Of a stretch of DNA of 64,000 bases, positions 1-64,000 are shown in pieces. The DNA comes from Micromonospora yasonensis. Its GTDB lineage: Bacteria; Actinomycetota; Actinomycetes; Mycobacteriales; Micromonosporaceae. The notes below the pieces were generated by a model. The model did no database searches. It was not told the DNA's origin and was given only the letters and a program-made list of their open reading frames with translations. Made by a program: the position numbers and the translations under genes. Location: contig NZ_JAPDPH010000001.1 of NCBI RefSeq assembly GCF_026013475.1, positions 1-64,000 on the forward strand, in the 5' to 3' direction. The stretch's first letter is position 1. Each line of letters starts with the position of its first letter.

Positions 1-105
1 ATCGGTGCCGCTGATTCGGCCGCGCACGTCGGTGACCAGGGTGCTCCACCCGCTCGCGATGTAGAGCAGGTCGGGTCGAACGCGCAGGCTGCGGACCCTG
101 GTCAT
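1..105 (-). CDS. N-terminal fragment, glycogen-debranching-type protein (cut by window edge)
   Basis: The first 35 codons of a leftward gene are visible from an ATG at 105. The peptide contains SGWSTLVTDVRGRISGTD, which resembles the start of the N-terminal domain of amylo-alpha-1,6-glucosidase/glycogen debranching proteins, where a conserved 'LVTD.RG.I' strand opens the domain. The rest lies outside the window, so only the resemblance of this short stretch supports the call. Confidence 0.4.
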   Translation of the reverse strand, partial: MTRVRSLRVRPDLLYIASGWSTLVTDVRGRISGTD

Positions 106-530
106 CGGGCCGCAGATACCCCTTCATCGTCCCGGCACACCCCGGGCGGCCCCAGGACGTGGTGCGGGCCCTATCGCGGACGAGCAGTTCCAGGGCCACC
201 GCGATCGCCACCGCCTCGACCGCCAGCAGCGTGAGCAGGATGAGCAGCTGGGTCGCTCCGGCGCGTTCGACCATGACGCACGGAGCCGGTGGCGGGAATT
301 CGCTCTCCGCGGGCTGCGGATCGCCGAAGCCTGTGGCGCGGACCTCGTCACCACCATGCTCGGCGCCGGTGTGAGCTTGGGCGACGTACCAGAATCGCCG
401 CCCGTCACGCCGACCGCTGCGCGATTCGGTTACCACCCGCTGCGGTCCAGGTTGAGCCGCTCCCGCAAGTCGGCCCGTGATCTTGCTGGTCCGGCAGCAT
501 GACGGACACCGCTCACGGTGGTGCCGATGG
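106..530. other. intergenic, no gene recognised
   Basis: Only compositionally biased open frames occur here and none has a recognisable domain or ribosome site. It separates the debranching-type gene from the DUF5996 gene. Confidence 0.4.
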
Positions 531-1433
531 TCAGGGTGCGTACTGGGTGCGCAGTTTGCTGGTGTCCCAGCCGGCACGGTGGGCGCCGGCCTGGTAGGCG
601 CTCTCCAGGAAGGTGAGGACCGTCGCGCGGGGGTCGGCGGCGGCGCGGGCGTCGTCGTACGTCAGCAGCGCGAGGTGTGCACCCCGGTTTTCGACCCAGC
701 GTGCCTGCGCGGGTTGCAGCGGTTCCTCGGTGAGGCCGTCAGGCTCGGGCGCGGTGTAGGAGTAGAAGGCCGGCTCAGGCACGTTCTGGTCGCCGAACCA
801 GAAGCCGGCGCTGATCACCTCGTGCGAGTACGCCTCCCGGGTCACCGGGTCGACGGTGTCCGGCTGCGGCACCTGCCGGCCGGAGAAGCGGGTGACCGCG
901 ATGTCGAAGGTGTGCCAGAAGTGGTGCACCGGGCTGGTCTTGGCGTTGCACCGGGAGGCATAGTCCTCTAGGACCAGCCCCACCTGGCTGAGTACCTGCC
1001 AGTACCGGTTGACCCAGTACGGGTCGTACGCGGCGTGCGTGGTGTCCTCGGCGAACGGGATGCTGTCGGTCATGTCGTAGGGCTTGGCCTCGATGTGGGC
1101 GGGGATGCCGAGGTACGACAGTGCGGTGAACAGTCGCTCGTGGAACGCCGCGACGGACAGGCCAGGCAGGGGGAAGGAGACCGTCTGGCCGGCCAGGGTG
1201 TTGATGACCAGCCGGTGGTCGACGAAGTCGAAGTCGATGGCGAACATCAGGTCCCGGCCCATGGGGCGGGAGGTGATGCCGCGGCCGGTCAGATGGAACG
1301 GCACATGCCACCAGTGGTTGCGCGGTGGTGCCTGGTCCAGCCGGATCTTGCCGACGATCTGTGTGAACCGGTGGACGGTTTCCTTCGAGTCCGCCCAGGC
1401 GGACAGCGGGATCGGCGGGAACAACTCGGTCAT
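531..1433 (-). CDS. DUF5996 family protein
   Basis: 300 aa, full length for the DUF5996 family of uncharacterised actinobacterial proteins. The N-terminus (FPPIPLSAWADSKETVHRF, then an NHWWHVPFHLTGRG stretch) and the central PYDMTDSIPFAEDTTHAAYD region are the typical conserved blocks of the family. No signal peptide or membrane segment is visible; it is probably cytosolic. The biochemical role is unknown. The ATG start is preceded by a GGAG-type site, and the gene stands alone, with a strong hairpin upstream at 1590-1620. Confidence 0.8.
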   Translation of the reverse strand: MTELFPPIPLSAWADSKETVHRFTQIVGKIRLDQAPPRNHWWHVPFHLTGRGITSRPMGRDLMFAIDFDFVDHRLVINTLAGQTVSFPLPGLSVAAFHERLFTALSYLGIPAHIEAKPYDMTDSIPFAEDTTHAAYDPYWVNRYWQVLSQVGLVLEDYASRCNAKTSPVHHFWHTFDIAVTRFSGRQVPQPDTVDPVTREAYSHEVISAGFWFGDQNVPEPAFYSYTAPEPDGLTEEPLQPAQARWVENRGAHLALLTYDDARAAADPRATVLTFLESAYQAGAHRAGWDTSKLRTQYAP

Positions 1434-1589
1434 CCGGACTCCTCCGACAGCGTGCCATGCAGCACGGCCAATGCCGGCATCCTCCCCGATCCGATGGCCG
1501 TACGGGCGCTAACCTCGCGTCCTCACGCCACGCCCACGTCGGTGGACCCGCTTATCCGGGCTGGCCGCGGCCAACGCCGGGACATGCCG

Positions 1590-1620
1590 TGCGGGGCCCT
1601 GAGGAGGACAGGGCCCCGCA
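1590..1620. terminator. GC-rich hairpin, probable terminator
   Basis: Perfect 11-bp stem TGCGGGGCCCT / AGGGCCCCGCA with a 9-nt loop, immediately after the 3' end of the Tat-exported hydrolase gene (1652-2476, minus strand). Confidence 0.7.
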
Positions 1621-1651
1621 TCTCATGGCTGCTTCTAGACGGATCGGAGGG

Positions 1652-2476
1652 TCAGCGGGTGCCTCGGTCGCCGTCGACGATGAGCTGTGTCACGAGATCC
1701 GGGTGGCTGACCATGGCCACGTGGGAGGCGGCGACCTCGACGGTCTGTGAGCCGGCTCGCTGGTATTCGTAGCGCTGCAGTGCGGGCGGGATGGCTTTGT
1801 CGTCGGTGGCGATCAAGCCCCAGGAAGGGATGGTGTGCCAGGCGGCGGCCTGGGTCAGGTCGGTGAAGCAGGCGGCGCTGAACGGCCGCTGCGTCGCCGC
1901 CATGATCTTCGTGGTCGATGCCGGCAGGTCGGCGGCGAAGACCTGGCGCAGCTTGTCGGCCTGGAGGTACAGGTCGGTGCCGGTGGTGCCGTCCGGGTTC
2001 GGGTACGGGATCGGGTTGAGGGCGGCCTGGATCTCGCTGCCCGGGTACGTGGTGATGAGCTGGCCGAGGGCCTCGCCGGTGTCGGGGACGAAAGCGGCAA
2101 CGTAGACGAGGGCTCTGACGTTGGGGGCGCTGGCGGCGGCGTTGGTGATGACCGCGCCGCCGTAGGAGTGGCCGACCAGGATGACCGGATCGTTGATGCT
2201 GTGCAGCAGGCTGGCGATGTAGGCGGCGTCAGAGGGCAGGCTGCGCAGCGGCGTCGCCGGTGCGATCACGGGGTAGCCACGCTCTTGCAGCCGTTCGACG
2301 ACGCCGCTCCAGCTGGCGGTGGCGTCGGCGAAACCGCCGTGGACGAGCACGACGGTGGGTTTGGTCGGGCGGGTGCGGCCGGCCGCGGCCGGACTGGCCG
2401 CCATGGCCATCGCGGAGGTGGCTACCGCGGCGCTGACGCCGGCGACGAACGTGCGCCGGGAGACGTTGGCAGGCAT
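1652..2476 (-). CDS. secreted alpha/beta hydrolase (Tat signal)
   Basis: 274 aa. The chosen ATG follows AGGAG and gives an N-terminus SRRTFVAGVSAAVATSAMAM, a twin-arginine signal ending near AAAG, so export by Tat is likely. The mature part starts with VVLVHGGFAD (oxyanion strand), has the nucleophile elbow GHSYGG and a late His in VAASHVAMVSHP, which is the alpha/beta-hydrolase triad layout of the EstC-like esterase group. The substrate is unknown. It lies directly downstream of a second hydrolase of the same subfamily (2500-3198), 23 bp apart and co-oriented, so the two probably form an operon and arose by duplication. Confidence 0.85.
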   Translation of the reverse strand: MPANVSRRTFVAGVSAAVATSAMAMAASPAAAGRTRPTKPTVVLVHGGFADATASWSGVVERLQERGYPVIAPATPLRSLPSDAAYIASLLHSINDPVILVGHSYGGAVITNAAASAPNVRALVYVAAFVPDTGEALGQLITTYPGSEIQAALNPIPYPNPDGTTGTDLYLQADKLRQVFAADLPASTTKIMAATQRPFSAACFTDLTQAAAWHTIPSWGLIATDDKAIPPALQRYEYQRAGSQTVEVAASHVAMVSHPDLVTQLIVDGDRGTR

Positions 2477-2499
2477 GAAAGCTCCTGACGTGGTGGTGA

Positions 2500-3198
2500 T
2501 CAGTAGGTGGCCGACGCGGCGGCTTGGCGGATGAGGTCGGCGACCGCGGCCGCCTGGGAGGCATAGATGGCGTGGCTGCCGATCGCCTCGACGACAACGG
2601 CGCCTGCGCGGGTGGCCATCGTCCGCTGCGCGGCCGGCGGGATCATGCGGTCCTCGGTGGCGACCAGGTACCAGCTGGGCTTGTGCCGCCACGCCGGCTC
2701 GGTAACCGCACCGGCCAGTGCCCCGACGCCCCACGGCACCTGGGAGTCGGCCAGGAAGGCAGCCTCGTCGGCGGGCAGGTCACCGGCGAACGACGCGTGG
2801 AACTTGTCCCGGTCGAGGAACAGGAACCCGTCGCGGGGCGGCAGGATCGGCGGGACCGGGGCGCCGGGCGGCGGGTCGGCGATCAGGGTATTGACGGCCT
2901 CGCCCTTGTCTGGGGCGAACGCCGCGATGTAGACGAGCGCGGCGACCCGTTCATGAGCGCCCGCTTCGCTGATGACCGCGCCGCCGTAGGAGTGGCCGAC
3001 CAGCACGGCCGGGCCGTCAAGCCCGTCGAGGATGAAGCGGGCCGCGGCGACGTCACCCTCCAGCGACACTGTCGGGTTCTGCACGATCTTGACGGTGAAG
3101 CCGTCCCGAGTCAGCAGGCGATGCACGGCCTGCCAGCCTGATCCGTCGACGAAGCCGCCATGGACCAGAACCACATTACGGATGGTTGGTGTGCTCAT
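2500..3198 (-). CDS. alpha/beta hydrolase
   Basis: 232 aa, cytosolic (no signal). VVLVHGGFVDGSGW forms the first strand and oxyanion region, GHSYGG carries the nucleophile Ser, and IGSHAIYASQ near the end carries the catalytic His. ATG 3198 is preceded by GGGAG at a suitable distance. It belongs to the same family as the next gene downstream (1652-2476), and a third member sits at 12913-13674. It may be regulated by the STAND regulator encoded just upstream, but this is inferred only from proximity. Confidence 0.85.
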   Translation of the reverse strand: MSTPTIRNVVLVHGGFVDGSGWQAVHRLLTRDGFTVKIVQNPTVSLEGDVAAARFILDGLDGPAVLVGHSYGGAVISEAGAHERVAALVYIAAFAPDKGEAVNTLIADPPPGAPVPPILPPRDGFLFLDRDKFHASFAGDLPADEAAFLADSQVPWGVGALAGAVTEPAWRHKPSWYLVATEDRMIPPAAQRTMATRAGAVVVEAIGSHAIYASQAAAVADLIRQAAASATY

Positions 3199-3287
3199 GG
3201 AATGCTCCCGAGTACCGGGGCGGGCCGACCGCCCGCCGCTTCGCATTCCATGCAAGCCGTAGCCCAGGTGCCGGAACAGGTAGAACA

Positions 3288-5558
3288 CTATGCAGAATTA
3301 GTGTTTGCTTCTATCGCTGCGGCTCCGGCACGGCAGCGCTCGGCGCGGTCGTGCTGCCCGACCGACTCGTACAGGTCGGCCGCCTGTAGCAGGCTGGCTC
3401 GCGCTTGGCCGGCGTGATCCTCGTCGTAGAGTTCCTCGCCCAGGATCCGCAACCACGCCGCCTGCCCCATGAAGACCTGCAGGCGGCCGAAGAGATCCAC
3501 TGCGCGCAGCATCATCGGTACGGCTTCGTCACGGCGGCCGACGCGTCCAAGGGCGCGGGCGGTGAGGCCGAGGACATGCGGGAGTTCCGCTTCGGCGATC
3601 TCCGCCGTCATGCCCGAGGCGGGATCTTCCACCAATGCCAGCGCACGCTGGTAGGCGGCAAGCGCTTCTGCCACGTCACCGAGGTCGAAGGCGATGGTCC
3701 CCCGGGCCAGCAATGCCTGATTGACGTCCCGCGCGTTACCCGCTTGTTCTAGCAATATGGCTGCTTGACGTACCGCGGTCAGCGCAGCCTCAAGGTCACC
3801 TATCCCACGACGCGCGGCCGCGACGTACATCAGAGCCCATCCCTCCTGCCGAAGGTTGCCGGCCTGGCGGGCCAAACTCAGCGCCCGCTGCGCACAACCC
3901 AGTGCGGTCGGCATGTCCTTGCGCCACGGCAACGTGTGGACCCAGGCAATGTGGTTGAGGAATTCGGCCTGAAGTCCGGCGTCGCCGAGCGCGACCGCCG
4001 AGTCGGAAGCGAGCGTGAACACCTCGAGCCAGCGGGGCCAATGCACCCAGTGTTCGGCGAACCAGTGCAAGGCACTGGCGGCGCGAACCACGGCGTGGTG
4101 GTCCCCGTCGACGGCAGCGGCGCCGAGCGCCGGGAACCAGTGTTCCGCCTCGATGCGTATCCAGGCCTTGGCGTCCTCAGCCGAGGCGAAAACGGGATCC
4201 GCGGATCGGCCTGCGTCCGGACCGAACCATCCCCCGGCGGCGGTAACGGTTGCCAGCAGCCACGCGACCATCTGCCGGCTGACAGCGATCACCGTGTCGG
4301 CTGAATCCTCTCGCTCAAGCCGCTGCTGCGCGTACAGCCGCACCAGATCGTGGAAGCGATACCTGCCGCCCTCCGCGACACCCATGAGGCCCAGCTCGAC
4401 CAGATCGTCGAGCTGGTCCTCGGCAACCGGCACGGCGACGCCGCCGAGCACCGCCGCCAGGGCGGCACCGAAATCCGGGCCGGGCACCAGCGCAGTACGG
4501 CGAAACAACTGCCGCGCCGCGTCCGGCAGTTGCTCATACGACATGCCGAAGGCAGCCCCGACCGTCAGATCACCCGCGCTGAGCTGATCCAGCCGCCGCT
4601 GATCGACCGACAGCCGCGCGACCAGATCACCCGCACTCCAGATCGGCCGCGACACCAGTCGGTTTCCCACGATGCGTACCGCCAGAGGCAGCCCGCCCAG
4701 CAAATCCACCAGGCTCTGCAAGTCGCGGTCATCCGGCACGTCGGCCCGCTCGGCGAGGATCCGCCTGAGCAACTCGGACGCGTCGGCCGCCGGCATCGGA
4801 TCCAGATGAAGCCGGTGCACGCCTTCCAGTCCGGCCAGCAGACGCCGGCTGGTCACCAGGAGCTGGCTGTGCCCACCACCGGGTATCAGCGGGCGCACCT
4901 GTGCCTCTGACGCCGCATCGTCGACGACCACGAGCACACGCTTCTCCCGTAGCAACTGCCGGTAACGCCCAGCACGCTCGGCAGCATCCTCCGGAATCTG
5001 CTGATCCCGTACGCCCAGAGCCCGCAGCACACGCGCCAGGATCTCGTCACTGCCGACCGGGCGCGCACTCATCCCCAGCGCATCGAGGAAGTACACCCCG
5101 CCGGGGAACCGGTCACGCAGACGGTGCGCAGCCCGTACCACCAGGGTCGTCTTACCCAGCCCGGCGCCACCGGAGATCACCGCCGCATTGGACCGGTCGG
5201 CCGACTCATCCAGCGCGTCCACCAACCGGAAGATCCACGCCAGCTCGGCCGCCCGGCCAGTGAAATCCCCAATCGATCCCGGCAACTCGCACAGCCCCGG
5301 CGCGGCGGCCACGTACGCCGGCCGCGTACGCCCGACCTTGGCGAGCGCGACGAACTCGTCCCGGCGAACGCCGCCAAGCTTGAGCGCGTCGGCGATCAGC
5401 GCCACCGTCCGCCGCTGTGGTCCGAGCGCCCGCCCGCGTTCCATGTTGCTCAACGCCCGCACGCTCACACCAGATGCCTCAGCCAACTCCTCCAGCGTCA
5501 GCCCCGCGGCATGACGCGCCACCCGAAGCGCTACCGCGAACGAACCCTCGCCACTCAT
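3288..5558 (-). CDS. XRE-NB-ARC-TPR (STAND) transcriptional regulator
   Basis: 756 aa. Residues about 5-75 form an XRE helix-turn-helix (LTLEELAEASGVSVRALSNME). Residues about 95-340 form an NB-ARC ATPase with Walker A GGAGLGKTT (about 130-138) and Walker B VLVVVDDA. The remainder is a winged-helix/TPR array with repeated YQRAL/AQRAL helices. This is the architecture of actinomycete STAND regulators of the AfsR-like type, although a SARP DNA-binding domain is absent and XRE replaces it. ATG 5558 is preferred to an upstream TTG because it starts right before the XRE domain. The hydrolase genes lie downstream on the same strand, so they are candidate targets. Confidence 0.85.
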   Translation of the reverse strand: MSGEGSFAVALRVARHAAGLTLEELAEASGVSVRALSNMERGRALGPQRRTVALIADALKLGGVRRDEFVALAKVGRTRPAYVAAAPGLCELPGSIGDFTGRAAELAWIFRLVDALDESADRSNAAVISGGAGLGKTTLVVRAAHRLRDRFPGGVYFLDALGMSARPVGSDEILARVLRALGVRDQQIPEDAAERAGRYRQLLREKRVLVVVDDAASEAQVRPLIPGGGHSQLLVTSRRLLAGLEGVHRLHLDPMPAADASELLRRILAERADVPDDRDLQSLVDLLGGLPLAVRIVGNRLVSRPIWSAGDLVARLSVDQRRLDQLSAGDLTVGAAFGMSYEQLPDAARQLFRRTALVPGPDFGAALAAVLGGVAVPVAEDQLDDLVELGLMGVAEGGRYRFHDLVRLYAQQRLEREDSADTVIAVSRQMVAWLLATVTAAGGWFGPDAGRSADPVFASAEDAKAWIRIEAEHWFPALGAAAVDGDHHAVVRAASALHWFAEHWVHWPRWLEVFTLASDSAVALGDAGLQAEFLNHIAWVHTLPWRKDMPTALGCAQRALSLARQAGNLRQEGWALMYVAAARRGIGDLEAALTAVRQAAILLEQAGNARDVNQALLARGTIAFDLGDVAEALAAYQRALALVEDPASGMTAEIAEAELPHVLGLTARALGRVGRRDEAVPMMLRAVDLFGRLQVFMGQAAWLRILGEELYDEDHAGQARASLLQAADLYESVGQHDRAERCRAGAAAIEANTNSA

Positions 5559-5771
5559 CCCACCGTCATACACCGCCCGGCCACCCAAGCGGGGCAGTCG
5601 CGCGGTCAGATAAGTGGTGCCCCTGGCGGTTCAGGGTCAGCCAAACCGTCGGGTTCTGCTTGGCCGCCGGTGGTCCGTACGGTCCCGCAGCTCAAGTCCG
5701 CCTCCAGGGGAGATGATCGAAAGAGGATCTGGTATCCCTGCGTCCGGGCGCTCGGAAGCTTGGTGGCCTTT

Positions 5772-6944
5772 TCAGGGGTGCAGCACCGCTTTGATCACGT
5801 CGTCGCGGCGGTCGAAGCGCTGGTACAGCTGGGGCGCGTCGGTGAGGGTGCCGTGGTGGGTGACGATGAAGCCGGGCCGGGCTCGTCCGGAGACGACGAG
5901 GTCGCGAAGGAGCAGGGTGTAACGGCGGTCGTGGGTACGGCCGAACCGGACGGCGATGCCTTTGCTGAACAGCGTTCCCCATGGTGCGACCAGGTCTTCG
6001 TGGGCGGTCGCGCCAGGGCGGGGGTGCAGGTCGGTATCCGGGTACACCCCGGCGACGCCGATCGCACCGGTTGGGTTCACCAGCCGGGCGGCGTCCGCGA
6101 TCACCTGGTTGGGGCGTTCCTGGTCGGGGTGTTCGCGGTCGTGGGCCTGGAATCCGACCGCGTCGATGACCTTGTCGACCCCGTTCAGTTTCTCCTCGCC
6201 GAGCGGCAGCCCGGCCCGTGCCCGGTGTTCGCGGATCTGTTCGACGGGGTCGCCACAGCGGAAGTCGATCGGGACTGCCCCGACCTCGCCGGCCTTGTCG
6301 AGCCGGGCATCCACCCCGTCCACGCAGTACACGACGCGGGCACCGAGGAGCAGGGCTGAGTACGCGCTGAGCAGCCCGATGGCGCCGGCGCCGAACACGG
6401 CCGCCGTGTCCCCGGCTTCGATCCCAGCGAGGGTGGCGGCGGCGTGCCAGCCGGTGACGAACGCGTCCGCGAGCAGGACGAAGTCGTCCTCGTGCGCGTC
6501 GCCGGGCTCGCCGGGCACGCGTACGCAGTTCGCGTCCGCCCACGGCACGCGGAGTAGGTCGGCCTGGGCACCCGGGTAGGGGCCCATCCCGGCGTAGCCG
6601 TACGCGGCACCCACCCCTTCAGGTCGGGCCCGCAGGCAGGCCGCGGAGAGGCCTCGGGCGCACATTGCGCACGTGCCGCAGAACAGGTGCGTGGGGATCA
6701 CCACCCGCATGCCCGGCCGGATCGACTGCACGGCGTTGCCCACCTGCTCGACGACGCCCAGCGGTTCATGGCCGAGCACCAGTCCGGGCATGGCGCCCGT
6801 CCGCCCGTCGTACATGTGTAGATCCGTGCCGCACAGGGCGCTGGAGCTGATCCGCACCAGCGCGTCGGTCTCCGCCTCCAGCCCCGGGTCCGGCACGTCG
6901 CGTACGCCGACGGTCCGGACGTCCTCGTACACCACCGCTCTCAC
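5772..6944 (-). CDS. zinc-dependent medium-chain dehydrogenase, glutathione-independent formaldehyde dehydrogenase-like
   Basis: 390 aa MDR/alcohol dehydrogenase. The catalytic zinc ligands are in ALCGTDLH and GHEPLG, the structural zinc cysteines in CGTCAMCARGLSAAC, and the NAD(P) site in VFGAGAIGLL. The stretch LADAFVTGWHAA and the overall length match the glutathione-independent formaldehyde dehydrogenase branch, which oxidises formaldehyde or other aldehydes/alcohols with NAD. The exact substrate cannot be read from sequence. It is a single gene between the STAND regulator and the ABM-domain gene. Confidence 0.85.
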   Translation of the reverse strand: MRAVVYEDVRTVGVRDVPDPGLEAETDALVRISSSALCGTDLHMYDGRTGAMPGLVLGHEPLGVVEQVGNAVQSIRPGMRVVIPTHLFCGTCAMCARGLSAACLRARPEGVGAAYGYAGMGPYPGAQADLLRVPWADANCVRVPGEPGDAHEDDFVLLADAFVTGWHAAATLAGIEAGDTAAVFGAGAIGLLSAYSALLLGARVVYCVDGVDARLDKAGEVGAVPIDFRCGDPVEQIREHRARAGLPLGEEKLNGVDKVIDAVGFQAHDREHPDQERPNQVIADAARLVNPTGAIGVAGVYPDTDLHPRPGATAHEDLVAPWGTLFSKGIAVRFGRTHDRRYTLLLRDLVVSGRARPGFIVTHHGTLTDAPQLYQRFDRRDDVIKAVLHP

Positions 6945-7040
6945 ATCTGCTTACTCCAGTTCGTGATTTCGAGACCGTCCGTCCCAGCCAAGCCGGCGGC
7001 GACGATGCACCCACAGCGCGCGGCGGCTGGGTAGGACCGG

Positions 7041-7721
7041 TCAGGCCGTGATCGGCTCCCGGTGGGGCTCGCTGATCATCATCATCATGTGCGCGGTCCA
7101 CGGGGCGACGAGGCGTTTGTCGATCTCACCCCGCACGATGCGATAGAAGCTGGACGTGTTCATGTGATTGTCGAGAGCCGCCTGATCAGTCCAGTTCTCA
7201 TACAGGAACATGACCGACGGTTCCTCGACCGACTGGTAAAGGTCGTAGCCCAGGCACCCGGGCTCGGCGCGACTGATCGCGACCATCTCCAGGTGGCATT
7301 TACCAACCGCAGCCTCCTCGCCAGCCTTGATCGTGAAGAACGGCACGAGGGTCACCTGCGCCGGCGAGCTCGCGACCGGCCGTGGCCGGTCGAGCCGGGC
7401 ATCGGGTTCCGACAGCATCTGCATCCGCCACTGCGTGTACGGGGCAACGATCTCGCCCGCGACGGTCTCCGTGAGGCACTGCCGCACGTGTGTACTCGCC
7501 AGATGCGCGTCCAGGGCCTGCTCGTCCGCCCAGTTGCCGAGCACGTAGAACGCGGCCGGGTTGTTCTTCAGCTGATGCACGTCGTAACTGAGATTGCCGC
7601 CTTCCTCCTGGGTCGCCTGCGTCAGCCGAAGAAGAGCGTCCCGGACGGCATCCGCGCGCCCGGGACCAGCGATCAACTGAGTCAGGACGGCCGCTTGGCG
7701 AGGCGATGCGGACGGCAACAT
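7041..7721 (-). CDS. tandem ABM-domain (antibiotic biosynthesis monooxygenase/YgiN-like) protein
   Basis: 226 aa with two alpha+beta ABM domains. The first has NLSYDVHQLKNNPAAFYVLG, the second CLGYDLYQSVEEPSVMFLYE; each contains the typical E/YE-W-D-ALDNH/LDAH helix. Single ABM proteins are cofactor-free quinol oxygenases or heme-binding proteins; fused pairs mimic the normal homodimer. The function here is open. ATG 7721 begins just before domain one; an upstream ATG at 7758 would add 12 residues. Confidence 0.8.
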   Translation of the reverse strand: MLPSASPRQAAVLTQLIAGPGRADAVRDALLRLTQATQEEGGNLSYDVHQLKNNPAAFYVLGNWADEQALDAHLASTHVRQCLTETVAGEIVAPYTQWRMQMLSEPDARLDRPRPVASSPAQVTLVPFFTIKAGEEAAVGKCHLEMVAISRAEPGCLGYDLYQSVEEPSVMFLYENWTDQAALDNHMNTSSFYRIVRGEIDKRLVAPWTAHMMMMISEPHREPITA

Positions 7722-7953
7722 ACCCTCGCTTCGTCGGCGTTCGCTTCCGCCCACCATCGTCCCCCGTCTCCAGCCAGAGCATGCCCTCAGCGATATGGAT
7801 CTCGTCGCACCGTACCGCCCCTTCTTGCCCACGTTCGGGGCTTTCCTCCAACGAAGCCCTTTGCGACCAGCATCCCGCCAGCAACCCGTCCCTGATTGAG
7901 TTTCTCCGATCTCACCGGCCCGACGATGGGTGCCGTCATCCGTAGCCGGCGGA

Positions 7954-9519
7954 TCACCCCTGTGGGGGCGAGACGAAGTCCTTGGAGCGGATCATGACGA
8001 AGGACAGCACCCCGGCGACGATGGTGACGATCCCCGCGAGCAACAGAATCTCGTTCAGGGCGCTGGCAAAACCGCCGCGCGCGATCTCGACGAGCAGGCC
8101 GCGCTGCTGTGGCGGGACGGTGGCGAACAATCGGCTCACGCTGCCGTTGCGCAGTGCCGCCGCGATGTCGGCGCTGTGTGGGGCGAGCGGGGTTCCAGCG
8201 ACCTGGGTCTGCACCACGGTGGTCAGCCGGTTGGCGAACAGGGTGCCCAAGAGCCCGACGCCGGTAGCAATGCCGACCTGCCGGAACGTCAGGTTGATAC
8301 CCGAGGCCATCCCCGATCGCCGTGTCTCCACCACCCCAACCGCAGTGGAGGCCAGCGGCGGGTTGACGAACCCGACGCCCACGCCGGCCATGATCAGCCC
8401 CGGGATCAGGTGTGCCCACGACGAGGCCGCGGTCAAGCCGCGCATGAGCAGCAGCCCGACGCCGACCAGCACCAGCCCGGGGCCAACGATGGTGCGGATC
8501 GGCACCTTCTCGCTCAGCCACCCCGCCACTGTGCTGGCGACCAGGACGCCGGCGGAGAGGACGAGCAGCCGCACGCCGGCCTGCAGTGCGCTGTAACCGA
8601 GCACGTTCTGCAGGTAGAGGACCACGTAGAGCAGCATGGCGAAGATGCCGAAGGAAAGGCCGAACGCGGCGATGTCACCACCGACGAAGGTGGGCACCCG
8701 GAACAGCCGTAGCTCGAACATCGGGTGCGAACTGCGAGCCTCGACCAGCAGGAAGGCGATGAGCAGAACTGCGGCCGCGGCGAAGCATGCGATGACAACC
8801 GCCCCCGTGAAACCGCTGCGTCCCGCTTCGATGAGGGCGTAGATCAAGGCGGCCAGCGCCCCGGAGAAGATCACAAAGCCAGGCCAGTCCGGGCGCTTGG
8901 CCTGCTCGTCGCGTGACTCGGCAACCCTCAGCATGGTCAGGGCCAGCGCGACGACACCGACGGGAACGTTGACGAAGAAGATCCACCGCCAGGACAGGCT
9001 CGACACCAACACGCCGCCGATGATGGGACCGACGGCTGCGGCGAGCCCGGCCAGGGCGCCCCAGACGCCGAAGGCCAGGCCGCGCTCGGGACCGCGGAAC
9101 GCGTTGGCCAGCAGGGCCAGTGAGACGGAGAACATGATGGCCCCACCGACGCCCTGCAGGCCACGGGACAGTTCGAGTATGAACGGGGACTGCGCGATGC
9201 CGCACAGCGCCGACGCGGCGGTGAAGACGACCACGCCGACCAGGTAGATGCGGCGGCGGCCGTACAGGTCCGCCAGCGACCCCGCGGTCAGCAGGAGAGC
9301 GGCCAGGGTGAGCGCGTACGCGTCGACGACCCACTGCACGTCGGAGAAGGACGCCCCCAGCGACGCCTGGATGTCGGGCAGCGCCACGTTCACGATCGTC
9401 AAGTCAATCAACAGCATGAACGTGCCCACGCAGACCGCCCCGAGAGTCCACCATTTCGGGTCGGCTCCTGGATGTGGCGACCCGCCTGCGCCGGCGCCGG
9501 TCCGGCTTGGCTCGGTCAT
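7954..9519 (-). CDS. MFS drug:H+ antiporter, DHA2 (14-TM, EmrB/QacA) family
   Basis: 521 aa integral membrane protein with about 14 hydrophobic segments. Motif A GSLADLYGRRRIY and motif C-like GPIIGGVLVSSLSWRWIFFVN are clear, placing it in the DHA2 family, which exports hydrophobic cations and antibiotics by proton antiport. The first TM contains LIDLTIVNVALPDI, a DHA2 hallmark. ATG 9519 gives a short cytosolic tail before TM1. No TetR-type repressor is adjacent; regulation is not visible. Confidence 0.9.
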   Translation of the reverse strand: MTEPSRTGAGAGGSPHPGADPKWWTLGAVCVGTFMLLIDLTIVNVALPDIQASLGASFSDVQWVVDAYALTLAALLLTAGSLADLYGRRRIYLVGVVVFTAASALCGIAQSPFILELSRGLQGVGGAIMFSVSLALLANAFRGPERGLAFGVWGALAGLAAAVGPIIGGVLVSSLSWRWIFFVNVPVGVVALALTMLRVAESRDEQAKRPDWPGFVIFSGALAALIYALIEAGRSGFTGAVVIACFAAAAVLLIAFLLVEARSSHPMFELRLFRVPTFVGGDIAAFGLSFGIFAMLLYVVLYLQNVLGYSALQAGVRLLVLSAGVLVASTVAGWLSEKVPIRTIVGPGLVLVGVGLLLMRGLTAASSWAHLIPGLIMAGVGVGFVNPPLASTAVGVVETRRSGMASGINLTFRQVGIATGVGLLGTLFANRLTTVVQTQVAGTPLAPHSADIAAALRNGSVSRLFATVPPQQRGLLVEIARGGFASALNEILLLAGIVTIVAGVLSFVMIRSKDFVSPPQG

Positions 9520-9819
9520 AGCCGGGAGAGTACCGAGACGTGTAGCGCTATATGCATCTTGGTGAGCATTTGACCGCTTCGAGTGGTAGGCCCAGATAGA
9601 GTCCCGCTGGCACGCTGTCCGCAAGCAGCACGTCCTAGTGAGGGACGAACTCCCTCACCAGTGTGTAGTAAAGGATGGCCCAACGGTTGCCCTCAGTAGG
9701 CAGGCCGGGCCCGAGAGGAATGTGAGGAAGAAGGTGGCAGGCTCCACGGGGCACCCCGGATCCGCCATGAAACACCGGGGGCCCATTGGCGGTTACGTCC
9801 TCTCGGAGGAGCCGCTGGA

Positions 9820-9945
9820 ACTCAATGCGGGCCGGCCCACCTGCGGATTGAGGTCCGCGACACCGGCGACCGGCCGATCCAGGTCGGTCCGTGCCCAGAT
9901 GCGAAAATTCGGGGCGAGGGCCGTTCACATAACGGACGGCAGCAG
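9820..9945 (+). pseudogene. remnant of an RsbW/HATPase_c-like anti-sigma ATPase
   Basis: One plus frame reads GPAHLRIEVRDTGDRPIQVG followed by CPDAKIRGEGR. This is the N-box/G1-box core of serine-kinase-type HATPase proteins ('LR.EV.D.....P....GRGL'). No start, no upstream helices and no C-terminal half are present, so it is a decayed fragment between the DHA2 transporter and the LtrA gene. Confidence 0.4.
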
Positions 9946-9999
9946 GGGGCGGTCGCCCGGGCCGGAACGGTCGGCCAGGTCATCCCGCCGGCAACGTAG

Positions 10000-11184
10000 G
10001 TGACGGACGAGTCGCGGCTTTCTCGTTTGGTCGAGCGCCTGGGACTCCGCGCGCCAGCTCGGCGCCGTCAGGAGGGCGAACGTCATGCGACCTGGCTGGA
10101 GCTCTTCTTCGACCTGTTGTTCGTGCTGGCCCTGGCTGCCGTCGCCGGCCGGCTCGGATCCCAGGCCTCACCTCGCACGTCGGATGCCGCCATCACGTTC
10201 GGCCTCTTCGCACTGGTGCAGTGGGCCTGGGTCGGCCAGGTCTTCCACGACAGCCGATACGACCCGGACGACGCCCCGCACCGGCTGATCGTGCTGGCCG
10301 CCATGGCCGGCGCCGGAGCGATAGCGGCCGGTGTCGGCGACGCCCCCGACACGCTGCTGCTACCAGTGGGCTACCTCGCCGTGCGCGGGTCGCTGCTGGT
10401 GCAATATCTGAGGGCGCGAGTAAGTAGCAGGTCGGCCGGAGAGCTGACGACGGTCTACTTCACCGGCTTCGGCCTGGCCTGGCTGATGTGGCTCGCCTCG
10501 CTCGCCGCGCCCGCCCACGTCCGGCCCGCGATCTGGATCACCGCATTCGGCATCGACCTGGTCACGCCCTGGCTCGGCATCCGCCGCCTCGCCCGGTTCC
10601 CAGTGGACACGTCTCACCTGCCGGAACGGATCGGGCAATTCACGATCATCCTGCTCGGCGTATCGCTGACTGACATGCTGGCGGCGCTGCGTGATCATCC
10701 ACCGTCGCGCGCCATAACGGCCGCGCTCGTCGCGTTCGTCATGCCTGCCTCGATCTGGTGGGTCTACACCACCTTCGTCACGACCCGGCTGGCGCTGCCC
10801 CGACTACGCGGGGGTCAGGCCTACGCCTACCTGCATCTGCCGTACGGCGCTGCTCTGCTCTTCCTCGGCTGGTCGCTCGGCCAGATAGTACGACTGGCCG
10901 CATCTGGTGCACCGGCGCTCCCCCTCGCCCTGCGGCTGCTGCTCGCCGCAGCAATCATCACCTGGATCCTCAGCGGCCTGGCGCTGGGCTGGGTATCGCT
11001 GCGGTTCCTGTCCCGCCGACGGTTAGCTGCCGCACTGCCGTGCATCGCACTCGTCGCCGTCATTGTCGCCACGATCACCAGACCGGTAGTCCTCCTGATC
11101 CTGCTCGCCGCCGCCCTGGCCGGCTACGCCATCATCACCAGCCGCCAGATCCGCGCCGTTGCCGTCGGAGAGCAACGCTGTTGA
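10000..11184 (+). CDS. low temperature requirement protein A (LtrA) family membrane protein
   Basis: 394 aa with about ten hydrophobic segments. The N-terminal signature ATWLELFFDLLFVLALAAVA is the diagnostic first TM of the LtrA family, and IGQFTIILLGVSLTDMLAAL is the second conserved block. LtrA was named from a Listeria cold-growth mutant; its transport or other function is not known. Starts at GTG 10000. Single gene, plus strand. Confidence 0.9.
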   Translation: MTDESRLSRLVERLGLRAPARRRQEGERHATWLELFFDLLFVLALAAVAGRLGSQASPRTSDAAITFGLFALVQWAWVGQVFHDSRYDPDDAPHRLIVLAAMAGAGAIAAGVGDAPDTLLLPVGYLAVRGSLLVQYLRARVSSRSAGELTTVYFTGFGLAWLMWLASLAAPAHVRPAIWITAFGIDLVTPWLGIRRLARFPVDTSHLPERIGQFTIILLGVSLTDMLAALRDHPPSRAITAALVAFVMPASIWWVYTTFVTTRLALPRLRGGQAYAYLHLPYGAALLFLGWSLGQIVRLAASGAPALPLALRLLLAAAIITWILSGLALGWVSLRFLSRRRLAAALPCIALVAVIVATITRPVVLLILLAAALAGYAIITSRQIRAVAVGEQRC

Positions 11185-12113
11185 ACGTCCAGCCGTCGGT
11201 GGGCCTGCCATGCCGCCTCGGCAGTCGCGCTCACCCCTGTCTGTAGCCGGCTCCACGGCCCAACGAACGGTGATGCCGTCGGACATGAAGCGGCAAGCGA
11301 TGCACGATCAGGAATCGCTCGACGGGCCACGACAAGGGCACAAGCGTCGAAAGGCCCGTAAACAGCCGATGCCACGGGCGCCTCGAAGCGCCTGTCGTGA
11401 CCACAATCGACGATCGGGTTGGCCGTAGTAGGTTTCGTCGTCTGAAGCATCAGCCAATGACGGGCGCGAACAGCCCCGTCAATTCGCGTTGGGATCCGGA
11501 TCACCGCCGTTCGACCGGCTGCCCTGCGGCCAGGACGGGCAGGAAGTCCTTCTCGACCGGTTCCGGGTTCGAGACCTTTGTGTGGTTCTGCACGCCAAGC
11601 ATGTAGTTGCCCGCGCCGAGGAAAGGAAACCGAGGTGTTGCCAGAGGAAGGATTCCGCGTCGATGGTGTCGAAGCACCGGCCGCAGGAAGGAAGCGCCGC
11701 GGATCATAGTCGGCGATGCGATGCACCGCTCCGGTCCGCCGATGACGGAACTCCAGCGCCCAAAAAGTCCTGTCCATCCACGCATGAGCCCTGTCAGTCC
11801 GGTGCACGTCACCGAACCGGTTTCATCACGTTCCGGACGGCACCCTGAACTCACCATTAGAGAGGCCGGGAGGTCAGCGCCGTTCCAATTTCCGCGATGT
11901 CCCGCGAGGCCGACTCCTCGTCTTCAGGATGAGAGGGGGCGGCCCGTATCCACGAGTCCCGGGCCGCCCCGTCCATCATCGAGGCTTGGTCTTGTCGTCC
12001 GTCACCCCGGTCGGCCCTGAACGGCAGAGGCTCGGTCAGCATGGGTTGACCCCAGGGAAGGACCTTGTCCTCTCTAATGTGATGGGCGGCCAGCACCGGA
12101 GGGGGCGGGCGGC
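11185..12113. other. long non-coding or decayed stretch
   Basis: No intact gene. On the minus strand, two frames between about 11501 and 11807 (one with MDRTFWALEFRHRRTGAVHR, the next with FLGAGNYMLGVQNHTKVSN) look like a frameshifted coding remnant that I cannot assign. The stretch also contains a hairpin at 11936-11970. Confidence 0.4.
11936..11970. terminator. GC-rich hairpin
   Basis: 11-bp stem GGGGCGGCCCG / CGGGCCGCCCC with a 13-nt loop in the gap before the membrane protein gene. Confidence 0.5.
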
Positions 12114-12722
12114 ATGGACCAGGACGCGCGCGAGCAGGGACTACTCAGCGCCCTGACCACCGAGCACTTCGTGCTCCAGACCTCGCGTAGCGCCACGATC
12201 ACCGAGTCCGTGGGGCGGGCGACTGTGTTCCTGTCACTGCTGTCCGCCTCGCTGATCGGGCTCGGCTTCGTCTCCAGCAGCGGACACCTGATCAAGCCGT
12301 ACCTCGGCGCGGTGCTGCCAACCCTGATCATCACCGGGCTGCTCACCTTCGCCCGGCTGGTCCAGACCACGGTGGAGAACGCGCTGAATCTCAAACGCAT
12401 CCAGCGGATCCGCGCCTACTACCACCGCCAACTCGCCGGCGAGCACGACTTCTTCGCCGACGCGGTAACCGGCAAGGGCAACATGCGGACGATCGCAGCG
12501 GCGGTCGGCGGCAGCGCCACTCGCTGGGACCTACTACTGACCACGGCAGCCATGGTGGGCGCCGTCAACGCACTGCTGATCGGCCTGGGCGCGACCCTGC
12601 TGACCGGAGTGGCCAGCGGATCCGCCACGTTCGCGATCGCGCTTGGTGTGGTGGTCGCTCTGGTCGCCTTCGCCGCACAGCTCACGCACATCAAGCGCGC
12701 CTCACTCTGGCTGAGCAGCTGA
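12114..12722 (+). CDS. hypothetical membrane protein
   Basis: 202 aa. About four TM helices are visible as two hairpins: residues about 35-90 (VFLSLLSASLIGLGFVSS, YLGAVLPTLIITGLLTFARL) and about 145-195 (LLLTTAAMVGAVNALLIGLG, FAIALGVVVALVAFAAQL), separated by a soluble charged loop with RIQRIRAYYHRQL. GGAGG lies just upstream of ATG 12114. I do not recognise the family; similar proteins are common and uncharacterised in actinomycetes. Confidence 0.75.
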   Translation: MDQDAREQGLLSALTTEHFVLQTSRSATITESVGRATVFLSLLSASLIGLGFVSSSGHLIKPYLGAVLPTLIITGLLTFARLVQTTVENALNLKRIQRIRAYYHRQLAGEHDFFADAVTGKGNMRTIAAAVGGSATRWDLLLTTAAMVGAVNALLIGLGATLLTGVASGSATFAIALGVVVALVAFAAQLTHIKRASLWLSS

Positions 12723-12912
12723 GCATTGCTGGGCCGAGCACGACGCTGCCTGGGCTTGAGGGTCTGACGCTCGGGTACGCCGACCCGGCACGTCGGTTCT
12801 CGACCGAGCACGTTTACGCCTAGGCCAAACCGGTACTCGCACCTTGACTGCACCCAGCCAGGGCCCCCGGCACAGTCAACGTGCGGGTATCCGCCGTCGC
12901 CCGGAGGCCAAC

Positions 12913-13674
12913 ATGGCAGAAACGAACACCCCGCCCAGTAGGGAAGGAAACCACATGAATGGCCGACCGAACATCGTCCTCGTCCACGGCGCATGGGCCG
13001 ACGGCTCCTGCTGGAGCGGCGTTATCGAGCGCCTACAGGCAGCTGGCTACCACGTGACGGCCCCACAGTTCCCCCTGACCTCGACGGCCGATGATGTCGC
13101 CCGGCTACGCCAGGTCCTGACCTTGCAGGACGGCCCAACGATCGTGGCCGGGCACTCCTACGGGGGCCAGATCATGACCGCCCTGGGCACCGACGCGCCG
13201 AACGTGGTCGGGCTGGTGTATATCGCGGCTTTTGGGCTGGACCAAGGTGAATCGCTTGGCGCGCTGCTGTCACAGGGACCCACACCGCCGGCGCTCGCGC
13301 ACCTGTTCACCGACAAGCAGGGCTTCATATGGCAGCAGCAGGACGACTTCGTCCAGCACTTCGCGGCCGACGTCGACCCGGTCCAAGCCAAGGTGATGCA
13401 CGCCGTGCAGCAGCCAACTGCCAGTTCAACTTTCTCGGAAGCGATGGGCGTGCCGGCCTGGAAGTCGCTACCGTCCTGGTACCTCATCTCCACTCAGGAC
13501 CAAGCGATCCCACCGGACGCGCAGCGCATGTTCGCCAACCGCATGGGCGCCACCACCAGCGAAGTCCCTTCCAGCCACCTCCCGATGGTCTCGCACCCAG
13601 ACGAAACGGCACAGCTCATCAAGACCGCAGCCGAAACCCGGACCGCAATGCCGGCAGGTCAAGCAGGCAGATGA
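12913..13674 (+). CDS. alpha/beta hydrolase
   Basis: 253 aa (239 from the alternative ATG 12955). IVLVHGAWADGSCW, the elbow GHSYGG and a late VPSSHLPMVSHPDE give the alpha/beta-hydrolase triad. It is closely related in layout to the two hydrolases at 1.6-3.2 kb. GGAGG sits 5 nt before ATG 12913, which decides the start; the alternative ATG has a weaker AAGGAAA site. Cytosolic; substrate unknown. Confidence 0.85.
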   Translation: MAETNTPPSREGNHMNGRPNIVLVHGAWADGSCWSGVIERLQAAGYHVTAPQFPLTSTADDVARLRQVLTLQDGPTIVAGHSYGGQIMTALGTDAPNVVGLVYIAAFGLDQGESLGALLSQGPTPPALAHLFTDKQGFIWQQQDDFVQHFAADVDPVQAKVMHAVQQPTASSTFSEAMGVPAWKSLPSWYLISTQDQAIPPDAQRMFANRMGATTSEVPSSHLPMVSHPDETAQLIKTAAETRTAMPAGQAGR

Positions 13675-13829
13675 CAACGAGCCACAAGCGGCGCGGGAGC
13701 CCTGGGGCGGGTATGAGGCCGGGGCGCGGCGCCCGGGGTCACAGAATCCGGGCCGCACCGTCGGCCGTACGGTCGACTCCGGGCCTCCCAATCGGCGGAT
13801 GTGTTCGCCGCCCTCGCGGTCAGACGCGG

Positions 13830-14000
13830 GTCGCCCAGTGCCGGCCAGAACGATCATTCGGCGGGTCTCGGGTGAGAATCCGCCGACGGACACGCGCAGC
13901 TCGCTCTACGTACACGTCATGCACCTTCGGCGAGCGTTGGCTGCTCTACCTGCGGACGCGGCACCAGGCCGGGGCATCAACGGGGTACCGGTTGACGCCA
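13830..14000 (+). pseudogene. fragment of SARP/AfsR-type regulator
   Basis: A short plus frame reads SGENPPTDTRSSLYVHVMHLRRALA. This matches the end of the OmpR-like DNA-binding domain of SARP regulators ('WGE.PP.DAR..L...V..LRRAL'). The start, the rest of the DNA-binding domain and the BTAD domain are absent, so it is a remnant next to the IS630 element. Confidence 0.5.
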
Positions 14001-14173
14001 AGCCTGAGTGGTCAGATCTGCATCGGCTCGCTTCGCTGATGAACGCGATCATGGAACGCTGGCCGACGATGCGCGACCAGTCGAACTGGCGGGTGTATCC
14101 CTCGAACGTCACCAGGACCTCGCTGACCGGTCTTACGGGTCTGGGCTACGCCCGCCTAAGTGCTCATTGCCGT

Positions 14174-15755
14174 TAATTCGTCGGGGGTCACGCGGCGGTG
14201 GGTAGGGGCGTGTGGGTGGCGAGGCGTTTGAGGAGTGCGTCAAGATCTTTCTTGGTGTATCGCCAGTTGAACGGTCGTGCGCCGAGGTTGTAGTGGTCGT
14301 GGAACGCCTCGAGCCGGTTCTCGACGTCGGCCAGGTCGTAGAAGTCGTTGGGGGTGACGACCTTGCGCTGCACGATGGAGAAGTAGATCTCCACTTGGTT
14401 CAGCCAGCTGGCGTGCAGCGGGGTGTGCACCACGGTCGCGGTGGGCCACGCCGCGGTCATGCGGTCGATGGACGCCTGTCCGCGGTGGGAGGAGCCGTTG
14501 TCGACGATCCAGAACACCCGCCGTGCTGAGGCGTAGGGTTCGCGGGTCATGACCTGCTCGACCAGCCGCGCGAACGGGGCCAGGCCGGTGGTCGGCTCGC
14601 AGCGGCCGTAGACCTTGCCGCGGTGCACGTCGAGTGCGGCCAGGTAGGCCAGGGCTCCGCCACGGTCGTACTCGTGCTCCACCCGCATCAGCCTCGACCG
14701 CCCCGGGGGCAGGGTCGGGTGGCAGCGGCAGCGGGCCTGGACGGAGGTCTTCTCGTCCGCGCTGATCACGAACTCGTCGGCGCCGAGCGCCTGGCCCTGC
14801 CATGTCCGCGCGTAGAGGTCGAGCACCCGGTCGGCCTTGGCGGCGAAGTCAGGGTCCCGCGGGAAGATCCACGACCGGTGCTGCCAGGGCTTGATCACGT
14901 CAGCGGCCAGCCAACGTGCCACCGTGGAGCCGGAGATGTCGGCGACGATCCCCGCGGTGACCGCCTCGCCGGCCAGCTCGGCCGCGCTCCAGCGTGACAG
15001 CGGCACCCCGTGGTCGGCCGGCAGTTCGCAGGCCAGGGCCTTGACCTGCGCCTGCTGCACCGGGGTGAACACCGGCGGGCGGCCGGGCCGGTCCGCGTCG
15101 GCCAGCCCTTCCAGCCGGCGTTGCCAGAACCGCCGCCGCCACTTGCGCACCGTGTCCACGTGCACGCCGTGGCGGGAGGCGATCGCCGTGTTCGTGACGC
15201 CGTCCGCGGCGGCCAGCACGATCCGTGCCCGCAGCACCAGCCGATACGCGCTGGTAGACCGGCGCGTCAACGCCTGCAGCGCGCCACGTTCATCAGGATC
15301 GAGGGCGATCACGTAGGGGCTTGTCGGGGGCATCGGCATGTTCTGCCACCCCACACGCCGCAGCGCCCGCACCGACACGCCGCCGGGTGCGGCACTATGG
15401 CAGTCGTGGCCAAGCCTCCGCCCGAGTCGACCAAGACCTCGCTACGCCAACGCCTGGGCGCTCACGCCCGCACCCACTGGCCTGCCCTGACCACGGTGTC
15501 GGTGCGCTACCGCGGCGTGTTCGCCTACGTCGACGGACGACTCGCCGACGGCACCACCCTGCCCCTGTTCCGGCTGCGCTACGGCGGCTACGCCAACCAG
15601 TGGGGCTTCGCGATCTACCTGGCCAGCAAGGACGGATACGAAGACTCGTTCCTGCCCAGCGGCCACACCGCCGGCACCCCAGAAGAAGCACTCGACTGCG
15701 CCTGCGGCCTCTACCTCAACGACCCCACCGCCTGGACCCAACCCCCGACGAATTA
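14174..15755. mobile_element. IS630-family insertion sequence with passenger gene
   Basis: The element is bounded by a perfect 13-bp inverted repeat, ATTCGTCGGGGGT at 14176-14188 and its complement at 15741-15753, each flanked by TA (14174-14175 and 15754-15755). TA duplication is the IS630/Tc1 rule. Inside are a minus-strand DDE transposase and a divergent 119-aa passenger gene. Both ends are intact, so the copy may still be active. Confidence 0.85.
14188..15339 (-). CDS. IS630 family transposase
   Basis: 383 aa. The N-terminal part carries two helix-turn-helix segments (NTAIASRHGVHVDTVRKWRR and a second HTH around SGSTVARWL). The DDE domain has ISADEKTSVQAR, WIVDNGSSHRG and HASWLNQVEIYFSIVQRKVV, i.e. 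D, D and E in the usual IS630 spacing. It cuts and pastes DNA at TA sites. ATG 15339 gives MPMPPTSPY; the stop lies in the left inverted repeat. Confidence 0.92.
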   Translation of the reverse strand: MPMPPTSPYVIALDPDERGALQALTRRSTSAYRLVLRARIVLAAADGVTNTAIASRHGVHVDTVRKWRRRFWQRRLEGLADADRPGRPPVFTPVQQAQVKALACELPADHGVPLSRWSAAELAGEAVTAGIVADISGSTVARWLAADVIKPWQHRSWIFPRDPDFAAKADRVLDLYARTWQGQALGADEFVISADEKTSVQARCRCHPTLPPGRSRLMRVEHEYDRGGALAYLAALDVHRGKVYGRCEPTTGLAPFARLVEQVMTREPYASARRVFWIVDNGSSHRGQASIDRMTAAWPTATVVHTPLHASWLNQVEIYFSIVQRKVVTPNDFYDLADVENRLEAFHDHYNLGARPFNWRYTKKDLDALLKRLATHTPLPTAA

Positions 15756-15756
15756 A
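15397..15756 (+). CDS. IS630 passenger protein, unknown function
   Basis: 119 aa, transcribed divergently from the transposase and wholly inside the IS ends; its TAA stop overlaps the right end and the TA duplication. Conserved-looking core: LPLFRLRYGGYANQWGFAIY followed by DSFLPSGHTAGTPEEALDC. No known domain recognised. Position inside the element suggests a role in transposition or regulation, but this is inference. Confidence 0.7.
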   Translation: MAVVAKPPPESTKTSLRQRLGAHARTHWPALTTVSVRYRGVFAYVDGRLADGTTLPLFRLRYGGYANQWGFAIYLASKDGYEDSFLPSGHTAGTPEEALDCACGLYLNDPTAWTQPPTN

Positions 15757-16187
15757 CGCCGAGCAGCACTAAGTTCGAGCACAGGAATGGTGCGGACTCC
15801 AGCAGTTTGGCGTGCGTACTCGGCAAATCCTGGGTACCGCCGCGCTTGCTCGGCGTAGACGCGGTCGCGTTCAGCGCCGGTCAATTCGCGGACGGCCACC
15901 TTGTATGTCTCGGTTCCGCGTTCGACATTGCCGACACCGGCGGCGGCCAAGTTGTGGTACCAGTCCGGGTTGGTGGGCGCTCCACCCTTGGTTGCGAAGA
16001 CGTAGATGACGTCCGGCTCGGCTTCGTGCGGGAGGTACATCGTCGGGTTGACGTACTCCCGCCCGCTCTTGCGGCCGCGGTGATGCAACAGCACCAGTGG
16101 AGCGCCCTCGAAGTTCCCGCCAACCCTGCCCTCGTTCGCTCGGAACTCCGCGATGGTCTTCGCGTTCCAGTCGAGCGTGTCGCTCAT
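15753..16187 (-). CDS. F420-dependent nitroreductase-family (DDN-like) oxidoreductase
   Basis: 144 aa, normal length for the deazaflavin-dependent nitroreductase family. VLLHHRGRKSGREYVNPTMY is the F420-binding split-barrel signature, followed by YVFATKGGAPTNPDWYHNLA and the RYPGFAEY motif. These enzymes reduce quinones or other substrates with F420H2. The stop codon TAA is formed at the TA target of the neighbouring IS630 insertion, so the original C-terminus may have been slightly different. Confidence 0.88.
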   Translation of the reverse strand: MSDTLDWNAKTIAEFRANEGRVGGNFEGAPLVLLHHRGRKSGREYVNPTMYLPHEAEPDVIYVFATKGGAPTNPDWYHNLAAAGVGNVERGTETYKVAVRELTGAERDRVYAEQARRYPGFAEYARQTAGVRTIPVLELSAARR

Positions 16188-16370
16188 GTCGAACTCCAGT
16201 CATTCACGATCTCTGGGTATGCGCTGGGACCGGGTGACAGAAGGCCCGACGGCCGTTCCCGGCAATCATGCCTTTGACCTGGTACTTCATGGTAGCTAGG
16301 CCCTCATCGCGCAACTGAGTGGAGACGAGCAAACCGGCCGGCTACGACGCCTTTGCGCGGTGTCCACTGC

Positions 16371-16560
16371 TCAAGTTGGGTCCAGCTCGGCGAGGGCGTC
16401 AGGCGGCAGGGCCAGGGCCGCGCCGGCGATGTTCTCGCGCAGGTGGGCGACCGACAAGGTGTCCGGGATAAGCATAATGCTCGGCGAGTGCTGCAGCAGC
16501 CAGGACTGGGCGACCGTCATCGAGACCGTCTGGATAGCCTCGTGTTGCTCGATACGACAC
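16371..16560 (-). pseudogene. C-terminal fragment of aldo/keto reductase
   Basis: The minus strand encodes MTVAQSWLLQHSPSIMLIPD followed by LRENIAGAALALPPDALAELD and a stop. This is the last helix and NADP-binding C-terminus of aldo/keto reductases ('IPG..S..HL.EN..A....L'). The TIM-barrel with the catalytic Tyr is missing; upstream sequence loses similarity. Confidence 0.75.
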
Positions 16561-17168
16561 GTGGGCGGTCGGGTCGGCGGAGGATCCAGCAGCGAGGTTG
16601 GCCGAGTTTCGTCGGGACTTCTACCGGTGTCTGGCCGCGTCGGGCGGGCGCGTTGTTCGAGCTCACCGACGCGCTGCTGTGCTCGGGTGGGCCGGTGACC
16701 CCCTGACCGAGGCCCGCCACCCGGCTCCAGGACGGCGCACCGTCTAAAGACTGCTCCGACCTCGCCGCCGGCCTCTGGAGCAGGACGATGACCATCAGCC
16801 AGACGCCGTCATTGAAGCCCGAAATATCGATCCCGTAGTGGATCGAGCCAGGCGAGCCGTTGGACTGCGGGCTTGATGGGGGCGCCGATGGTGGTGGACA
16901 GCAGTTAGGGCTCACCAAGCCGCCGGCCCACACTGACGCGACCTCCCCGCTCGTAACGTCGATCAACGACCACGCTGAGTCTGCTTGCCGCGTCCACGCC
17001 GGGGAGCTTCGCTAGGGTGCTCCGTGCGGCGGTCAACACGCCGGTTAGTGACGATTGTCCCAGCCGTCCGCCGCGCCGACTTGGTCCGCCGCCCAGGAAT
17101 CCCCTGTTCGTCTGCGCTTGGACCGCGCATTCGGCGCCATGCCGACGGCGTCGCGACGTCCGCCTCGA
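16561..17168. other. gap without recognisable gene
   Basis: Open frames here have no domain or ribosome site. Probably decayed DNA between the aldo/keto reductase fragment and the GNAT gene. Confidence 0.4.
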
Positions 17169-17477
17169 TCAATCCGCGACGCGGCTCCGGCTCTGGTAGA
17201 CGAGGTCCTGATAGTCGGGGTGACGGGCGATCCAGCCCGCATAGAACGGGCAAGTCGGCAGCACAGGGAGGCCGGCCGCGCGCGCTTCGTCCAAGGAGGT
17301 TCGGACGAGTGCGGCGCCGATCCCCCGGCCCTCGTACCGGGGATCCACCTCTGTGTGCACGAATGCGATCAAGTTGCTCGTTCGGATGTACTCAGCGAAC
17401 CCCGCCAGTGCGCCGCCGAGGCGGGCCTCATAGCGCTTCTCGGCAGGATTGTCGGTGACTTCGAGGGTCTCGCTCAT
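17169..17477 (-). CDS. small GNAT-type N-acetyltransferase
   Basis: 102 aa, matching the short YidJ/Gcn5-like family. IAFVHTEVDPRYEGRGIGAA holds the acetyl-CoA pyrophosphate loop (Q/R-G-x-G-x-A) and LPTCPFYAGWIARHPDYQDL is the typical end of this family. ATG 17477 is preceded by GAAGGAA. The acceptor substrate is unknown. Confidence 0.85.
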   Translation of the reverse strand: MSETLEVTDNPAEKRYEARLGGALAGFAEYIRTSNLIAFVHTEVDPRYEGRGIGAALVRTSLDEARAAGLPVLPTCPFYAGWIARHPDYQDLVYQSRSRVAD

Positions 17478-17585
17478 CAGGCTTCCTTCGGGTCGAGGGT
17501 CTCGCTGTGCGCCCCGAACTGAGTTCCGCTGGGGCACGTGCAACGACAACCGCCCTTCCGCCGATTTTCATCCCGACTCCGTGTC

Positions 17586-17957
17586 CTCGACTGGGTTGCG
17601 ACGCAGGGGTCTTTTTGTGCTCTACACCGGGATCGCGTGGGAGTTCATGCTCAGGAACTCGGGTTCGGGTCAGGGATGACCTGCTGGCGGCGGCTACGGG
17701 ATTGGAACCACGCCGGCGTGTGGCAACGACTGCACGAAGTGCTGCTGGGCAAGCTCCGCGCCGCCGGTCAACTGAACATGTCCCGGGCGGTGATCGACGG
17801 CCTCCCACATCCGGACGCTCAAAGGGGGCTCAAAACCGGCCCGAGCCCGGTCGACCGCCGCCGCCCGGGCCCGAAACTCCACGTCATCACCGACGCTGGC
17901 GGCATCCCCCTCGCCGCGACCCTGCGGTCGACCCCGGCAGCGACGGAGCGGATCTAG
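17586..17957 (+). pseudogene. frameshifted, truncated IS5-family transposase
   Basis: One frame begins LRRRGLFVLYTGIAWEF, then coding switches frame near 17645 to QELGFGSGMTCWRRLRDWN and KTGPSPVDRRRPG, ending after GGIPLAATL. These are the central blocks of IS5-family DDE transposases ('G..T.R.PTDR...GSK'). Both the start and the C-terminal catalytic half are missing, so it is inactive. Confidence 0.75.
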
Positions 17958-18105
17958 GCCGATGCATGCGCCAGCAGCAAGCCGAGCAGACCCAGGGCCA
18001 GGGTGATCGGATCGTATGTCCGGTAGGGTGCTCCACCTGGCCGCCCTGGCCCTGGCCCGCTCCAGCGACGTGAGGGGCGGCGGAGGGCAGCCTGCAGGAG
18101 GGGTG

Positions 18106-18711
18106 TTAGATCAGCCGGGCGAGAACCCCGGACTTGAGCACGATCACGGCACCGATCAGCATGAACACGCCCGGCACGATCCAGTGTCCGAACCGTTCGA
18201 CGACGTCGACCACCCTGCGGTGGGAGCCGAGCCAGGATCCCGCCAGGCACCAGACAGCGACCCCGACAGCGAACACGGCGACCGTGACCAAGCTGGCGGT
18301 GACGCCGATCGTTCGGAACATGGGGGTGTAGACGGAGATGTTGTCCGCGCCGTTGGCCACCGTGACTCCGACCACGGAGGCCAGGCCAGCAGCCACAGCC
18401 GGAGTGGGCAGCTCCTCGTCACTCCGGCTGCGGATCGCCCCGATGAGGCCCCGCACGCCGAGGCCGAACGGGACCAGGCCCAGCAAACCCACCCATTGGT
18501 CAGGGATGAGCGTCAAGCCGAGGGCGGCCACGGCCGAGGCGGCAACCAGGGCTGCGACCCCGACGTACTGGCCCACCCAGATCTGCCACGGATGAGGCTT
18601 TCCCGACGCCCGGGCAGACAGGAACAGCACGGTCAGGACGATGATGTCGTCGATGTTCGTGCCCGCGAACACCCCGACCGCAGCGGCGAGGGTCCCGACA
18701 AGATCTCCCAC
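18106..18711 (-). CDS. cadmium resistance transporter-like (CadD) membrane protein
   Basis: 201 aa with about five or six TM helices. The N-terminus VGVFAGTNIDDIIVLTVLFL and the mid-section VTVANGADNISVYTPMF carry the paired Asp motifs of the CadD family of cadmium exporters/permeases. GTG 18711 places the first TM at the N-terminus as in the family; no strong ribosome site is visible. It lies next to an IS5 remnant and no metal-responsive regulator is adjacent. Confidence 0.8.
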   Translation of the reverse strand: MGDLVGTLAAAVGVFAGTNIDDIIVLTVLFLSARASGKPHPWQIWVGQYVGVAALVAASAVAALGLTLIPDQWVGLLGLVPFGLGVRGLIGAIRSRSDEELPTPAVAAGLASVVGVTVANGADNISVYTPMFRTIGVTASLVTVAVFAVGVAVWCLAGSWLGSHRRVVDVVERFGHWIVPGVFMLIGAVIVLKSGVLARLI

Positions 18712-19330
18712 GGCTAGGCACTGTACGGCCCAAACGGGAAGCAGGCAGAGGGCGGAAGAATCGGCGGGCGCGCGACGCCAGGAAGCAGCAGCAACCAATC
18801 GAGCGGCAAGCTCGTCGGCGGGTGCGTTGAGGCAGACAAGTCGCCTCCGCAGGCTGCGCTGCGTGAGGTAAAGGACCAGCTGGATCGAACGGTAATGCTG
18901 GGCCGGCTGGTGGTGGTTGGTCAACTGGGTGCCGCCGCAGCACGCTATCCCGCCGGGCATGCTGGCTGCGGATCTCCGGAACAGACGGTTTCGGCGGGCG
19001 GCTGTGTCTGAACCTTCAGCGCCTGACCCTGTGGGCCTGCTCGACCTCGTGGCCCGCTGGGCCATCAAGCTCGTCCAGCGACCCGAGACCGCAATTGCCG
19101 TTGTCGCCGGCATGACACGACCTGCCCACCTACACGGCGGACAGCTCGTCCGCCCACTCGTCCCTGCCGTCCTGCCCACCCGCGCCCGACACCGATGGCA
19201 ACACTGAGCCGGGCCATCGCCTCGACATCCAGCCATGCCAGGGAATGGTCGTGGCCGGGTCCTCGGCAGACGGCCGGCATCGAGTAGGCGGCCGGGGTGA
19301 GCTGCCGCTACCCGCGCCCGCCCGGTGAAT
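18712..19330. other. gap without recognisable gene
   Basis: No domain-bearing frame. Downstream of the CadD start the sequence loses coding character until the AbrB-like remnant. Confidence 0.35.
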
Positions 19331-19339
19331 GCGCCGGTT

Positions 19340-19480
19340 CGAATCCCGCCAGCCGGTGCTGCTCGCTGCTCTCGTCACCCACGACCTGCTCGTCGTACAC
19401 CCAGTCACCCTGTGGTGCGGGCGGAGGCTCGCTCGACGCCCTGCTGCCAGATCTGCCGGCGGGGAGCAAGTCGGGGTCCC
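19340..19480 (+). pseudogene. C-terminal remnant of SpoVT/AbrB-like protein
   Basis: A plus frame reads PVLLAALVTHDLLVVHPVTL, and the adjacent frame continues with LDALLPDLPAG. The same order (VVLLAAIPARDLLVVHP, then TRLLADLHAA) ends the intact SpoVT/AbrB-like protein at 21263-21760 on the opposite strand. The remnant therefore appears to be a decayed second copy upstream of the 19514 gene. Confidence 0.55.
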
Positions 19481-19513
19481 AGCGGGGCGGGTGGTTGCCG
19501 GCATACTGCTGAC

Positions 19514-20212
19514 ATGGCTGACGGGCTCCATGGACCGAATGTCGTCCGCGCCGGGGAATCTTCCCTCCTTCTCGTGGGGGTCAGCGGCGGTCAGGCGGTG
19601 CACCTCGTGCGCCGCCACGAGCAAGCGGAGCCTGGTCGCGGTGCCGTGCCCGACTACTTCTTCGACCCGGCGAACAGCGACCGGGAGGAGGCCCTGCGCC
19701 GGTACGACATCGCGGCGCTGCGGGATCCGGTGTGGGCGAACACGACGATGTGCGGTCGGATCTGGGCGGTGATGGTCGGCGGTGACGGTGGAGCGCTCAG
19801 CAGGTACCGTGAGCTGGCGTTCGCGCCGACGTGCCGGCGCTGCCTGACACTGATGGATCGCCTGTTCCCCGCGCCAGCCGTCGACCAGCGGGTACCGGTG
19901 GTCGCGCAGCTCGTCTTCGAAGCCGTACACAAGCACGGATACGCGGAGGTGCGGGGCGTGCCCGGTGATCAGCTCGCCGTTCTACGGAAGGCGATTCGGT
20001 CGCTGATCAGGCAACGGACGGGCCACCCGAGCGAGACGCTCGTGCACGGTGACCTCCTGCGTGTGGTGTGTGAGCCGCTGGGAGACCCAGAGGCTGAGAT
20101 GCGGGCAGCTGCGGAGGCGATCGACGCCGTGCTGTTCGGGAAGCAGCCGCTGCCGTCGGTGCGATCCGACCGGGATTGGGTGGTGTCCTGGAGCGCGTGG
20201 GCGCAGCCATAA
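19514..20212 (+). CDS. hypothetical protein with Cys-x2-Cys, integrase-linked
   Basis: 232 aa, soluble. A conserved-looking block runs from NTTMCGRIWAVMVGGDGGAL to FAPTCRRCLTLMDRLFP; the CRRC pair and an upstream Cys might bind zinc. The C-terminus is helical. No known domain recognised. It converges with the integrase gene with only 5 bp between the stops, so it probably travels with the integration module. Confidence 0.65.
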   Translation: MADGLHGPNVVRAGESSLLLVGVSGGQAVHLVRRHEQAEPGRGAVPDYFFDPANSDREEALRRYDIAALRDPVWANTTMCGRIWAVMVGGDGGALSRYRELAFAPTCRRCLTLMDRLFPAPAVDQRVPVVAQLVFEAVHKHGYAEVRGVPGDQLAVLRKAIRSLIRQRTGHPSETLVHGDLLRVVCEPLGDPEAEMRAAAEAIDAVLFGKQPLPSVRSDRDWVVSWSAWAQP

Positions 20213-20217
20213 CAGCC

Positions 20218-21273
20218 TTACCCGCCGCCAGCGAAACGACCGCCGCCTACCCCGAAGGGGCGCGTGGAGGCGAGTGGGTGTGGTTCGCTCGTCATGGCGG
20301 CGAGGGCGGCGGCGACCGCGTGCAGGTCGGCCTTGATGTAGGTGGTGGTCGCGGGACCGCGGCGGTCGGTATGGCCGGCGTAGGCACGCGCGATGCCGTA
20401 GCCGAAATGGCGTTCCACCCACGTCAGGGTGGTGTGCCGCAGCCAGTGGGTGGAGATGCCCTGCGCGGCGACCCACGACAGGCGTTCGCCGATGCGTTTC
20501 CAGAGGTGGTCGTAGCGGCGGCTGGTAATGGGCTGGCCGTTGCGGTAGCGCAGCAGCCGGTCGGTGGGCAGGACCGCACCGCGAGCCTGGGCGTGTTCCT
20601 GTAGGCGGACGGCCAGGATCGGGGTGATGGGTTGCCAACGCAGGGTGCCGCCCTTCTCCGTGAGGCGGACCAGGGCGTGTCGGGTGTCCAGGTCGACCAG
20701 TCGGAGGGCGAGGGCGCCGCCGCGTCGGCAGGCGGTTTCGGTGTGCAGGCGCAGCAGCAAGGCGTCGAGGATGACGTCGTTGCCGCTGGTACGCGCGACC
20801 ACGTTGATGTCCTGCAGTTCCCCGGGCGTGAGGGCGCGGCGGGGATTGGGCAGCCGGCGTGGTTTGGCGACCCGATGGGCGGGGCTGTCCGCGGCGGTGA
20901 GGTAGCCGTCGGCGATGGCACGGCGGTAGACGGCGCGGGCGGCCGCGATGACGTGCTCCCCGGCATGGCGACCCTGCCGACCGGTGCGTCGGGAGCGGGC
21001 GGTGGCGGTGACCTGGCGCATGAGGGCTTCGATGTCGCTGGCGGTCACCTCGTCGAGCCGCAGGTGTCCGAGGGTGCCGGCCATGCGGTTCCAGTAGGTG
21101 CCGTAGGTGCGGCGGGTGCCCGGGCTGGCCGCGGCCGCGACCCGCGGCAGGTACTCGGCGAGCGTCGGCATGCGGCGCGACGGTTCGGGGTGGGTGGCGA
21201 GGTCGGCCGGGGTGAGGCCGAGGTGGGCCAGGATCTGCCGGGCGGTGACGATGCGTGACGGATCAGCCGGCAT
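20218..21273 (-). CDS. tyrosine recombinase (site-specific integrase)
   Basis: 351 aa. The N-terminal SAM-like core-binding domain spans about 36-125. The catalytic residues are visible: Arg183 (TETACRRGG), Lys207 in the beta-hairpin (LTEKGGTL), His276-x-x-Arg279 (STHWLRHTT), His301 (YAGHTD) and nucleophile Tyr312 (TTTYIKA). It should integrate and, with a partner, excise an element at a tRNA-derived site; a tRNA 3' fragment lies at 21898-21926. The gene overlaps the preceding SpoVT/AbrB-like gene by 11 bp, suggesting coupled translation. Confidence 0.95.
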   Translation of the reverse strand: MPADPSRIVTARQILAHLGLTPADLATHPEPSRRMPTLAEYLPRVAAAASPGTRRTYGTYWNRMAGTLGHLRLDEVTASDIEALMRQVTATARSRRTGRQGRHAGEHVIAAARAVYRRAIADGYLTAADSPAHRVAKPRRLPNPRRALTPGELQDINVVARTSGNDVILDALLLRLHTETACRRGGALALRLVDLDTRHALVRLTEKGGTLRWQPITPILAVRLQEHAQARGAVLPTDRLLRYRNGQPITSRRYDHLWKRIGERLSWVAAQGISTHWLRHTTLTWVERHFGYGIARAYAGHTDRRGPATTTYIKADLHAVAAALAAMTSEPHPLASTRPFGVGGGRFAGGG

Positions 21274-21760
21274 GAGAGGGGCCTCCGAGGACGGCGGCGT
21301 GCAGGTCCGCGAGGAGCCGCGTGATGGTGTTCGAGGGGTGCACGACGAGCAGATCGCGGGCAGGGATCGCCGCCAGCAGCACCACCTGGTGCGAGGTGAT
21401 GCCGCACATCTGCCGGGCCGCGACGGGCAGCGGGAGCGCCCCGCGGGCGCCGACGGCGTGCGTGCCGTCGGGTGCGGCGGTGATCAGGAGAAGGCCGTCG
21501 GTGACGTCGGTGTGGAGGCGGTGACCGGACGGCCAGCCCAGCACCCGTAGCAGCGCCCGGGCGGCGACCCGGCCGTCGGCGTCCGGGCGGGCCACGTCGA
21601 AGACGATGTCCTCGACCGGTTCCCGCGCAGCTGGAAGCGGTGCGGGCAGCTCCGGCATTGGAGCCGGTGGTGGTGCCGGGCGAGGAAGCGGGGTGGGGAT
21701 GACCGCGCCGATGATCTGCTCGTCGAGGCGTCGGCGGGGTGGTTGCCGGGCGGCCGTCAT
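21263..21760 (-). CDS. SpoVT/AbrB-like DNA-binding protein
   Basis: 165 aa. After a Pro-rich N-terminus, two swapped-hairpin-like repeats are seen: DADGRVAARALLRVLGWPSG with LHTDVTDGLLLI, and GALPLPVAARQMCGITSHQV with DLLVVHP. This is the beta-alpha-beta pattern of AbrB/SpoVT domains. Its overlap with the integrase start suggests it controls integration or acts as an accessory factor; neither is proven. A decayed copy of its C-terminus lies at 19.34-19.48 kb. Confidence 0.6.
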   Translation of the reverse strand: MTAARQPPRRRLDEQIIGAVIPTPLPRPAPPPAPMPELPAPLPAAREPVEDIVFDVARPDADGRVAARALLRVLGWPSGHRLHTDVTDGLLLITAAPDGTHAVGARGALPLPVAARQMCGITSHQVVLLAAIPARDLLVVHPSNTITRLLADLHAAVLGGPSHAG

Positions 21761-21897
21761 GGTGACCGCCGCAGCCGTTCGCGCGGCCTCAGCGCGTGGC
21801 GCTGAGAGCCCTGATCTTCGGTGTTTGCACGGCTGCTACGCGGTGCCCTCATCGGGAGCCACCACGGTGGTGAGCTCCCGTGATCTGGCACGAAGAG

Positions 21898-21926
21898 TGG
21901 TGTCCGAGGGGGGACTTGAACCCCCA
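21898..21926 (-). other. tRNA 3'-end fragment, probable attachment site
   Basis: The minus strand carries a T-arm (GGGGG-TTCAAGT-CCCCC), the acceptor strand CTCGGAC, discriminator A and CCA. The T-arm form suits tRNA-Leu. The complementary 5' acceptor, D-arm and anticodon arm are absent upstream. Such 3' fragments mark att sites of tyrosine integrases, and the integrase operon is 138 bp away. No second copy is found in this window. Confidence 0.65.
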
Positions 21927-22064
21927 GGCTGCGGACCTCTGACCTGCGCCAATCGTATCCGGCCTGCTCAGCTTGTGTCTACTCGTGCTCCATTGTGGCC
22001 GCTTGTAGCCCTCTGTTCCCCGCCGTGATCCCCCCGGGATCACCGTTGATCTTGCCCAAGCGAA

Positions 22065-22091
22065 GGGGGCCGGCCCAGCGGACCGGCCCCC
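22065..22091. terminator. hairpin terminator at element left end
   Basis: 9-bp stem GGGGGCCGG / CCGGCCCCC just after the stop of the 22102-22593 gene. Confidence 0.7.
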
Positions 22092-22101
22092 AGCTGTACG
22101 G

Positions 22102-22593
22102 CTACGGTCGCTCAGCGACCCCGTGCACCGTGTCGGCCGCGTCGACCGGCACCTCTTCCCACATCCAGTGGCCGCCCATCACAACGTACCGGCCGTGCTC
22201 GTCCGGCTCGATGCGCAGGTCCTCCTCGCCGAGCGCCTTGCGCTCGACCACGATCACGTCGCCTTCCCAGCGCATCGGCGGCACGTCCTGGTCCAGGTAC
22301 CGCTCCAGCTTGTCGCCGGACAGCCCCGAGTGCGCCAGCAGCACCCGGTTGTGCCGCCGGGACATCTCCTGGTCGGTCACGATCGCCTCGGCCACCTCGC
22401 GGACGCAGGACCACACCGCCCAGCCGTTCCACCGCTTCACCAGCGTGCCGGCGTACGCCGACTCGAACCGGCGGCCACCGTCGTAGGGGTACTCCAGCCA
22501 CTCCCCCGAGAAGTACCCGGACTCGCCGGGCTGGAGCGTCACATCGAAGTCGAGCGGCACGCTCGCCTCCGGTCGGTCAAGAGTCAGTTCCAC
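22102..22593 (-). CDS. hypothetical phage-type protein
   Basis: 163 aa, acidic, soluble. Contains WLEYPYDGGRRFESAYAG and a Trp-rich RWNGWAVWSCV stretch; no domain recognised. The start GTG lies inside the CACGTG of the element's recurring GTTCACGTGGA box, with AAGGAG upstream. It is the last gene of a leftward operon ending at the hairpin 22065-22091. Confidence 0.65.
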   Translation of the reverse strand: MELTLDRPEASVPLDFDVTLQPGESGYFSGEWLEYPYDGGRRFESAYAGTLVKRWNGWAVWSCVREVAEAIVTDQEMSRRHNRVLLAHSGLSGDKLERYLDQDVPPMRWEGDVIVVERKALGEEDLRIEPDEHGRYVVMGGHWMWEEVPVDAADTVHGVAERP

Positions 22594-22609
22594 GTGAACT
22601 CCTTCGTCG

Positions 22610-23032
22610 TCAGAACAAGGTCGCTGCCGGCGTTTCCCGCCGCCGGTCCAGCTCGCGTACTTCGTTGCCGGTCTGGTCTTCCCACCACGCCGCGAACATG
22701 CGCCGGTGGCACCAGTTGTCCGGCGGCGGCACGTTCAGGTCGCAGAAGCACAGCAGGACGAGGCGGTCACTGCCGGCCGCGTCCGCGATCTCCGCCAGCT
22801 GTTCGGAGATCAGGTCCACCCCGGCGGCCTCCAGCCGCTCCAGGTAGATGTGCCGGTACGGCCCCTCCTGCATCCGCAGCATCCCGTACGTCGGCGCGAG
22901 GAGCCGGGCGAACCCGGCGACGTCGTACGGCAACTGGAACCGGGGCTTCCCGACCGTCGTCCGGACGGGCGCGCCCTGGTCGGGCCTGAACCGCTGGTAG
23001 CGGTTCGTGAACAGCTGCAACTCAACCTCCAT
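22610..23032 (-). CDS. hypothetical protein, DUF488-like motif
   Basis: 140 aa. The C-terminal half RLVLLCFCDLNVPPPDNWCH followed by RRMFAAWW resembles the DUF488 motif ('LLC.E.....CHR..'), and the N-terminus looks like a short beta-domain (ELQLFTNRYQRF). Function unknown. Overlaps the start of the gene upstream (23022-23288) by 11 bp, consistent with one operon. Confidence 0.6.
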   Translation of the reverse strand: MEVELQLFTNRYQRFRPDQGAPVRTTVGKPRFQLPYDVAGFARLLAPTYGMLRMQEGPYRHIYLERLEAAGVDLISEQLAEIADAAGSDRLVLLCFCDLNVPPPDNWCHRRMFAAWWEDQTGNEVRELDRRRETPAATLF

Positions 23033-23288
23033 GTTGAGGCTCTTCGTGGTCGTCGTAGAGCTTCCCGATCAACGGGACCAGCTCGTCCAGGTGAGCGCCC
23101 AGCGCGTCCAGCGCGGACGCGACCACCGACGGCGGACCGTGGACGGTCAGCAGCTCCAGCCACTCGATCGGCTCGCCGTTCCCGGCGTCGGCTCGCTGGC
23201 TGTCCGGCAGCGGCGGCAGCGGCATCTTCGCCGTCGCCTCCACCATCGGCACGTAGATCCCGCCCTCGTGCCTCAGGATCACGCTCAC
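23022..23288 (-). CDS. hypothetical small protein
   Basis: 88 aa. Begins VSVILRHEGGIYVPMVEAT; the C-terminal part is an acidic helix. GTG 23288 is preceded by GGGAGGAG and overlaps the stop of the upstream zinc-ribbon gene (GTGA). Not recognised. Confidence 0.6.
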   Translation of the reverse strand: MSVILRHEGGIYVPMVEATAKMPLPPLPDSQRADAGNGEPIEWLELLTVHGPPSVVASALDALGAHLDELVPLIGKLYDDHEEPQHGG

Positions 23289-23434
23289 GCTGCTCCTCCC
23301 GTCGCTAACAGCCGCTTGCGGCGGCACTTCGGTCCGACCCGCTCGGCGCGGGCCCGCGGCGTCCGCAGCGGACGTCCGCAGTCCTCGCACTCCACGGGCT
23401 CCTCGTCGGGGCTGGCCGCTACCTGGTCGGTCAT
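23285..23434 (-). CDS. DUF6011-like mini zinc-ribbon protein
   Basis: 49 aa. The pattern CEDCGRPLRTPRARAERVGP followed by KCRRK matches the DUF6011 signature (CxxCGRxLxxPxSRxxGxGPxC), a small zinc-binding module common in actinophages. ATG 23434 follows GGAGGGAGG. It overlaps its downstream neighbour by 4 nt (GTGA). Confidence 0.7.
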   Translation of the reverse strand: MTDQVAASPDEEPVECEDCGRPLRTPRARAERVGPKCRRKRLLATGGAA

Positions 23435-23437
23435 CGG

Positions 23438-23707
23438 CTACCTCCCTCCTCGCAGCCGGGCGGCGATCCCCCGGCACCATCTGCGGTCGACCCCGAGCCG
23501 TTCGGCCACCTCGTCGGCGCTGTAGCCGTCGACGAGGTACCTCGTGGCCAGGGTCGCCACCCGGTCGTCGATCGGCGGGGCGTCCGCCGGCGGCCGGGTC
23601 CCCATCGGCCGACCCCGGCGCGGCGGCGGCTCGGCCCCCGTCTCGCGCCGGGTGGCGCGGGCCCGGGCCAGCGCCCGGTCCCGCGCCGTCTGCGGCTCGT
23701 CGGCCAC
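23438..23707 (-). CDS. small helix-turn-helix DNA-binding protein
   Basis: 89 aa. A basic N-terminus rich in Arg/Ala precedes a C-terminal HTH (LATRYLVDGYSADEVAERLG, then VDRRWCRGIAARL) resembling sigma-factor region 4 or LuxR-type recognition helices. It starts at GTG overlapping the TAG of the upstream gene by one base. A candidate regulator of the element's promoters; untested. Confidence 0.65.
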   Translation of the reverse strand: MADEPQTARDRALARARATRRETGAEPPPRRGRPMGTRPPADAPPIDDRVATLATRYLVDGYSADEVAERLGVDRRWCRGIAARLRGGR

Positions 23708-24189
23708 TACGCCGCAGCCTTCGCCCGGTGCTGGCCCTTGTCCGGGGCCGGCATCGGCACCACCGCGACGACTTTCTGCCGCTCGGCCATCCACTGCCCG
23801 CCGACCCGGGCCAGCCGCTCGACCAGCTCGTCACGCAGCTTTGCCGCGCCCTCGACGTACTTCTTCAGGTCGTGCAGGACCCGGCGGGCCAGCGGGTCGC
23901 CGGCCTCGGCCTCCGCCTTCGCCCGCGGGAGCAGGTACCGGTGGTGGGCGGCCAGCTCCATGTCGGCGACGTCGCAGGCGAACGCGATCCCGCGCACCTC
24001 GGCGCCCTTGTGGATCGCGTCGACCACGGCCTCGGCCAGGTCGCGGGCGTCGCGCTCGTCCAGGCGCAGCCCGATGTCCTTCCCGGCTGCGAGGAGCACG
24101 GCGGCCGCCGTCTCCCGCACCGCCAGGTAGCCCGGCAGGGCCGCCTTCACCTGCCGGGCCTGCTCTTCCTGCTGGGCCGTGAGGCTCAT
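23707..24189 (-). CDS. hypothetical protein, helical
   Basis: 160 aa, predominantly alpha-helical with coiled-coil character (RQVKAALPGYLAVRETAAAV, LKKYVEGAAKLRDELVERLA). No known domain. Last residues are basic. Co-transcribed with the HTH gene downstream (1-nt overlap). Confidence 0.6.
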   Translation of the reverse strand: MSLTAQQEEQARQVKAALPGYLAVRETAAAVLLAAGKDIGLRLDERDARDLAEAVVDAIHKGAEVRGIAFACDVADMELAAHHRYLLPRAKAEAEAGDPLARRVLHDLKKYVEGAAKLRDELVERLARVGGQWMAERQKVVAVVPMPAPDKGQHRAKAAA

Positions 24190-24201
24190 CGCGCCTCACC
24201 C

Positions 24202-24534
24202 CTAACCAATACGTGGCCGCAGTCGAGCATTGCGGCCGTACAAGTTGCGGACACAGTTGTCCCCCTCTCCGTTCGGTTTCGGCAGCTGGGCTGCCCTGAC
24301 TTCCGCGACGAGCGCCGGACCGGCATGGGTGTCGAACACCGCGCGTCGGGCGACCCGGAAGGCCGCCGGTCCGAGCGGGACCGCGTTCAACATCCGCGCC
24401 TGCCGGTACAGCTCGGCCTGCGCTCGCCGCATCGACTGCCGTAGGCGGGCCGACCCGGACGGCAGCGGCCACGCCCACAGGACCCTGACCACTCGTCTCG
24501 CACCGATCGCCTCCAACAGTCGAGGGTTGTACAT
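24202..24534 (-). CDS. hypothetical basic protein, probably leaderless
   Basis: 110 aa, strongly basic (AIGARRVVRVLWAWPLPSG, LRQSMRRAQAELYRQARML). Function unknown. The ATG at 24534 lies 5 nt after a consensus -10 TACAAT (24539-24544) with -35 TTGACC (24562-24567, 17-bp spacer), so the mRNA would begin at or next to the start codon. An ATG at 24540 overlaps the -10 and is rejected as start. Confidence 0.65.
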   Translation of the reverse strand: MYNPRLLEAIGARRVVRVLWAWPLPSGSARLRQSMRRAQAELYRQARMLNAVPLGPAAFRVARRAVFDTHAGPALVAEVRAAQLPKPNGEGDNCVRNLYGRNARLRPRIG

Positions 24535-24567
24535 AAACATTGTATCGGACAGGACACGTACGGTCAA
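24529..24567 (-). promoter_or_regulatory. element promoter with GTACAT-type box (site a)
   Basis: Minus strand: TTGACC, 17 bp, TACAAT, followed by TTTATGTAC. The half-box GTACATAAACATTGTA (24529-24544) overlaps the -10, as at the other sites of this family. Confidence 0.75.
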
Positions 24568-24605
24568 ACTGCGACCGTATAGCCTGCGGGCACGACGAGG
24601 CCGCC

Positions 24606-24785
24606 TCACAGGTTCAAGGCCCGCCGCTGGCCGTCGGAGAGCACCGCGCGGGCCTTGTCCACCAGCGGCCCGCCGTCGCAGGCCAGGCACAGCACCACCG
24701 GGTCCCGGTCGCCGCGACGCACGCGGACCCGGCCGCGCCGGCAGACCCCGCACGGCGGCAGGTCGATCGGCCCGACGACCGGCAT
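24606..24785 (-). CDS. small zinc-ribbon protein
   Basis: 59 aa. Two CxxC pairs (PPCGVCRRGR and LCLACDGG) form a zinc ribbon, followed by a helix LVDKARAVLSDGQRRAL. ATG 24785 follows GGAG at 8 nt. Such ribbons occur in many phage operons; target unknown. Confidence 0.55.
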   Translation of the reverse strand: MPVVGPIDLPPCGVCRRGRVRVRRGDRDPVVLCLACDGGPLVDKARAVLSDGQRRALNL

Positions 24786-24866
24786 CAGAGTGCTCCACGC
24801 GAACAGCCGTCCACGCCCGGAGCATACGCACTCCCATTGCGCCCGCACAGGTATCGCCGGAACGCG

Positions 24867-24898
24867 GGACGCCCCCCGGGTCAGCCCCCGGGGCGTCC
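24867..24898. terminator. hairpin terminator after parB-like gene
   Basis: Stem GGACGCCCC / GGGGCGTCC, 20 bp downstream of the ParB-like stop. Confidence 0.7.
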
Positions 24899-24918
24899 AC
24901 TGTCACCGGCCGCTCAGC

Positions 24919-26007
24919 TCAGTGCTGGCACACCGGGCAGAACCCGGCCTCGTCGACCGCGCTGCCGTGGCCCTCCCACGTGCAGTTCGGGTCCACCTTG
25001 ATCGGTCCTACCGACGTCACGTCGACGACCGCGGCCGGCACCTGCACCACAGCCTCCGGGTCCAGCTCCACCGTCACCGACGCCGCCAGGGCCTGCGCCT
25101 TGCGCAGCTTCGCCGACACCTTCCCCGCCGCCGTCCGCAGGTGGTCGACCCGCTGCCGGTACGCCGCCACGCCGCCGTCGGCGCCCGCGAGGACCTTCGC
25201 CAGCTCCTCCGCGTCCATCGCCGCCAGCTCGGCCAGGATCTCGCCGGCCGCCGCCAGGCGGTCGATCTTGCTGACCACCTTCTTCCGCTTGGCGACGACC
25301 TCCGCCTGCTTCTCCTCGCTGTGCTCTTCCTCGTCGATCTGGAAGAACCCCGCCTGCTCCTCAGCCAACTTGCACGCCTTCGCGAACTCCTCGGCGTCCC
25401 GCGCCGACCTGAACTCACCCCGCGCCCACTTCACCAGGAACCGCCGCTGCTGGTCGGCCGACAGCCGGCACACGTACCAGGCGACGCCCACCTGCAGCTG
25501 CCCCTTGGCGACGAGCTGCTTCGCGTCGTCGATCAGCCCGAGCAGGTCGATCCGCCACCCGATGTACGGCTGGCTCTTGCCGAACAGCTCGGCGATCCGC
25601 TCAGTCTCCCAGCCGGCCTGCGCGAGGCGTTGGTAGGCGGCGGCCTCCTCCATCGGCGTCATGTCCTGCCGGTTGACGTTCTCCGCCACCTGCGCGATGA
25701 ACGCCGTCTCGTCGTCCATCTCCCACACCATCGCGTGCAGCTCCTCGATGCCGCCCTGCTGGGCGGCCCGCCAGCGCCGCTCGCCGACGACCAGGCGGTA
25801 CTGGCCCGCCTTCGCCGTCTTGCGCACGGCGACCGGCTGGAGTTGGCCGAGCTTCTGCATCGATGCCGCCAGCTCGGCCAGCTCCTCCTCGGTGAACTGC
25901 TTGCGCGGCTGGTCCGGGTCCGCCTCGATCTTGGCGACCGGGATGGTCCGCACCACCGGCCCCTTGTTGCCCTTCGCCGGCCGCTTCGCGGTAGCAGTCG
26001 CGGTCAT
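24919..26007 (-). CDS. ParB/Spo0J-like nuclease-domain DNA-binding protein
   Basis: 362 aa. Residues about 18-110 form the ParB N-terminal domain (PVAKIEADPDQPRKQF, VVGERRWRAAQ, ENVNRQDMTPMEEAAAY), followed by an HTH region (RIAELFGKSQPYIGWRI), a long charged helical middle, and a C-terminal zinc-knuckle-like tail (NCTWEGHG...FCPVCQH). ParB proteins bind parS and hydrolyse CTP to slide on DNA for partition; others act as regulators. No ParA is adjacent. ATG 26007 has GTGGAGGAAGCG before it and a strong promoter (site b) upstream. Confidence 0.9.
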   Translation of the reverse strand: MTATATAKRPAKGNKGPVVRTIPVAKIEADPDQPRKQFTEEELAELAASMQKLGQLQPVAVRKTAKAGQYRLVVGERRWRAAQQGGIEELHAMVWEMDDETAFIAQVAENVNRQDMTPMEEAAAYQRLAQAGWETERIAELFGKSQPYIGWRIDLLGLIDDAKQLVAKGQLQVGVAWYVCRLSADQQRRFLVKWARGEFRSARDAEEFAKACKLAEEQAGFFQIDEEEHSEEKQAEVVAKRKKVVSKIDRLAAAGEILAELAAMDAEELAKVLAGADGGVAAYRQRVDHLRTAAGKVSAKLRKAQALAASVTVELDPEAVVQVPAAVVDVTSVGPIKVDPNCTWEGHGSAVDEAGFCPVCQH

Positions 26008-26038
26008 CGCTTCCTCCACAGTGAACGAGTACCAAAAC

Positions 26039-26118
26039 GTACACATTCATTGTAGTCGAAAAACGATCTTGGCGTCAATAATCTATGTACGGGTGACCGT
26101 GGAGCGCATCACGCAACA
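26039..26118 (-). promoter_or_regulatory. promoter/operator of the parB-like gene (site b)
   Basis: TTGACG (26073-26078), 18-bp spacer, TACAAT (26049-26054). Inverted half-boxes GTACACATTCATTGTA (26039-26054) and TCAATAATCTATGTAC (26075-26090) flank the pair. An upstream block (26091-26118, GACCGTGGAGCGCATCACGC) matches that of sites c, g, h and i. Confidence 0.8.
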
Positions 26119-26342
26119 GCGCAGGCCAGAGAGGCGAGGAGCGTCGGGGCCAGGGGGCCGGCCGCCACGTAGCCCGCGCTGCGGCGCACCACCCGGCGGG
26201 CAATGCTGGGCAGCTCGACCGGCGCCGGCCGCAGCACCTCTGCGACCTTCTCCACCTGCTCATCGCTGAGGTCGGCGTCGTCCGCCCGGCCGGATGCCAG
26301 CTCGGCCTCGATCCGCTCCGCCAGCTTGTGGATCTCGATCAT
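26109..26342 (-). CDS. hypothetical small helical protein
   Basis: 77 aa from ATG 26342 (MIEIHKLAERIEAELASG); a start at 26393 would add 17 residues and is preceded by a TCACAGTGGG sequence resembling the element's leader box. Acidic helix followed by SIARRVVRRSAGYVAAGPLA. No domain recognised. Confidence 0.45.
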   Translation of the reverse strand: MIEIHKLAERIEAELASGRADDADLSDEQVEKVAEVLRPAPVELPSIARRVVRRSAGYVAAGPLAPTLLASLACAVA

Positions 26343-26399
26343 GCGCTTGCGATGCAACGTGCAGCTCCCCGTCCGTCTCGATGCGCTAGCCATCCCACT

Positions 26400-26577
26400 G
26401 TGACCCCATAGGGCGGGCGACTTGAGCAGGGCCATTGAAAGATCGAACGAAGAGGATCATAGGCACGCCGAAACGGAGCGCAACAGATCAACTGTCCACA
26501 GTGAAAGAAGATTCCCGAATTCTGGTTACATGGGACGCCTTCGAGCCGATAGTCCGTTGTGGAGCAGTATCACTCCA
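26400..26577. other. AT-richer non-coding spacer
   Basis: This spacer is clearly lower in GC than its surroundings and holds no gene. It contains the inverted repeat GTGGAG / CTCCAC around 26554-26575 and separates the serine-recombinase remnant from the small gene at 26109. Confidence 0.4.
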
Positions 26578-27543
26578 CTACTTCCACACGAACTCGAGCC
26601 GGTCGAGGTCGAGCTGCGACGCACCGGCCCGGGTCGCCGGCTTCACGATGATCCGGTCCAGGACGAGAGCCAGCAGCTCGCGGCGCCGCTCCAGCGGGGC
26701 GTCGACCCACCACTCGGACAGGCCCTCCGGCGTCGTCGCCGGCAGCGCCTGCAACCGCGCCGCCTGGGCGATGCGCTCGCGGACCTGCTTCTGCTCGCGC
26801 TTCGCTTCGGCCTCGATCGCCGTCAGCGTCACCAGGCTGATCTCCCGCCGCGCGTACGCCTGGCCGGCCTCGGCCAGGCGGTCGTCGATCGCCTGGAGCA
26901 CCCGCTCCATCGTCGCCGCGCCGTCCTTCGCCGAGCCGACCGCGCGCTCCAGCCGCGCCCGGATCTTCGGCGACGCCAGCCGCGCCAGGGCCCGGGCGGC
27001 GACCTCCTCCTCCAGGCTCTCCGCCGCGATCCGGATGCGCCCGCACCCGTAGCTAGGGCTGCCGGCCCGGCACACGTACCCGCGCTTGCCGCTGTTGCTC
27101 GGCTGCGTGTACAGCGGCTTCCCGTCGATGTTCGTGCCGGTCCCGGCCTCGTCGGGCAGCGGGTACCCGCACACCAGGAACCCGCCGGACAGCAGGTACT
27201 TCCGCTGGTTGGTCGCGTGCGGCTGCTTCCGCTCCGGGGCGTCCAGCAGCGCCAGCAGCTTCTGGTGCGTGTCCCGGTCGATGATCGCCGGCCACGGGGC
27301 GTCGCCGACAACCTCGCCGTGGTACGTCTTCAGGCCCGCCAGCCGCGGGTTGCGCAGCAGCCGCGACAGCGACTGCTGGGTCCAGGGCCGCCCGGCGGAC
27401 GTCGCGACCTCGCGCGCCCGCAGGTCCGCGACGACAGACCGCATACTGTCCCCGTCGAGGACCCGCTTCACGACCTCACGGATCACCGTCGCCTCGGCGT
27501 CGATGATCTGTCTGCCCGTCTCGTCGTACCCGTAGCACCGCAC
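26578..27543 (-). pseudogene. large serine recombinase lacking the catalytic domain
   Basis: 321 aa. The visible part begins at RCYGYDETGRQIIDAEATVI, i.e. the 'recombinase' domain that normally follows a ~150-aa resolvase domain. It continues with the zinc-ribbon region (LVCGYPLPDEAG, YVCRAGSPSYGCGRI), a coiled-coil and the end domain. The Ser-nucleophile resolvase domain is absent upstream; a stop (TAG) lies 14 codons before GTG 27543. Either the gene is 5'-truncated or it makes a DNA-binding-only protein. Confidence 0.75.
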
Positions 27544-27708
27544 CGTCTGACCCCCACACGAAAGGCCGGCCTGAACTCGACCGGCCTATAAGCTAGCAGT
27601 GCCCCATAGCACCGTGCTACGTACACGCGCATAGGAGTTACCAACGCGTAACTGTCGCGTCCCGGACACCGTACCCCCCTACCCCGACGGCGCAACCCCG
27701 ACACGAAA

Positions 27709-27742
27709 GGGCCCGGCACCCCCTGACATGGGTGCCGGGCCC
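27709..27742. terminator. strong hairpin terminator
   Basis: Perfect 13-bp stem GGGCCCGGCACCC / GGGTGCCGGGCCC with 8-nt loop, between the recombinase remnant and the 27870 gene. A second, weaker hairpin (GGCCGG / CCGGCC) lies at about 27566-27589. Confidence 0.8.
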
Positions 27743-27869
27743 TCTGCTCGTTACCGGGCCGGTCAGATTGCGCTGTCCCCCGACGGCTCTGCTGACCGGC
27801 CCAGCGATCCGAGCGACTCCCTGAGATGAAGCCGGTCACATTCAACCACTGCGACCGGATGGATCGCCA

Positions 27870-28259
27870 CTACAGCGAAACCCAGCGGTCGCCCTCGCGG
27901 TACTGGATCTCGACGCAGCCGTAGTTCGGCGTCCCGAAGTCGTACAGCGGCCCGAAGTCCTCCTCGCCGCCCGGCTCCCCCGCCGTCCAGATCAGCCCCT
28001 CGTACACCACGCCGCGCTCCCCCGGGTCGACGTCGGCCCGGTCGCAGTCGACGTCGCCCTCGTCGAGCATCCGCCACGGCCGGCCCACGGTCCGGGCCCG
28101 CTCGACCATCTCGTCCGTCGCCTTGCCCGGCCCGGCCGTCCCGACCTCCGATTCGCCGCCGCGCAGCTCGTGGGCCCGGTCCCGGGTAATCACCCAGGCG
28201 TACGGGCTGTCGTCCCACTGCGCCGCCCGCTCGGCCGCGATCATCGCCATCGACACCAT
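27870..28259 (-). CDS. hypothetical acidic protein
   Basis: 129 aa, acidic, soluble. Contains YAWVITRDRAHELRGGESEV and a C-terminal GPLYDFGTPNYGCVEIQYRE stretch. Similar proteins occur near SpdB/DUF2637 genes in actinomycete plasmids, but no function is known to me. Starts at ATG 28259, 12 bp after the DUF2637 gene stop. Confidence 0.6.
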   Translation of the reverse strand: MVSMAMIAAERAAQWDDSPYAWVITRDRAHELRGGESEVGTAGPGKATDEMVERARTVGRPWRMLDEGDVDCDRADVDPGERGVVYEGLIWTAGEPGGEEDFGPLYDFGTPNYGCVEIQYREGDRWVSL

Positions 28260-28271
28260 CTGTCTCTCCTC

Positions 28272-29282
28272 CTACTCGACCCCGGCGCCGACCGGCAACC
28301 GGGCGTCCTGCTGGTCGGTTTCGCCAGCGACATCGCCGCCGGCCTCCTGCTCGGCCTGGAGCTCCTTCCGGGCCTCCGTGATCCGGTTCCGCCCCCACCG
28401 CTCGCTCCGCTTGAAGCGATCGCCGAGCGCCTTGCCGGTCAGCGGCTCCCCGGCCGCCAGCGAGTCCCGCCACACCTTCCGCGCCGCCGCGTTCTCGTCG
28501 GCACCGTCCGCCGGCACCCGGTACGGGTCCGGCGGCGGCACCGGCTGCCGGGCCGGCCACGGCTCCGGCGGCACCACCACGTCGAGCGACGGCAGCGGCA
28601 CCCGCGCCGACTGCGGCACCGGCTCCGGGTCCGGCGGCTCCGGCACGGGCTCCGGCTCGGGCTCCGAGTCCGGGTCCGGCGGCACCGGCTCCGGCTCGGG
28701 CTCGGCAGCACGCGGCACCGGTACGGGGTGCGGCACCGGCACGGGCTCCGGCACGACGGCCGGCGGCACCGGCACCGGCTCGGGCTGCGGCACCGGGGGC
28801 GGCGGCACCGGGGCCGCGGCGACGGCAGCCGGGAACGCCTCCTGCTCGGCAGCACGGGCCACGGCGGCGGCACGCACGGCCGCGTCCGCCTCGCGCCGCT
28901 GCTGCGACAGCACCACCAGCCCGATCGACGCCACGACCACCAGGCCGTCGACGGACAGCGGCAGCGTGCTCGCCGTCAGGCCGTCCTCGCCGTACTCCAG
29001 GGCCAGGCCCTTCATGTGCCGGTAGCTGGCCAGCGCCGCGACCCCGGCGACGATCACCGTGCTGGCGACCTGCACCCGCCGCAGCCGCTTGTGCCGCGGT
29101 GCCGGCACCCGCGTCATCACCTCCGAGCACAGCAGCAGCGCCAGCGGCGCCCAACCGGCGACGGCACGGGCGACGCCTCCGGCACCGGCGTGCGCGATGT
29201 TCGCCGCCAGCGATGCCGCGATGCCGGCACCGAACGCCAGCCACACCGACACCCACGCGCCCTTGCTCGGCCGCTCCGGCAC
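28272..29282 (-). CDS. SpdB-like DUF2637 membrane protein with C-terminal HTH
   Basis: 336 aa. The N-terminal ~120 residues hold about four TM helices in the DUF2637 pattern (WVSVWLAFGAGIAASLAANI, GWAPLALLLCSEVM, ASTVIVAGVAALASYRHM, VDGLVVVASIGLVVL). A long Pro/Glu/Val-rich linker of PEPVP-type repeats (about 160-240) leads to a small winged-helix segment (LTGKALGDRFKRSERWGRNR). DUF2637/Spd proteins are linked to plasmid spread in Streptomyces conjugation. GTG 29282 is chosen because the recurring GTTCACGTGGAGAAGG leader lies just before it. Confidence 0.8.
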   Translation of the reverse strand: MPERPSKGAWVSVWLAFGAGIAASLAANIAHAGAGGVARAVAGWAPLALLLCSEVMTRVPAPRHKRLRRVQVASTVIVAGVAALASYRHMKGLALEYGEDGLTASTLPLSVDGLVVVASIGLVVLSQQRREADAAVRAAAVARAAEQEAFPAAVAAAPVPPPPVPQPEPVPVPPAVVPEPVPVPHPVPVPRAAEPEPEPVPPDPDSEPEPEPVPEPPDPEPVPQSARVPLPSLDVVVPPEPWPARQPVPPPDPYRVPADGADENAAARKVWRDSLAAGEPLTGKALGDRFKRSERWGRNRITEARKELQAEQEAGGDVAGETDQQDARLPVGAGVE

Positions 29283-29312
29283 GTCGACCTTCTCCACGTG
29301 AACCATGCCGGC

Positions 29313-29384
29313 CTACCCGGCGGCCTCGGCGGCACGGCCGCCGGTCGGCAGTGCCGGCACGTCCGGCACCGTCTTGCTCTCCAT
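29313..29384 (-). CDS. possible 23-aa peptide
   Basis: Short frame MESKTVPDVPALPTGGRAAE ending AAG, from an ATG preceded by GGAGGGGAAACCG and placed just upstream of the DUF2637 gene. It could be a leader peptide coupling translation; evidence is only the ribosome site and position. Confidence 0.35.
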   Translation of the reverse strand: MESKTVPDVPALPTGGRAAEAAG

Positions 29385-29408
29385 CGGTTTCCCCTCCAAC
29401 AGGTCGAG

Positions 29409-29430
29409 GCCGCCCGGGGTCCCGGGCGGC
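29409..29430. terminator. hairpin terminator
   Basis: 10-bp stem GCCGCCCGGG / CCCGGGCGGC 13 bp after the stop of the 29443-29733 gene. Confidence 0.65.
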
Positions 29431-29442
29431 TCTCCTCGGTCG

Positions 29443-29733
29443 TCACAGGCGGGTCAGCGTCTCCCCCACCAGCTCGCCCCGCTCGGCCACCGCCCGCTCG
29501 TGCTCGTACAGGTGGCCGGCGCACAGCAGTCGCTCCTGCGTCCACGGGTCCAGCTCCAGGCCCTCCTCCGGGTCGAACAGGCACAGCCCGCCGTCCCCGC
29601 ACTTCTCGCCGTCGTGCTCGATCACCACGCGGGCGACCGCGGCGCCCGCGCACGGGCCGTGGTCCTCCTCGGGCACGAACTCAGCGTTGAAGGTCGGGAT
29701 CACCAGGCGCTCGGTGCAGATCAGGTCGCTCAT
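29443..29733 (-). CDS. hypothetical small acidic protein
   Basis: 96 aa. Three or four Cys (HGPCAGAAVARVVIEHDGEKC, GLCLFDPE, LLCAGHLYEHE) could bind metal. Not recognised. ATG 29733 has a GAGGAGAGAC-type site. Confidence 0.6.
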   Translation of the reverse strand: MSDLICTERLVIPTFNAEFVPEEDHGPCAGAAVARVVIEHDGEKCGDGGLCLFDPEEGLELDPWTQERLLCAGHLYEHERAVAERGELVGETLTRL

Positions 29734-29771
29734 GTCTCTCCTCAGGTCAGGGTCGGGTCGGGCACGAAGAA

Positions 29772-29798
29772 GGCGGGCGCGCTCGAGGCGCGCCCGCC
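29772..29798. terminator. hairpin terminator
   Basis: 10-bp stem GGCGGGCGCG / CGCGCCCGCC after the 29806-30045 gene. Confidence 0.7.
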
Positions 29799-29805
29799 GG
29801 CTCGG

Positions 29806-30045
29806 TCAGCGGTACTGGTTGAGGGTCAGGGTGTACTCGCGGCCGTCGGTCAGCCGGATCACGACCCCGTTGTCCCGCGTCATGAAGCCCGCGTCGGCCA
29901 GCGTCTGGATCTCGCGCATCTCGACCGGCTCGTTGTCGTCGTCGGTCAGCGGCTCGTCGCCGGCCGACTCGGCGGCCATCTCCAGGTCCAGGCCCTCCAG
30001 GGCGACCATCAGGGCGCGCTCCAGGATCTCCTCGTAGCTCAGCAT
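29806..30045 (-). CDS. hypothetical small protein
   Basis: 79 aa, acidic (MLSYEEILERALMVALEGLD), ending in a beta-rich VVIRLTDGREYTLTLNQYR. AGGAGAG precedes ATG 30045. First gene behind promoter site c, so it is expected to be regulated with the other boxed operons. Confidence 0.6.
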   Translation of the reverse strand: MLSYEEILERALMVALEGLDLEMAAESAGDEPLTDDDNEPVEMREIQTLADAGFMTRDNGVVIRLTDGREYTLTLNQYR

Positions 30046-30079
30046 CTCGGCTCTCCTAACAGGCATGATGGGGCGGAAC

Positions 30080-30158
30080 GTACAACTTCATTGTATGCGG
30101 ACGGCAGTCTCGCATACAAGTTTTATGTACGCTCCGGGCCGTGTAGCGGGTCACACAG
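30080..30158 (-). promoter_or_regulatory. promoter/operator module (site c)
   Basis: TTGTAT (30114-30119), 18 bp, TACAAT (30090-30095). Inverted half-boxes at 30080-30095 and 30115-30130 (TACAAGTTTTATGTAC), plus the upstream block GGGCCGTGTAGCGGGTCACA (within 30131-30158). Confidence 0.85.
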
Positions 30159-30465
30159 GCCGCGACTCGGGCCGCTCCCCCAGCCGCCGCGCGTCCAGCT
30201 CGGCCGACGCCTCCAGCAGCCACGCCGGCGGGCCCGGCCGCCGGCCGGCGGGGCGCGGCAGCGCCCGCCCGCCCGGCGCGGTCCGCTCCCGCCCGCAGCC
30301 CCGGCAGTTGGTCGTCAGCCACACCAGGCCGCCGCCCTCCGGCACCGAGCCGTCGAGCAGCCCGCCGCAGGAGTCGCACACCCCGACGGGGCCGGCCTCG
30401 GCGGCGGCGGCGAACGCCTTTACGTCGACCAGGCCCTCACGGACCAGCCGCGCGTCGATCGCCAC
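30151..30465 (-). CDS. zinc-ribbon hypothetical protein
   Basis: 104 aa. VCDSCGGLLDGS and TTNCRGCGRE give four Cys for a zinc ribbon between an N-terminal helical part (AIDARLVREGLVDVKAFAAA) and a basic Pro-rich tail. GTG 30465 follows GGGGAGG. Its 3' end overlaps the conserved upstream block of promoter site c. Confidence 0.6.
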   Translation of the reverse strand: MAIDARLVREGLVDVKAFAAAAEAGPVGVCDSCGGLLDGSVPEGGGLVWLTTNCRGCGRERTAPGGRALPRPAGRRPGPPAWLLEASAELDARRLGERPESRPV

Positions 30466-30492
30466 CGCCCACCTCCCCGGCTCCGATGTGGA

Positions 30493-30530
30493 GCGGGGCC
30501 GGGCGAAGGTCGCCCCCCGCCCGGCCCCGC
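30493..30530. terminator. strong hairpin terminator
   Basis: 13-bp stem GCGGGGCCGGGCG / CGCCCGGCCCCGC, just downstream of the 30537-31073 gene. Confidence 0.75.
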
Positions 30531-30536
30531 ACCCGC

Positions 30537-31073
30537 TCACTCCTGCTCGGCCGCCGGCAACGCCAGCAGCTCCGGTAGCGCCAGCCGACCGTCCCGGTAG
30601 GCCGCCGCCACCTCCTCCCGGCCGCCCTTCTTGAAGGTCAGCGTCGTCGACGGGGGCGGCGGCTCCGCGACCTCCACGAAGTCGAGGACCCGGCCCGTCT
30701 CGCCGTCGACCACCGTCCCGTCTTGCTCGACACGCATCCGGCCGAGCAGCGCCTTGCGGAACGCCGGCCGCACCGTGTCGACCGGCGCCGGGACGGTCGT
30801 CTGCACCTCGGTCGGGTGCTCCAACCTGCACCAGTCGACGAACTTGCCCTCGTCGACCACGAAGCCGGTCTTCGGTTCGGTCAGCGTCACCTGCGCCACG
30901 GCCGCGCCGTAGCCCGGCAGCCGGACCTCGATCGTCGTCACGCCCAGCTCGCCGTTCAGCTCCACCAGGCTGCTGTCGGCCTCGGCCCGCGCGGCGTCGT
31001 ACGCCTTGCGCACCTCGTCCATCAGGGCCTTCAACACCGCTGCCCGCATGGCCTGCTGCTGCACGGCGCTCAC
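30537..31073 (-). CDS. hypothetical protein coupled to Sak4-like ATPase
   Basis: 178 aa. A helical N-terminus (MRAAVLKALMDEVRKAYDAA) precedes a beta-rich core (TTIEVRLPGYGAAVAQVTLT, FVDEGKFVDWC-type region) and VRPAFRKALLGRM. Its GTG start overlaps the stop of the Sak4-like gene (GTGA), so it is probably part of the same recombination/replication system. No known family recognised. Confidence 0.6.
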   Translation of the reverse strand: MSAVQQQAMRAAVLKALMDEVRKAYDAARAEADSSLVELNGELGVTTIEVRLPGYGAAVAQVTLTEPKTGFVVDEGKFVDWCRLEHPTEVQTTVPAPVDTVRPAFRKALLGRMRVEQDGTVVDGETGRVLDFVEVAEPPPPSTTLTFKKGGREEVAAAYRDGRLALPELLALPAAEQE

Positions 31074-32158
31074 CGGGCCGCTCCCGCCGTCTCGGGCTGC
31101 CGGCCGTTGGCCCGCGCCATCCGCCCGGCGTCGCGGACCTGCTGCGCTCCAGCCTCCTCCGACGCGTCGGGGTCGGACCTGCGCGCGCCGGCCGCCTCGG
31201 TCAGCGCGTTGTCGAGCTGGGTGCCCGGGGCCTCGGCCGCTCGCCGCGCGGCGGCGATCTCCGCGCCCCGCGCGTTGAAGGCGTCCCGCAGCTTCTGCGT
31301 CTTGCCGAGGCGCTGCGCCCGCTGCCACAGCACGGACAGGTCCTCGCGCGACGCGCACGCCGCCAGGGCCTTCGGCCAGTCGAGGTCCTTCGGCGGCTCG
31401 CCGTTGTCCAGCCAGTCGAGCAGCTGGTGGCCCAGCTCCGCGTCCGGCTTGTGGATCACCTGGTCGGACAGCGCCACGCACCGGCTCTTCGTCACCCGCA
31501 GGTAGTGGTCCTGGTCGAGGTCGCCCACCAGGTCGAACTCGTACTCCAGCCCGTCGCGCTGGTCGGGCTGCATGCCCAGCTTGGATACCTGCTTCTTGCC
31601 GTCGCTGCCCTCGGTGATCTCGTACTTCTGCTTCGATCGCAGGCACACCACGACGTGCCCGGGGAAGCTCATCAGGGCCTCGATGTACGCCCGCTCGATC
31701 GGGCGCACGTCCTTCCAGCCGTCCATCGACCGGCCGCCGTGGTTGCGGGCGAACAGGTCGACCAGCTCCAGGATGCCGCCCGGCCCGAACCAGTAGTGCG
31801 ACGCCGAGTCGAGCATGAAGCCCGTGAACCCGGCCACGGCCGCCTCGTCGATCAGCTCCACGAGCTGCCGCGGGTCGTACCGCACCGGGCTGATCTTTGA
31901 GAACCCGTAGCCGCCCGCCTCGTCCGGCGTCATGTCGCCGACGCCCGGCAGCTCCGGGTTGACCGCGTACTTGTCCGCCGAGTCCCGCTCGGTGTCGACG
32001 AACGCGATCCGCTCGATGCCGTCGGCGACGGTCTGCGCGCCGGTCAGCGTGTAGAGCAGCTTCAACCCCGTCAGGGTCTTGCCGGCACCGCTCGGCCCGG
32101 CGAGGGCGACCCGCGCCTTCGCCTTCTTCCGGCTGGCTGGCATGAACCTCGAACTCAT
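31070..32158 (-). CDS. Sak4/RecA-like AAA ATPase (phage recombination)
   Basis: 362 aa. Walker A is GPSGAGKTLTGL near residue 25, Walker B GFTGFMLDSASHYW, followed by VVVCLRSKQKYEI. This is the AAA_24/Sak4 type of phage single-strand-annealing-associated ATPases, which assist recombination-dependent replication. The C-terminal 100 residues are charged and disordered. ATG 32158 is chosen because GGAAAGGAACGAC and the CACGTG leader box lie directly upstream; promoter site d precedes. Confidence 0.8.
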   Translation of the reverse strand: MSSRFMPASRKKAKARVALAGPSGAGKTLTGLKLLYTLTGAQTVADGIERIAFVDTERDSADKYAVNPELPGVGDMTPDEAGGYGFSKISPVRYDPRQLVELIDEAAVAGFTGFMLDSASHYWFGPGGILELVDLFARNHGGRSMDGWKDVRPIERAYIEALMSFPGHVVVCLRSKQKYEITEGSDGKKQVSKLGMQPDQRDGLEYEFDLVGDLDQDHYLRVTKSRCVALSDQVIHKPDAELGHQLLDWLDNGEPPKDLDWPKALAACASREDLSVLWQRAQRLGKTQKLRDAFNARGAEIAAARRAAEAPGTQLDNALTEAAGARRSDPDASEEAGAQQVRDAGRMARANGRQPETAGAAR

Positions 32159-32187
32159 GTCGTTCCTTTCCACGTGAACGAACGTCC

Positions 32188-32203
32188 TACATAGACTTTA
32201 TAC
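32188..32203 (-). promoter_or_regulatory. degenerate promoter box (site d)
   Basis: Minus strand TATAAAGTCTATGTAG resembles the -10/half-box TACAATGAATATGTAC of the other sites, with -10 TATAAA (32197-32202). No clear -35 is seen. Confidence 0.5.
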
Positions 32204-32440
32204 GGTCGCCGTCGAACACTGCGACCCGACACCTACGGCCGACGAAAAAGCACCCGCGCAGCCCGCGCAAGCCTCACTCCCGACAGCGGCCGGCAGGCCG
32301 CAGTCCGGGTACCGGCAGATCACCGGCTCGGCCAGCTCGGTGCAACCCGTGCCCTCGCGGTGCCGCCAGTCGTCTCCGGCGGCCACGAGCACGCCGCTGC
32401 ACGTCGCGCACTGCGCGACGTCGACCGGCGCGAGGTACAC
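32198..32440 (-). CDS. hypothetical zinc-finger protein
   Basis: 80 aa with several CxxC pairs (CATCSGVL, CRYPDCGLP, CAGCAG) and HREGTGC. Probably a two-zinc mini protein. GTG 32440 is preceded by GGGGAG; it follows the initiator gene by 2 bp, so the two are co-translated. Confidence 0.55.
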   Translation of the reverse strand: MYLAPVDVAQCATCSGVLVAAGDDWRHREGTGCTELAEPVICRYPDCGLPAAVGSEACAGCAGAFSSAVGVGSQCSTATV

Positions 32441-32442
32441 CC

Positions 32443-33132
32443 TCACTCCCCGATCACTCTCCTTCCCTTCTCGGGCACGGCCCGCAGCGCGGGCCCGTGC
32501 AGCGGAGCCGACTTCCTGCACCCGGGATGGGCACATGCGCCGTTCGGCCCCTCGACGTACCGGTGGTCGACACCGCTCGCGGCACGGCGCCCAACCGGTT
32601 CCATTGGTTCTCTGTATGTATTGAGTCCGCGTGGCGGACTAACTCGGTCCGTCTGGCGGACTAGCTCTAGTCCGCGTGCCGGACCAACTTGGCCCTTCGC
32701 TGGTCCGTCCACCGGACTACCAGACCCGGGCGATTCGGGCGCGGCTGGTCCGGCACGCGGACCAACTACCCCTTTCTCGATGAGCACGCGCAGAAGGTCC
32801 GGCGGCACGTCCAGCCGATAGCACGTCTTCGCTTTCTTGCGCCGGGCGTCCGCGACCGTCGGCCGCTCGCGCCACACCCACTTGCGCTCCGGGCGCTCCT
32901 CGCCGTCCTCCCCGTCCTTGCCCTCCAGTCGGTTGAGCCACTTCGTGACCGTCGACCGGACCATGCCCGTCGCGTGCTGGAGATCGGTCAGGCTCGGCGT
33001 GAACCGCTCGGGGATCATCGCCGTCTTGGGGTCGCACCAGGTGAGCAGCGTCAGGACGAGGTGCCGACCAGGAGGCTCCAGGTCGCACTCCTTGCTCCTG
33101 ACCGCGCGCTCGACCGTCCACCGGTCCACCAT
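32443..33132 (-). CDS. winged-helix replication initiator-like protein (O-type) with internal iterons
   Basis: 229 aa. The N-terminal 100 residues form a winged helix (HLVLTLLTWCDPKTAMIPER, PSLTDLQHATGMVRSTVTKW, LNRLEG), as in phage O/DnaT-like initiators and plasmid Rep proteins. The C-terminus is basic with a Cys/His tail (CAHPGCRKSAPLHG). Five 15-bp repeats of GTCCG-N5-CGGAC lie inside the coding sequence at 32625-32762, with an AT-richer stretch beside them, as in lambdoid O genes whose origin is internal. The Sak4-like gene follows downstream. Confidence 0.65.
   Translation of the reverse strand: MVDRWTVERAVRSKECDLEPPGRHLVLTLLTWCDPKTAMIPERFTPSLTDLQHATGMVRSTVTKWLNRLEGKDGEDGEERPERKWVWRERPTVADARRKKAKTCYRLDVPPDLLRVLIEKGVVGPRAGPAAPESPGSGSPVDGPAKGQVGPARGLELVRQTDRVSPPRGLNTYREPMEPVGRRAASGVDHRYVEGPNGACAHPGCRKSAPLHGPALRAVPEKGRRVIGE
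32625..32762. repeat. five GTCCG-N5-CGGAC iterons, probable replication origin
   Basis: Copies at 32625-32639, 32647-32661, 32670-32684, 32703-32717 and 32748-32762; starts are 22, 23, 33 and 45 bp apart, close to 2, 2, 3 and 4 helical turns. The repeats are inverted-symmetric. An AT-richer patch at 32601-32624 adjoins the array and could be the unwinding element. Confidence 0.65.
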
Positions 33133-33230
33133 GCAGGCGGCCTCTCTGTGCAGCGCCGCCAGCGCACCGTCGCCCGAACTGGCGTACGATGCGCTTGCGA
33201 CCCGTTCTTCTCCGTTCCGGGTTCACCTTC

Positions 33231-33260
33231 GACCCCGCCAGATGACCGCCTGGCGGGGTC
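33231..33260. terminator. hairpin terminator
   Basis: 11-bp stem GACCCCGCCAG / CTGGCGGGGTC between the excisionase-like gene and the initiator gene. Confidence 0.7.
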
Positions 33261-33324
33261 GGTGCGTTTTCCGGCACCCTACACCGGATGTGTAGGGCCG
33301 CAATGGGATCGGCGCTGCTCATCT

Positions 33325-33627
33325 CTACGCCGCCTCGTCGTCGGCTTCCAGGACGTCCCACGGGTCCCACACGATCTTCCGGTTGGTCTTCTCGGCCCAG
33401 GCGTAGATCGTCATGAGCTTCCACTGCGGGTTGTTGCTGACCTCGCCGTCCTCCTTGGGCAGCTGGCCCTTCGACCGCCACTGATACGGCGTGTTGTCCT
33501 TCACGCCGAACATGCGAACCAGCTCCTTGAGCCCCACCATCGAGGGGATCTCCACCGGGCCCGGCGTCATCAGGTCGGCCGCGATCCGCCGCGTGACCGC
33601 CTTCAACTTCGCCTGGTTCACCTTCAC
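33325..33627 (-). CDS. MerR/excisionase-like small DNA-binding protein
   Basis: 100 aa. VGLKELVRMFGVKDNTPYQW followed by RSKGQLPKEDGEVSNNPQW is a winged MerR/AlpA-like helix-turn-helix typical of excisionases and phage repressors. GTG 33627 has GGAGGAGAGG upstream. Candidate recombination directionality factor or regulator of the boxed promoters; neither can be shown from sequence. Confidence 0.65.
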   Translation of the reverse strand: MKVNQAKLKAVTRRIAADLMTPGPVEIPSMVGLKELVRMFGVKDNTPYQWRSKGQLPKEDGEVSNNPQWKLMTIYAWAEKTNRKIVWDPWDVLEADDEAA

Positions 33628-33655
33628 TGTTCCTCTCCTCCCACGGCCGAATGCC

Positions 33656-33672
33656 ATACAACGTCAATGTAC
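33656..33672 (-). promoter_or_regulatory. GTACAT-type half-box (site e)
   Basis: Minus strand GTACATTGACGTTGTAT, one copy of the box, between the Ssd-like stop and the excisionase-like start. No matching second half or clear -10 is present, so it may be an operator only. Confidence 0.5.
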
Positions 33673-33690
33673 GGCACCCGCCGGGGACGG

Positions 33691-34617
33691 TCAGGCCGCC
33701 ACCCGGGCGGCGGCGTACGGCGCGCTGCGCAGCAGGTCCCGCGCCAGGTCGAGGAGCGGGCAGCGATCCAGCAGGTGCACCCGCCCGTCCGAGAAGATCG
33801 ACGGCGGCTCCAGCGGCACCTCGTCCAGCAGCCGCACCGCGAACTCCCGGGCGATCTCCTGCGCCACCGTGTCGTGCATCCACGTCGGCTCCAGCGCCCA
33901 CCGCACGCCCTGCTCGGACAGCTTCGCGGCGACCCACCGGCTGGCCATCGGGTTGCGCCCCGCGTTGGCGACCAGCAGCACCAGGTCACACTGCCGGGCG
34001 ACCTCGACCTGGCCGGCGTCCAGCGCCCGGTCCAGGTCGACCACCTTCACCTCGGCGGCGTGCCGCTCGACCGCCCGCAGCGGCCGGAACGACTCGTCGA
34101 CCACGCGCAGTTCGTCGGCCGGCGTGCCCAGCCGGTCGTCCACGCCGGCACGCCCGACCGCGTCGACGAGCAGCGTGCGCCGCCCCTCCTCGGCCGCGAC
34201 CAGCCCCAGCGCCACCGCCAGGGACGTCGCCCCGGCGCCGCCGTGGCCGCCGACCACGCCGATCCGCACCTCGGCCGCCTGGCCGTTGGCCGCCTCGGCG
34301 ACCAACTGCCAGACGGCCTGCGCGCCGGTCGGCAGGTGGTACACCGGCACGTCCGGGTACTCGGCCTGCCAGCCGCGGGCGGCGGCGGCCAGCCGGTCAC
34401 CGTCCAGCTTCTCCGGAGCGACGACCACCATCCGCGGGTGCGCCGGCATCCCGGCCGCCAGCGTCAGCACGCGGGCGTCGACCAGCACCAGCGGCGCGCC
34501 GCGCCACTGCGCGACGGCCGGCTTGCCGACCACGACGTCCACTTCGGCGTCGCCCAGGGCGTCCACCACCTCGTCCACGAACTCGTGACCCCAGGCCACG
34601 ACCAATGCCTTGCCCAC
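33691..34617 (-). CDS. Ssd/CpaE-type ParA-like ATPase
   Basis: 308 aa. Residues about 5-105 resemble a receiver-like N-terminus; the ATPase half has VRIGVVGGHGGAGATSLAVA as a deviant P-loop without the canonical Lys, then TLLVDAVGRAGVDDRLG and LVLLVANAGRNP. This is the pattern of septum-site-determining (Ssd) and CpaE-like proteins of actinobacteria, which localise to membrane or pilus/secretion complexes. In mobile elements they accompany SpdB/conjugation genes. Driven by promoter site f. Confidence 0.75.
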   Translation of the reverse strand: MGKALVVAWGHEFVDEVVDALGDAEVDVVVGKPAVAQWRGAPLVLVDARVLTLAAGMPAHPRMVVVAPEKLDGDRLAAAARGWQAEYPDVPVYHLPTGAQAVWQLVAEAANGQAAEVRIGVVGGHGGAGATSLAVALGLVAAEEGRRTLLVDAVGRAGVDDRLGTPADELRVVDESFRPLRAVERHAAEVKVVDLDRALDAGQVEVARQCDLVLLVANAGRNPMASRWVAAKLSEQGVRWALEPTWMHDTVAQEIAREFAVRLLDEVPLEPPSIFSDGRVHLLDRCPLLDLARDLLRSAPYAAARVAA

Positions 34618-34646
34618 TCCAAACCTCCTGATAGGGGCAGCGATAC

Positions 34647-34697
34647 GTACAAAGACATTGTATAAAAGTCGGGCCCTTGCGTCAATATTGTATGTAC
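34647..34697 (-). promoter_or_regulatory. promoter/operator (site f) of the Ssd-like gene
   Basis: TTGACG (34680-34685), 17 bp, TACAAT (34657-34662). Half-boxes GTACAAAGACATTGTA (34647-34662) and TCAATATTGTATGTAC (34682-34697) are inverted. Confidence 0.8.
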
Positions 34698-34764
34698 GGC
34701 GGCGCGGCGCTTTGCTCGCCGTCGACGCGGGCCGCTATGCTGGTGTCTCCACGTGAACGCAGCA

Positions 34765-34792
34765 CAGCCCCGGATTTCGCGATCCGGGGCTG
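34765..34792. terminator. hairpin terminator after the tail operon
   Basis: Stem CAGCCCCGGAT / ATCCGGGGCTG with a 6-nt loop, 28 bp beyond the glycine-rich tail protein stop. Confidence 0.8.
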
Positions 34793-34819
34793 CGCTGTTT
34801 CCAAGGCCAAGTCAGGCGG

Positions 34820-35740
34820 TCAGTAGACGACCTCCACGATCACCAGGCCCCCCTTGCCGCTGCCACCGCGCCGCGACGTCGCCTGGCCGATCGCGCCGGC
34901 CCCGCCACCACCCCACCCCAGGGCGCTCGGCGCGTCACCGCTGACCGACCCGGACGAGTTCGCCCCGAACCCGAGCAGCGAGTTGCCGCCCTTGCCCCGG
35001 AACGTGTGCCGGGAGTCGAGGGTCCGGTTGTAGTCGCCGTACTCCCCCGGCGAGTTCAGCACGTTCCCGCCCACCGCGGTGCCGCCACCGCCGCGCCCGC
35101 CGGCCTGGTCGCCGACGATCGCGCTCACCCCGGGGGCGGAGCCGCCGCCGCCGGCCGTCCACAGCCCCCCGAAGCTCGTGTCCCCGCCCGTGCCGCCGGC
35201 CCCGAACGCCCCGCCAGCGCCGCCAATGCCGACCGTCACCTGCACCTCGGCGGGCAGCTCGGCCGCCGACCACACGCTCTCGCAGTAGCCGCCGCCACCG
35301 CCGCCACCAGCCGCGCCGTTGCCGCCGGACACGCCGGTCACCCCGCCGCCACCACCGCCGCCGCCGACCCCGTACGCCCGGATCCACCGCGCGCCGGCCG
35401 GCACCTTGAACGTCCCGGTCTGCGTGAACGCCTGCACCGGCCCGGTCGGCGCGCCCGCAGCCGGCGAGCCGACCAGACCGACGATGTGGTTCCCGGCCGG
35501 CGGTGACTTCATCACCATCACCCGGGCGCGCACCGGCACCGCGCCGATCATCGACGTCACCCGGATCGCCTGGCTGTCGCCGTCGTGCAGCGCCCGGATC
35601 GTCCCGTCGCTGGCCACGCTCGTCACCGTCGCCGGCCGCAGCCGCCACGTCAGCCCGAGCCGGACCGCCTTCTCCAGCACCGCCTCGGCGAGCGCCTTCA
35701 CTGGCACCGCCAGGCCCGGCGTCTTCCCGCCTTCGCTCAC
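34820..35740 (-). CDS. glycine-rich minor tail / fibre protein
   Basis: 306 aa. The N-terminal ~100 residues look like a baseplate-attached beta domain (DGDSQAIRVTSMIGAVPVRA). The rest is a Gly-rich jelly (runs of up to eight Gly in VGGGGGGGGVTG) ending in LVIVEVVY, as in phage tail proteins with glycine-rich adhesin domains (PF21722-like tips). Likely exposed at the tail tip. GTG 35740 overlaps the preceding tail gene by 4 nt. Confidence 0.75.
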   Translation of the reverse strand: MSEGGKTPGLAVPVKALAEAVLEKAVRLGLTWRLRPATVTSVASDGTIRALHDGDSQAIRVTSMIGAVPVRARVMVMKSPPAGNHIVGLVGSPAAGAPTGPVQAFTQTGTFKVPAGARWIRAYGVGGGGGGGGVTGVSGGNGAAGGGGGGGYCESVWSAAELPAEVQVTVGIGGAGGAFGAGGTGGDTSFGGLWTAGGGGSAPGVSAIVGDQAGGRGGGGTAVGGNVLNSPGEYGDYNRTLDSRHTFRGKGGNSLLGFGANSSGSVSGDAPSALGWGGGGAGAIGQATSRRGGSGKGGLVIVEVVY

Positions 35741-36819
35741 GCCTCCCCGCCTTCCGTCTCCGGGTACGCCCGCCGCAGCGTGTGCCGCATCTCCCCGCCC
35801 GGCGCCAGCGGCATCGTCCAGGCCACCTCCAACCACTGCACCCCGTCCCAGCGCACCACCTCGTACGCGTCGTGCCGCGGGTCGACCGGGGTGCTCAGCT
35901 CCACCACCTCGTACACCGTCTGCTGGAGCCCCAGCGTCCGCGCGTACACCGTCGCCTGCGCCTGCGATCGCACCTGCACGTCGACCGTCTTCGGCAGCAC
36001 GAACCCGCGCTGCGCGATCGAGTGCGGCGCCGACGCCGGCACGTCGTACACCCCGACGACCGGCTCCGCGTCCTCGCCGGGATCGTTCGACACCACCACG
36101 AAGCGGTTCGGCGCGGTCAGCAGGTCCGTGCCCCGCGAGATCGACCCCCGGATCACCCGCCGGGAGGCGTCCAGGTCGATCGTCACCGCCTCGTTGGCAG
36201 GGTCGAACGCCCGCCGCAGCCGCAGCCAGCCCCGATGGTCGAACCACGGCATGAGGTACCCGCCCGACGCGGCCAGGTCCCGCAGCGCGTTCGCCCGCGA
36301 CGTGCCCGGCGACCAGGCCGCCACCGACGTGAACTCCGTCGCGTCGACCACCAGCGGCCCGATCGGCAGCCCGTCGACCAGCCGCGCGGCCACCTGGTCG
36401 ACGAGCTGCCCGCCCGCGTCGAAGCCGACGTCCAGCTCCTGGTCGACCACGAACATCTCGTCCAGCAGCGTCAGCGGCGCCGTCGACCCGGCGCTGGTCA
36501 CCAGGTCCGACGAGTCCGACACCAGGTAGCGGCCCAGCCGGTACGTGCTGCCGTCGCCCAGCACCATGCGGGGCGCGATCCGGTCGGTCATCTGGTTGAT
36601 CCGCTTCACGTCGTCCACGCCGAGGGTCACCCCGGACAGCCGCCGGGGGATCGTCGACGTGCTGTCGTGGCTCAGGCTCGGCGAGGTGTCCCGCAGCGGC
36701 GTGAGCTCACCGCGGACCACGCCGGTCCGCCCGTCGATCAGGTCGAACCGGAAGGACGCCGACCGCTGCCCGCGGTGCGCGGGCAGGTCGAGCAGGTCAG
36801 GCGGGGGCGCAGATGCCAC
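35737..36819 (-). CDS. minor tail protein (hub/baseplate-like)
   Basis: 360 aa. TPLRDTSPSLSHDSTSTIPR, FVVDQELDVGFDAGGQLVDQ and a beta-rich C-terminus resemble the siphovirus tail-hub/Gp37-like minor tail proteins that follow the tape measure in actinophages. No enzymatic motif. It overlaps the long upstream tail gene by 23 bp; GGGAGGTGG lies before GTG 36819. Confidence 0.75.
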   Translation of the reverse strand: MASAPPPDLLDLPAHRGQRSASFRFDLIDGRTGVVRGELTPLRDTSPSLSHDSTSTIPRRLSGVTLGVDDVKRINQMTDRIAPRMVLGDGSTYRLGRYLVSDSSDLVTSAGSTAPLTLLDEMFVVDQELDVGFDAGGQLVDQVAARLVDGLPIGPLVVDATEFTSVAAWSPGTSRANALRDLAASGGYLMPWFDHRGWLRLRRAFDPANEAVTIDLDASRRVIRGSISRGTDLLTAPNRFVVVSNDPGEDAEPVVGVYDVPASAPHSIAQRGFVLPKTVDVQVRSQAQATVYARTLGLQQTVYEVVELSTPVDPRHDAYEVVRWDGVQWLEVAWTMPLAPGGEMRHTLRRAYPETEGGEA

Positions 36820-39800
36820 GGCCGTCCACCTCCCACGTGTTGCCCTGCGCGTCGGCGAACTGCGTCGTGCCGGCCGCCTGGCCCTCGAAGTCCGGCGCGG
36901 CCAGCACCGGCCCGTCGACGCCCTGGCGCACCTCGGCCCGGGCGACCGTCACCGCGCCGGTCAGCGTCAGCGCCAGCCGCCCCGGGTCCACCGTCGGCGG
37001 CTCCGGCGCCGCCGGCACCCCGCCCAGCTCCGTCCACGTCACGCCGTCGTCCGAGTGCCAGAACGTGGCCACGCCGTCGCCGATGAAGTCGTTGCGGTAC
37101 ACCGCCCGCAGCCATCGCCGTTGCCGGGTCACCACCAGGTCCCGCGTGTCCTCGCAGCCGGTGTAGCCTGCGCCGCCCCACAGGTTCAGGCAGGTCCGCA
37201 CCGGGTCGGCGGTCAGCTTCCAGCCGGTCGCCCCGCTGTCGTCGGTGCGCGACAGCTCCGCCGTCCACTCGTCGCCGGTCGGCCGCAGCTCCACCCGCAG
37301 GTCCAGGTCGTTCGACGCCGGCTGCCACACCGCCAGCTCGGCGACCTTGATCGTCGGGGCCGCGTTCGTGTTGCCGGCCGTCAGCACGCCCCGCACGCCG
37401 ACCTGGCCGACGCCGATGATCGCGGTGTCCTTCGCCGACTGCTCCCACCTGGCCATGCGCTGCCCGTCCGGCCACACCGCCACCCGGACCGCCCCGTCGC
37501 GGACCTGCAAACGCATCCAGTACCACGGACCCGCCTGGTAGCTGAGGTAGTCGATGCCGTTCGGCCCCGTACGCACCGTCGCCAGCGGCGTGACCGTCGT
37601 CAGCGCGCCGCCTACCACCCGCTCGATCGACACGCCCAGCTTGCCGTCGGTCTGCGCGGCCAACCGCGCCCGGTAGTGCGTGCCGAGGGACTGGTACCCG
37701 CCGACCAGGTACGCGTTGATCGGCTGGCCCGTCGCCACGGCGCTGAACTGGAACCGCGCCTGGACGTCGACGTCCTCCCAGCCCGCGCCGACGACCGCCG
37801 TGCGGGAGCCGCCCCCGGCCAGGTTGATCGTCGCCGCCTCGGGGGCCACCGAGTAGTCCGCCGCAGCGCCCTCGGCGACCGTCCAGCCGTTCCCGAGGCC
37901 GCCCGACACGTTCCGGTTGAACAGGTCCTCGAACACCCCGGGGGCGAGGCCGGCCGCCGGCACCGGCGTGCCCGCCGTCACCGCCGGCACCTGGCCTTCC
38001 GGCCGCAGGCCCTCGCACGCGGCCGGGCCGCCGTCCAGCGGGGCCGGCTTCGCCGTCACCTCCACCACCTGCACCTGCGCCAGCTGGAGCTGCCCCGCCT
38101 TGCGGCGCTTCACCGACGCCGACGGCACCAGCAGCGTCGACAGCCACCGGTTTCGCAGCTCGTCGCGCACGCACACGTACGGCACCGTGTCCCACGCCAG
38201 GTCCCGCAGGTCGGTGAAGCCGCGGTCCATCGTGGTCGGCGGCACCGCCGCCTGGTTCACTAGCACCGTCCGGGTGAACTCGACGCCGCCGCGCTCCAGC
38301 GGCCGGAACGCCGTGCGGAAGTCCCGGTCGAACATCTCCTGCAGCTCGACCTGCTCCGCCTCGGGGAACGTGAAGTCCTCCACCGACGACCGGTCGAAGT
38401 TCGCCGCGTACGCCAGGTTCCCGGCCGGGTTGTGGTTACTGGTCAGGATCAGCACGCCGGTGGCGACGTTGCGGCCCTCCACGCCCGGCGCGGCGATCGT
38501 CGCCGCCACCGGCGGCGACCACGGCCCGGCGATGCCGAGGCGGTGCACCATCCTGATCCGGTACCGCGACTCGACGCCCACCCGCGCCTCGTAGTCGTCG
38601 ACCGCCGTCACGGACGGCTCGACCACCTTCGCGATGGCCTCCCACTCGTCGGCGGCCATCGTGTCGTCCTGGCGCTGCACCTCGTAGCAGCCCCAGCCGG
38701 CCACCACCGACGAGTTGACCGCCATCCACGACAGCCGGTGGTAGCGGATGCCGGTCGGGATCTTCGCCGCCGGCCGGTCGCACTGGTCGTCGACGACGGT
38801 CAGCGGCTGCACGGCCGGCTCGACGTCGAGGCCCAGCACGGCGTCCATCTCCTGCGCGAACATCAGCGTCAGGTCCGCCGACTCGTCGGACTGCCCGTCC
38901 ACCACCGCCCACGCCGTGCGGCCGCCGTACCCGGGGTCCGCCTCCCACCCGGCCGGCTGGGTGCTCCACGGGTTCGCGTCGGCGCCGAGGACCTGCCACG
39001 GCGACTGCCCGTCCGCGCTGCTGGTGAACGTCCAGTACGTCGTCTCGCCCACCCCGTCGGACAGGTACGGCTGGTCGAGGCGCACCGTCACCTCCCGCCA
39101 GCCGTCCGCGATCTCCGGCAGCGCGTCGAACTCCTCCACCGTGACCCGCGCGACTGGGCCCAGCCGCCGCGTCGTGTCCAGCTCGGACACCTGCGCCAGC
39201 TCCAGCGGGGCCCGGGTGCCCGGCAGGTGCCGGGCGTAGAACCGCGCCCACACCCAATCCGCCGCCACGTCCTCGACGAGCTGCTGCATCGTCCAGCCCG
39301 CCGGGGTCAGCTCCGACACCGTGGCCACGGCCTGCGTCACGTAGCTGTGCGAGCTGAGGTCCGGGTTGCCCGGCGCGCTGATCCCGGTGAACAGCACCAC
39401 CGACGGCAGCTCGTCGACCGTCTCCAGGGTCGGCGTCTGCCCGGCCCGCAGCGTCTTGCGCAGCAACACCCCACGGTGCGCCGGGTACGGCTCGACCGGC
39501 CCCAGCCGGTCCGCCTTCACCGGCACCGGCGACGCCACCGACAGTTGCCCCGCGTACGCCTGCCCGACGGTCACCGCGTACTCCCGCCCGCCGGTGAGGT
39601 CCACCGTGCCAGAGAAGTTCACCGCGTCCCACATCGGCACCTCGTAGTAGTAGCCGCCGATGTAGCTGGCCCCCTCGGACAGGTTGAGGCCGCCGCCGCC
39701 GACCCGGTTCTCCTCCCCGTACGACACCTCCAGCGCCAGGTAGTGCACCTGGAATACCGCGGTGGCCGCCGCGTTGGCGGCGACCTGGAGCCGCACGTTG

Positions 39801-40564
39801 ATGTTCGTCCCGCCCGACGCCGACAGCGCCGACAGGCCTGCCGGCGGGTTGCCGGTGCTGCCGAGGTTCCGCGCCCGCCACGGCACCCGGCCCCGCTCCG
39901 TCGTCGGCGCCGCCGCCGTGTTCCACCACGGGTTCAGCTCGCCGAGGCGCGACCGGCCGACCGCCGTCACCCCGTTGTGGACGGCCGGCCCGTTCAGCGT
40001 CTCGTCCATCAGCCAGTTCACCCCGGCCGACGGGCGCTCGAGGCCGAGGGTGACCGCCGGGGCCAGGTCGGCGAACGGCCCGCTGATGACGTACAGCACC
40101 GACACGTCGAGGATGCGCCGGCCGTCCAGCTTCGCGTGGGTCAGCGACGAGTTCGTGTCGAACCAGAACCGGGCTGCCGCGTTCGGCCCGGTCAGCGTGA
40201 TGTGCCGCGGGTCGGACGGGTTGGTCACCGCGTCCGGCGGCGTCGACGACCCGCCGGCCAGGGCCGCCCCGGTGACCAGCGCGCCGTCCCGCACCGGGAT
40301 GGTCAGCTTGCGCACCGGCCCGGTGCCGCCGATCTGGCCCGCCGGGTACAGGTTGACCAGCAGCTCCTTGCGGTTCGGCAGGCCCGGCGGCGGCGACGCG
40401 ACGTGCAGCCGCACCCGCCGCAGCCCGGTGCCGGCGGCGTGGCTGACCTGGGCCCGGAACGTGTAGCCCACCTCGCTGCCCGTGTCGAGCTGCACGGTGT
40501 CGGCCACCAGCGGCGCCCACTGCATGCCCATCACGTAGGGCCGGTCAGGGTTGTACTCGCCCAC
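36797..40564 (-). CDS. large minor tail protein with lectin-like domain
   Basis: 1255 aa. Beta-sandwich domains throughout; residues about 900-1090 (YLSYQAGPWYWMRLQVRDGA, ARFQFSAVATGQPINAYLVG) look like a concanavalin/LamG-type jelly roll that may bind cell-surface glycan. Position directly after the tape measure gene and before the hub gene fits the distal tail/receptor-binding assembly. The frame abuts the tape measure stop by 1 nt. Confidence 0.75.
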   Translation of the reverse strand: MGEYNPDRPYVMGMQWAPLVADTVQLDTGSEVGYTFRAQVSHAAGTGLRRVRLHVASPPPGLPNRKELLVNLYPAGQIGGTGPVRKLTIPVRDGALVTGAALAGGSSTPPDAVTNPSDPRHITLTGPNAAARFWFDTNSSLTHAKLDGRRILDVSVLYVISGPFADLAPAVTLGLERPSAGVNWLMDETLNGPAVHNGVTAVGRSRLGELNPWWNTAAAPTTERGRVPWRARNLGSTGNPPAGLSALSASGGTNINVRLQVAANAAATAVFQVHYLALEVSYGEENRVGGGGLNLSEGASYIGGYYYEVPMWDAVNFSGTVDLTGGREYAVTVGQAYAGQLSVASPVPVKADRLGPVEPYPAHRGVLLRKTLRAGQTPTLETVDELPSVVLFTGISAPGNPDLSSHSYVTQAVATVSELTPAGWTMQQLVEDVAADWVWARFYARHLPGTRAPLELAQVSELDTTRRLGPVARVTVEEFDALPEIADGWREVTVRLDQPYLSDGVGETTYWTFTSSADGQSPWQVLGADANPWSTQPAGWEADPGYGGRTAWAVVDGQSDESADLTLMFAQEMDAVLGLDVEPAVQPLTVVDDQCDRPAAKIPTGIRYHRLSWMAVNSSVVAGWGCYEVQRQDDTMAADEWEAIAKVVEPSVTAVDDYEARVGVESRYRIRMVHRLGIAGPWSPPVAATIAAPGVEGRNVATGVLILTSNHNPAGNLAYAANFDRSSVEDFTFPEAEQVELQEMFDRDFRTAFRPLERGGVEFTRTVLVNQAAVPPTTMDRGFTDLRDLAWDTVPYVCVRDELRNRWLSTLLVPSASVKRRKAGQLQLAQVQVVEVTAKPAPLDGGPAACEGLRPEGQVPAVTAGTPVPAAGLAPGVFEDLFNRNVSGGLGNGWTVAEGAAADYSVAPEAATINLAGGGSRTAVVGAGWEDVDVQARFQFSAVATGQPINAYLVGGYQSLGTHYRARLAAQTDGKLGVSIERVVGGALTTVTPLATVRTGPNGIDYLSYQAGPWYWMRLQVRDGAVRVAVWPDGQRMARWEQSAKDTAIIGVGQVGVRGVLTAGNTNAAPTIKVAELAVWQPASNDLDLRVELRPTGDEWTAELSRTDDSGATGWKLTADPVRTCLNLWGGAGYTGCEDTRDLVVTRQRRWLRAVYRNDFIGDGVATFWHSDDGVTWTELGGVPAAPEPPTVDPGRLALTLTGAVTVARAEVRQGVDGPVLAAPDFEGQAAGTTQFADAQGNTWEVDGRGICAPA

Positions 40565-43294
40565 TCAGATCGTCCTCACGGTCGTGGCCACGTCCCTGCG
40601 GGCCAGCGTCTCCAGCACGCCTTCGCCGACCGCCCGGCCGGTGTCCAGCGCCTCCTGCCTGGTCGGCAGGACACCCTCGAAGGTCACGCGGATCGAGTCG
40701 CGCCCGAACACCACGGACGCGCCGCCGCCCTCGCCGAGCAGCCGCATCAGCCCGGACTGCTCGGCCAGCTCCCGCGCCCGGCGCGGCCGGGTCAGCGGCA
40801 CCACCACCTCGTCGCCGGCCTCACCGCCGACGAACAGCGTCGGCCGCCGCAGGATCGCGCCGTTGGCCAGCGCCGTGATGCGCGGCAGCGACCCGGGGAG
40901 CTTCGCGTCGATCGACGCGATACCCGAGTTAATCTTGCCGATGACCCGGTTGATGAACCCCTTGATCGCCGACGTGATCGACCCGGCCACGTCCCCGATG
41001 AACCCGCCGACGTTCTTCAGCCCGTTCATGAACCCGCTGATGAGGCTCTTGCCCGCCGACACGAACTTCCCGGCCAGGCCCGCCAGCCGCGACGGCACGC
41101 TGCTGATGAACGACACCAGGGAACTCGCGCCGCTGGACGCCGCGCTCTTCGCCGCGTTCCACGCCGACGACAGCGCGCTGGCCATGATCCCCGGCAGCCG
41201 CGACAGCCCCGACATGATCCGGCCCGGCAGGGCCGTCACGAACGACACCACCGCGCTGATGCCGGCGGTTGTCAGCGCCTTCGCGCTCGCCCACAGCCGG
41301 GTGAAGAACCCCGCCAGCAGGCCCGGCAGCGCCTGGATGCCGCGCAGGATCATCCCGGGCAGCTGCGTCACCGAGAAGATCAGCAGGCCGATCCCGACGC
41401 CGACCGCCTGCAGAGCCATGCCCAGCGCCGACGTGAACAGGTTCCACAGCATCCCCGGCAGGCTCGCCAGGAACGACCCGATCTTCCCCGGCAGCTCCGC
41501 GAACCACGTCCCGAGCGACGAGAAGAACCCGACCACGGCGCTCCACGCCGACGAGAAGGCCCCGCCGATCGCCGCGCCGACGCCGGCCCAATCGATCCCG
41601 TTCAGCCAGGCGGCGACCTTGCCCAGCCACTCGGCCACGCCCGTCAGCGGCGACAGCAGCCACGTCAGCCCGTTGGCGAGCGCCTCGACCAGCGGGACGA
41701 CGGCCTGCGCGGCGAGGAACTGCAACAGCAGCGCCGCCACCTTGATCAGCGGCGCCGCCAGCGCCACCGCTACGCCGGCGAGCTGCGCCACCAGCTCGAT
41801 CAGCGGCGTCAACGCCACCACGATGTCGACCAGCGGCGGCAGCAGCGACACGATCGTCGGGATCAGCGGCATCAGCGCCTGCACCAGCGTCCCGATCAGC
41901 GGCCCGACCGCCGTGAGGACCGGGGCGAGGGCGGTGCCCAGGGCGGCGACGATCTGGCCGAGCGGCGGCCCCAGCTGCGTGAACAGGTCGGCGAGCAGCC
42001 CGGCGATCGGGGCGAGGACCGCGGTGAGCGTCTGACCGATCTGGAGCAGCACCGGCCCGAGCGCGGACACGATCGGGCCGAGCAGCGGGCCCAGCGCGCC
42101 AAGCGCCTGCGCCAGCGGCCCGACCAGCATCGCGATGAGCTGGCCGACGACCGGCAGGAGCGGGGCGATGGCCAGGGCCAGCGACGCGATCACCTGACCG
42201 ATTGGGACCAGCGCCGGGACGAGGGCCTGCAACCCCGGGATCAGCGCCTGCGCGATCGGCATGAGCGCCGGCACCAGCGTCTGTCCGATGGCGCTGAGCA
42301 GCCCCCCGATGACCGGCTTCAAGCCCGACGCGAGTGCGCCCAGCGTCTCGAAGATCCCGGTCAGCGCCGCGCTACCTCCGGCCGACGTGAAGAACTCCCG
42401 CAGCGTGCCGGTCAGCGTCGTCAGCGTCCCGAGCAGCCCGCCGCCGGCCGACGCACTGGCCGCCTGGAAGACCGAGCTGAGGATCGCGCCGACGTTCGTC
42501 GCGATCTGCCCGAGCTGCCGCAGGACGCCCAGCGCCGTCTCGATCGCCGCGGTGGCCGCGCCACTCTGCGCCATCGCCGACAGCCACGCGCCGAACTTCG
42601 CGCCCAGCCCGCCGGCCACGGTGGACAGCTGGCTCACCGTCGGGAGGCCCACCACGGCCAGGTCGCGGAACCCGGCCAGCACCGGCCCGACCGCCACGCC
42701 GAGGTTCGCCACCGCCTCCCGCGCGCTCATCAGCACCCCGCGCAGTACCGACACGGTGGCGCCCTCCCGGGCGAACTCCAACGCCCGCCGCGCCACGTTG
42801 CCGTACTCGGCGGCGACGCCGGCCAGGCCGGTGCGCAGCGGCCCCGCCAGCACCGAGGCGGTTGCCTGGATCTGCCCGACCATCGGCGCGGCGAACGCGT
42901 CCTGGGTCGCCGTGCGGACGCCCTCGATCGCCGGACCCACCGCCTTGAACTCGCGGGCCAGCTTCTGCGCCTGCGGCGACAGGTTCTCCAGCGCCTTCTC
43001 GAACGCCTTCGCGTCACCCTCGACGACCGCGCTCATCGCGTCGCCGAAGCCCGCCGTCGCGATCTTCAGCGCGCCCATCGCCGCGCCGTAGACACCTGCC
43101 GCGGCGGGTACGGCGAACGCCGCGCCGCTGACCTGCGCCAGCGCACCGGCCAGGGTGACCAGGCTGCCCGTCGCTTGGACGGCCACCCCGCTCAGCGCGC
43201 CGATCTTCAGCGCCGACTTCAGCCCGCGTTTCAGGTCCGGCGCGAACTTCTTTACGTCGCCGATGATCTCGATGTACGCACGCCCCAGCGCCAC
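40565..43294 (-). CDS. tail tape measure protein
   Basis: 909 aa. Starts VALGRAYIEIIGDVKKFAPD, a typical tape-measure N-terminus, followed by long Ala/Gly/Leu/Val-rich helical repeats (about 330-600 with GPLLGPIVSALGPVLLQIGQ-type units) and hydrophobic segments about 620-720. It sets tail length in long-tailed phages; at about 0.15 nm per residue a tail near 135 nm would be expected. It is separated from its chaperone genes by a plus-strand island. Confidence 0.9.
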   Translation of the reverse strand: MALGRAYIEIIGDVKKFAPDLKRGLKSALKIGALSGVAVQATGSLVTLAGALAQVSGAAFAVPAAAGVYGAAMGALKIATAGFGDAMSAVVEGDAKAFEKALENLSPQAQKLAREFKAVGPAIEGVRTATQDAFAAPMVGQIQATASVLAGPLRTGLAGVAAEYGNVARRALEFAREGATVSVLRGVLMSAREAVANLGVAVGPVLAGFRDLAVVGLPTVSQLSTVAGGLGAKFGAWLSAMAQSGAATAAIETALGVLRQLGQIATNVGAILSSVFQAASASAGGGLLGTLTTLTGTLREFFTSAGGSAALTGIFETLGALASGLKPVIGGLLSAIGQTLVPALMPIAQALIPGLQALVPALVPIGQVIASLALAIAPLLPVVGQLIAMLVGPLAQALGALGPLLGPIVSALGPVLLQIGQTLTAVLAPIAGLLADLFTQLGPPLGQIVAALGTALAPVLTAVGPLIGTLVQALMPLIPTIVSLLPPLVDIVVALTPLIELVAQLAGVAVALAAPLIKVAALLLQFLAAQAVVPLVEALANGLTWLLSPLTGVAEWLGKVAAWLNGIDWAGVGAAIGGAFSSAWSAVVGFFSSLGTWFAELPGKIGSFLASLPGMLWNLFTSALGMALQAVGVGIGLLIFSVTQLPGMILRGIQALPGLLAGFFTRLWASAKALTTAGISAVVSFVTALPGRIMSGLSRLPGIMASALSSAWNAAKSAASSGASSLVSFISSVPSRLAGLAGKFVSAGKSLISGFMNGLKNVGGFIGDVAGSITSAIKGFINRVIGKINSGIASIDAKLPGSLPRITALANGAILRRPTLFVGGEAGDEVVVPLTRPRRARELAEQSGLMRLLGEGGGASVVFGRDSIRVTFEGVLPTRQEALDTGRAVGEGVLETLARRDVATTVRTI

Positions 43295-43361
43295 GCACCC
43301 AGCGTAGGCCAGTTTCGACGGTCGCAGTCGTCTACTGCGGCCGGACAGTCACGCGGACAGA

Positions 43362-43395
43362 CGAAGGGCTCCGGTGACGCAACCGGAGCCCTTCG
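43362..43395. terminator. hairpin terminator
   Basis: 14-bp stem CGAAGGGCTCCGGT / ACCGGAGCCCTTCG between the tape measure gene (minus) and the XRE gene (plus). It sits upstream of both divergent starts, so it would insulate the two transcripts. Confidence 0.7.
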
Positions 43396-43530
43396 CGGGC
43401 GCTCATCCAGCGAGCCCGACCCGTCCCGCGCGCCGAGTCTTGCCGCACAGCGTAGCCATCACGCCAGGCCAGCCGAAAGCCTCACGCATACCGCCCACCG
43501 CCGTCGCCGCGTACCCTCACGGCAGGCCGC

Positions 43531-43552
43531 GTGCCAACCTGGCACGGTGCCA
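43531..43552 (+). promoter_or_regulatory. palindromic operator upstream of XRE gene
   Basis: GTGCCAACCTGGCAC and the overlapping perfect palindrome-like TGGCACGGTGCCA (43540-43552) lie 22 bp before the GTG. The same GGCACCGTGC core recurs at 44789-44814. Confidence 0.55.
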
Positions 43553-43573
43553 ACGCCCGGAGGTGCAGCACAC

Positions 43574-44443
43574 GTGATCAGCCCCCTTGCCCGACGTCTT
43601 CGTCTCGGGCGCGCCATCCGCGAGCTGCGGGAGGCGTCCGGCATGACCGGCGCGGCGCTCGGCCGCGAGGCCGGCCTGGACCGCACCGCGGTGTCGAAGG
43701 TGGAGAACGGCGAACGCCGGCCGCTCGACACGATCCTGCGGATCCTCGACGTGCTGCTGCCCGAGAGCGACGACCGCTACCGGGCGCTCCAGCGGGTCGC
43801 CCGGGATGGCCTGGCCAAGGGCTGGTGGACCGAGGCCAAGTACGCCGCCATGGGCGACCGGCAGGCCCGCACCGCCGACATCGAGGCCGGCGCCCGCGCG
43901 ATCCGCGAGTACCAGAACTCGCTGCTGCCCGGCCTGCTCCAGACTGAGGCGTACGCCCGCCACCGGGGCCAGGTCGCGCTCGACGACGGAGCCGACTTCG
44001 ACCTCAGCGGCACCGTCGCCGGCCGGATGCGCCGGCAGCTCCAGGTTTCCGGCCCCGACGGGTCGGAGTACGACGTCGTGCTGGAACCGCAGGCGATCGA
44101 GCGGCTGCCCGTGCCGCCCGCCGTCATGCGGGAGCAGCTGCACCACCTGCTCGATCTGGCCACGACCAGGGAGAACGTCAGCGTCCGCATACTGCCGGTT
44201 GACGCCCGGCTGGGACGCGGGTATGTCCCACGCTCGCCGTTCTCCCTGTACGCCTACCCGGACCCCGAGGACCTGACGCTGGTCGCCGTCGACACCGTGA
44301 CGACCGACCTGCTGGTCACCGAGGCCCAGGAGGCGCAGCGGTACGCGCGGCTGTTCGACCAGCTGCGTGACGCCGCGCTGTCCCCCGAGGCCAGCGCGGA
44401 CCTCATCCAGAAGGCGGCCGACCTGGTGGCCGCCGACGCCTGA
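43574..44443 (+). CDS. XRE-family regulator with DUF5753
   Basis: 289 aa. HTH in residues about 8-60 (GAALGREAGLDRTAVSKVEN), followed by DUF5753 (QNSLLPGLLQTEAYARHRGQ, VRILPVDARLG). These BldB/WhiJ-associated regulators pair with DUF397 proteins in actinomycetes. GTG 43574 follows GGAGGTG. Plus strand, opposite to the phage structural genes, so it may be the lysogeny-type regulator or cargo. Confidence 0.92.
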   Translation: MISPLARRLRLGRAIRELREASGMTGAALGREAGLDRTAVSKVENGERRPLDTILRILDVLLPESDDRYRALQRVARDGLAKGWWTEAKYAAMGDRQARTADIEAGARAIREYQNSLLPGLLQTEAYARHRGQVALDDGADFDLSGTVAGRMRRQLQVSGPDGSEYDVVLEPQAIERLPVPPAVMREQLHHLLDLATTRENVSVRILPVDARLGRGYVPRSPFSLYAYPDPEDLTLVAVDTVTTDLLVTEAQEAQRYARLFDQLRDAALSPEASADLIQKAADLVAADA

Positions 44444-44457
44444 CCCAGGGAGTCACC

Positions 44458-44664
44458 ATGAGTGATCTCGCTTTCCGCCCCTGGCGGAAGTCCACCAAGT
44501 CCGACGGGGGCCAGAACTGCGTCGAGGTGTCCGACGCCGTTGACGGCAGCACCATGCTGGTCCGCGACAGCAAGGACCGCTCTGGCCCCGTCCTGACCTT
44601 CGACAGCGCCGGCTGGACCGCGTTCATCGCCGGCGCGAGGAAGGGCCAGTTCGACCTGGCCTGA
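44458..44664 (+). CDS. DUF397 protein
   Basis: 68 aa. RPWRKSTKSDGGQNCVEVSD and VRDSKDRSGPVLTF plus W-x-AFIAGA are the full DUF397 signature. These small proteins are the partner/antagonist of XRE-DUF5753 regulators. 14 bp after the XRE gene, same operon, ending at a 15-bp hairpin. Confidence 0.93.
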   Translation: MSDLAFRPWRKSTKSDGGQNCVEVSDAVDGSTMLVRDSKDRSGPVLTFDSAGWTAFIAGARKGQFDLA

Positions 44665-44683
44665 CCGACCGCAGCACCACATT

Positions 44684-44715
44684 GAGGGGCCGGCACCGCA
44701 CGGTGCCGGCCCCTC
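44684..44715. terminator. strong hairpin terminator
   Basis: 15-bp stem GAGGGGCCGGCACCG / CGGTGCCGGCCCCTC with a 2-nt loop after the DUF397 gene. Confidence 0.75.
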
Positions 44716-44788
44716 GCGCGTCCACGACCGACACGCCGAGTCAACTTCCCCGTTCCCCTTGTGACATAGACCAGCTCCGTGCCATGCT

Positions 44789-44814
44789 GGCACCGTGCTA
44801 AACAGCACGGTGCC
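44789..44814 (+). promoter_or_regulatory. inverted repeat operator
   Basis: 11-bp perfect arms GGCACCGTGCT / AGCACGGTGCC with a 4-nt loop, 58 bp upstream of the 44873 gene; shares its core with the palindrome before the XRE gene. Confidence 0.55.
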
Positions 44815-44872
44815 GGAACGGCACTGTGCGGCAAGTGACCACCATCGAGAACCGCACCCCTGGGGGCAGCTC

Positions 44873-45316
44873 ATGGTCCAGTCAGGACACATGCCACACG
44901 CGGCACCACCACCGTCCACGCTGGTTGCCGGCGACGTCCCACCGCCGCCGCCGGGCGAGCTGGTCCCCCACGAGGGCTACATCGTCTTCACCGGCCGGGA
45001 CCACCGCGAAGCGTTCGCCGGCTACGTCCTCGCCATCCACCTGCCCGGCTCGTCGCAGATCGAGGTGCGGGCCTGGCCGCCCAAGGTCAAGGTCCACCGC
45101 CGCTGCACCTGGTGCAGCTCGCCGTTCCCCTGCACAGCTGTGCAGTGGGCCAACGGCGCCCTGAACCCGGAGGGGCCGGCGGATCCGGCAACCCCGGCCC
45201 CTCCGCACGCCACCGACCAGCCCGACTGGAACGCGCCGACCGAGATCATCTGGCCGGACACCGGGCTGCTCACCACGCCCGCCCAGCAGCTCCGTGGCAA
45301 AGGAGGCCGCCGGTGA
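44873..45316 (+). CDS. hypothetical protein, XRE/DUF397-linked
   Basis: 147 aa. Core EGYIVFTGRDHREAFAGYVL and HRRCTWCSSPFPC (a Cys-x2-Cys pair) followed by a Pro-rich tail. No family recognised. Begins a three-gene plus-strand operon with 4-nt overlaps. Confidence 0.6.
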   Translation: MVQSGHMPHAAPPPSTLVAGDVPPPPPGELVPHEGYIVFTGRDHREAFAGYVLAIHLPGSSQIEVRAWPPKVKVHRRCTWCSSPFPCTAVQWANGALNPEGPADPATPAPPHATDQPDWNAPTEIIWPDTGLLTTPAQQLRGKGGRR

Positions 45317-45717
45317 GCCGCCTCCGCACCGCGACCCGGCTGCCCGCCGACGTCATCACCACCCTGCCCGGCAGCGTGCTCTACCGCGCCGCCGTCGACA
45401 GCTACCTGCGCCACCGGCCCGGACCGAACGGTGTCTGCTCCTGCGGGCAGCTCGGCTGCCGGTGCCGCTCCAACGCATCCCGGGTGATCGAGGCGGCAGG
45501 GGTCGAGCCGTCGTCGGTCACGGCCGCTGACGCCACGCCCAGACCGTGGCACGAGCGGCCCACTCCGTCCGCCGTCCCCGCAGGGGGTGCCGGGGCGGCG
45601 CAGTGGCCGGCAAACCCGACGGGCGTCGCGTCAACACCCGGCGTGGCCCGGCCGGCACTGGCCGGGGGGCAGGCGGGGGGTGAGTGCCGCCGCCCCCCGG
45701 CGCACGGACCCCGATGA
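45313..45717 (+). CDS. hypothetical Cys-rich protein
   Basis: 134 aa. VCSCGQLGCRCRSNASRVIE supplies four Cys; the C-terminal half is Pro/Ala/Gly-rich and disordered. GTG 45313 overlaps the previous stop and follows AAAGGAGG. Not recognised. Confidence 0.55.
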   Translation: MSRLRTATRLPADVITTLPGSVLYRAAVDSYLRHRPGPNGVCSCGQLGCRCRSNASRVIEAAGVEPSSVTAADATPRPWHERPTPSAVPAGGAGAAQWPANPTGVASTPGVARPALAGGQAGGECRRPPAHGPR

Positions 45718-46067
45718 GCCAGCCGACGCCGCGGTCCCGCATGACCGCCAGCACCGACCCGTACCTGCTGCGCCTGCTGCTCCACTGCTGGCGCTGCGAC
45801 CTGCGCCTCGTGCCCGTCAACACCACCGAGTTCGACGAGGAGCAGCAGACCCACGCCCCTAAGCGCAACTACAAGTGCGGGCTCGGCTGCCACAAGCAGC
45901 TCATCGACGCCGCCGCCATCGAGTCGAAGACCTGGACCGCCGCCGAACGACGGGCCACCGTCACCGACGTCCAGCTCGCCTACCGCCAGTCCGTGCTGGA
46001 GATGCTGCTCGCCAAGGTCGTCATCGGCCCCACCGAGGCCGACGTCACCTACACCTGGCGCATGTAG
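45714..46067 (+). CDS. hypothetical zinc-ribbon protein
   Basis: 117 aa. LLLHCWRCDLRLVPV and YKCGLGCHKQLIDAAAIES form a zinc-ribbon resembling the one in serine recombinases, followed by helical VTDVQLAYRQSVLEMLLAK. No catalytic domain. ATGA overlap with the upstream gene; a strong hairpin follows. Confidence 0.6.
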   Translation: MSQPTPRSRMTASTDPYLLRLLLHCWRCDLRLVPVNTTEFDEEQQTHAPKRNYKCGLGCHKQLIDAAAIESKTWTAAERRATVTDVQLAYRQSVLEMLLAKVVIGPTEADVTYTWRM

Positions 46068-46070
46068 ACC

Positions 46071-46115
46071 CCCGCCGGTCACCGCACCCGCGCAGTCCAC
46101 GCGGTGACCGGCGGG
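46071..46115. terminator. strong hairpin terminator
   Basis: 15-bp stem CCCGCCGGTCACCGC / GCGGTGACCGGCGGG, 3 bp after the stop at 46067. The following 236 bp up to 46351 hold no gene. Confidence 0.8.
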
Positions 46116-46351
46116 CCTGAACCACCGCGCGACGCGGTTCCCCCCGTGCTCGTCGCGCGGCGAGCGGACGGGCTGTCCTCCAACTGGTGCGGCGGCAGTC
46201 CCGGTCCGCTCACCCGGGCGGGCGCGCCGCCCCAGGACAGCACCCGGCGCGCCCGCCCACCTCCCAGCCGGCCCGCGCCAGTCACCCCGGGCCGCTACCG
46301 TAAGAGCCGCTGTCCCCCGACAGACGATCACTGCTGCCGGGAGGACAACCA

Positions 46352-47206
46352 GTGGACATCATCAGCCGCGCCGAATGGGGCGCCCGCCCACCCGAGTCCC
46401 GCTCGACCGTGCCCTGGTCGAAGCGGACCGTCTTCATGGGCCACTACTCCGCCGCGTCGGCAACGCAGACCCCCCGCCAGATCCAGGACTACCACATGCG
46501 GGTCAAGGGCTGGGCCGACATCGGCTACAACTTCCTCATCAACTCCATCAGCGGCGTCATCTACGAGGGCCGTGGGTGGACGACGCTCGGCGCGCACTGC
46601 GCCGGCCACAACACCGAGGCCATCGGCGTCTGCATCATCGGCAAGGACCAGCCCGGCCGCCAGGACGTCTCCGATGCCGCCCGCCGCGCCTTCAAGTGGC
46701 TCTACGAGCAGGCCAACGACCGCAAGGGCAAGCGGCTCCAGCTGCTCGGCCACCGCGACCGCGGGAACACCTCCTGCCCCGGCGACGAGATCTACGCCTG
46801 GCTGCACGCTGGCCTGCCCATTGTCGGCGGATCCACGCCCGCGCCGGCCAAGCCGCCGGCCGCCGGAAAGCCCGCGCCCGGCACGCCGATCGCCTTCCCG
46901 TTGCCCGCCGGCTGGTACTTCGGCCCGGCGTCCGGCCCCGACTACAGCGTCTCCGGCAAGTACGAGCGCTACTTCAAGGGCCGCACCGACCGGGCGTGGC
47001 TGCGCGAGTGGGCCACCCAGCTCGGCCGCCGAGGCTGGTCGATCGGCCAGGGCAAGCGGTGGCTCGGCGACGCCGGCAACGACGGCATCTACGGCCCGGA
47101 GTACAAGGCCATCGCCGAAGCGTTCCAGCGCGACCAGCGGCTGCGCGTCGACGGGCTGGTCGGCGTCGCCACCTGGGACGCCGCCTTCAAGAACCCGGTC
47201 ACCTGA
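46352..47206 (+). CDS. endolysin: N-acetylmuramoyl-L-alanine amidase with peptidoglycan-binding domain
   Basis: 284 aa. Amidase_2/PGRP domain in residues 1-150: ISRAEWGARPP, FMGHYSA (zinc His), DIGYNFLINSISGVIYEGRG, LGHRDRGNTSCPGD (zinc His and Cys). A Pro/Ala linker leads to a C-terminal domain ending in a PG-binding repeat (FQRDQRLRVDGLVGVATWDA). It cleaves the amide bond between MurNAc and the stem peptide. Starts at GTG 46352 after GGGAGG; followed by a holin-like pair. Confidence 0.92.
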   Translation: MDIISRAEWGARPPESRSTVPWSKRTVFMGHYSAASATQTPRQIQDYHMRVKGWADIGYNFLINSISGVIYEGRGWTTLGAHCAGHNTEAIGVCIIGKDQPGRQDVSDAARRAFKWLYEQANDRKGKRLQLLGHRDRGNTSCPGDEIYAWLHAGLPIVGGSTPAPAKPPAAGKPAPGTPIAFPLPAGWYFGPASGPDYSVSGKYERYFKGRTDRAWLREWATQLGRRGWSIGQGKRWLGDAGNDGIYGPEYKAIAEAFQRDQRLRVDGLVGVATWDAAFKNPVT

Positions 47207-47216
47207 GGCGGCGACG

Positions 47217-47609
47217 ATGGAGCCCGTGCTCATCGCCGCGCTGGTCGGCGGCGGGTCGATCGCGGGCGCCGTCGTCGACCGCGTGCTCACGGCGATCCTC
47301 GGGCGGCGCAAGGAGCGCGCCAGCCTCGCCGACTACGAGACGCAGATCGCCGAGAGGCTGCTCGGCCGCATGGACGCCCAGCTGTCCGGCGCCGAGACGA
47401 AGCTCAGCCTCGCCGAGACGCAAATGGCGGCGGCCAACCTGACCATCCACCAGCTCCACGAGGAGCTGGCCATCACCAAGGCCGAGGTCGCCCAGCTCCG
47501 CGCCGAGCTGGCCGCCCGGCAAACCCTGGCCGCCGAGCGGGACAAGCTCCTCATCGAGAACGTCCAGCTCAAGGCCCTCATCCAGCAACTAGGAGGGAAA
47601 TTCCCGTGA
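47217..47609 (+). CDS. membrane-anchored coiled-coil protein (lysis cassette)
   Basis: 130 aa. One N-terminal TM (VLIAALVGGGSIAGAVVDRV) is followed by a continuous coiled coil of LAETQMAAANLTIHQLHEEL-type heptads. Position between endolysin and holin suggests a second lysis-membrane protein (spanin-like or holin partner), though actinobacteria have no outer membrane. Unassigned family. Confidence 0.65.
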   Translation: MEPVLIAALVGGGSIAGAVVDRVLTAILGRRKERASLADYETQIAERLLGRMDAQLSGAETKLSLAETQMAAANLTIHQLHEELAITKAEVAQLRAELAARQTLAAERDKLLIENVQLKALIQQLGGKFP

Positions 47610-47920
47610 CCGCCAGCACCACCCAGACCCGCCACCCGTGGCGGGCCGTCGCCCGTACCATCTTCGCGGCCGTCGTCGCGCTGCTGTCGCTGCTGCCGGC
47701 CATCGCCGCCACAGCCGGCATCGGGGCGGTGCCGCTCGTCGCCCAGGCCCTCGCCGTCGCCGCCGCGGTGACCCGCGTCCTCGCGATCCCCGGCGTCGAC
47801 GGCTTCCTCCGCCGGTACCTGCCGTTCCTGGCGTCGGCGCCGGCCGGCGAGGTGCCGCCGCCGCTGCCCCGACGCGAGCCCGGCAGCACCCTCCTCCGGG
47901 GAGACGACTTCCGCAGCTGA
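47606..47920 (+). CDS. holin-like membrane protein
   Basis: 104 aa. Two closely spaced TM helices (ARTIFAAVVALLSLLPAIAA, VPLVAQALAVAAAVTRVLA), a short basic N-terminus and a charged Pro-rich tail are the class-II holin layout. It overlaps the coiled-coil gene by 4 nt (GTGA). Would permeabilise the membrane to release the amidase. Confidence 0.75.
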   Translation: MTASTTQTRHPWRAVARTIFAAVVALLSLLPAIAATAGIGAVPLVAQALAVAAAVTRVLAIPGVDGFLRRYLPFLASAPAGEVPPPLPRREPGSTLLRGDDFRS

Positions 47921-48131
47921 CCCCGCAGACGCGGAGGGCGGCCACGGGTTCTGGGCCACCTCCTCTTTCTGAGCGCGCGGCGGTGGGACGGTGTGATCGG
48001 GCTGATCGACCAGAGTGCTCAGCAGCTTGCTCGGCCCGGACCGTTGTGTCGGGGTGCCTGGTTTGGGGGGCCGGTGACCGTCGTGGCCCGCCGGCCTCCC
48101 TTCGTGTTCGCGTCTTATGCCGGCTCGGTGG
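47921..48131. other. gap, no gene seen
   Basis: Space between the convergent holin-like gene and the membrane protein on the minus strand. No ribosome site or domain. Confidence 0.4.
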
Positions 48132-48506
48132 TTAGTCGAGGAGGCGATGGGCGGCGACGGCGACGGCCGCAGCCGTGGTGATGGCGGCGATGGGGCCGCC
48201 GAAGAGGTAGCCGACGGCGCCAGCGAGGAGGGCTGCGAGGCCGATGACGGCCCAGCGCAGGGGCAGGCCGGGCTTCTCGCGGGTGACGGGTTCGTTGACG
48301 GGCTGGCCGACTCCCCGCCCGTTCTCCCGGCCGGCGTTCTGCGCGATGTCCTGCCTGGTGGCCCGGCCGTTGGTGCGGTGGTGGCGGTTGCGCCGAACAG
48401 GCGTGCGGGCGGGTGCCGGCGCGGTGTTCTGGGCGGGTGCCTGGGTAGGGCCGGTCGTGGTGGCTTCTGGCCGCGGGCGCTGGGTGCGCCGTATGGTGTG
48501 CTTCAC
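48132..48506 (-). CDS. hypothetical membrane protein with disordered N-terminus
   Basis: 124 aa. A basic, Pro/Ala/Thr-rich first half (TGPTQAPAQNTAPAPARTPV) precedes two C-terminal TM helices (RWAVIGLAALLAGAVGYLFG, AAITTAAAVAVAAHRLL). GAGGAGC precedes GTG 48506. Unknown role; it is the only minus-strand gene in the plus-strand island. Confidence 0.6.
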   Translation of the reverse strand: MKHTIRRTQRPRPEATTTGPTQAPAQNTAPAPARTPVRRNRHHRTNGRATRQDIAQNAGRENGRGVGQPVNEPVTREKPGLPLRWAVIGLAALLAGAVGYLFGGPIAAITTAAAVAVAAHRLLD

Positions 48507-48548
48507 GGTTGCTCCTCTGCTTGTCCAAGGTGGGAGGGTGCCGTTCAC

Positions 48549-48576
48549 GCGGCCTCCGGGTGCATCCGGAGGCCGC
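48549..48576. terminator. hairpin
   Basis: 11-bp stem GCGGCCTCCGG / CCGGAGGCCGC in the 5' region of the 48132-48506 gene; could be an attenuator or a stray terminator. Confidence 0.5.
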
Positions 48577-48714
48577 CCGCGTGTGGCGGGGTTGGCCGGT
48601 GGCCGCGCGTTCGGGGTGGGGCAGCCTTGGGCCGGCTGGGTGCCGGCGGGGTGCCCGGGTTCCATGATGGCGAGTCGGGGCGGACCGTAAAGTCGATCTT
48701 GGGGTATGCTCAAT

Positions 48715-48767
48715 ACGCTTTTGACCGACCACGACGCAGCAGCTTCGTCACGGTCGGTCAAAAGCGT
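48715..48767. repeat. perfect 16-bp inverted repeat
   Basis: ACGCTTTTGACCGACC (48715-48730) and its exact complement (48752-48767), 21 bp apart. Both arms contain TTGACC, so it could be paired operators between the divergent genes at 48506 and 48796, or part of an origin. Confidence 0.75.
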
Positions 48768-48795
48768 TCATTCAGAAGCGCCTAGATTGGCCGTG

Positions 48796-49815
48796 ATGAG
48801 CCGAGTCGATCTTTCCTGGATCCCGGCCGAGCCCGACCGGCTGCGCCTGGTCGACCGACTGGAACGGTTGTACAAGCCCTCGATGGAGGTGTCGGTCGGG
48901 GACGCGATGCGCAACCTGCGCACTCTGGCGCGGACCGCGCCCAGGGCCACAATCAAGATCAACGACGGGGTACGCGTACGCAACGAGTTCGTGTGCCTCA
49001 CCGCGCCGGCGGAGGGCTCGGACCGGCGCGGGCCCGCCCCGGCAGACCGGCCGCCGGCAACGCGAATCATGGGCCGCAAGGGCGTGGCGCTGCGGCTGCT
49101 GCTGACCGCATTGTTCGAGGTGCAGACCCGTACCGACGCCGGTAAGCAGGCGGGCCCGAACACCCGGCCGTTGTCGCACGCCGGTGCCGGGCAGGTCGCC
49201 TGGACAGACCTGTTCGCCAGCGGCGCCGAGGACGCGCTCGACGGCCGGACGGCGATGACGCGGCAGGACAAGCACCGCCGGCACCTGACCAAGGCTCTCG
49301 ACGCGCTGGGCCGGCATGGACTGGTGACGTTCCCGCACCGCAGCGACGCGCGCAACAAACAGCGCGAGTTCGAGTTGCTCGTCGAGGACGGGCAGCCGGG
49401 GTCGAACGTGCCGTACACAGTGCCGGCGTATCGGGACCGGAACACATTTGTGCTGCCGACGGGGCTGTTTACCCGCGGCTGGATCAGCGTGCTCACCGAC
49501 GCCGAGTTGGCATTTCTGCTCATGGCCGCGTTCATGCACAAGCCGGGCCAGGAGGCGTTCTGGCTGCCGGCGGGGGTGCGGTTGCGGATGCTCGGGATCG
49601 GGCCGGAGACGTACGAGGCGCACCGCACGTTGCAGGCATTCGGCCTGGTCAGGGTGACGCATCAGCAGGGACGGTCGCCGAACGGCCGGCTGGCGCCGAT
49701 CGCCGGCGGCGGGCAGCAGCCGCTGCCGGACATGGTGCAGTTTCTGCCGGAGGGCCTGGACCAGGAGGCGTACGGGACGGTCACGGAGGCAATTGACCAG
49801 CTCGTCTACCACTGA
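48796..49815 (+). CDS. winged-helix DNA-binding protein, possible replication initiator
   Basis: 339 aa. Two winged-helix-like parts: residues about 70-190 (KGVALRLLLTALFEVQTRTD, LTKALDALGRHGLVTFPHR) and about 210-315 (LTDAELAFLLMAAFMHKPGQ, TLQAFGLVRVTHQQGR). This two-WH form is used by many plasmid initiators and also by regulators. A 16-bp inverted repeat lies 29 bp upstream and is a plausible binding site. ATG 48796 is chosen at the conserved MSRVDLSWIP start; TAGATT, a possible -10, is 5 bp before an in-frame GTG at 48793, so a leaderless start is possible. Confidence 0.6.
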   Translation: MSRVDLSWIPAEPDRLRLVDRLERLYKPSMEVSVGDAMRNLRTLARTAPRATIKINDGVRVRNEFVCLTAPAEGSDRRGPAPADRPPATRIMGRKGVALRLLLTALFEVQTRTDAGKQAGPNTRPLSHAGAGQVAWTDLFASGAEDALDGRTAMTRQDKHRRHLTKALDALGRHGLVTFPHRSDARNKQREFELLVEDGQPGSNVPYTVPAYRDRNTFVLPTGLFTRGWISVLTDAELAFLLMAAFMHKPGQEAFWLPAGVRLRMLGIGPETYEAHRTLQAFGLVRVTHQQGRSPNGRLAPIAGGGQQPLPDMVQFLPEGLDQEAYGTVTEAIDQLVYH

Positions 49816-50033
49816 CGCCGGTGCCGGACGGGGGGACGCGCCTGTCGTACCTGAGAGGACGGCAGCGTGGCGCGGTGCTCCGGCCGCCGATGGTGGCAGC
49901 AGCTGGACATGACACTGCACGCCGAGGGGTGTCGTAGGGGCTTGTTCGACGCGGGGTCGGATGCAGTGCCGGTAGGTGACGGCGCGGGCCGGGGCGGCGC
50001 GACGCGGCCATGTGAGGAAGTAAATGTCACCAA
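49816..50033. other. gap, no gene seen
   Basis: Junction between the plus-strand island and the end of the chaperone gene (minus). No hairpin is obvious. Confidence 0.4.
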
Positions 50034-50385
50034 TCAACCGGAGCCTGCCAGCGCCCGGGCGAAACTCTGGTCGGTCTCCTCGTCGGACCATTCCTCGCGG
50101 CCCTCCAGCTGCGCCTCGACCGGCGGGGCCTCCAACGCCTGCCGGAACTTCGCCACGTCCTTCTCCGTGCCGCCCTCCACCCACCAGGCGTAGATCACGT
50201 CCAGCAGCGACGGCAGCGGCAGGTCCAGCGGCTCCCTGCCGGTCCGCATCAGGAGCGTCCCGTGGAACTCGGGCCAGCGTTTGACCGCCAGGGTCAGGAG
50301 GCGCTGCCCGACCCAATAGGGCGGCCGGACCACTCCTCGCACACGTGCGTGAAGATCCCCATGGCGTCGGTGAAGTCGAACTCGT
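50034..50385 (-). CDS. tail assembly chaperone, frameshift extension
   Basis: This frame is read only after a -1 shift from the 50294-50644 gene. Its unique part reads YWVGQRLLTLAVKRWPEFHG, MRTGREPLDLPLPSLLDVIY and ends ETDQSFARALAGSG. The two frames overlap in about 50294-50385; slippage could occur at GGGG (about 50360) or CCGCCC (about 50320). G/GT-type fusion chaperones of this form are universal in long-tailed phages. Confidence 0.7.
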
Positions 50386-50644
50386 CCTCCGTGTTCAGCA
50401 GCCGCTTCCGGAACACCGTCAGGCTCGCCTTGTCCAGCGTCTGCTCGAAGAAGTCGAGCACCGCCGCCACCTGGTCCGCCTCCGACCGGCTCGACGACGC
50501 CGCCGCCATCAGGTACGCCAGCTGCGCGTCCTTCGGCGCCCGGCACACCATCTCCACCCCGTCCAGCTTGAAGGGCACGTCCGGCAGCTTCTTCCCGCCG
50601 CTGGACTCCGTTGCCACCTTCGCGCTGGTCGTGAACTCCCGCAT
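50294..50644 (-). CDS. tail assembly chaperone (short form)
   Basis: 116 aa. VPFKLDGVEMVCRAPKDAQL, LAYLMAAASSSRSEADQVAA and FDFTDAMGIFTHVCEEW match actinophage tail chaperone G-type proteins that lie between the tail completion genes and the tape measure. The gene ends in the region where a -1 frame opens. ATG 50644. It should bind the tape measure protein during tail assembly, although that gene is 6.7 kb away here. Confidence 0.8.
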   Translation of the reverse strand: MREFTTSAKVATESSGGKKLPDVPFKLDGVEMVCRAPKDAQLAYLMAAASSSRSEADQVAAVLDFFEQTLDKASLTVFRKRLLNTEDEFDFTDAMGIFTHVCEEWSGRPIGSGSAS

Positions 50645-50658
50645 CCCTGCTGCCTCCC

Positions 50659-51090
50659 CTACCTGTGGACGAGCCGGAACCCCTCCGGGCCCGCCACCTC
50701 TTCCATCGCCTCCCGCAGCCACGGCTGCGGCCTTGTCCCCGGGTGGTTCACCAGCGTGGTGAACACCACTTGGCCGCCTGTCTCGAACCGCAGCATCCCG
50801 CCGGGCCGCCGGGGCCGGATGACGTGCGCGCCGGTGCCGTCGTGCACGGCCGCCGCGTACTCGACGTCGTTCTCTACGAACCCGTACACCTGGCCCGCCC
50901 GCACACCCACCTCCTCGCGGTGCGCCGCCCGCAACCGGCCGGTGTCCACCGGGCACTTGAGCACCGCCCGCGTCCACACCTTCCGGGTGACGCTGCGGAC
51001 GAACGACACCACCTGCCCGGTCGAGCCGGTGAGCAGCTGGCGCACCTCGCCGGCGAACAGGTCGACGCGCGGCCGCACCACCACCGCCAT
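50659..51090 (-). CDS. HK97 gp10-like tail completion protein
   Basis: 143 aa. VLKCPVDTGRLRAAHREEVG and VENDVEYAAAVHDGTGAHVI with RPRRPGGMLRF are the conserved core of the HK97-gp10 (minor tail/neck) family. ATG 51090 overlaps the upstream stop by 1 nt. Confidence 0.85.
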   Translation of the reverse strand: MAVVVRPRVDLFAGEVRQLLTGSTGQVVSFVRSVTRKVWTRAVLKCPVDTGRLRAAHREEVGVRAGQVYGFVENDVEYAAAVHDGTGAHVIRPRRPGGMLRFETGGQVVFTTLVNHPGTRPQPWLREAMEEVAGPEGFRLVHR

Positions 51091-51344
51091 CAGCGGCGCG
51101 CTCTGCGCGTCTTGCCGTCGCCGTCGGCGTCCGTCGTCGGCGCCGGGGTCGGCTGGCTGGCGTCCGGCGGCTCCAGGTCCGCGGTGGCCGCCTGCTCGGC
51201 CTCCTCGCCCTCCAGCACCTCGTACCGGCCGGCGTCCACGAGCGTGGCCAGCCGCGGCCCCCACTCGACGTGCTGCACCGACCCGTCCGGCACGCCAGGC
51301 ATCGCCGTCAGCGCCCGCACCGTCACCTTCTGGCCCTTGCGCAT
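51090..51344 (-). CDS. small hypothetical virion-operon protein
   Basis: 84 aa. VRALTAMPGVPDGSVQHVEW and RLATLVDAGRYEVLEGEEAE form an SH3-like N-terminus; the tail is acidic and Pro-rich. Its place between connector and completion genes suggests a structural or assembly role. Not recognised. Confidence 0.6.
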   Translation of the reverse strand: MRKGQKVTVRALTAMPGVPDGSVQHVEWGPRLATLVDAGRYEVLEGEEAEQAATADLEPPDASQPTPAPTTDADGDGKTRRARR

Positions 51345-51349
51345 CGCCC

Positions 51350-51892
51350 TCACTCCTCGCACACGCACACGTTGGTCATCACCGCGACCAGGACCTCCTG
51401 GCCGACGCAGCCGCCGGACGGGCCGACGCTGGACTGCTCCCCGATCCACACCGACTCGACGGCCGGCAGCTTCTGCAGCTCGCACAGCACCGTCCGGCGG
51501 ATCCGGCCGGCGTCGTCGGCCAGCTCCGCCGCGCTGCGCTCGAGCTGCGCCGCCGTCGGCGGGTTGCCGGCGTCGTCGGGGCTCGGCGCGCACCGGGCGG
51601 TGCCCGCACCCAGCTCCACCGCCCAGAACGCCCCCGGATCCGCGCCGTCGTCGAGCGGCGTGCCCCGCCCGCCGGGGAACTCCTCCGGCAGCACCGGGTA
51701 CGTCCGCACGATCCGCACCCACGCCTGGCCTTCGCAGCACGAGTCGATCGCCACGTCCCGGCCGGGCACCACCGCCACCACGGTCGGCGTGCCGCCGAGC
51801 GCCCCGTCCAGCGCGCCGCTGATCAGCTCGCGCAGCTTCACCGCCACCGGCCACGCCACGTCGTCCTGCGGCTCCACCACCGGCTCGGTCAC
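51350..51892 (-). CDS. head-tail connector / tail terminator-like protein
   Basis: 180 aa. VAVKLRELISGALDGALGGT, FWAVELGAGTARCAPSPDDA and a final EVLVAVMTNVCVCEE suggest a tail-terminator/stopper fold. GTG 51892 overlaps the preceding adaptor gene (GTGA). Confidence 0.6.
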   Translation of the reverse strand: MTEPVVEPQDDVAWPVAVKLRELISGALDGALGGTPTVVAVVPGRDVAIDSCCEGQAWVRIVRTYPVLPEEFPGGRGTPLDDGADPGAFWAVELGAGTARCAPSPDDAGNPPTAAQLERSAAELADDAGRIRRTVLCELQKLPAVESVWIGEQSSVGPSGGCVGQEVLVAVMTNVCVCEE

Positions 51893-52671
51893 GACGTCCT
51901 CCTTCGTCCACGGTCCAGGTCCGGCGACCACACCACCGTGTCGCGGGGCAGCCGGTTCGGGTTCACCACCCGCAGCCACTGGTCGACCTCGGGCAGCCCG
52001 GTCATGCCGTCCCGGGCGAGCTGCGCCGGGTCGACGAACGTCTGCTGCACGCCTTGGCGCACCAACGACTGCACACGCCTCGGCAGCCGGCACGTCGTGT
52101 CGGCGACCATCGCCTTCGCCACCTCGCAGGCGTACGCGCCGGCCGCCACCTGCCCGCCGCCGGGCACCGGCACGCCCCGCTCGTAGGTGACCGCCCACGC
52201 GCCCGGCTGGTCGTCGGCCTTCGTCAGGTCCTGCCGGGTCGGCCAGGTGCCGCCGTCGATCCGCGCCAGCCACCGCCGGTCGTAGACGACGTACGCCTCG
52301 GCCGGCAGCTCCTGGCCGTCGATGACAACCCGGGTTACCGCGTTGATCGGGCCGGGCAGGCTCAGCTCCCGCCCGATCGGCCCGCACGCGCACGCCCCCA
52401 CCGGGCAGCCGCAGAACGTCACCGCGAAGCTGCCGCCGTATGGCAGGTCCAGCCACGACTCCCACCGCCGCCACGCCTCGCCGTCGCCGCGCCGCACCGG
52501 CCGCACCGTCGAGGAGCACACGCCGAACCGGCGGCCGGACAGCGCCCACAGGACCTCCGTCGCGAGATCCGTGGCCGCCTTCCGGACCGCCTCGTCGTGC
52601 TGGTCCCAGCCCCTGCAGTACGCCGTGTTCAGCGGCCAGTCGCACGGGCCGGTCCGCGCCGGCTGCGCCAC
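51889..52671 (-). CDS. head-to-tail adaptor protein
   Basis: 260 aa. The N-terminal helices (DEAVRKAATDLATEVLWALS with GRRFGVC) resemble HK97 gp6/SPP1 gp15-type adaptors ('..A...ASE.LW..SGR.FG.C'), with an extended C-terminus LPEVDQWLRVVNPNRLP typical of actinophage versions. It joins the portal to the tail; no portal gene is present in this window. Confidence 0.8.
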   Translation of the reverse strand: MAQPARTGPCDWPLNTAYCRGWDQHDEAVRKAATDLATEVLWALSGRRFGVCSSTVRPVRRGDGEAWRRWESWLDLPYGGSFAVTFCGCPVGACACGPIGRELSLPGPINAVTRVVIDGQELPAEAYVVYDRRWLARIDGGTWPTRQDLTKADDQPGAWAVTYERGVPVPGGGQVAAGAYACEVAKAMVADTTCRLPRRVQSLVRQGVQQTFVDPAQLARDGMTGLPEVDQWLRVVNPNRLPRDTVVWSPDLDRGRRRTS

Positions 52672-52678
52672 CGCCGCC

Positions 52679-53623
52679 TCAGCCGGCGGCCGGGGCGACG
52701 AACGACTTGAACCGCTGCGCGCCGCTCGCCGTGTGCGTGACCGTGATGAGGTACGTGCCGGCCGCCGCGTACTGGTGGCTGACCGTCGCGTCCGCCGCCG
52801 GCCCGGCCGACGACGCCCCGTCGCCCCAATCCACCGAGAACGCCTCGTTCGGCGCGGCCGGCACGTACGTCGCGGTGAACTCCGCCGTCATGTTCGTCGC
52901 GTCCGCCGGGTCCGCCACCACCGTGCCGTCCGGCGGCCGCACGGTCAGCCCGCACGTCGGCGCCGGCGGCGGCAGGTACGTCCAGTCGAGGTGCAGCAGG
53001 TCCTGGTCGCCCATCGGGTCCATCAGCCGCTCGACGCCCGTCTTGCGCAGGTACACGTCGTACGGCCCGACACCCCAGCCCGGGTTCTCGATCGCCTTGC
53101 CGGTCAGCGTGAAGCTGGCCGCCCCGTTCTCGATCGTGAAGTCCCCGATCTGCCCGTCGATGATCTGCGGCAGCAGGAAGTACCCGAACCTCGGCCGCTG
53201 GATCGCCCCGGCCACGCACTTCTTCAGCTGGGTGCCCGACCACACCTCCAGCGCCACCGCCGAGTCGAGGTTCACCGCCGACGTGACCCGCATGCCGGTC
53301 GCGTTGCCGTCCTCGTCGAGCACCACAGGCATCCCGGTGAACAGCGTGTACAGCTCCGGGTCGACCCGCCCGCAGGTGACCGTCACGTTGTACAGCTTGA
53401 TCCGCCGCCGGGCCGGCTCGTAGACCAGCGGATCCCCGTTGGCGTCCTTCTGGTCGATCTCCTCGCCGTCGTCGACCTCGGCCGCGTACTCGACGCTCAC
53501 GAAGCCCTTCGACGTGACGTGGACCGGCCATCCTCCGGCGCCCAGGATCGGGTCACCGCACACCCCGAGCTTCGTGGCTCGGAGCATCTTCCCCTTCACC
53601 GGGGTGTCGCACACTGCGGTCAT
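52679..53623 (-). CDS. major tail protein with C-terminal PKD domain
   Basis: 314 aa. Residues 1-215 form the tail-tube domain (KGMLRATKLGVCGDP-like start, VTSKGFVSVEYAAEVDDGEE, NVTVTCGRVDPELYTLFTG). Residues about 225-310 form a PKD/Ig-like domain (FSVDWGDGASSAGPAA, VSHQYAAAGTYLITVTHTA). Such domains decorate tail tubes and are thought to contact surface carbohydrates. The adaptor gene follows 8 bp downstream, an order reversed from the usual adaptor-then-tail order. Confidence 0.88.
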   Translation of the reverse strand: MTAVCDTPVKGKMLRATKLGVCGDPILGAGGWPVHVTSKGFVSVEYAAEVDDGEEIDQKDANGDPLVYEPARRRIKLYNVTVTCGRVDPELYTLFTGMPVVLDEDGNATGMRVTSAVNLDSAVALEVWSGTQLKKCVAGAIQRPRFGYFLLPQIIDGQIGDFTIENGAASFTLTGKAIENPGWGVGPYDVYLRKTGVERLMDPMGDQDLLHLDWTYLPPPAPTCGLTVRPPDGTVVADPADATNMTAEFTATYVPAAPNEAFSVDWGDGASSAGPAADATVSHQYAAAGTYLITVTHTASGAQRFKSFVAPAAG

Positions 53624-53695
53624 CAGGCATCCCTCAACAGCGAAGGTCCATGCCCGGCCCGCAGCCAGCGGCGAATACCCCGCCAGCGTAGCCGA

Positions 53696-53730
53696 GAGGG
53701 CGCTGGCCCCGGGTGGGACACAGCGCCCTC
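53696..53730. terminator. hairpin terminator
   Basis: 10-bp stem GAGGGCGCTG / CAGCGCCCTC between the 53750-54130 gene and the major tail gene, so tail genes may need their own promoter or read-through. Confidence 0.6.
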
Positions 53731-53749
53731 GTCGACGAGCTGGCGGCCG

Positions 53750-54130
53750 CTACTTCTGCGCCGCCGGGTGGTTGCCCAGCACCAGGTCGCGGATCAGCGT
53801 CTCGATCTGCTCGGCCTGGCCGTGCGGCACCCGGAACGCGATCGTCGTCGCGCCGGCCACCACCGCCACCGCCGTGTGCAGGCCGTCCCGCTGGGACGCC
53901 ACCGACTGCACCGCCCGCATGGCGAGCATCTGCCGGCCCTGCTCCTTGAACCGGGGGCGGCACGCCGGGATCAGCAGCGACAGCGCCACCGTGTAGACCG
54001 CCAGGATCACCAGCAGCACGTTCGCCACCGTCGTGCGTCCCGGCTTGCTCCACTCGATCCGGTCGGGCCAGATCCTCACCCGCGCGTTTCGTCCCGCGAC
54101 ATGGCTCTCGAACTGCGCCAACGGCTCCAT
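53750..54130 (-). CDS. PH-like domain protein with membrane segment
   Basis: 126 aa. ARVRIWPDRIEWSKPGRTTV and AVQSVASQRDGLHTAVAVVA with FRVPHGQAEQIETLI follow the PH-like fold of small lysogeny-associated actinophage proteins. A hydrophobic segment (VLLVILAVYTVALSLLIPAC) is inserted between strands. GTTCACTGTGGAGGCAG leader precedes ATG 54130. Role unknown. Confidence 0.55.
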   Translation of the reverse strand: MEPLAQFESHVAGRNARVRIWPDRIEWSKPGRTTVANVLLVILAVYTVALSLLIPACRPRFKEQGRQMLAMRAVQSVASQRDGLHTAVAVVAGATTIAFRVPHGQAEQIETLIRDLVLGNHPAAQK

Positions 54131-54150
54131 AGTTCTGCCTCCACAGTGAA

Positions 54151-54178
54151 CGGGGCCGTGCCCGAAGGCACGGCCCCG
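54151..54178. terminator. hairpin terminator
   Basis: 12-bp stem CGGGGCCGTGCC / GGCACGGCCCCG between the 54218 operon end and the PH-like gene. Confidence 0.75.
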
Positions 54179-54217
54179 ATACTGCCAACGGCTGGCGGCT
54201 TCCGCAGGCCGGCCGGG

Positions 54218-54502
54218 TTACAGCTGCCGGCCGTCGATCACCTCCAGCTCCGCGCCGAGCTCCGCGACCTTGGCCCGCACGCCCTCGCCAACCTCGTCCC
54301 AGGCCTCGCCGGTCACCACCACGGCGCTGCGGCTGTCGCCCTTGATCCAGGTGACCATCACCGCCGTGCGGACGTCGAGGACCTGGGCGGTCCGCTCGCA
54401 GGTGATCTGCCGCATCACCGCGTGCCGCAGCACCTCCCGGTTCAGGAACTTCTCCCGGTCGGCGTCGTTGTCGGCCATCAGGGCCGCCAGCACGTTCTCC
54501 AT
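54218..54502 (-). CDS. hypothetical small protein
   Basis: 94 aa. Helical N-terminus (MENVLAALMADNDADREKFL) and a beta-rich middle (TAVMVTWIKGDSRSAVVVTG). GGGAGG precedes ATG 54502, whose first base overlaps the upstream stop (TGATG). Not recognised. Confidence 0.55.
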   Translation of the reverse strand: MENVLAALMADNDADREKFLNREVLRHAVMRQITCERTAQVLDVRTAVMVTWIKGDSRSAVVVTGEAWDEVGEGVRAKVAELGAELEVIDGRQL

Positions 54503-54888
54503 CAGTACCTCCCGACCGGGGCGGACGGCCTCACCTGTGCCGTGCCCTCGACGATGCGGCCACGGCACCGGCCGCACACCACAGGCGTCGGCCTGCCCTG
54601 CGCCAGGTCGACCGGCACCTGCATCGGCCCGTCGCAGCCCTGGCAGCGCAGCGGCACCAGCCGGGGCAGCCGCATCCCGAGCAGCAGCATGTCCCGAGGC
54701 ACCAGCGTCTCCCTCGGCTGCCCGCCGTTGCGCGGCAGGATCACCAGGTTGACGCAGCTCGGGAAGTCCTTGACCGACTGCACGTCGGCGATCTCCACCA
54801 GCTGACCGAACAGCAGCACCTCGTCCCGGCGCCGCAACTCCTCGGTCCGGATCGTCGGGTTCGCCGGCTTCCTCGTCTCGACGGTCAC
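54502..54888 (-). CDS. zinc-ribbon hypothetical protein
   Basis: 128 aa. RCQGCDGPMQVPV and VVCGRCRGRIV are two CxxC pairs of a zinc ribbon; upstream DVQSVKDFPSCVNLVILPRN is beta-rich. GTG 54888 overlaps the stop of the next gene upstream. Function unknown. Confidence 0.55.
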   Translation of the reverse strand: MTVETRKPANPTIRTEELRRRDEVLLFGQLVEIADVQSVKDFPSCVNLVILPRNGGQPRETLVPRDMLLLGMRLPRLVPLRCQGCDGPMQVPVDLAQGRPTPVVCGRCRGRIVEGTAQVRPSAPVGRY

Positions 54889-55391
54889 GCCGCCTTCTCC
54901 TCTCGCTCCAGCCAGCAGAACCTGGCCTCCACATCGACCACCAGTTGCTCCGTCAGGCCCGCCCACACGTCGGCGGGCAGCGTCGCCAGGTGGTGCCACC
55001 GGCCGCCGTGCGCCGCGTAGACATGCAGCGCGCCCAGCTTGTGCTCCCACAGGTACGCCCAGCCCTCGTCCTCGAACGGCTGGTCGGCGCCCATCAGCCC
55101 GACCGCCGCCGGGCTGCTGATCTCGTCCTTGTAGCCGCGCCCGACGCCGCAGACGTACGTCCAGTCGGGCCGCCGCTCGGACACCGCCTGCGCCGGCCAG
55201 TGCGTGTTCGCCAGCACCGACCAGTGCCGGTGCATCAGCACCTCGACCATCGCCGCCGTGTTCCGCTGGAAGCTGCGGTCCCACATCGCCCGCATCTGCG
55301 CGAGGGTCCAGCTGGGCTGGCCCTCCATCTCGACGAGCCGGGCCCGGTACCACTGGCTGCCCGGGGCGAACTGCCCCACCAGCGCCCTCAC
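54885..55391 (-). CDS. hypothetical protein, paralogue of the upstream gene
   Basis: 168 aa. Starts RALVGQFAPGSQWYRARLVE and continues AMVEVLMHRHWSVLANTHWP and VSERRPDWTYVCGVGRGY. Both this and the 55388-55936 product begin with RALVG and have a similar layout, suggesting an old duplication. GTGA overlap with its neighbour. Confidence 0.55.
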   Translation of the reverse strand: MRALVGQFAPGSQWYRARLVEMEGQPSWTLAQMRAMWDRSFQRNTAAMVEVLMHRHWSVLANTHWPAQAVSERRPDWTYVCGVGRGYKDEISSPAAVGLMGADQPFEDEGWAYLWEHKLGALHVYAAHGGRWHHLATLPADVWAGLTEQLVVDVEARFCWLEREEKAA

Positions 55392-55936
55392 CGGCCCGCC
55401 TCCATCAGCTGGATGCGGGTTGAGTCGCGGGCCGCCTCGCGGACGGCCTCCATGTAGCCGCGGTAGTCGGACGCCCGCCACTGCGCCGCGTAGCCCGCCT
55501 TCTGGACCTCCAGCAGGTCCAGCTGCGACAGGTCGCCCAGCTCGTGCAGCGACCAGCACGCCCACGCCTCCCAGCGCTTCGGGCCGCGCTCGGGGAACAC
55601 CCCCAGGTAGACGTGCAGCCGGTGGCCGCCGAACAGGTACGCCCACTCGCGGTCGCCCGCGCGGGCCTCGGCGATCCGGCCGGTCTGCACCGGGTAGCCC
55701 TCGGACGGCACGCCGACCGCGTGACCGGTCGGCCCGGTGCCCGGCACGGCGTACAGCCGCGACCAGTCGGTTTGCAGCAGCACCGCCGCCGCCCGCTCCG
55801 GGCTGTGGCCGCACAGCTCGTGCAGCAGCACCGACAGGGCCGGGACGACCATCGTCGGGCAGCCGTCGTGCTGCACGCCCCGCGCCACGTACACACCGCC
55901 GGCACCTTCGGTGCCGACCAGCGCGCGTAGACCCAT
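55388..55936 (-). CDS. hypothetical actinophage-type protein
   Basis: 182 aa. MGLRALVGTEGAGGVYVARG and HDGCPTMVVPALSVLLHELC match the 'GxY.ARYVH.DGYPT' start of small actinophage proteins of unknown function. GTTCACGTGGAGG leader lies before ATG 55936. Confidence 0.6.
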   Translation of the reverse strand: MGLRALVGTEGAGGVYVARGVQHDGCPTMVVPALSVLLHELCGHSPERAAAVLLQTDWSRLYAVPGTGPTGHAVGVPSEGYPVQTGRIAEARAGDREWAYLFGGHRLHVYLGVFPERGPKRWEAWACWSLHELGDLSQLDLLEVQKAGYAAQWRASDYRGYMEAVREAARDSTRIQLMEAGR

Positions 55937-56083
55937 GTTTACCTCCACGTGAACCGGGTCTTGCTTCGGACAGTTACCTTGCGCTGTCCGGCCGCAATCG
56001 TCAATAGCGACCGGACAGCAGAACCCCGGCTAGGGGCTCCGCACCGGGGCCGGACCGCCGGCCCAGCCCCGCCTACGCAGCCG

Positions 56084-56500
56084 CTAGGCGGTCGCGTCCA
56101 CCGACCAGAACTCCGTCTCGCCGTGCCACGCCGGCACGGCGTACGGCGACTTCGCGCCGTCGGCCAGCCAGCGCAGCATCTTCGCCACGACCTGCTCCCG
56201 GTACCGCTCGGGGATCCTCGCCGCCGCGTACTCCTCCAGGGCCTCGCGCGTCCCCAGCATCCGCACGCTTCCGCCGCTCCAGCTCGTGACGACGACCATC
56301 ACCGGCGGCTCCTCCTCGTCCGGCCTGGCGTCGCACTCGTCGGCAGGCCCGCCGTCGTAGTGCTTGCAGGTCGGGTCGCACGGGTCCGCGATGTGCGCGC
56401 CGCAGTGCGTGCAGCAGTCGTTCTCGTCGCGGCAGCTGAACCACCCGCAGTCGTCGCCGCTCGCGGCGCTCTTGCCGGGCTGCACCGTGCTCTCTGCCAT
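56084..56500 (-). CDS. hypothetical Cys-rich protein
   Basis: 138 aa. CRDENDCCTHCGAHIADPCD with CKHYDGG gives a Cys/His cluster likely binding zinc; the C-terminal half (EALEEYAAARIPERYREQVV) is helical. GTTCACGTGGAGGTTGAG before ATG 56500; promoter site g upstream. Confidence 0.6.
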   Translation of the reverse strand: MAESTVQPGKSAASGDDCGWFSCRDENDCCTHCGAHIADPCDPTCKHYDGGPADECDARPDEEEPPVMVVVTSWSGGSVRMLGTREALEEYAAARIPERYREQVVAKMLRWLADGAKSPYAVPAWHGETEFWSVDATA

Positions 56501-56528
56501 CTCAACCTCCACGTGAACAAGGCAGGAC

Positions 56529-56607
56529 GTACATATTCATTGTATGCGACCGACTCCCCCGCGTACACGTTTTATGTACGCGGGGGGCCGTGTAGCGCGT
56601 CACACAA
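56529..56607 (-). promoter_or_regulatory. promoter/operator module (site g)
   Basis: GTGTAC (56563-56568), 18 bp, TACAAT (56539-56544). Inverted half-boxes 56529-56544 and 56564-56579 (TACACGTTTTATGTAC), with upstream block GGGCCGTGTAGCGCGTCACA. Confidence 0.85.
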
Positions 56608-56615
56608 CCGGCCGG

Positions 56616-57620
56616 TCAGAACAGCCGGCCCTGCCGGAACACCGCGTCCGCGTCGAACGTGGACGAGTCCGGCGCGGGCGGCGGCGGCGGGGGCGGCGGC
56701 TTCGGCCGCGCATTCCGCATGTGCCGCTCCAGGTCGCTCTCCGGCCACGGCAGCTCCAGCACCGTCCGCACCGCGCGGATCTGAATGGCCACCTGCCACG
56801 CCCGCCGCATCTCGTCGATCGCGATCTGCCGGTCCCGCAGGGCCTCGTGCATCCACTGGTCCAGCAGCCCGTCACCGCAGCCGACGACCACCCGCCAGCC
56901 CAGCCCCCACAGGTGGAAGTTCACCGCGCACAGCGCCGCAGCGAGGGGGTCCAGGTCGTTCGCCCACCACTCGCACGCCGTCGGGTCGAGGCCCTTCTCC
57001 CGCATGGACCGGGCCGCGCCGAGCAGCATCGTGCCCGTGCCGGCGCACGGCTCCAGGATCCTGTCGCCCTCCTTCGGCCCCGCCATCCGGCCCATCAGCT
57101 CCGTCACGTCCACCGGCGTCAGAAACTGCCCGATGCCCTTCCGCCCGCCGTGGGACTTCATCGTCTGGAGCAGCACCCCCAGCAGGTCGTAGTCGCCCCA
57201 CCCGTCCGGCCCGAACCGGCCGAGCACCCCGCGCCGCAACGCCGCCTGGCCGACCGCGTGGATCGCCCGCTGCGTCGTCTCGTCCGGCTCGTCGTCGATC
57301 CACGACCACAGGTGCTTCGTCCGCGGGTTCAGGTCGGGCCGCAGCGCCGCGAACTCGCACCACAGCCGCTGGATCAGCAGCCAGAACCCCTCGTGGTCCA
57401 GGCGCTCCGCCATCTCGCCCACCCGGTCGAGCTGGTCGGGGTCCGGCGCCTCCCGCGCCAGCACCGCCAGGGCGGCCACCACGCTCATCGGCACCTCGAT
57501 CCGCGAGCCGCCGTACCGGCTGTGCCACGCCTGGTCGACCGCCTCCGCGATCGCCCGAGCGTGCTCGCGCGGGTCGGCCGGCACGGCGTTCGCGCGCCGC
57601 GCCACCATCGTTGTCGTCAT
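56616..57620 (-). CDS. N-6 DNA methylase-type protein without visible catalytic motif IV
   Basis: 334 aa. The type-I M-subunit features are present: KGIGQFLTPVDVTELMGRMA, SAM-binding motif I ILEPCAGTGTMLLGAA and ANDLDPLAAALCAVNFHLWG. After VVGCGDGLLDQWMHEALRDR no [NDS]PP[YFW] motif follows; the C-terminus is a Pro-run (PPPPPPPPAPDSS). It may be a non-catalytic SAM-binding protein or use a variant site. GTTCACGTGGAGGAAGAGC precedes ATG 57620. Confidence 0.75.
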   Translation of the reverse strand: MTTTMVARRANAVPADPREHARAIAEAVDQAWHSRYGGSRIEVPMSVVAALAVLAREAPDPDQLDRVGEMAERLDHEGFWLLIQRLWCEFAALRPDLNPRTKHLWSWIDDEPDETTQRAIHAVGQAALRRGVLGRFGPDGWGDYDLLGVLLQTMKSHGGRKGIGQFLTPVDVTELMGRMAGPKEGDRILEPCAGTGTMLLGAARSMREKGLDPTACEWWANDLDPLAAALCAVNFHLWGLGWRVVVGCGDGLLDQWMHEALRDRQIAIDEMRRAWQVAIQIRAVRTVLELPWPESDLERHMRNARPKPPPPPPPPAPDSSTFDADAVFRQGRLF

Positions 57621-57670
57621 GCTCTTCCTCCACGTGAACTGCCGGCGGCCTGCCCGCCGGCGGGAACGGC

Positions 57671-57705
57671 AGCGCCCCCGCAGCCAGCACGGCTGCGGGG
57701 GCGCT
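57671..57705. terminator. strong hairpin terminator
   Basis: 15-bp stem AGCGCCCCCGCAGCC / GGCTGCGGGGGCGCT, 9 bp after the stop of the 57715-57996 gene. Confidence 0.8.
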
Positions 57706-57714
57706 CGGTGCGGC

Positions 57715-57996
57715 TCAGACCAGCCGCAGCACCTGCATCTCGGGCACGCCCACCACCGTCGGGTAGGCCAGGTCGTAGAAGTCCAGCCGCACGCTCTCGC
57801 CCAGCTCGTCCTTCAGCGCCACGGCGGCGGCCTCCTCCATCACCCGCGTCCAGTCGACGCGCGGCACGCTCTCGTGCCGCCGCTCGGCCAGCGCCGCCAG
57901 GTCGAACGACAGGACGTCGCCGTCCTCCACCTCGGACAGCGCGATGACCTCCCACTGGTCGGCGGTCGGCTCGGTCTCCATCAGCTCGATGCTCAC
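57715..57996 (-). CDS. hypothetical small acidic protein
   Basis: 93 aa. IELMETEPTADQWEVIALSE and helical WTRVMEEAAAVALKDELGES; no domain recognised. GTG 57996 follows GAGGGAG. Second gene behind promoter site h. Confidence 0.6.
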   Translation of the reverse strand: MSIELMETEPTADQWEVIALSEVEDGDVLSFDLAALAERRHESVPRVDWTRVMEEAAAVALKDELGESVRLDFYDLAYPTVVGVPEMQVLRLV

Positions 57997-58026
57997 GGTC
58001 AGCTCCCTCTCTCTCGTTTCGCTCGG

Positions 58027-58365
58027 TCAGCAGTTGCCGCACACGCCCGACGCCGGCAGCTCGCAGAAGCAGCTGTCGCACAGCCGCTTGCGCACCGCCG
58101 CCACCTCCCGCGCGTTCTCGCGCGCCTGCCGCTCCCGCGCCACCCGCTCCCGCTCGGCCAGCGCCCGCGCGTTGTGCTCCCGCACCCGCCGGTTGTGGGC
58201 CAGCAGCGCCCGGTCCTCCTCCTGGGTGGGGCGGCGGCGGGGCACCCGCATCGCCTCCTGAAGGGCCTCCGTGATCGCGTTCAGCCGGTTGATGGTCACG
58301 GTGTCGGCCCAGCTCAGCACCCGCCGGCCGTGCTCGTCGGTCACGTTCAGGTCCATCGGGTTCAT
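58027..58365 (-). CDS. hypothetical protein with C-terminal zinc ribbon
   Basis: 112 aa. A basic coiled coil (NARALAERERVARERQAREN) ends in LCDSCFCELPASGVCGNC, a four-Cys zinc site. GAGGAGAG precedes ATG 58365. First gene behind promoter site h. Confidence 0.6.
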   Translation of the reverse strand: MNPMDLNVTDEHGRRVLSWADTVTINRLNAITEALQEAMRVPRRRPTQEEDRALLAHNRRVREHNARALAERERVARERQARENAREVAAVRKRLCDSCFCELPASGVCGNC

Positions 58366-58398
58366 CGGGCTCTCCTCACGCAGTCGGGGTGGCTTGCT

Positions 58399-58477
58399 GT
58401 ACATATTCATTGTAGGTAGACGCCAGGCCTGCATACAAGTTTTATGTACGCCTTGGGCTGTGGAGCGGGCCACACAA
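58399..58477 (-). promoter_or_regulatory. promoter/operator module (site h)
   Basis: TTGTAT (58433-58438), 18 bp, TACAAT (58409-58414). Half-boxes 58399-58414 (GTACATATTCATTGTA) and 58434-58449 (TACAAGTTTTATGTAC); upstream block 58450-58477. Confidence 0.88.
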
Positions 58478-58481
58478 ACGG

Positions 58482-58519
58482 CGACGCCCCCGCACCCACG
58501 TGGGGCGCGAGGGGCGTCG
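58482..58519. terminator. hairpin terminator
   Basis: 9-bp stem CGACGCCCC / GGGGCGTCG after the 58531-58830 gene and before promoter site h. Confidence 0.65.
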
Positions 58520-58530
58520 GGCCGCTCAGC

Positions 58531-58830
58531 TCAGAACTCCTGGCGGTACACCTCGTGCGTGTAGCAGTGCCAGTAGAACTCCTGGTTGTCGAACCCCCGG
58601 CAGTCGAGGTGGTCGACCGCCTTCTCCGGCTCGATCTTGGTCACGCACTCGACGCCCGTCACCCACGTGCTGTCGGCGTCGTCCTGCTGGATCCGCACCA
58701 TGCCGTCGCGGACCTGGATCACGGTGCCGGTCCGCTCGGCCGGCTCCCACGGGGCCTCCCAGCGCACCCGGTCCTTCTCGGCCAGCTCCGGCGCTGCGGC
58801 AACCTCTGCGACCTGCTCGATGATCTCCAC
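58531..58830 (-). CDS. hypothetical small acidic protein
   Basis: 99 aa. KDRVRWEAPWEPAERTGTVI, VRIQQDDADSTWVTGVECVT suggests an SH3-like beta fold; YWHCYTHEVYRQEF at the end. GTG 58830 lies inside the CACGTG box, with GGAG upstream. Confidence 0.6.
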   Translation of the reverse strand: MEIIEQVAEVAAAPELAEKDRVRWEAPWEPAERTGTVIQVRDGMVRIQQDDADSTWVTGVECVTKIEPEKAVDHLDCRGFDNQEFYWHCYTHEVYRQEF

Positions 58831-58854
58831 GTGAATCTCCCTCGTCTCAAACGG

Positions 58855-58886
58855 GCGCGCCGGCCGGGGCCCCCCGGCCGGCGCGC
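58855..58886. terminator. strong hairpin terminator
   Basis: 15-bp stem GCGCGCCGGCCGGGG / CCCCGGCCGGCGCGC with a 2-nt loop just after the 58897-59223 gene. Confidence 0.8.
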
Positions 58887-58896
58887 ATCGGCTTGC

Positions 58897-59223
58897 TCAG
58901 TTGCCCCGGCCGGCCTTCACGCTCTCGGCGACGTACGCCAGGGCGGTCCGCCGCTCGGCCACCTTCATCAGCGCCGCGTCGAACGCCGCCGCCTTGTCGC
59001 TCACGGCGGCCAGCAGGTCGCCGCGCACCGCGGTGCGCAGGTCGCCCGCCTTCGCGTTGACCATCGCGTCCTCGGTCGCCCCGGTGAGCTCGGCGCCCGC
59101 CCGCTCCAGCTCCCGCTCGGCCTCCACGATCCGCGCCGCCAGCTGGGCGACCAGCCCGTACCGGTCGGCACCCTCGGCCTCGACACCGAACTCGGCGACC
59201 AGCTCGTTGACCCGCTTCTCCAT
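58897..59223 (-). CDS. hypothetical helical protein
   Basis: 108 aa, almost entirely helical (RVNELVAEFGVEAEGADRYG, VEAERELERAGAELTGATED, AAFDAALMKVAERRTALAYV). GGAGGGTTTGAG precedes ATG 59223; driven by promoter site i. Unknown role. Confidence 0.6.
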   Translation of the reverse strand: MEKRVNELVAEFGVEAEGADRYGLVAQLAARIVEAERELERAGAELTGATEDAMVNAKAGDLRTAVRGDLLAAVSDKAAAFDAALMKVAERRTALAYVAESVKAGRGN

Positions 59224-59254
59224 CTCAAACCCTCCTGTAGGGGTAGCGCGTTGC

Positions 59255-59334
59255 GTACATATTCATTGTATTCGAATTTCAGTCTCGCGTACAAGTTTTA
59301 TGTACGCCTCAGGGCCGTGGAGCGAGTCACACAA
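59255..59334 (-). promoter_or_regulatory. promoter/operator module (site i)
   Basis: TTGTAC (59289-59294), 18 bp, TACAAT (59265-59270). Half-boxes 59255-59270 and 59290-59305 (TACAAGTTTTATGTAC), with upstream block GGGCCGTGGAGCGAGTCACA. Confidence 0.88.
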
Positions 59335-59338
59335 CAAG

Positions 59339-59381
59339 CGCCGCCCCACCTGGCACGGGGAAGAGACCAGGTGGGGCGGCG
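59339..59381. terminator. strong hairpin terminator
   Basis: 15-bp stem CGCCGCCCCACCTGG / CCAGGTGGGGCGGCG ends the capsid operon, 23 bp after the 59405-59740 gene. Confidence 0.85.
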
Positions 59382-59404
59382 CGGCCCAGGGCGAGGGGTA
59401 CCGG

Positions 59405-59740
59405 TCAGCTCCGCGAGCTGCGCGACGACCGGGACGCCTTGGCCGGCGGCTGGGAGGAACCGTCCGTCGACTCGGCGTCCGCCCCGGACCCGTCGGCCCC
59501 GGCGCCAGCCGACGTGCCCTGCGCGGTGGCCGCGGCCTCCGCGGGAGCCTCCACACGCTGCCGGCCGTCGCCGGAGCTCAGCACCTTGTCCGCCAGGTCG
59601 TCGGGCACGTCGAACGCCAGCCCCACCGGGCCGTCCGTCGTCGTCTGCACCTCGAAGCGGCGCTCCTCGCCGGCCGCCTCCAGCAGCTGCTTCGCGAGGA
59701 CCTGCGCGTCCGCGCGGTCCTTCGGGTAGATCAGCGCCAT
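59405..59740 (-). CDS. small capsid-operon protein
   Basis: 111 aa. Helical start (YPKDRADAQVLAKQLLEAAG), beta middle (FEVQTTTDGPVGLAFDVPDD) and a disordered Ser/Ala/Arg tail. Third gene of the capsid operon (9-bp gap); probably a structural or assembly protein. Unrecognised. Confidence 0.6.
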   Translation of the reverse strand: MALIYPKDRADAQVLAKQLLEAAGEERRFEVQTTTDGPVGLAFDVPDDLADKVLSSGDGRQRVEAPAEAAATAQGTSAGAGADGSGADAESTDGSSQPPAKASRSSRSSRS

Positions 59741-59749
59741 GTCACCCTC

Positions 59750-60577
59750 CTACGCCGGCACGGCCGGCAGCTTGACCTTCACCGCCGCCGTCGCGCAGCT
59801 CCACCCCACCGTGTAGAACCGCTCCGCGACGGCGAACACCTCGTTGTCCTTGCGGTCCAGGGCCTCCGGCAGCTTCGGCAGGAACACCGCCGACCGCCGC
59901 ACCATCAGCGGCCCCGTCGCGTACAGCCACGCCTCGTCGTCGCCCGGCGCAGCCCCGCCCGGCCCGACGCCGCTGGTCTGCGCGAACACGATCGGGTCGC
60001 CCAGCGGCGCCACCATGCGCGGACCCTCGATCCGCGTCAGGCCCTTGCCGACGAACCACCCGGCCGTCCACCGTGGAGCCCATACCGCGCCGAGCATGCC
60101 GGCCCGGTCGGCGATGTGCGCCTCCAGCCGGCCGACGCCCTCCTCCAGCGGCACCGGCGCCACGTCCGACCCCGCCAGGACCTCCGTGTCGGCCGCCGCC
60201 AGGAACTCCTCGGTGCCGGCCTCACCGGTCCACACGTAGTGCTCCAGCGACTGCTGCTCGACCTGGCCCATCGCCCGCCGCGCCCGGTCGATCAGGTCCG
60301 GCCGGGCCACCGACCGGCCGGTCAGGCCGGCGTACAGCCGGATCACCCCGGACTTCACGCTCGGCACCCCGTCCGGCAGGGCCATCGCCGCGCGGTTCGC
60401 GTCCGAGGCCGCCGCCGCGTTCGTCGGCGCGGGCGCGTCGACGCATTGCGGCTCCCACTCCACCCCGGCCTGGAACTCGCGCTGGTCGGCCGGGTCGACC
60501 ACGACCGCCGCCGCGAACAGCCCGAAGCGGTACGGCGTCGTCGCCGGGGCGTCCACATACACCAGGGGCTGCGCCAC
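59750..60577 (-). CDS. second virion-type protein after the capsid gene
   Basis: 275 aa. LEHYVWTGEAGTEEFLAAAD, LEEGVGRLEAHIADRAGMLG and GPRMVAPLGDPIVFAQT look like a spine-helix and P-domain arrangement of HK97-type capsid folds, but lacking an N-arm. It may be a minor capsid or a second shell protein. 62 bp after the capsid gene; GTG start after GAGGAG. Confidence 0.5.
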   Translation of the reverse strand: MAQPLVYVDAPATTPYRFGLFAAAVVVDPADQREFQAGVEWEPQCVDAPAPTNAAAASDANRAAMALPDGVPSVKSGVIRLYAGLTGRSVARPDLIDRARRAMGQVEQQSLEHYVWTGEAGTEEFLAAADTEVLAGSDVAPVPLEEGVGRLEAHIADRAGMLGAVWAPRWTAGWFVGKGLTRIEGPRMVAPLGDPIVFAQTSGVGPGGAAPGDDEAWLYATGPLMVRRSAVFLPKLPEALDRKDNEVFAVAERFYTVGWSCATAAVKVKLPAVPA

Positions 60578-60639
60578 GCGTCATCTCCTCACGGCTGGGG
60601 ACCCGCCCGAGCTGGGCGCGGCCCCGTCAAACGGGTAGC

Positions 60640-62334
60640 TCAGACCGCCGAGCAGTCGAACGGCACGGTGCTGCCGGTGACGCCCGTCGGGCACAGCGGC
60701 ACGCTGACCTTGTAGGACACGAAGCACCGCTTCACCAGCAGCGTCGCCTGCTCGGTGAACAAGGCGATGTACTCGTTGTCCTTCAGCTTCGTCGAGTCGT
60801 AGACCGCCGACAGGTCGATGATCGGCTTGGATCCCTTCACCCACGTGCCCGGCGCGTAGATCAGCAGGTCCACCGTGCCCGGCCACTGGCCCGGAGCCGC
60901 GGTGCCGCCGAAGCCGTTGCCCGCCGCGTCGGCGTACCCGTCCTGCCAGTCGTAGACGAACTGCGGCCGCAGGTGCCTCCGGGTGAACCACGCCGTGATC
61001 TGCTCGTCGGTCACGTCGAGGTAGTTCACCCCGGCCCGCCGCGACATGTCCGCCCGGATCCAGTCGATCAGCCACAGCGGCACCACGCACTCCAGCAGCT
61101 GTCGCCGGCTCAGCCGGTACCGGTACCGGTAGTCCGTCGCGGCGAGGGAGATCGCGCCCAGCAGCGCGGTCGTCGTCTCGTCGCCGTCGACGTCGCCGCC
61201 GAGAGTCAGCGCGAACTGCGTCGACTGCCCCGGGGCGTCGGCCATCCGCTGGATCAGCCGGGCGTTGATCTTGTGCTCGTGGGCGGTCAGCGTCCGCCGT
61301 ACCACGTCCCGGGTCAGCTCCGGCCACACCGCGTTCTGCACGATGTCCTGCTCGATCTGCACCCCGTCCACCTCGAGGCGCGTCTCGGCCCAGTTCACCG
61401 TCGGCACCCGGTACGAGGACTTCTCCACGCCCGCGGTGCTGTCGGCCTCGGTCTGCACGAAGCCGATCCCCGAGTACAGGTCGCGGAAGTCCAGGTTGGC
61501 GGGGACCTTGATACCGCCGCCGCGCGGGATCGTGATGCCCGGAAGGTCCAGCAGCCCCTCGGTCGTCTCCAGGCCCTCGCACAGCTCCCACAGCGTCTCC
61601 GACGGGGCACCCCAGCCGCCGGCCGCGACGAGGTTACCGCCCGACAGCCGCGACTCCGACGCAGCCAGATCCACCAGCTCCATGTCGGTCAGGCCCCTGC
61701 CCCCGGCGACGAGCGCCTGGTCGACGGGCAGCTCCACCCGGGCCACGTTCTGCTTGATGCGGGTCGCGACCCCCACCCCACGGGGGAAGCCCGCGAACTT
61801 GTCGTCGAACGCCGACGCGACCTCCGACACCGAGGAGAACACATGACCATGCGGCACATTCGGAACGTCGGCCGCCGCCTTGATAACCGCCGACTTGCCG
61901 GCACTGGTCACCTTCGGCTTCGACTGACGTCGGGCCGCCCGGCGGGCCAGCGACGCGACGACCGGCGTCGGCTGCTGCGGCGCCGGCTCCTCGGCCGCCG
62001 GCTCCTCGGCAGGCGTCTCCTCAGCCGGCTCCTCCTCGGCTTCGCCGCCGTCGCCCTCGTCACCGTCGCCATCGCCGCCCTCCGGAGCGCCGTGCACCGT
62101 CGCGGTCAGGTCGTCCAGCTCGGAGGCGACCTGCTCGGCCGCCTGCTCGATCCGCGCCTGCTCGGTACGCACCGACTGGACGAACGCGGCCAGCTCACGC
62201 AGCCGGGCGAGGCCATCGGCGTCCAGGGCCGGGTCATCTCGCAGGGCGTCGAACGCTGCGACGGCCTGACTCTCCAGCTCGGTCAGCGCATCGAGGTCGA
62301 GCCCGTCCAGGCTCGGAGGGATCTGAAAGTCCAC
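60640..62334 (-). CDS. HK97-type major capsid protein with N-terminal extension
   Basis: 564 aa. Residues 1-80 form a coiled coil (LTELESQAVAAFDALRDDPA, ARIEQAAEQVASELDDLTAT), 83-125 a very acidic disordered stretch, and about 170-564 the capsid core (VFSSVSEVASAFDDKFAGFP, GGIKVPANLDFRDLYSGIGF, ETRLEVDGVQIEQDIVQNAV, RTLTAHEHKINARLIQRMAD, DLLIYAPGTWVKGSKPIIDL). Unusually long; the extension probably acts as a fused scaffold (delta domain) normally removed by a protease, yet no protease gene is adjacent. First structural gene of the element; nothing phage-like lies upstream. Confidence 0.85.
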   Translation of the reverse strand: MDFQIPPSLDGLDLDALTELESQAVAAFDALRDDPALDADGLARLRELAAFVQSVRTEQARIEQAAEQVASELDDLTATVHGAPEGGDGDGDEGDGGEAEEEPAEETPAEEPAAEEPAPQQPTPVVASLARRAARRQSKPKVTSAGKSAVIKAAADVPNVPHGHVFSSVSEVASAFDDKFAGFPRGVGVATRIKQNVARVELPVDQALVAGGRGLTDMELVDLAASESRLSGGNLVAAGGWGAPSETLWELCEGLETTEGLLDLPGITIPRGGGIKVPANLDFRDLYSGIGFVQTEADSTAGVEKSSYRVPTVNWAETRLEVDGVQIEQDIVQNAVWPELTRDVVRRTLTAHEHKINARLIQRMADAPGQSTQFALTLGGDVDGDETTTALLGAISLAATDYRYRYRLSRRQLLECVVPLWLIDWIRADMSRRAGVNYLDVTDEQITAWFTRRHLRPQFVYDWQDGYADAAGNGFGGTAAPGQWPGTVDLLIYAPGTWVKGSKPIIDLSAVYDSTKLKDNEYIALFTEQATLLVKRCFVSYKVSVPLCPTGVTGSTVPFDCSAV

Positions 62335-62724
62335 CGTCGGCTCCTCAGCACGGTAGGGATCTCATCCCCGACCGGCCCGCAGCCAGCATCGGCAGTACCG
62401 GCACAGCGTAACGCAGCGGCGAGCTGGTTCCGATCAAGCAGCTCGGGTTGCACGATGGTGAGAGACCAGTACCTGAGGACGGCCGGCGGCTGCCGGGTCC
62501 CCGGGGCAGCGAGGACCGACTACTTGGTCAACGGAGCCGACCAGTCTCAACAGCCAACAAAGGCACGGACAGTGATGGGCACGCCGATGGCCGGCGCGCT
62601 TTGTCAATGGCAAATCCGGATACCTACCACTGGCGCTGGGTGAAGAACGCGGACGCTCGGCACGTACTCGACGCCTGCGCCGCGATACTGGACGATTCGG
62701 CTATTCCTGTCGCTCTCCTGGCCG
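62335..62724. other. junction, no phage gene
   Basis: No terminase or portal frame. A plus frame at 62606 (MANPDTYHWRWVKNADARHV, then LDDSAIPVALLAVTRRC) may be a degraded small gene. It marks the step from element to chromosome. Confidence 0.4.
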
Positions 62725-63462
62725 TCACCCGCCGCTGTCTTTTGCCTCGGCCGACCGGTGGGTCTGTATGGCCTGTGACAGGGACATGCGCTGCTTGCCA
62801 TCGACGAAGTTGGACGGGTCCAGCCAGGCACGAATAATCGGCCGCGCCACTGTCCAATCGCCGTCGGTCATCGCCAGCCATGCGGTGTCGCGGTTTCTGC
62901 CTTTGTAGATAGTGGCGTTGCGCCAGGTGCCCTCATAGCAGAACCCGAGCCGGGTCGCCGCAGCGATGGAGGCGCTGTTGAGGGAGTCGCATTTCCACTC
63001 GTAGCGTCGGTACCCGAGGCCGTCGAACACGTATTCGGCAAGAAGGTACATCGCCTCGGTGGCCGTTGCGGTTCGTCGCAGGACCGGTCCGAACATGATG
63101 CCGCCGATCTCGACGGAGCCGATCTGGGGATCGATACGGGAGAGGCTTGCCATGCCCTCAGCCCGGCCGGACTCGCCGGACACGATCGTGAAGACGATGA
63201 GGGACGGATCGGCCGTGGCAGCGGTTAGGAAACCTTCGAAGCTCTCCCGGTCGCGGAATGGGCCGTAGGCCATATAAGTCCATTGCCGGCCACTGGAATC
63301 GTGATGCAGCGCGCGGTACAGATCCGCCGCGTGCTCGTCGACGTTCAACGGCTCGATGCGGCACAAACGCCCGGTCAGGCAGACGGCTTCGGGTTCCGGC
63401 CGAGACTGCCAGTTCGGAACAGCAACACCGATCGGCTGTCCAAGGTCATTGACTGTCTGCAT
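62725..63462 (-). CDS. GNAT family N-acetyltransferase (RimJ/RimL-like)
   Basis: 245 aa. Long RimJ-like layout: RIEPLNVDEHAADLYRALHH, SLSRIDPQIGSVEIGGIMFG, GLGYRRYEWKCDSLNSASIA and AAATRLGFCYEGTWRNATIY, the last being the typical acetyl-CoA-binding end. It is similar to proteins that acetylate amino groups of proteins or small molecules; substrate unknown. ATG 63462. It appears to be chromosomal. Confidence 0.85.
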   Translation of the reverse strand: MQTVNDLGQPIGVAVPNWQSRPEPEAVCLTGRLCRIEPLNVDEHAADLYRALHHDSSGRQWTYMAYGPFRDRESFEGFLTAATADPSLIVFTIVSGESGRAEGMASLSRIDPQIGSVEIGGIMFGPVLRRTATATEAMYLLAEYVFDGLGYRRYEWKCDSLNSASIAAATRLGFCYEGTWRNATIYKGRNRDTAWLAMTDGDWTVARPIIRAWLDPSNFVDGKQRMSLSQAIQTHRSAEAKDSGG

Positions 63463-63855
63463 CCCACGATCGAAGCACAACTGCGGCTACGCCGCGGCCT
63501 GCACAGATGCGCGCTCATCGGCAGAGTCGGGTGTTCGCTGCCCAACCACTCGTGACGGACCGTGATGTTCGTTCGGCGGCATGAGCGCTCGTGCTGCTGC
63601 CGTACGGCACTGCTCGCGGTGGTGGACGGCCGAGGGTCGCCCTGCCGGATCCAGGGTCGAGGCCAGCAGTTGAGCGTTGGCGACGGCGAGGGGGTTGTGG
63701 CCGGCGGCGGCTGGTGACGGTAGCGGTGGATATGCTGTGAGCGCGGCCGTGACTGGCGAGGGTGGAGCACCACCGGGGATCGGTCGCTGTGACGTCGGCC
63801 GCCGACCGCCTGGGCATCCGCGACGCTTTCAGTCATTCGCGTCCGGAGGCCCCTG
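63463..63855. other. gap without recognisable gene
   Basis: Divergent region between the GNAT gene and the plus-strand AICAR transformylase-like gene; probable promoter region. No clear frame. Confidence 0.4.
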
Positions 63856-64000
63856 GTGCAGCTGCGTTATGGCATGAACCCTCAACAGAGTCCGGCGTCG
63901 GTCGAGCCAATCGGTGCGGCACCGTTCACCGTGGTGCACGGTCGTCCCTCGTACCTCAACCTGCTCGACGCGATCAGCGCGTGGCAGCTTGTCCGGGAAG
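63856..64000 (+). CDS. AICAR transformylase-like (PurH-type) protein, start only
   Basis: The first 48 codons read VQLRYGMNPQQSPASVEPIG and YLNLLDAISAWQLVRE, closely matching the start of the AICAR formyltransferase half of PurH ('LRYGMNPHQ', 'NLLDA..AW.LV'). This suggests the stand-alone transformylase form with no IMP cyclohydrolase domain in front. GGAGG at 63845-63849 sets the GTG start. The rest is outside the window. Confidence 0.75.
   Translation, partial: MQLRYGMNPQQSPASVEPIGAAPFTVVHGRPSYLNLLDAISAWQLVRE

Follow-up and report, generated by a model that had tools for sequence, protein, structure and literature searches.

In the window (the whole 64-kb stretch of DNA analyzed here), a gene of an unannotated prophage carries five copies of one palindrome inside its coding region, raising the question of whether this gene encodes a replication initiator and contains the very origin on which its product acts. 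Nested origins are known from lambda and SPP1, each described as its own case in the parts of the literature available to us. According to the accessible parts of these papers, the iterons of lambda are imperfect inverted repeats of 19 bp and there are Stx phages that have six of them (PMC7466680), the anatomy of ori-lambda has been described (PMC3349717), the oriL repeats of SPP1 lie within gene 38, the gene of the origin-binding protein gp38, beside an AT-rich unwinding region (PMC6316719), a Francisella phage gene holds a putative origin (PMC7924643), and the O-like gene of phage MD8 holds repeats (PMC8508860); the available text on non-lambdoid Stx phages contains nothing on iterons (PMC8044961). 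We propose that the window gene, from a so far unannotated family of prophages in Micromonospora and related bacteria, very probably harbors a nested lambda-type origin, which we infer to be bound by the product of the same gene.

RESULTS

Five exact palindromes inside a winged-helix gene

The five GTCCG-N5-CGGAC repeats anticipated by the original prediction were all exact, at intervals of 22, 23, 33, and 45 bp, and no further exact copy was found anywhere in the window (Table 1). Dinucleotide shuffles of the window contained a mean of 0.63 and at most 3 exact palindromes, none of 100 reaching five. As also predicted, all copies lie within the coding region of a protein modeled by AF2 with a winged helix, and the first one begins in codon 124, past this N-terminal domain, as in the lambda-type plan. 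The repeats had furthermore been placed near whole helical turns, which holds only loosely in this single gene: the intervals correspond to 2.10, 2.19, 3.14, and 4.29 turns at 10.5 bp per turn and to 2.00, 2.09, 3.00, and 4.09 turns at 11 bp per turn. Since phasing at 10.5 bp is weak, it was dropped as stand-alone evidence and replaced by a population test (see below). The AT-richer patch expected beside the repeats is real but modest, the 60 bp past the last repeat on the gene's 3' side having 36.7% A+T versus 31.3% for the whole gene; the 40-mers with the highest A+T content in the gene (52.5%) sit where the last repeat ends, and the predicted start at 32601 takes in this flank. GC skew across the prophage showed no switch at the array.

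Table 1. Coordinates of the features of the window discussed in the text
Feature	Position	Strand	Basis or remark
ParB gene	24919-26046	-	Pfam/PHROG match
Serine integrase remnant	26578-27543	-	phrog_95 244-573 of 651, later profile part only
Initiator-like gene, 229 aa	32443-33132	-	ORF list, conserved residues, AF2 model
AT-richer flank, candidate unwinding region	32561-32620		3' of array in gene sense
Iteron 5	32625-32639		Exact match; gene offset 493, frame 1
Iteron 4	32647-32661		Exact match; gene offset 471, frame 0
Iteron 3	32670-32684		Exact match; gene offset 448, frame 1
Iteron 2	32703-32717		Exact match; gene offset 415, frame 1
Iteron 1 (gene order), GTCCG-N5-CGGAC	32748-32762		Exact match; gene offset 370, frame 1
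Winged-helix domain, residues 4-120	32773-33123	-	AF2 model
Recognition helix, residues 59-69 (core V58-R59-S60-T61-V62)	32926-32958	-	AF2; aligned to half-site-covarying helix
Weak ParA-like match	33691-34617	-	CbiA E 0.004, below cut-off

The 229-aa protein consists of the N-terminal winged helix, a disordered linker encoded by the iteron region, and a short C-terminal part with conserved Cys and His residues. In the AF2 model, blocks over residues 11 to 70 have a mean pLDDT of 79 to 88, and residues 126 to 150 and 152 to 188 fall below 50, the linker encoded by the array region being of low complexity with GPxxGP-like peptides. Pfam returned only weak HTH matches, none at E 0.01, and no Phage_rep_O (PF04492) match at E ≤ 1. 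No PHROG matched at E ≤ 0.001 (phrog_270 only at E 0.21), so that by profile the protein belongs to neither phrog_270 nor phrog_391; hence, the initiator role of the protein rests on its plan and on the recognition code described below. Foldseek with the whole model gave nothing at E ≤ 0.001 in the PDB or the viral library, and a PDB sequence search (query A1) gave chance-like rows only. The fold neighbors (Foldseek, VIA-align) are mostly winged-helix domains, including those of MarR and CRP-type regulators, the plasmid RepA N-domain, and the DnaD N-domain, all closely tied. PDB entries 4pql, 4pt7, and 5kbj, which we take to be plasmid RepA (listed as DNA-binding protein, initiator, and Rep-DNA complex), and the DnaD N-domain 2v79 have this fold in common with the window protein at Z 6.2 to 7.1; they are tied with many unrelated regulators and thus indicate fold likeness only.

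A small ORF on the minus strand (32198-32536), with a weak zinc-ribbon match below the cut-off (E 0.004), shares 94 bp with the 3' end of the initiator ORF; in one relative (L006), similar sequence continues in the same open frame after the initiator.

Prophage context

The prophage around the array gene also encodes tape-measure and tail proteins, ParB, and the C-terminal portion of a serine integrase. The integrase profile was matched over its later section alone, and no N-terminal catalytic part was seen upstream in the three minus-strand frames, so the integrase gene looks truncated. Neither a helicase loader nor a helicase was recognized with Pfam and PHROGs in the early prophage ORFs scanned, a phrog_1366 protein being among the unknowns. 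The ParB gene and the weak ParA-like match occur alongside the integrase remnant; mycobacteriophages have parABS in place of the integrase, according to the accessible part of the source (PMC7157519). A second place in the window genome (G000:C497:17315-17620) matches phrog_270 (E 3e-13) and yielded no array of at least three palindromes with 5-bp arms.

Conservation at the DNA level

Loss of the repeats in relatives would have refuted the original prediction, which survived this test: a protein scan of IMG/VR found eight relatives of the window protein (54 to 98% identity), all with 4 to 5 exact copies at corresponding places. Among seven relatives in named genomes (Micromonospora, Micromonosporaceae, and Actinoplanes; mostly Micromonospora), some of which may be the same phages as in IMG/VR, six carry 3 to 7 copies. 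The seventh, a shorter match of 577 bp in Micromonospora endophytica (L135:3296-3872), holds fewer than two exact repeats. Within the genus, 22 of 160 genomes, including that of the window, contain a match to the family; the eight full-length intact members (L432-L439) have 3 to 5 copies each, and the broken or short members examined have 0 to 2. No relative was found in the phage collection by tblastn of the window protein or by megablast of positions 26000 to 35000.

Synonymous freedom offered a further check that had been asked for from the outset. In 14 full-length genes, the window's included, selected from the full-length members fetched, conserved fourfold-degenerate codons kept one third base throughout at 8/8 positions in the repeat arms versus 4/50 elsewhere (Fisher P = 2.6e-7). 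The constraint therefore acts on the DNA and not on the peptide.

The same site in initiator genes of other phages

The repeat had been described as unrelated to that of lambda, which is correct, but it is not special to this phage, as it recurs in many O-like initiators. Pairs of GTCCG-N5-CGGAC 4 to 34 bp apart were found in at least 120 stretches of IMG/VR, compared with 20 for the permuted-arm control GCTCG-N5-CGAGC; by eye, none of the 20 control loci looked like an O-like initiator, seven belonging to one capsid-like family and one (L154) holding a Cro-type HTH. The GTCCG loci span 29 to 74% G+C and, among the matches listed, the array lies mostly inside an ORF. From these and from N6 loci, 68 array-bearing ORFs were hand-picked as representative and winged-helix-like (51 N5, three of them of the window family, and 17 N6): 49/68 match phrog_270 ("replication initiation protein"), 41/68 match phrog_391 ("O-like"), 43 match HTH_36, and 3 match Phage_rep_O. 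Four loci (L012, L031, L050, and L105) combine a Phage_rep_O match (E 1e-21 or better) with GTCCG arrays. The lambda-O-like members pair the helix KRQH with GTCCG.

GTCCG-N6-CGGAC, intended as a null for N5, was found in 84 stretches, many of which proved on inspection to lie inside winged-helix ORFs; N6 is therefore not a null and was treated as a second dialect. Many of these arrays (L157-L236) lie inside other winged-helix ORFs, several at 34 to 39% G+C. They may represent the same half-site with a dimer spacing one base wider.

GTCCG as a universal site can be rejected: no GTCCG array was present in the 30 actinobacterial phrog_270 loci fetched, and 97/160 relatives sampled without regard to iterons (see below) hold fewer than two copies. 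Likewise, none of 12 cultured-phage relatives (of 112 records matched) has GTCCG among its arrays; 4/12 have three or more copies with 5-bp arms, all combining the helix SRSTAR with GGGCC. The Streptomyces phages SV1, Picard, Mojorita, and ToastyFinz, whose O-like proteins are annotated as replication initiation or DNA-binding proteins, resemble the window gene in having nested palindromic arrays after a winged helix at about the same place, but their helix is SRSTAR and their half-site is GGGCC(G) instead of GTCCG.

Two other observations concern arrays outside this pattern. Near actinobacterial phrog_270 matches, palindromic arrays with 4-bp arms occur at L247, L267, and L256 (GCAG-N3-CTGC in six and four copies and TGAC-N5-GTCA in five copies). 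At L071:4835-4879, on the same IMG/VR contig as the close relative L001, two GTCCG-N5-CGGAC copies 30 bp apart lie outside any ORF of 60 aa found; by analogy with oriR besides oriL in SPP1, this pair is perhaps a second site.

Layout of the arrays across phages

Over 65 nonredundant GTCCG loci with 246 iterons, all three reading frames are used (68/117/61), more than one of them in 53/65 loci, and the intervals peak at 22, 33 to 34, and 45 bp. The helical phasing that was loose in the window gene becomes clear at this level, with a Rayleigh length of 0.646 at 11.3 bp and 0.591 at 10.5 bp against a 95% null of 0.193, with the caveats that the scan itself demands one pair 19 to 49 bp apart and that the null is uniform over 17 to 70 bp. 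In 88%, the base at the center of the iteron is A or T. On the 3' side of the array, the A+T content of 60 bp exceeds that of the gene in 61/65 loci (mean, 0.459 versus 0.366), to which the linker encoded there may contribute, and the 5' side is not AT-richer (38/65 loci; P = 0.14).

This layout supports the predicted likeness to lambda O/ori: the gene plan, an array after the winged helix, and the use of several frames match, as does, though only modestly in the window, the AT-richer 3' flank. In lambda gene O, the four iterons, each an imperfect inverted repeat, also lie inside the initiator gene after the DNA-binding domain, 20 to 24 bp apart and in frames 0, 2, 2, and 1, with the AT-rich flank on the 3' side (0.70 versus 0.52), the same polarity as in the GTCCG loci. 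The window gene differs from lambda in its half-site (GTCCG versus TCCC), its far weaker AT patch (0.37 versus 0.70), the absence of a Phage_rep_O match, and the lack of a recognized P-like loader. Applied to lambda gene O, our array finder recovered 3/4 annotated iterons with 4-bp arms and 2/4 with 5-bp arms; as the census used 5-bp arms, lambda itself would miss the three-copy cut. The SPP1 gp38/oriL system, as far as the accessible part of its description goes, resembles the window gene in having repeats in the own gene of the origin-binding protein. The extrachromosomal mycobacteriophage prophages Miko, Rachaly, and Jeeves encode a RepA-like initiator with an N-terminal HTH, and the cis ori of prophages of this type is presumed to lie in or beside repA; in contrast to the window, they lack integration cassettes and no repeated motifs were identified in the named regions, at least in the part of the source available (PMC7157519).

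Covariation of the recognition helix with the half-site

To sample initiators without regard to iterons, IMG/VR was searched with the winged-helix domains of families F1 (best 80 of 357) and F2 (best 80 of 93). GTCCG-N5 occurs at least twice in 63/160 loci (31 F1 and 32 F2), and a de novo finder detected repeated palindromes with three or more copies in 95/160 loci compared with 0/155 upstream regions, 0/154 downstream regions, and 0/160 codon shuffles. This exact finder misses arrays with varying arms, and 65/160 loci have no three-copy array.

F1 and F2 loci use several half-sites; examples are ARSSV and GRTAV helices paired with (G)GTCCG, SKRAV with GGTGC, SRSTAR with GGGCCG, SRNTVR and TKNTVR with GGGTCA, TREAV with GGTCGG, and D[KR]SNVSR with GTGCG on an even dyad. 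Over 63 nonredundant loci, the distances between half-sites and those between helices correlate when the rest of the domain is controlled (partial r = 0.316; 0/2,000 permutations), and the best nine-column blocks across the whole domain are those over the recognition helix. In the three bins of equal background divergence containing both kinds of pairs, 0.03 to 0.08 of the half-site differs between helix-similar pairs and 0.38 to 0.54 of it between helix-different pairs.

Judged from sequence alone, the half-site also switches with the helix in divergent members of the window's own family: SRRAV occurs with five GTGCA-N5-TGCAC (L448), SRSAL with three TACCG-N5-CGGTA (L450), AKSTVK with three GGCCA-N5-TGGCC (L451), and GRSTV with five GTCCC-N5-GGGAC (L454). 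SRRAV is also found in F1 with GTGC-N7-GCAC (seven copies in L281, eight in L345). Between families, helix similarity correlates with half-site identity (Spearman 0.545; 0/2,000 within-family permutations, maximum 0.397) over 45 unique helix/site pairs from three families, including nine hand-picked window-family members from which L449 (same helix, two TACCG copies) and L458 (no array found) were left out. The window helix VRSTV and its GTCCG obey the rule, even though the family has no profile match.

The rule was then put as a prediction fixed before the result was known: GTGC-N7-GCAC arrays should go with helices of type [SG][KR]RxV. A scan for three such sites gave at least 120 loci, of which 91/120 were kept (winged-helix ORF at E ≤ 1). 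For comparison, 124 GTCCG loci were considered (136 before removal of 12 repeats). No ORF of 140 aa covered most of an array in 15 of these, and a further 15 of the remaining 109 were removed by eye as not winged-helix-like or truncated (L024, L039, L047, L049, L055, L059, L062, L088, L100, L103, L104, L106, L121, L122, and L125), leaving 94. The HMM cut for this set was lax (E ≤ 10, passed by 93/94), and where ORFs overlapped at one locus, the one with the most ordinary amino-acid make-up was chosen. Arg occupies the predicted helix position in 84/91 GTGC loci and 0/94 GTCCG loci; the residue before it is Glu, instead of Lys or Arg, in 18/91 GTGC loci. After redundancy removal at 70% identity, Arg is found in 51/58 versus 0/45 loci (P = 4e-22) and Ser/Thr in 2/58 versus 36/45, with 7/58 GTGC loci and 9/45 GTCCG loci as exceptions. 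To exclude the families from which the rule had been derived, loci at least 45% identical to F1, F2, or window domains were left out; the counts for Arg are then 46/53 versus 0/33 (P = 3e-17), and with a 35% cut, they are 25/31 versus 0/24.

A strict one-helix-one-site code is ruled out. GRSTV goes with GTCCC in L454, whereas GRTAV goes with GTCCG, and SERAV/SERTV go with CGCAG-like sites in one family and with GTGC in others.

DISCUSSION

Altogether, the repeats, their conservation at the DNA level, their layout, and the covariation of helix and half-site across phages were observed, and from them we infer with good confidence a lambda-O-type replication module, i.e., a phage initiator gene containing its own origin, which would be bound by dimers of its own product. 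In the proposed mechanism, in which binding, dimerization, unwinding, origin function, and helicase loading are all inferred, the N-terminal winged helix would sit as a dimer on each GTCCG-N5-CGGAC, with the half-site read by helix 59-69 (core VRSTV). The five dimers would be aligned on roughly one face of the DNA, over the stretch coding for the disordered linker, and could strain the AT-richer DNA on the 3' side, leading to the loading of the host DnaB helicase. The covariation supports binding by the initiator only indirectly.

The most serious alternative, which we nevertheless consider unlikely, is that the sites are operators only, through which the winged-helix protein regulates its own or a neighboring gene, replication starting elsewhere. 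Palindromes like these are targets of winged-helix repressors, the nearest solved folds belong to MarR and CRP-type regulators, and no helicase loader was recognized beside the gene in the ORFs scanned; yet the sites lie 370 to 508 bp inside the gene and away from its start, the AT-richer flank is on one side only, and many array-bearing relatives are classed as replication initiators. In phage SoJo, a relative of family F2 is annotated as a RepA-like initiator and followed by a gene annotated as a helicase loader. Several helically phased copies in an array are typical of origins. It is much less probable still that the repeats are centromere-like parS sites for the prophage ParB: such a gene is present, and in some mycobacteriophages repA is directly followed by a further parS locus composed of five direct repeats, according to the accessible part of the source (PMC7157519), but across families the half-site changes along with the recognition helix encoded in the array-holding gene itself. 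Finally, a by-product of protein-level selection on the repetitive Gly/Pro/Arg-rich linker, suggested by its GPxxGP-like peptides, is refuted by the frame and synonymous-site tests, as iteron 4 encodes VRQTD in another frame instead of the GPxxG-like peptide of the frame-1 copies, most phages use more than one frame, the third bases in the arms are frozen, and relatives carry palindromic arrays of different sequence in place of GTCCG.

Beyond the nested origin proposed for the window gene, we think it likely, though with less confidence than for the module itself, that in tailed phages a single recognition code connects the helix of O-like initiators with the palindromic iterons nested in the same gene, that this code spans initiator families with no other relationship and genomes differing widely in G+C, and that a few helix residues allow half-site bases to be read (Ser/Thr for GTCC and Arg for GTGC at one position). 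O proteins have been known to favor their own origins since the lambda/phi80 hybrids. In the open-access literature, judged by titles and the opening of abstracts among the matches listed and with subscription journals mostly outside, no report of a shared GTCCG iteron or of a helix-iteron code was found. With reader and target in one gene, a change of dialect would arise and be inherited in one piece.

Our study gives a testable role to an unannotated actinobacterial protein family. Its wider interest lies in a helix/nested-iteron code that carries across initiator families, in which the same site recurs in many of them and changes with the helix in a way carried over from one to another; reader and signal change in step, and knowing one often suffices to guess the other. 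If true, these genes would serve as a natural training set for predicting origins in thousands of uncultured phages. For phages beyond the reach of culture, the origin and the specificity of the initiator could then be predicted from sequence; prophages could be sorted into incompatibility groups; and a protein-DNA code could be learned from reader/target pairs that occur naturally within single genes.
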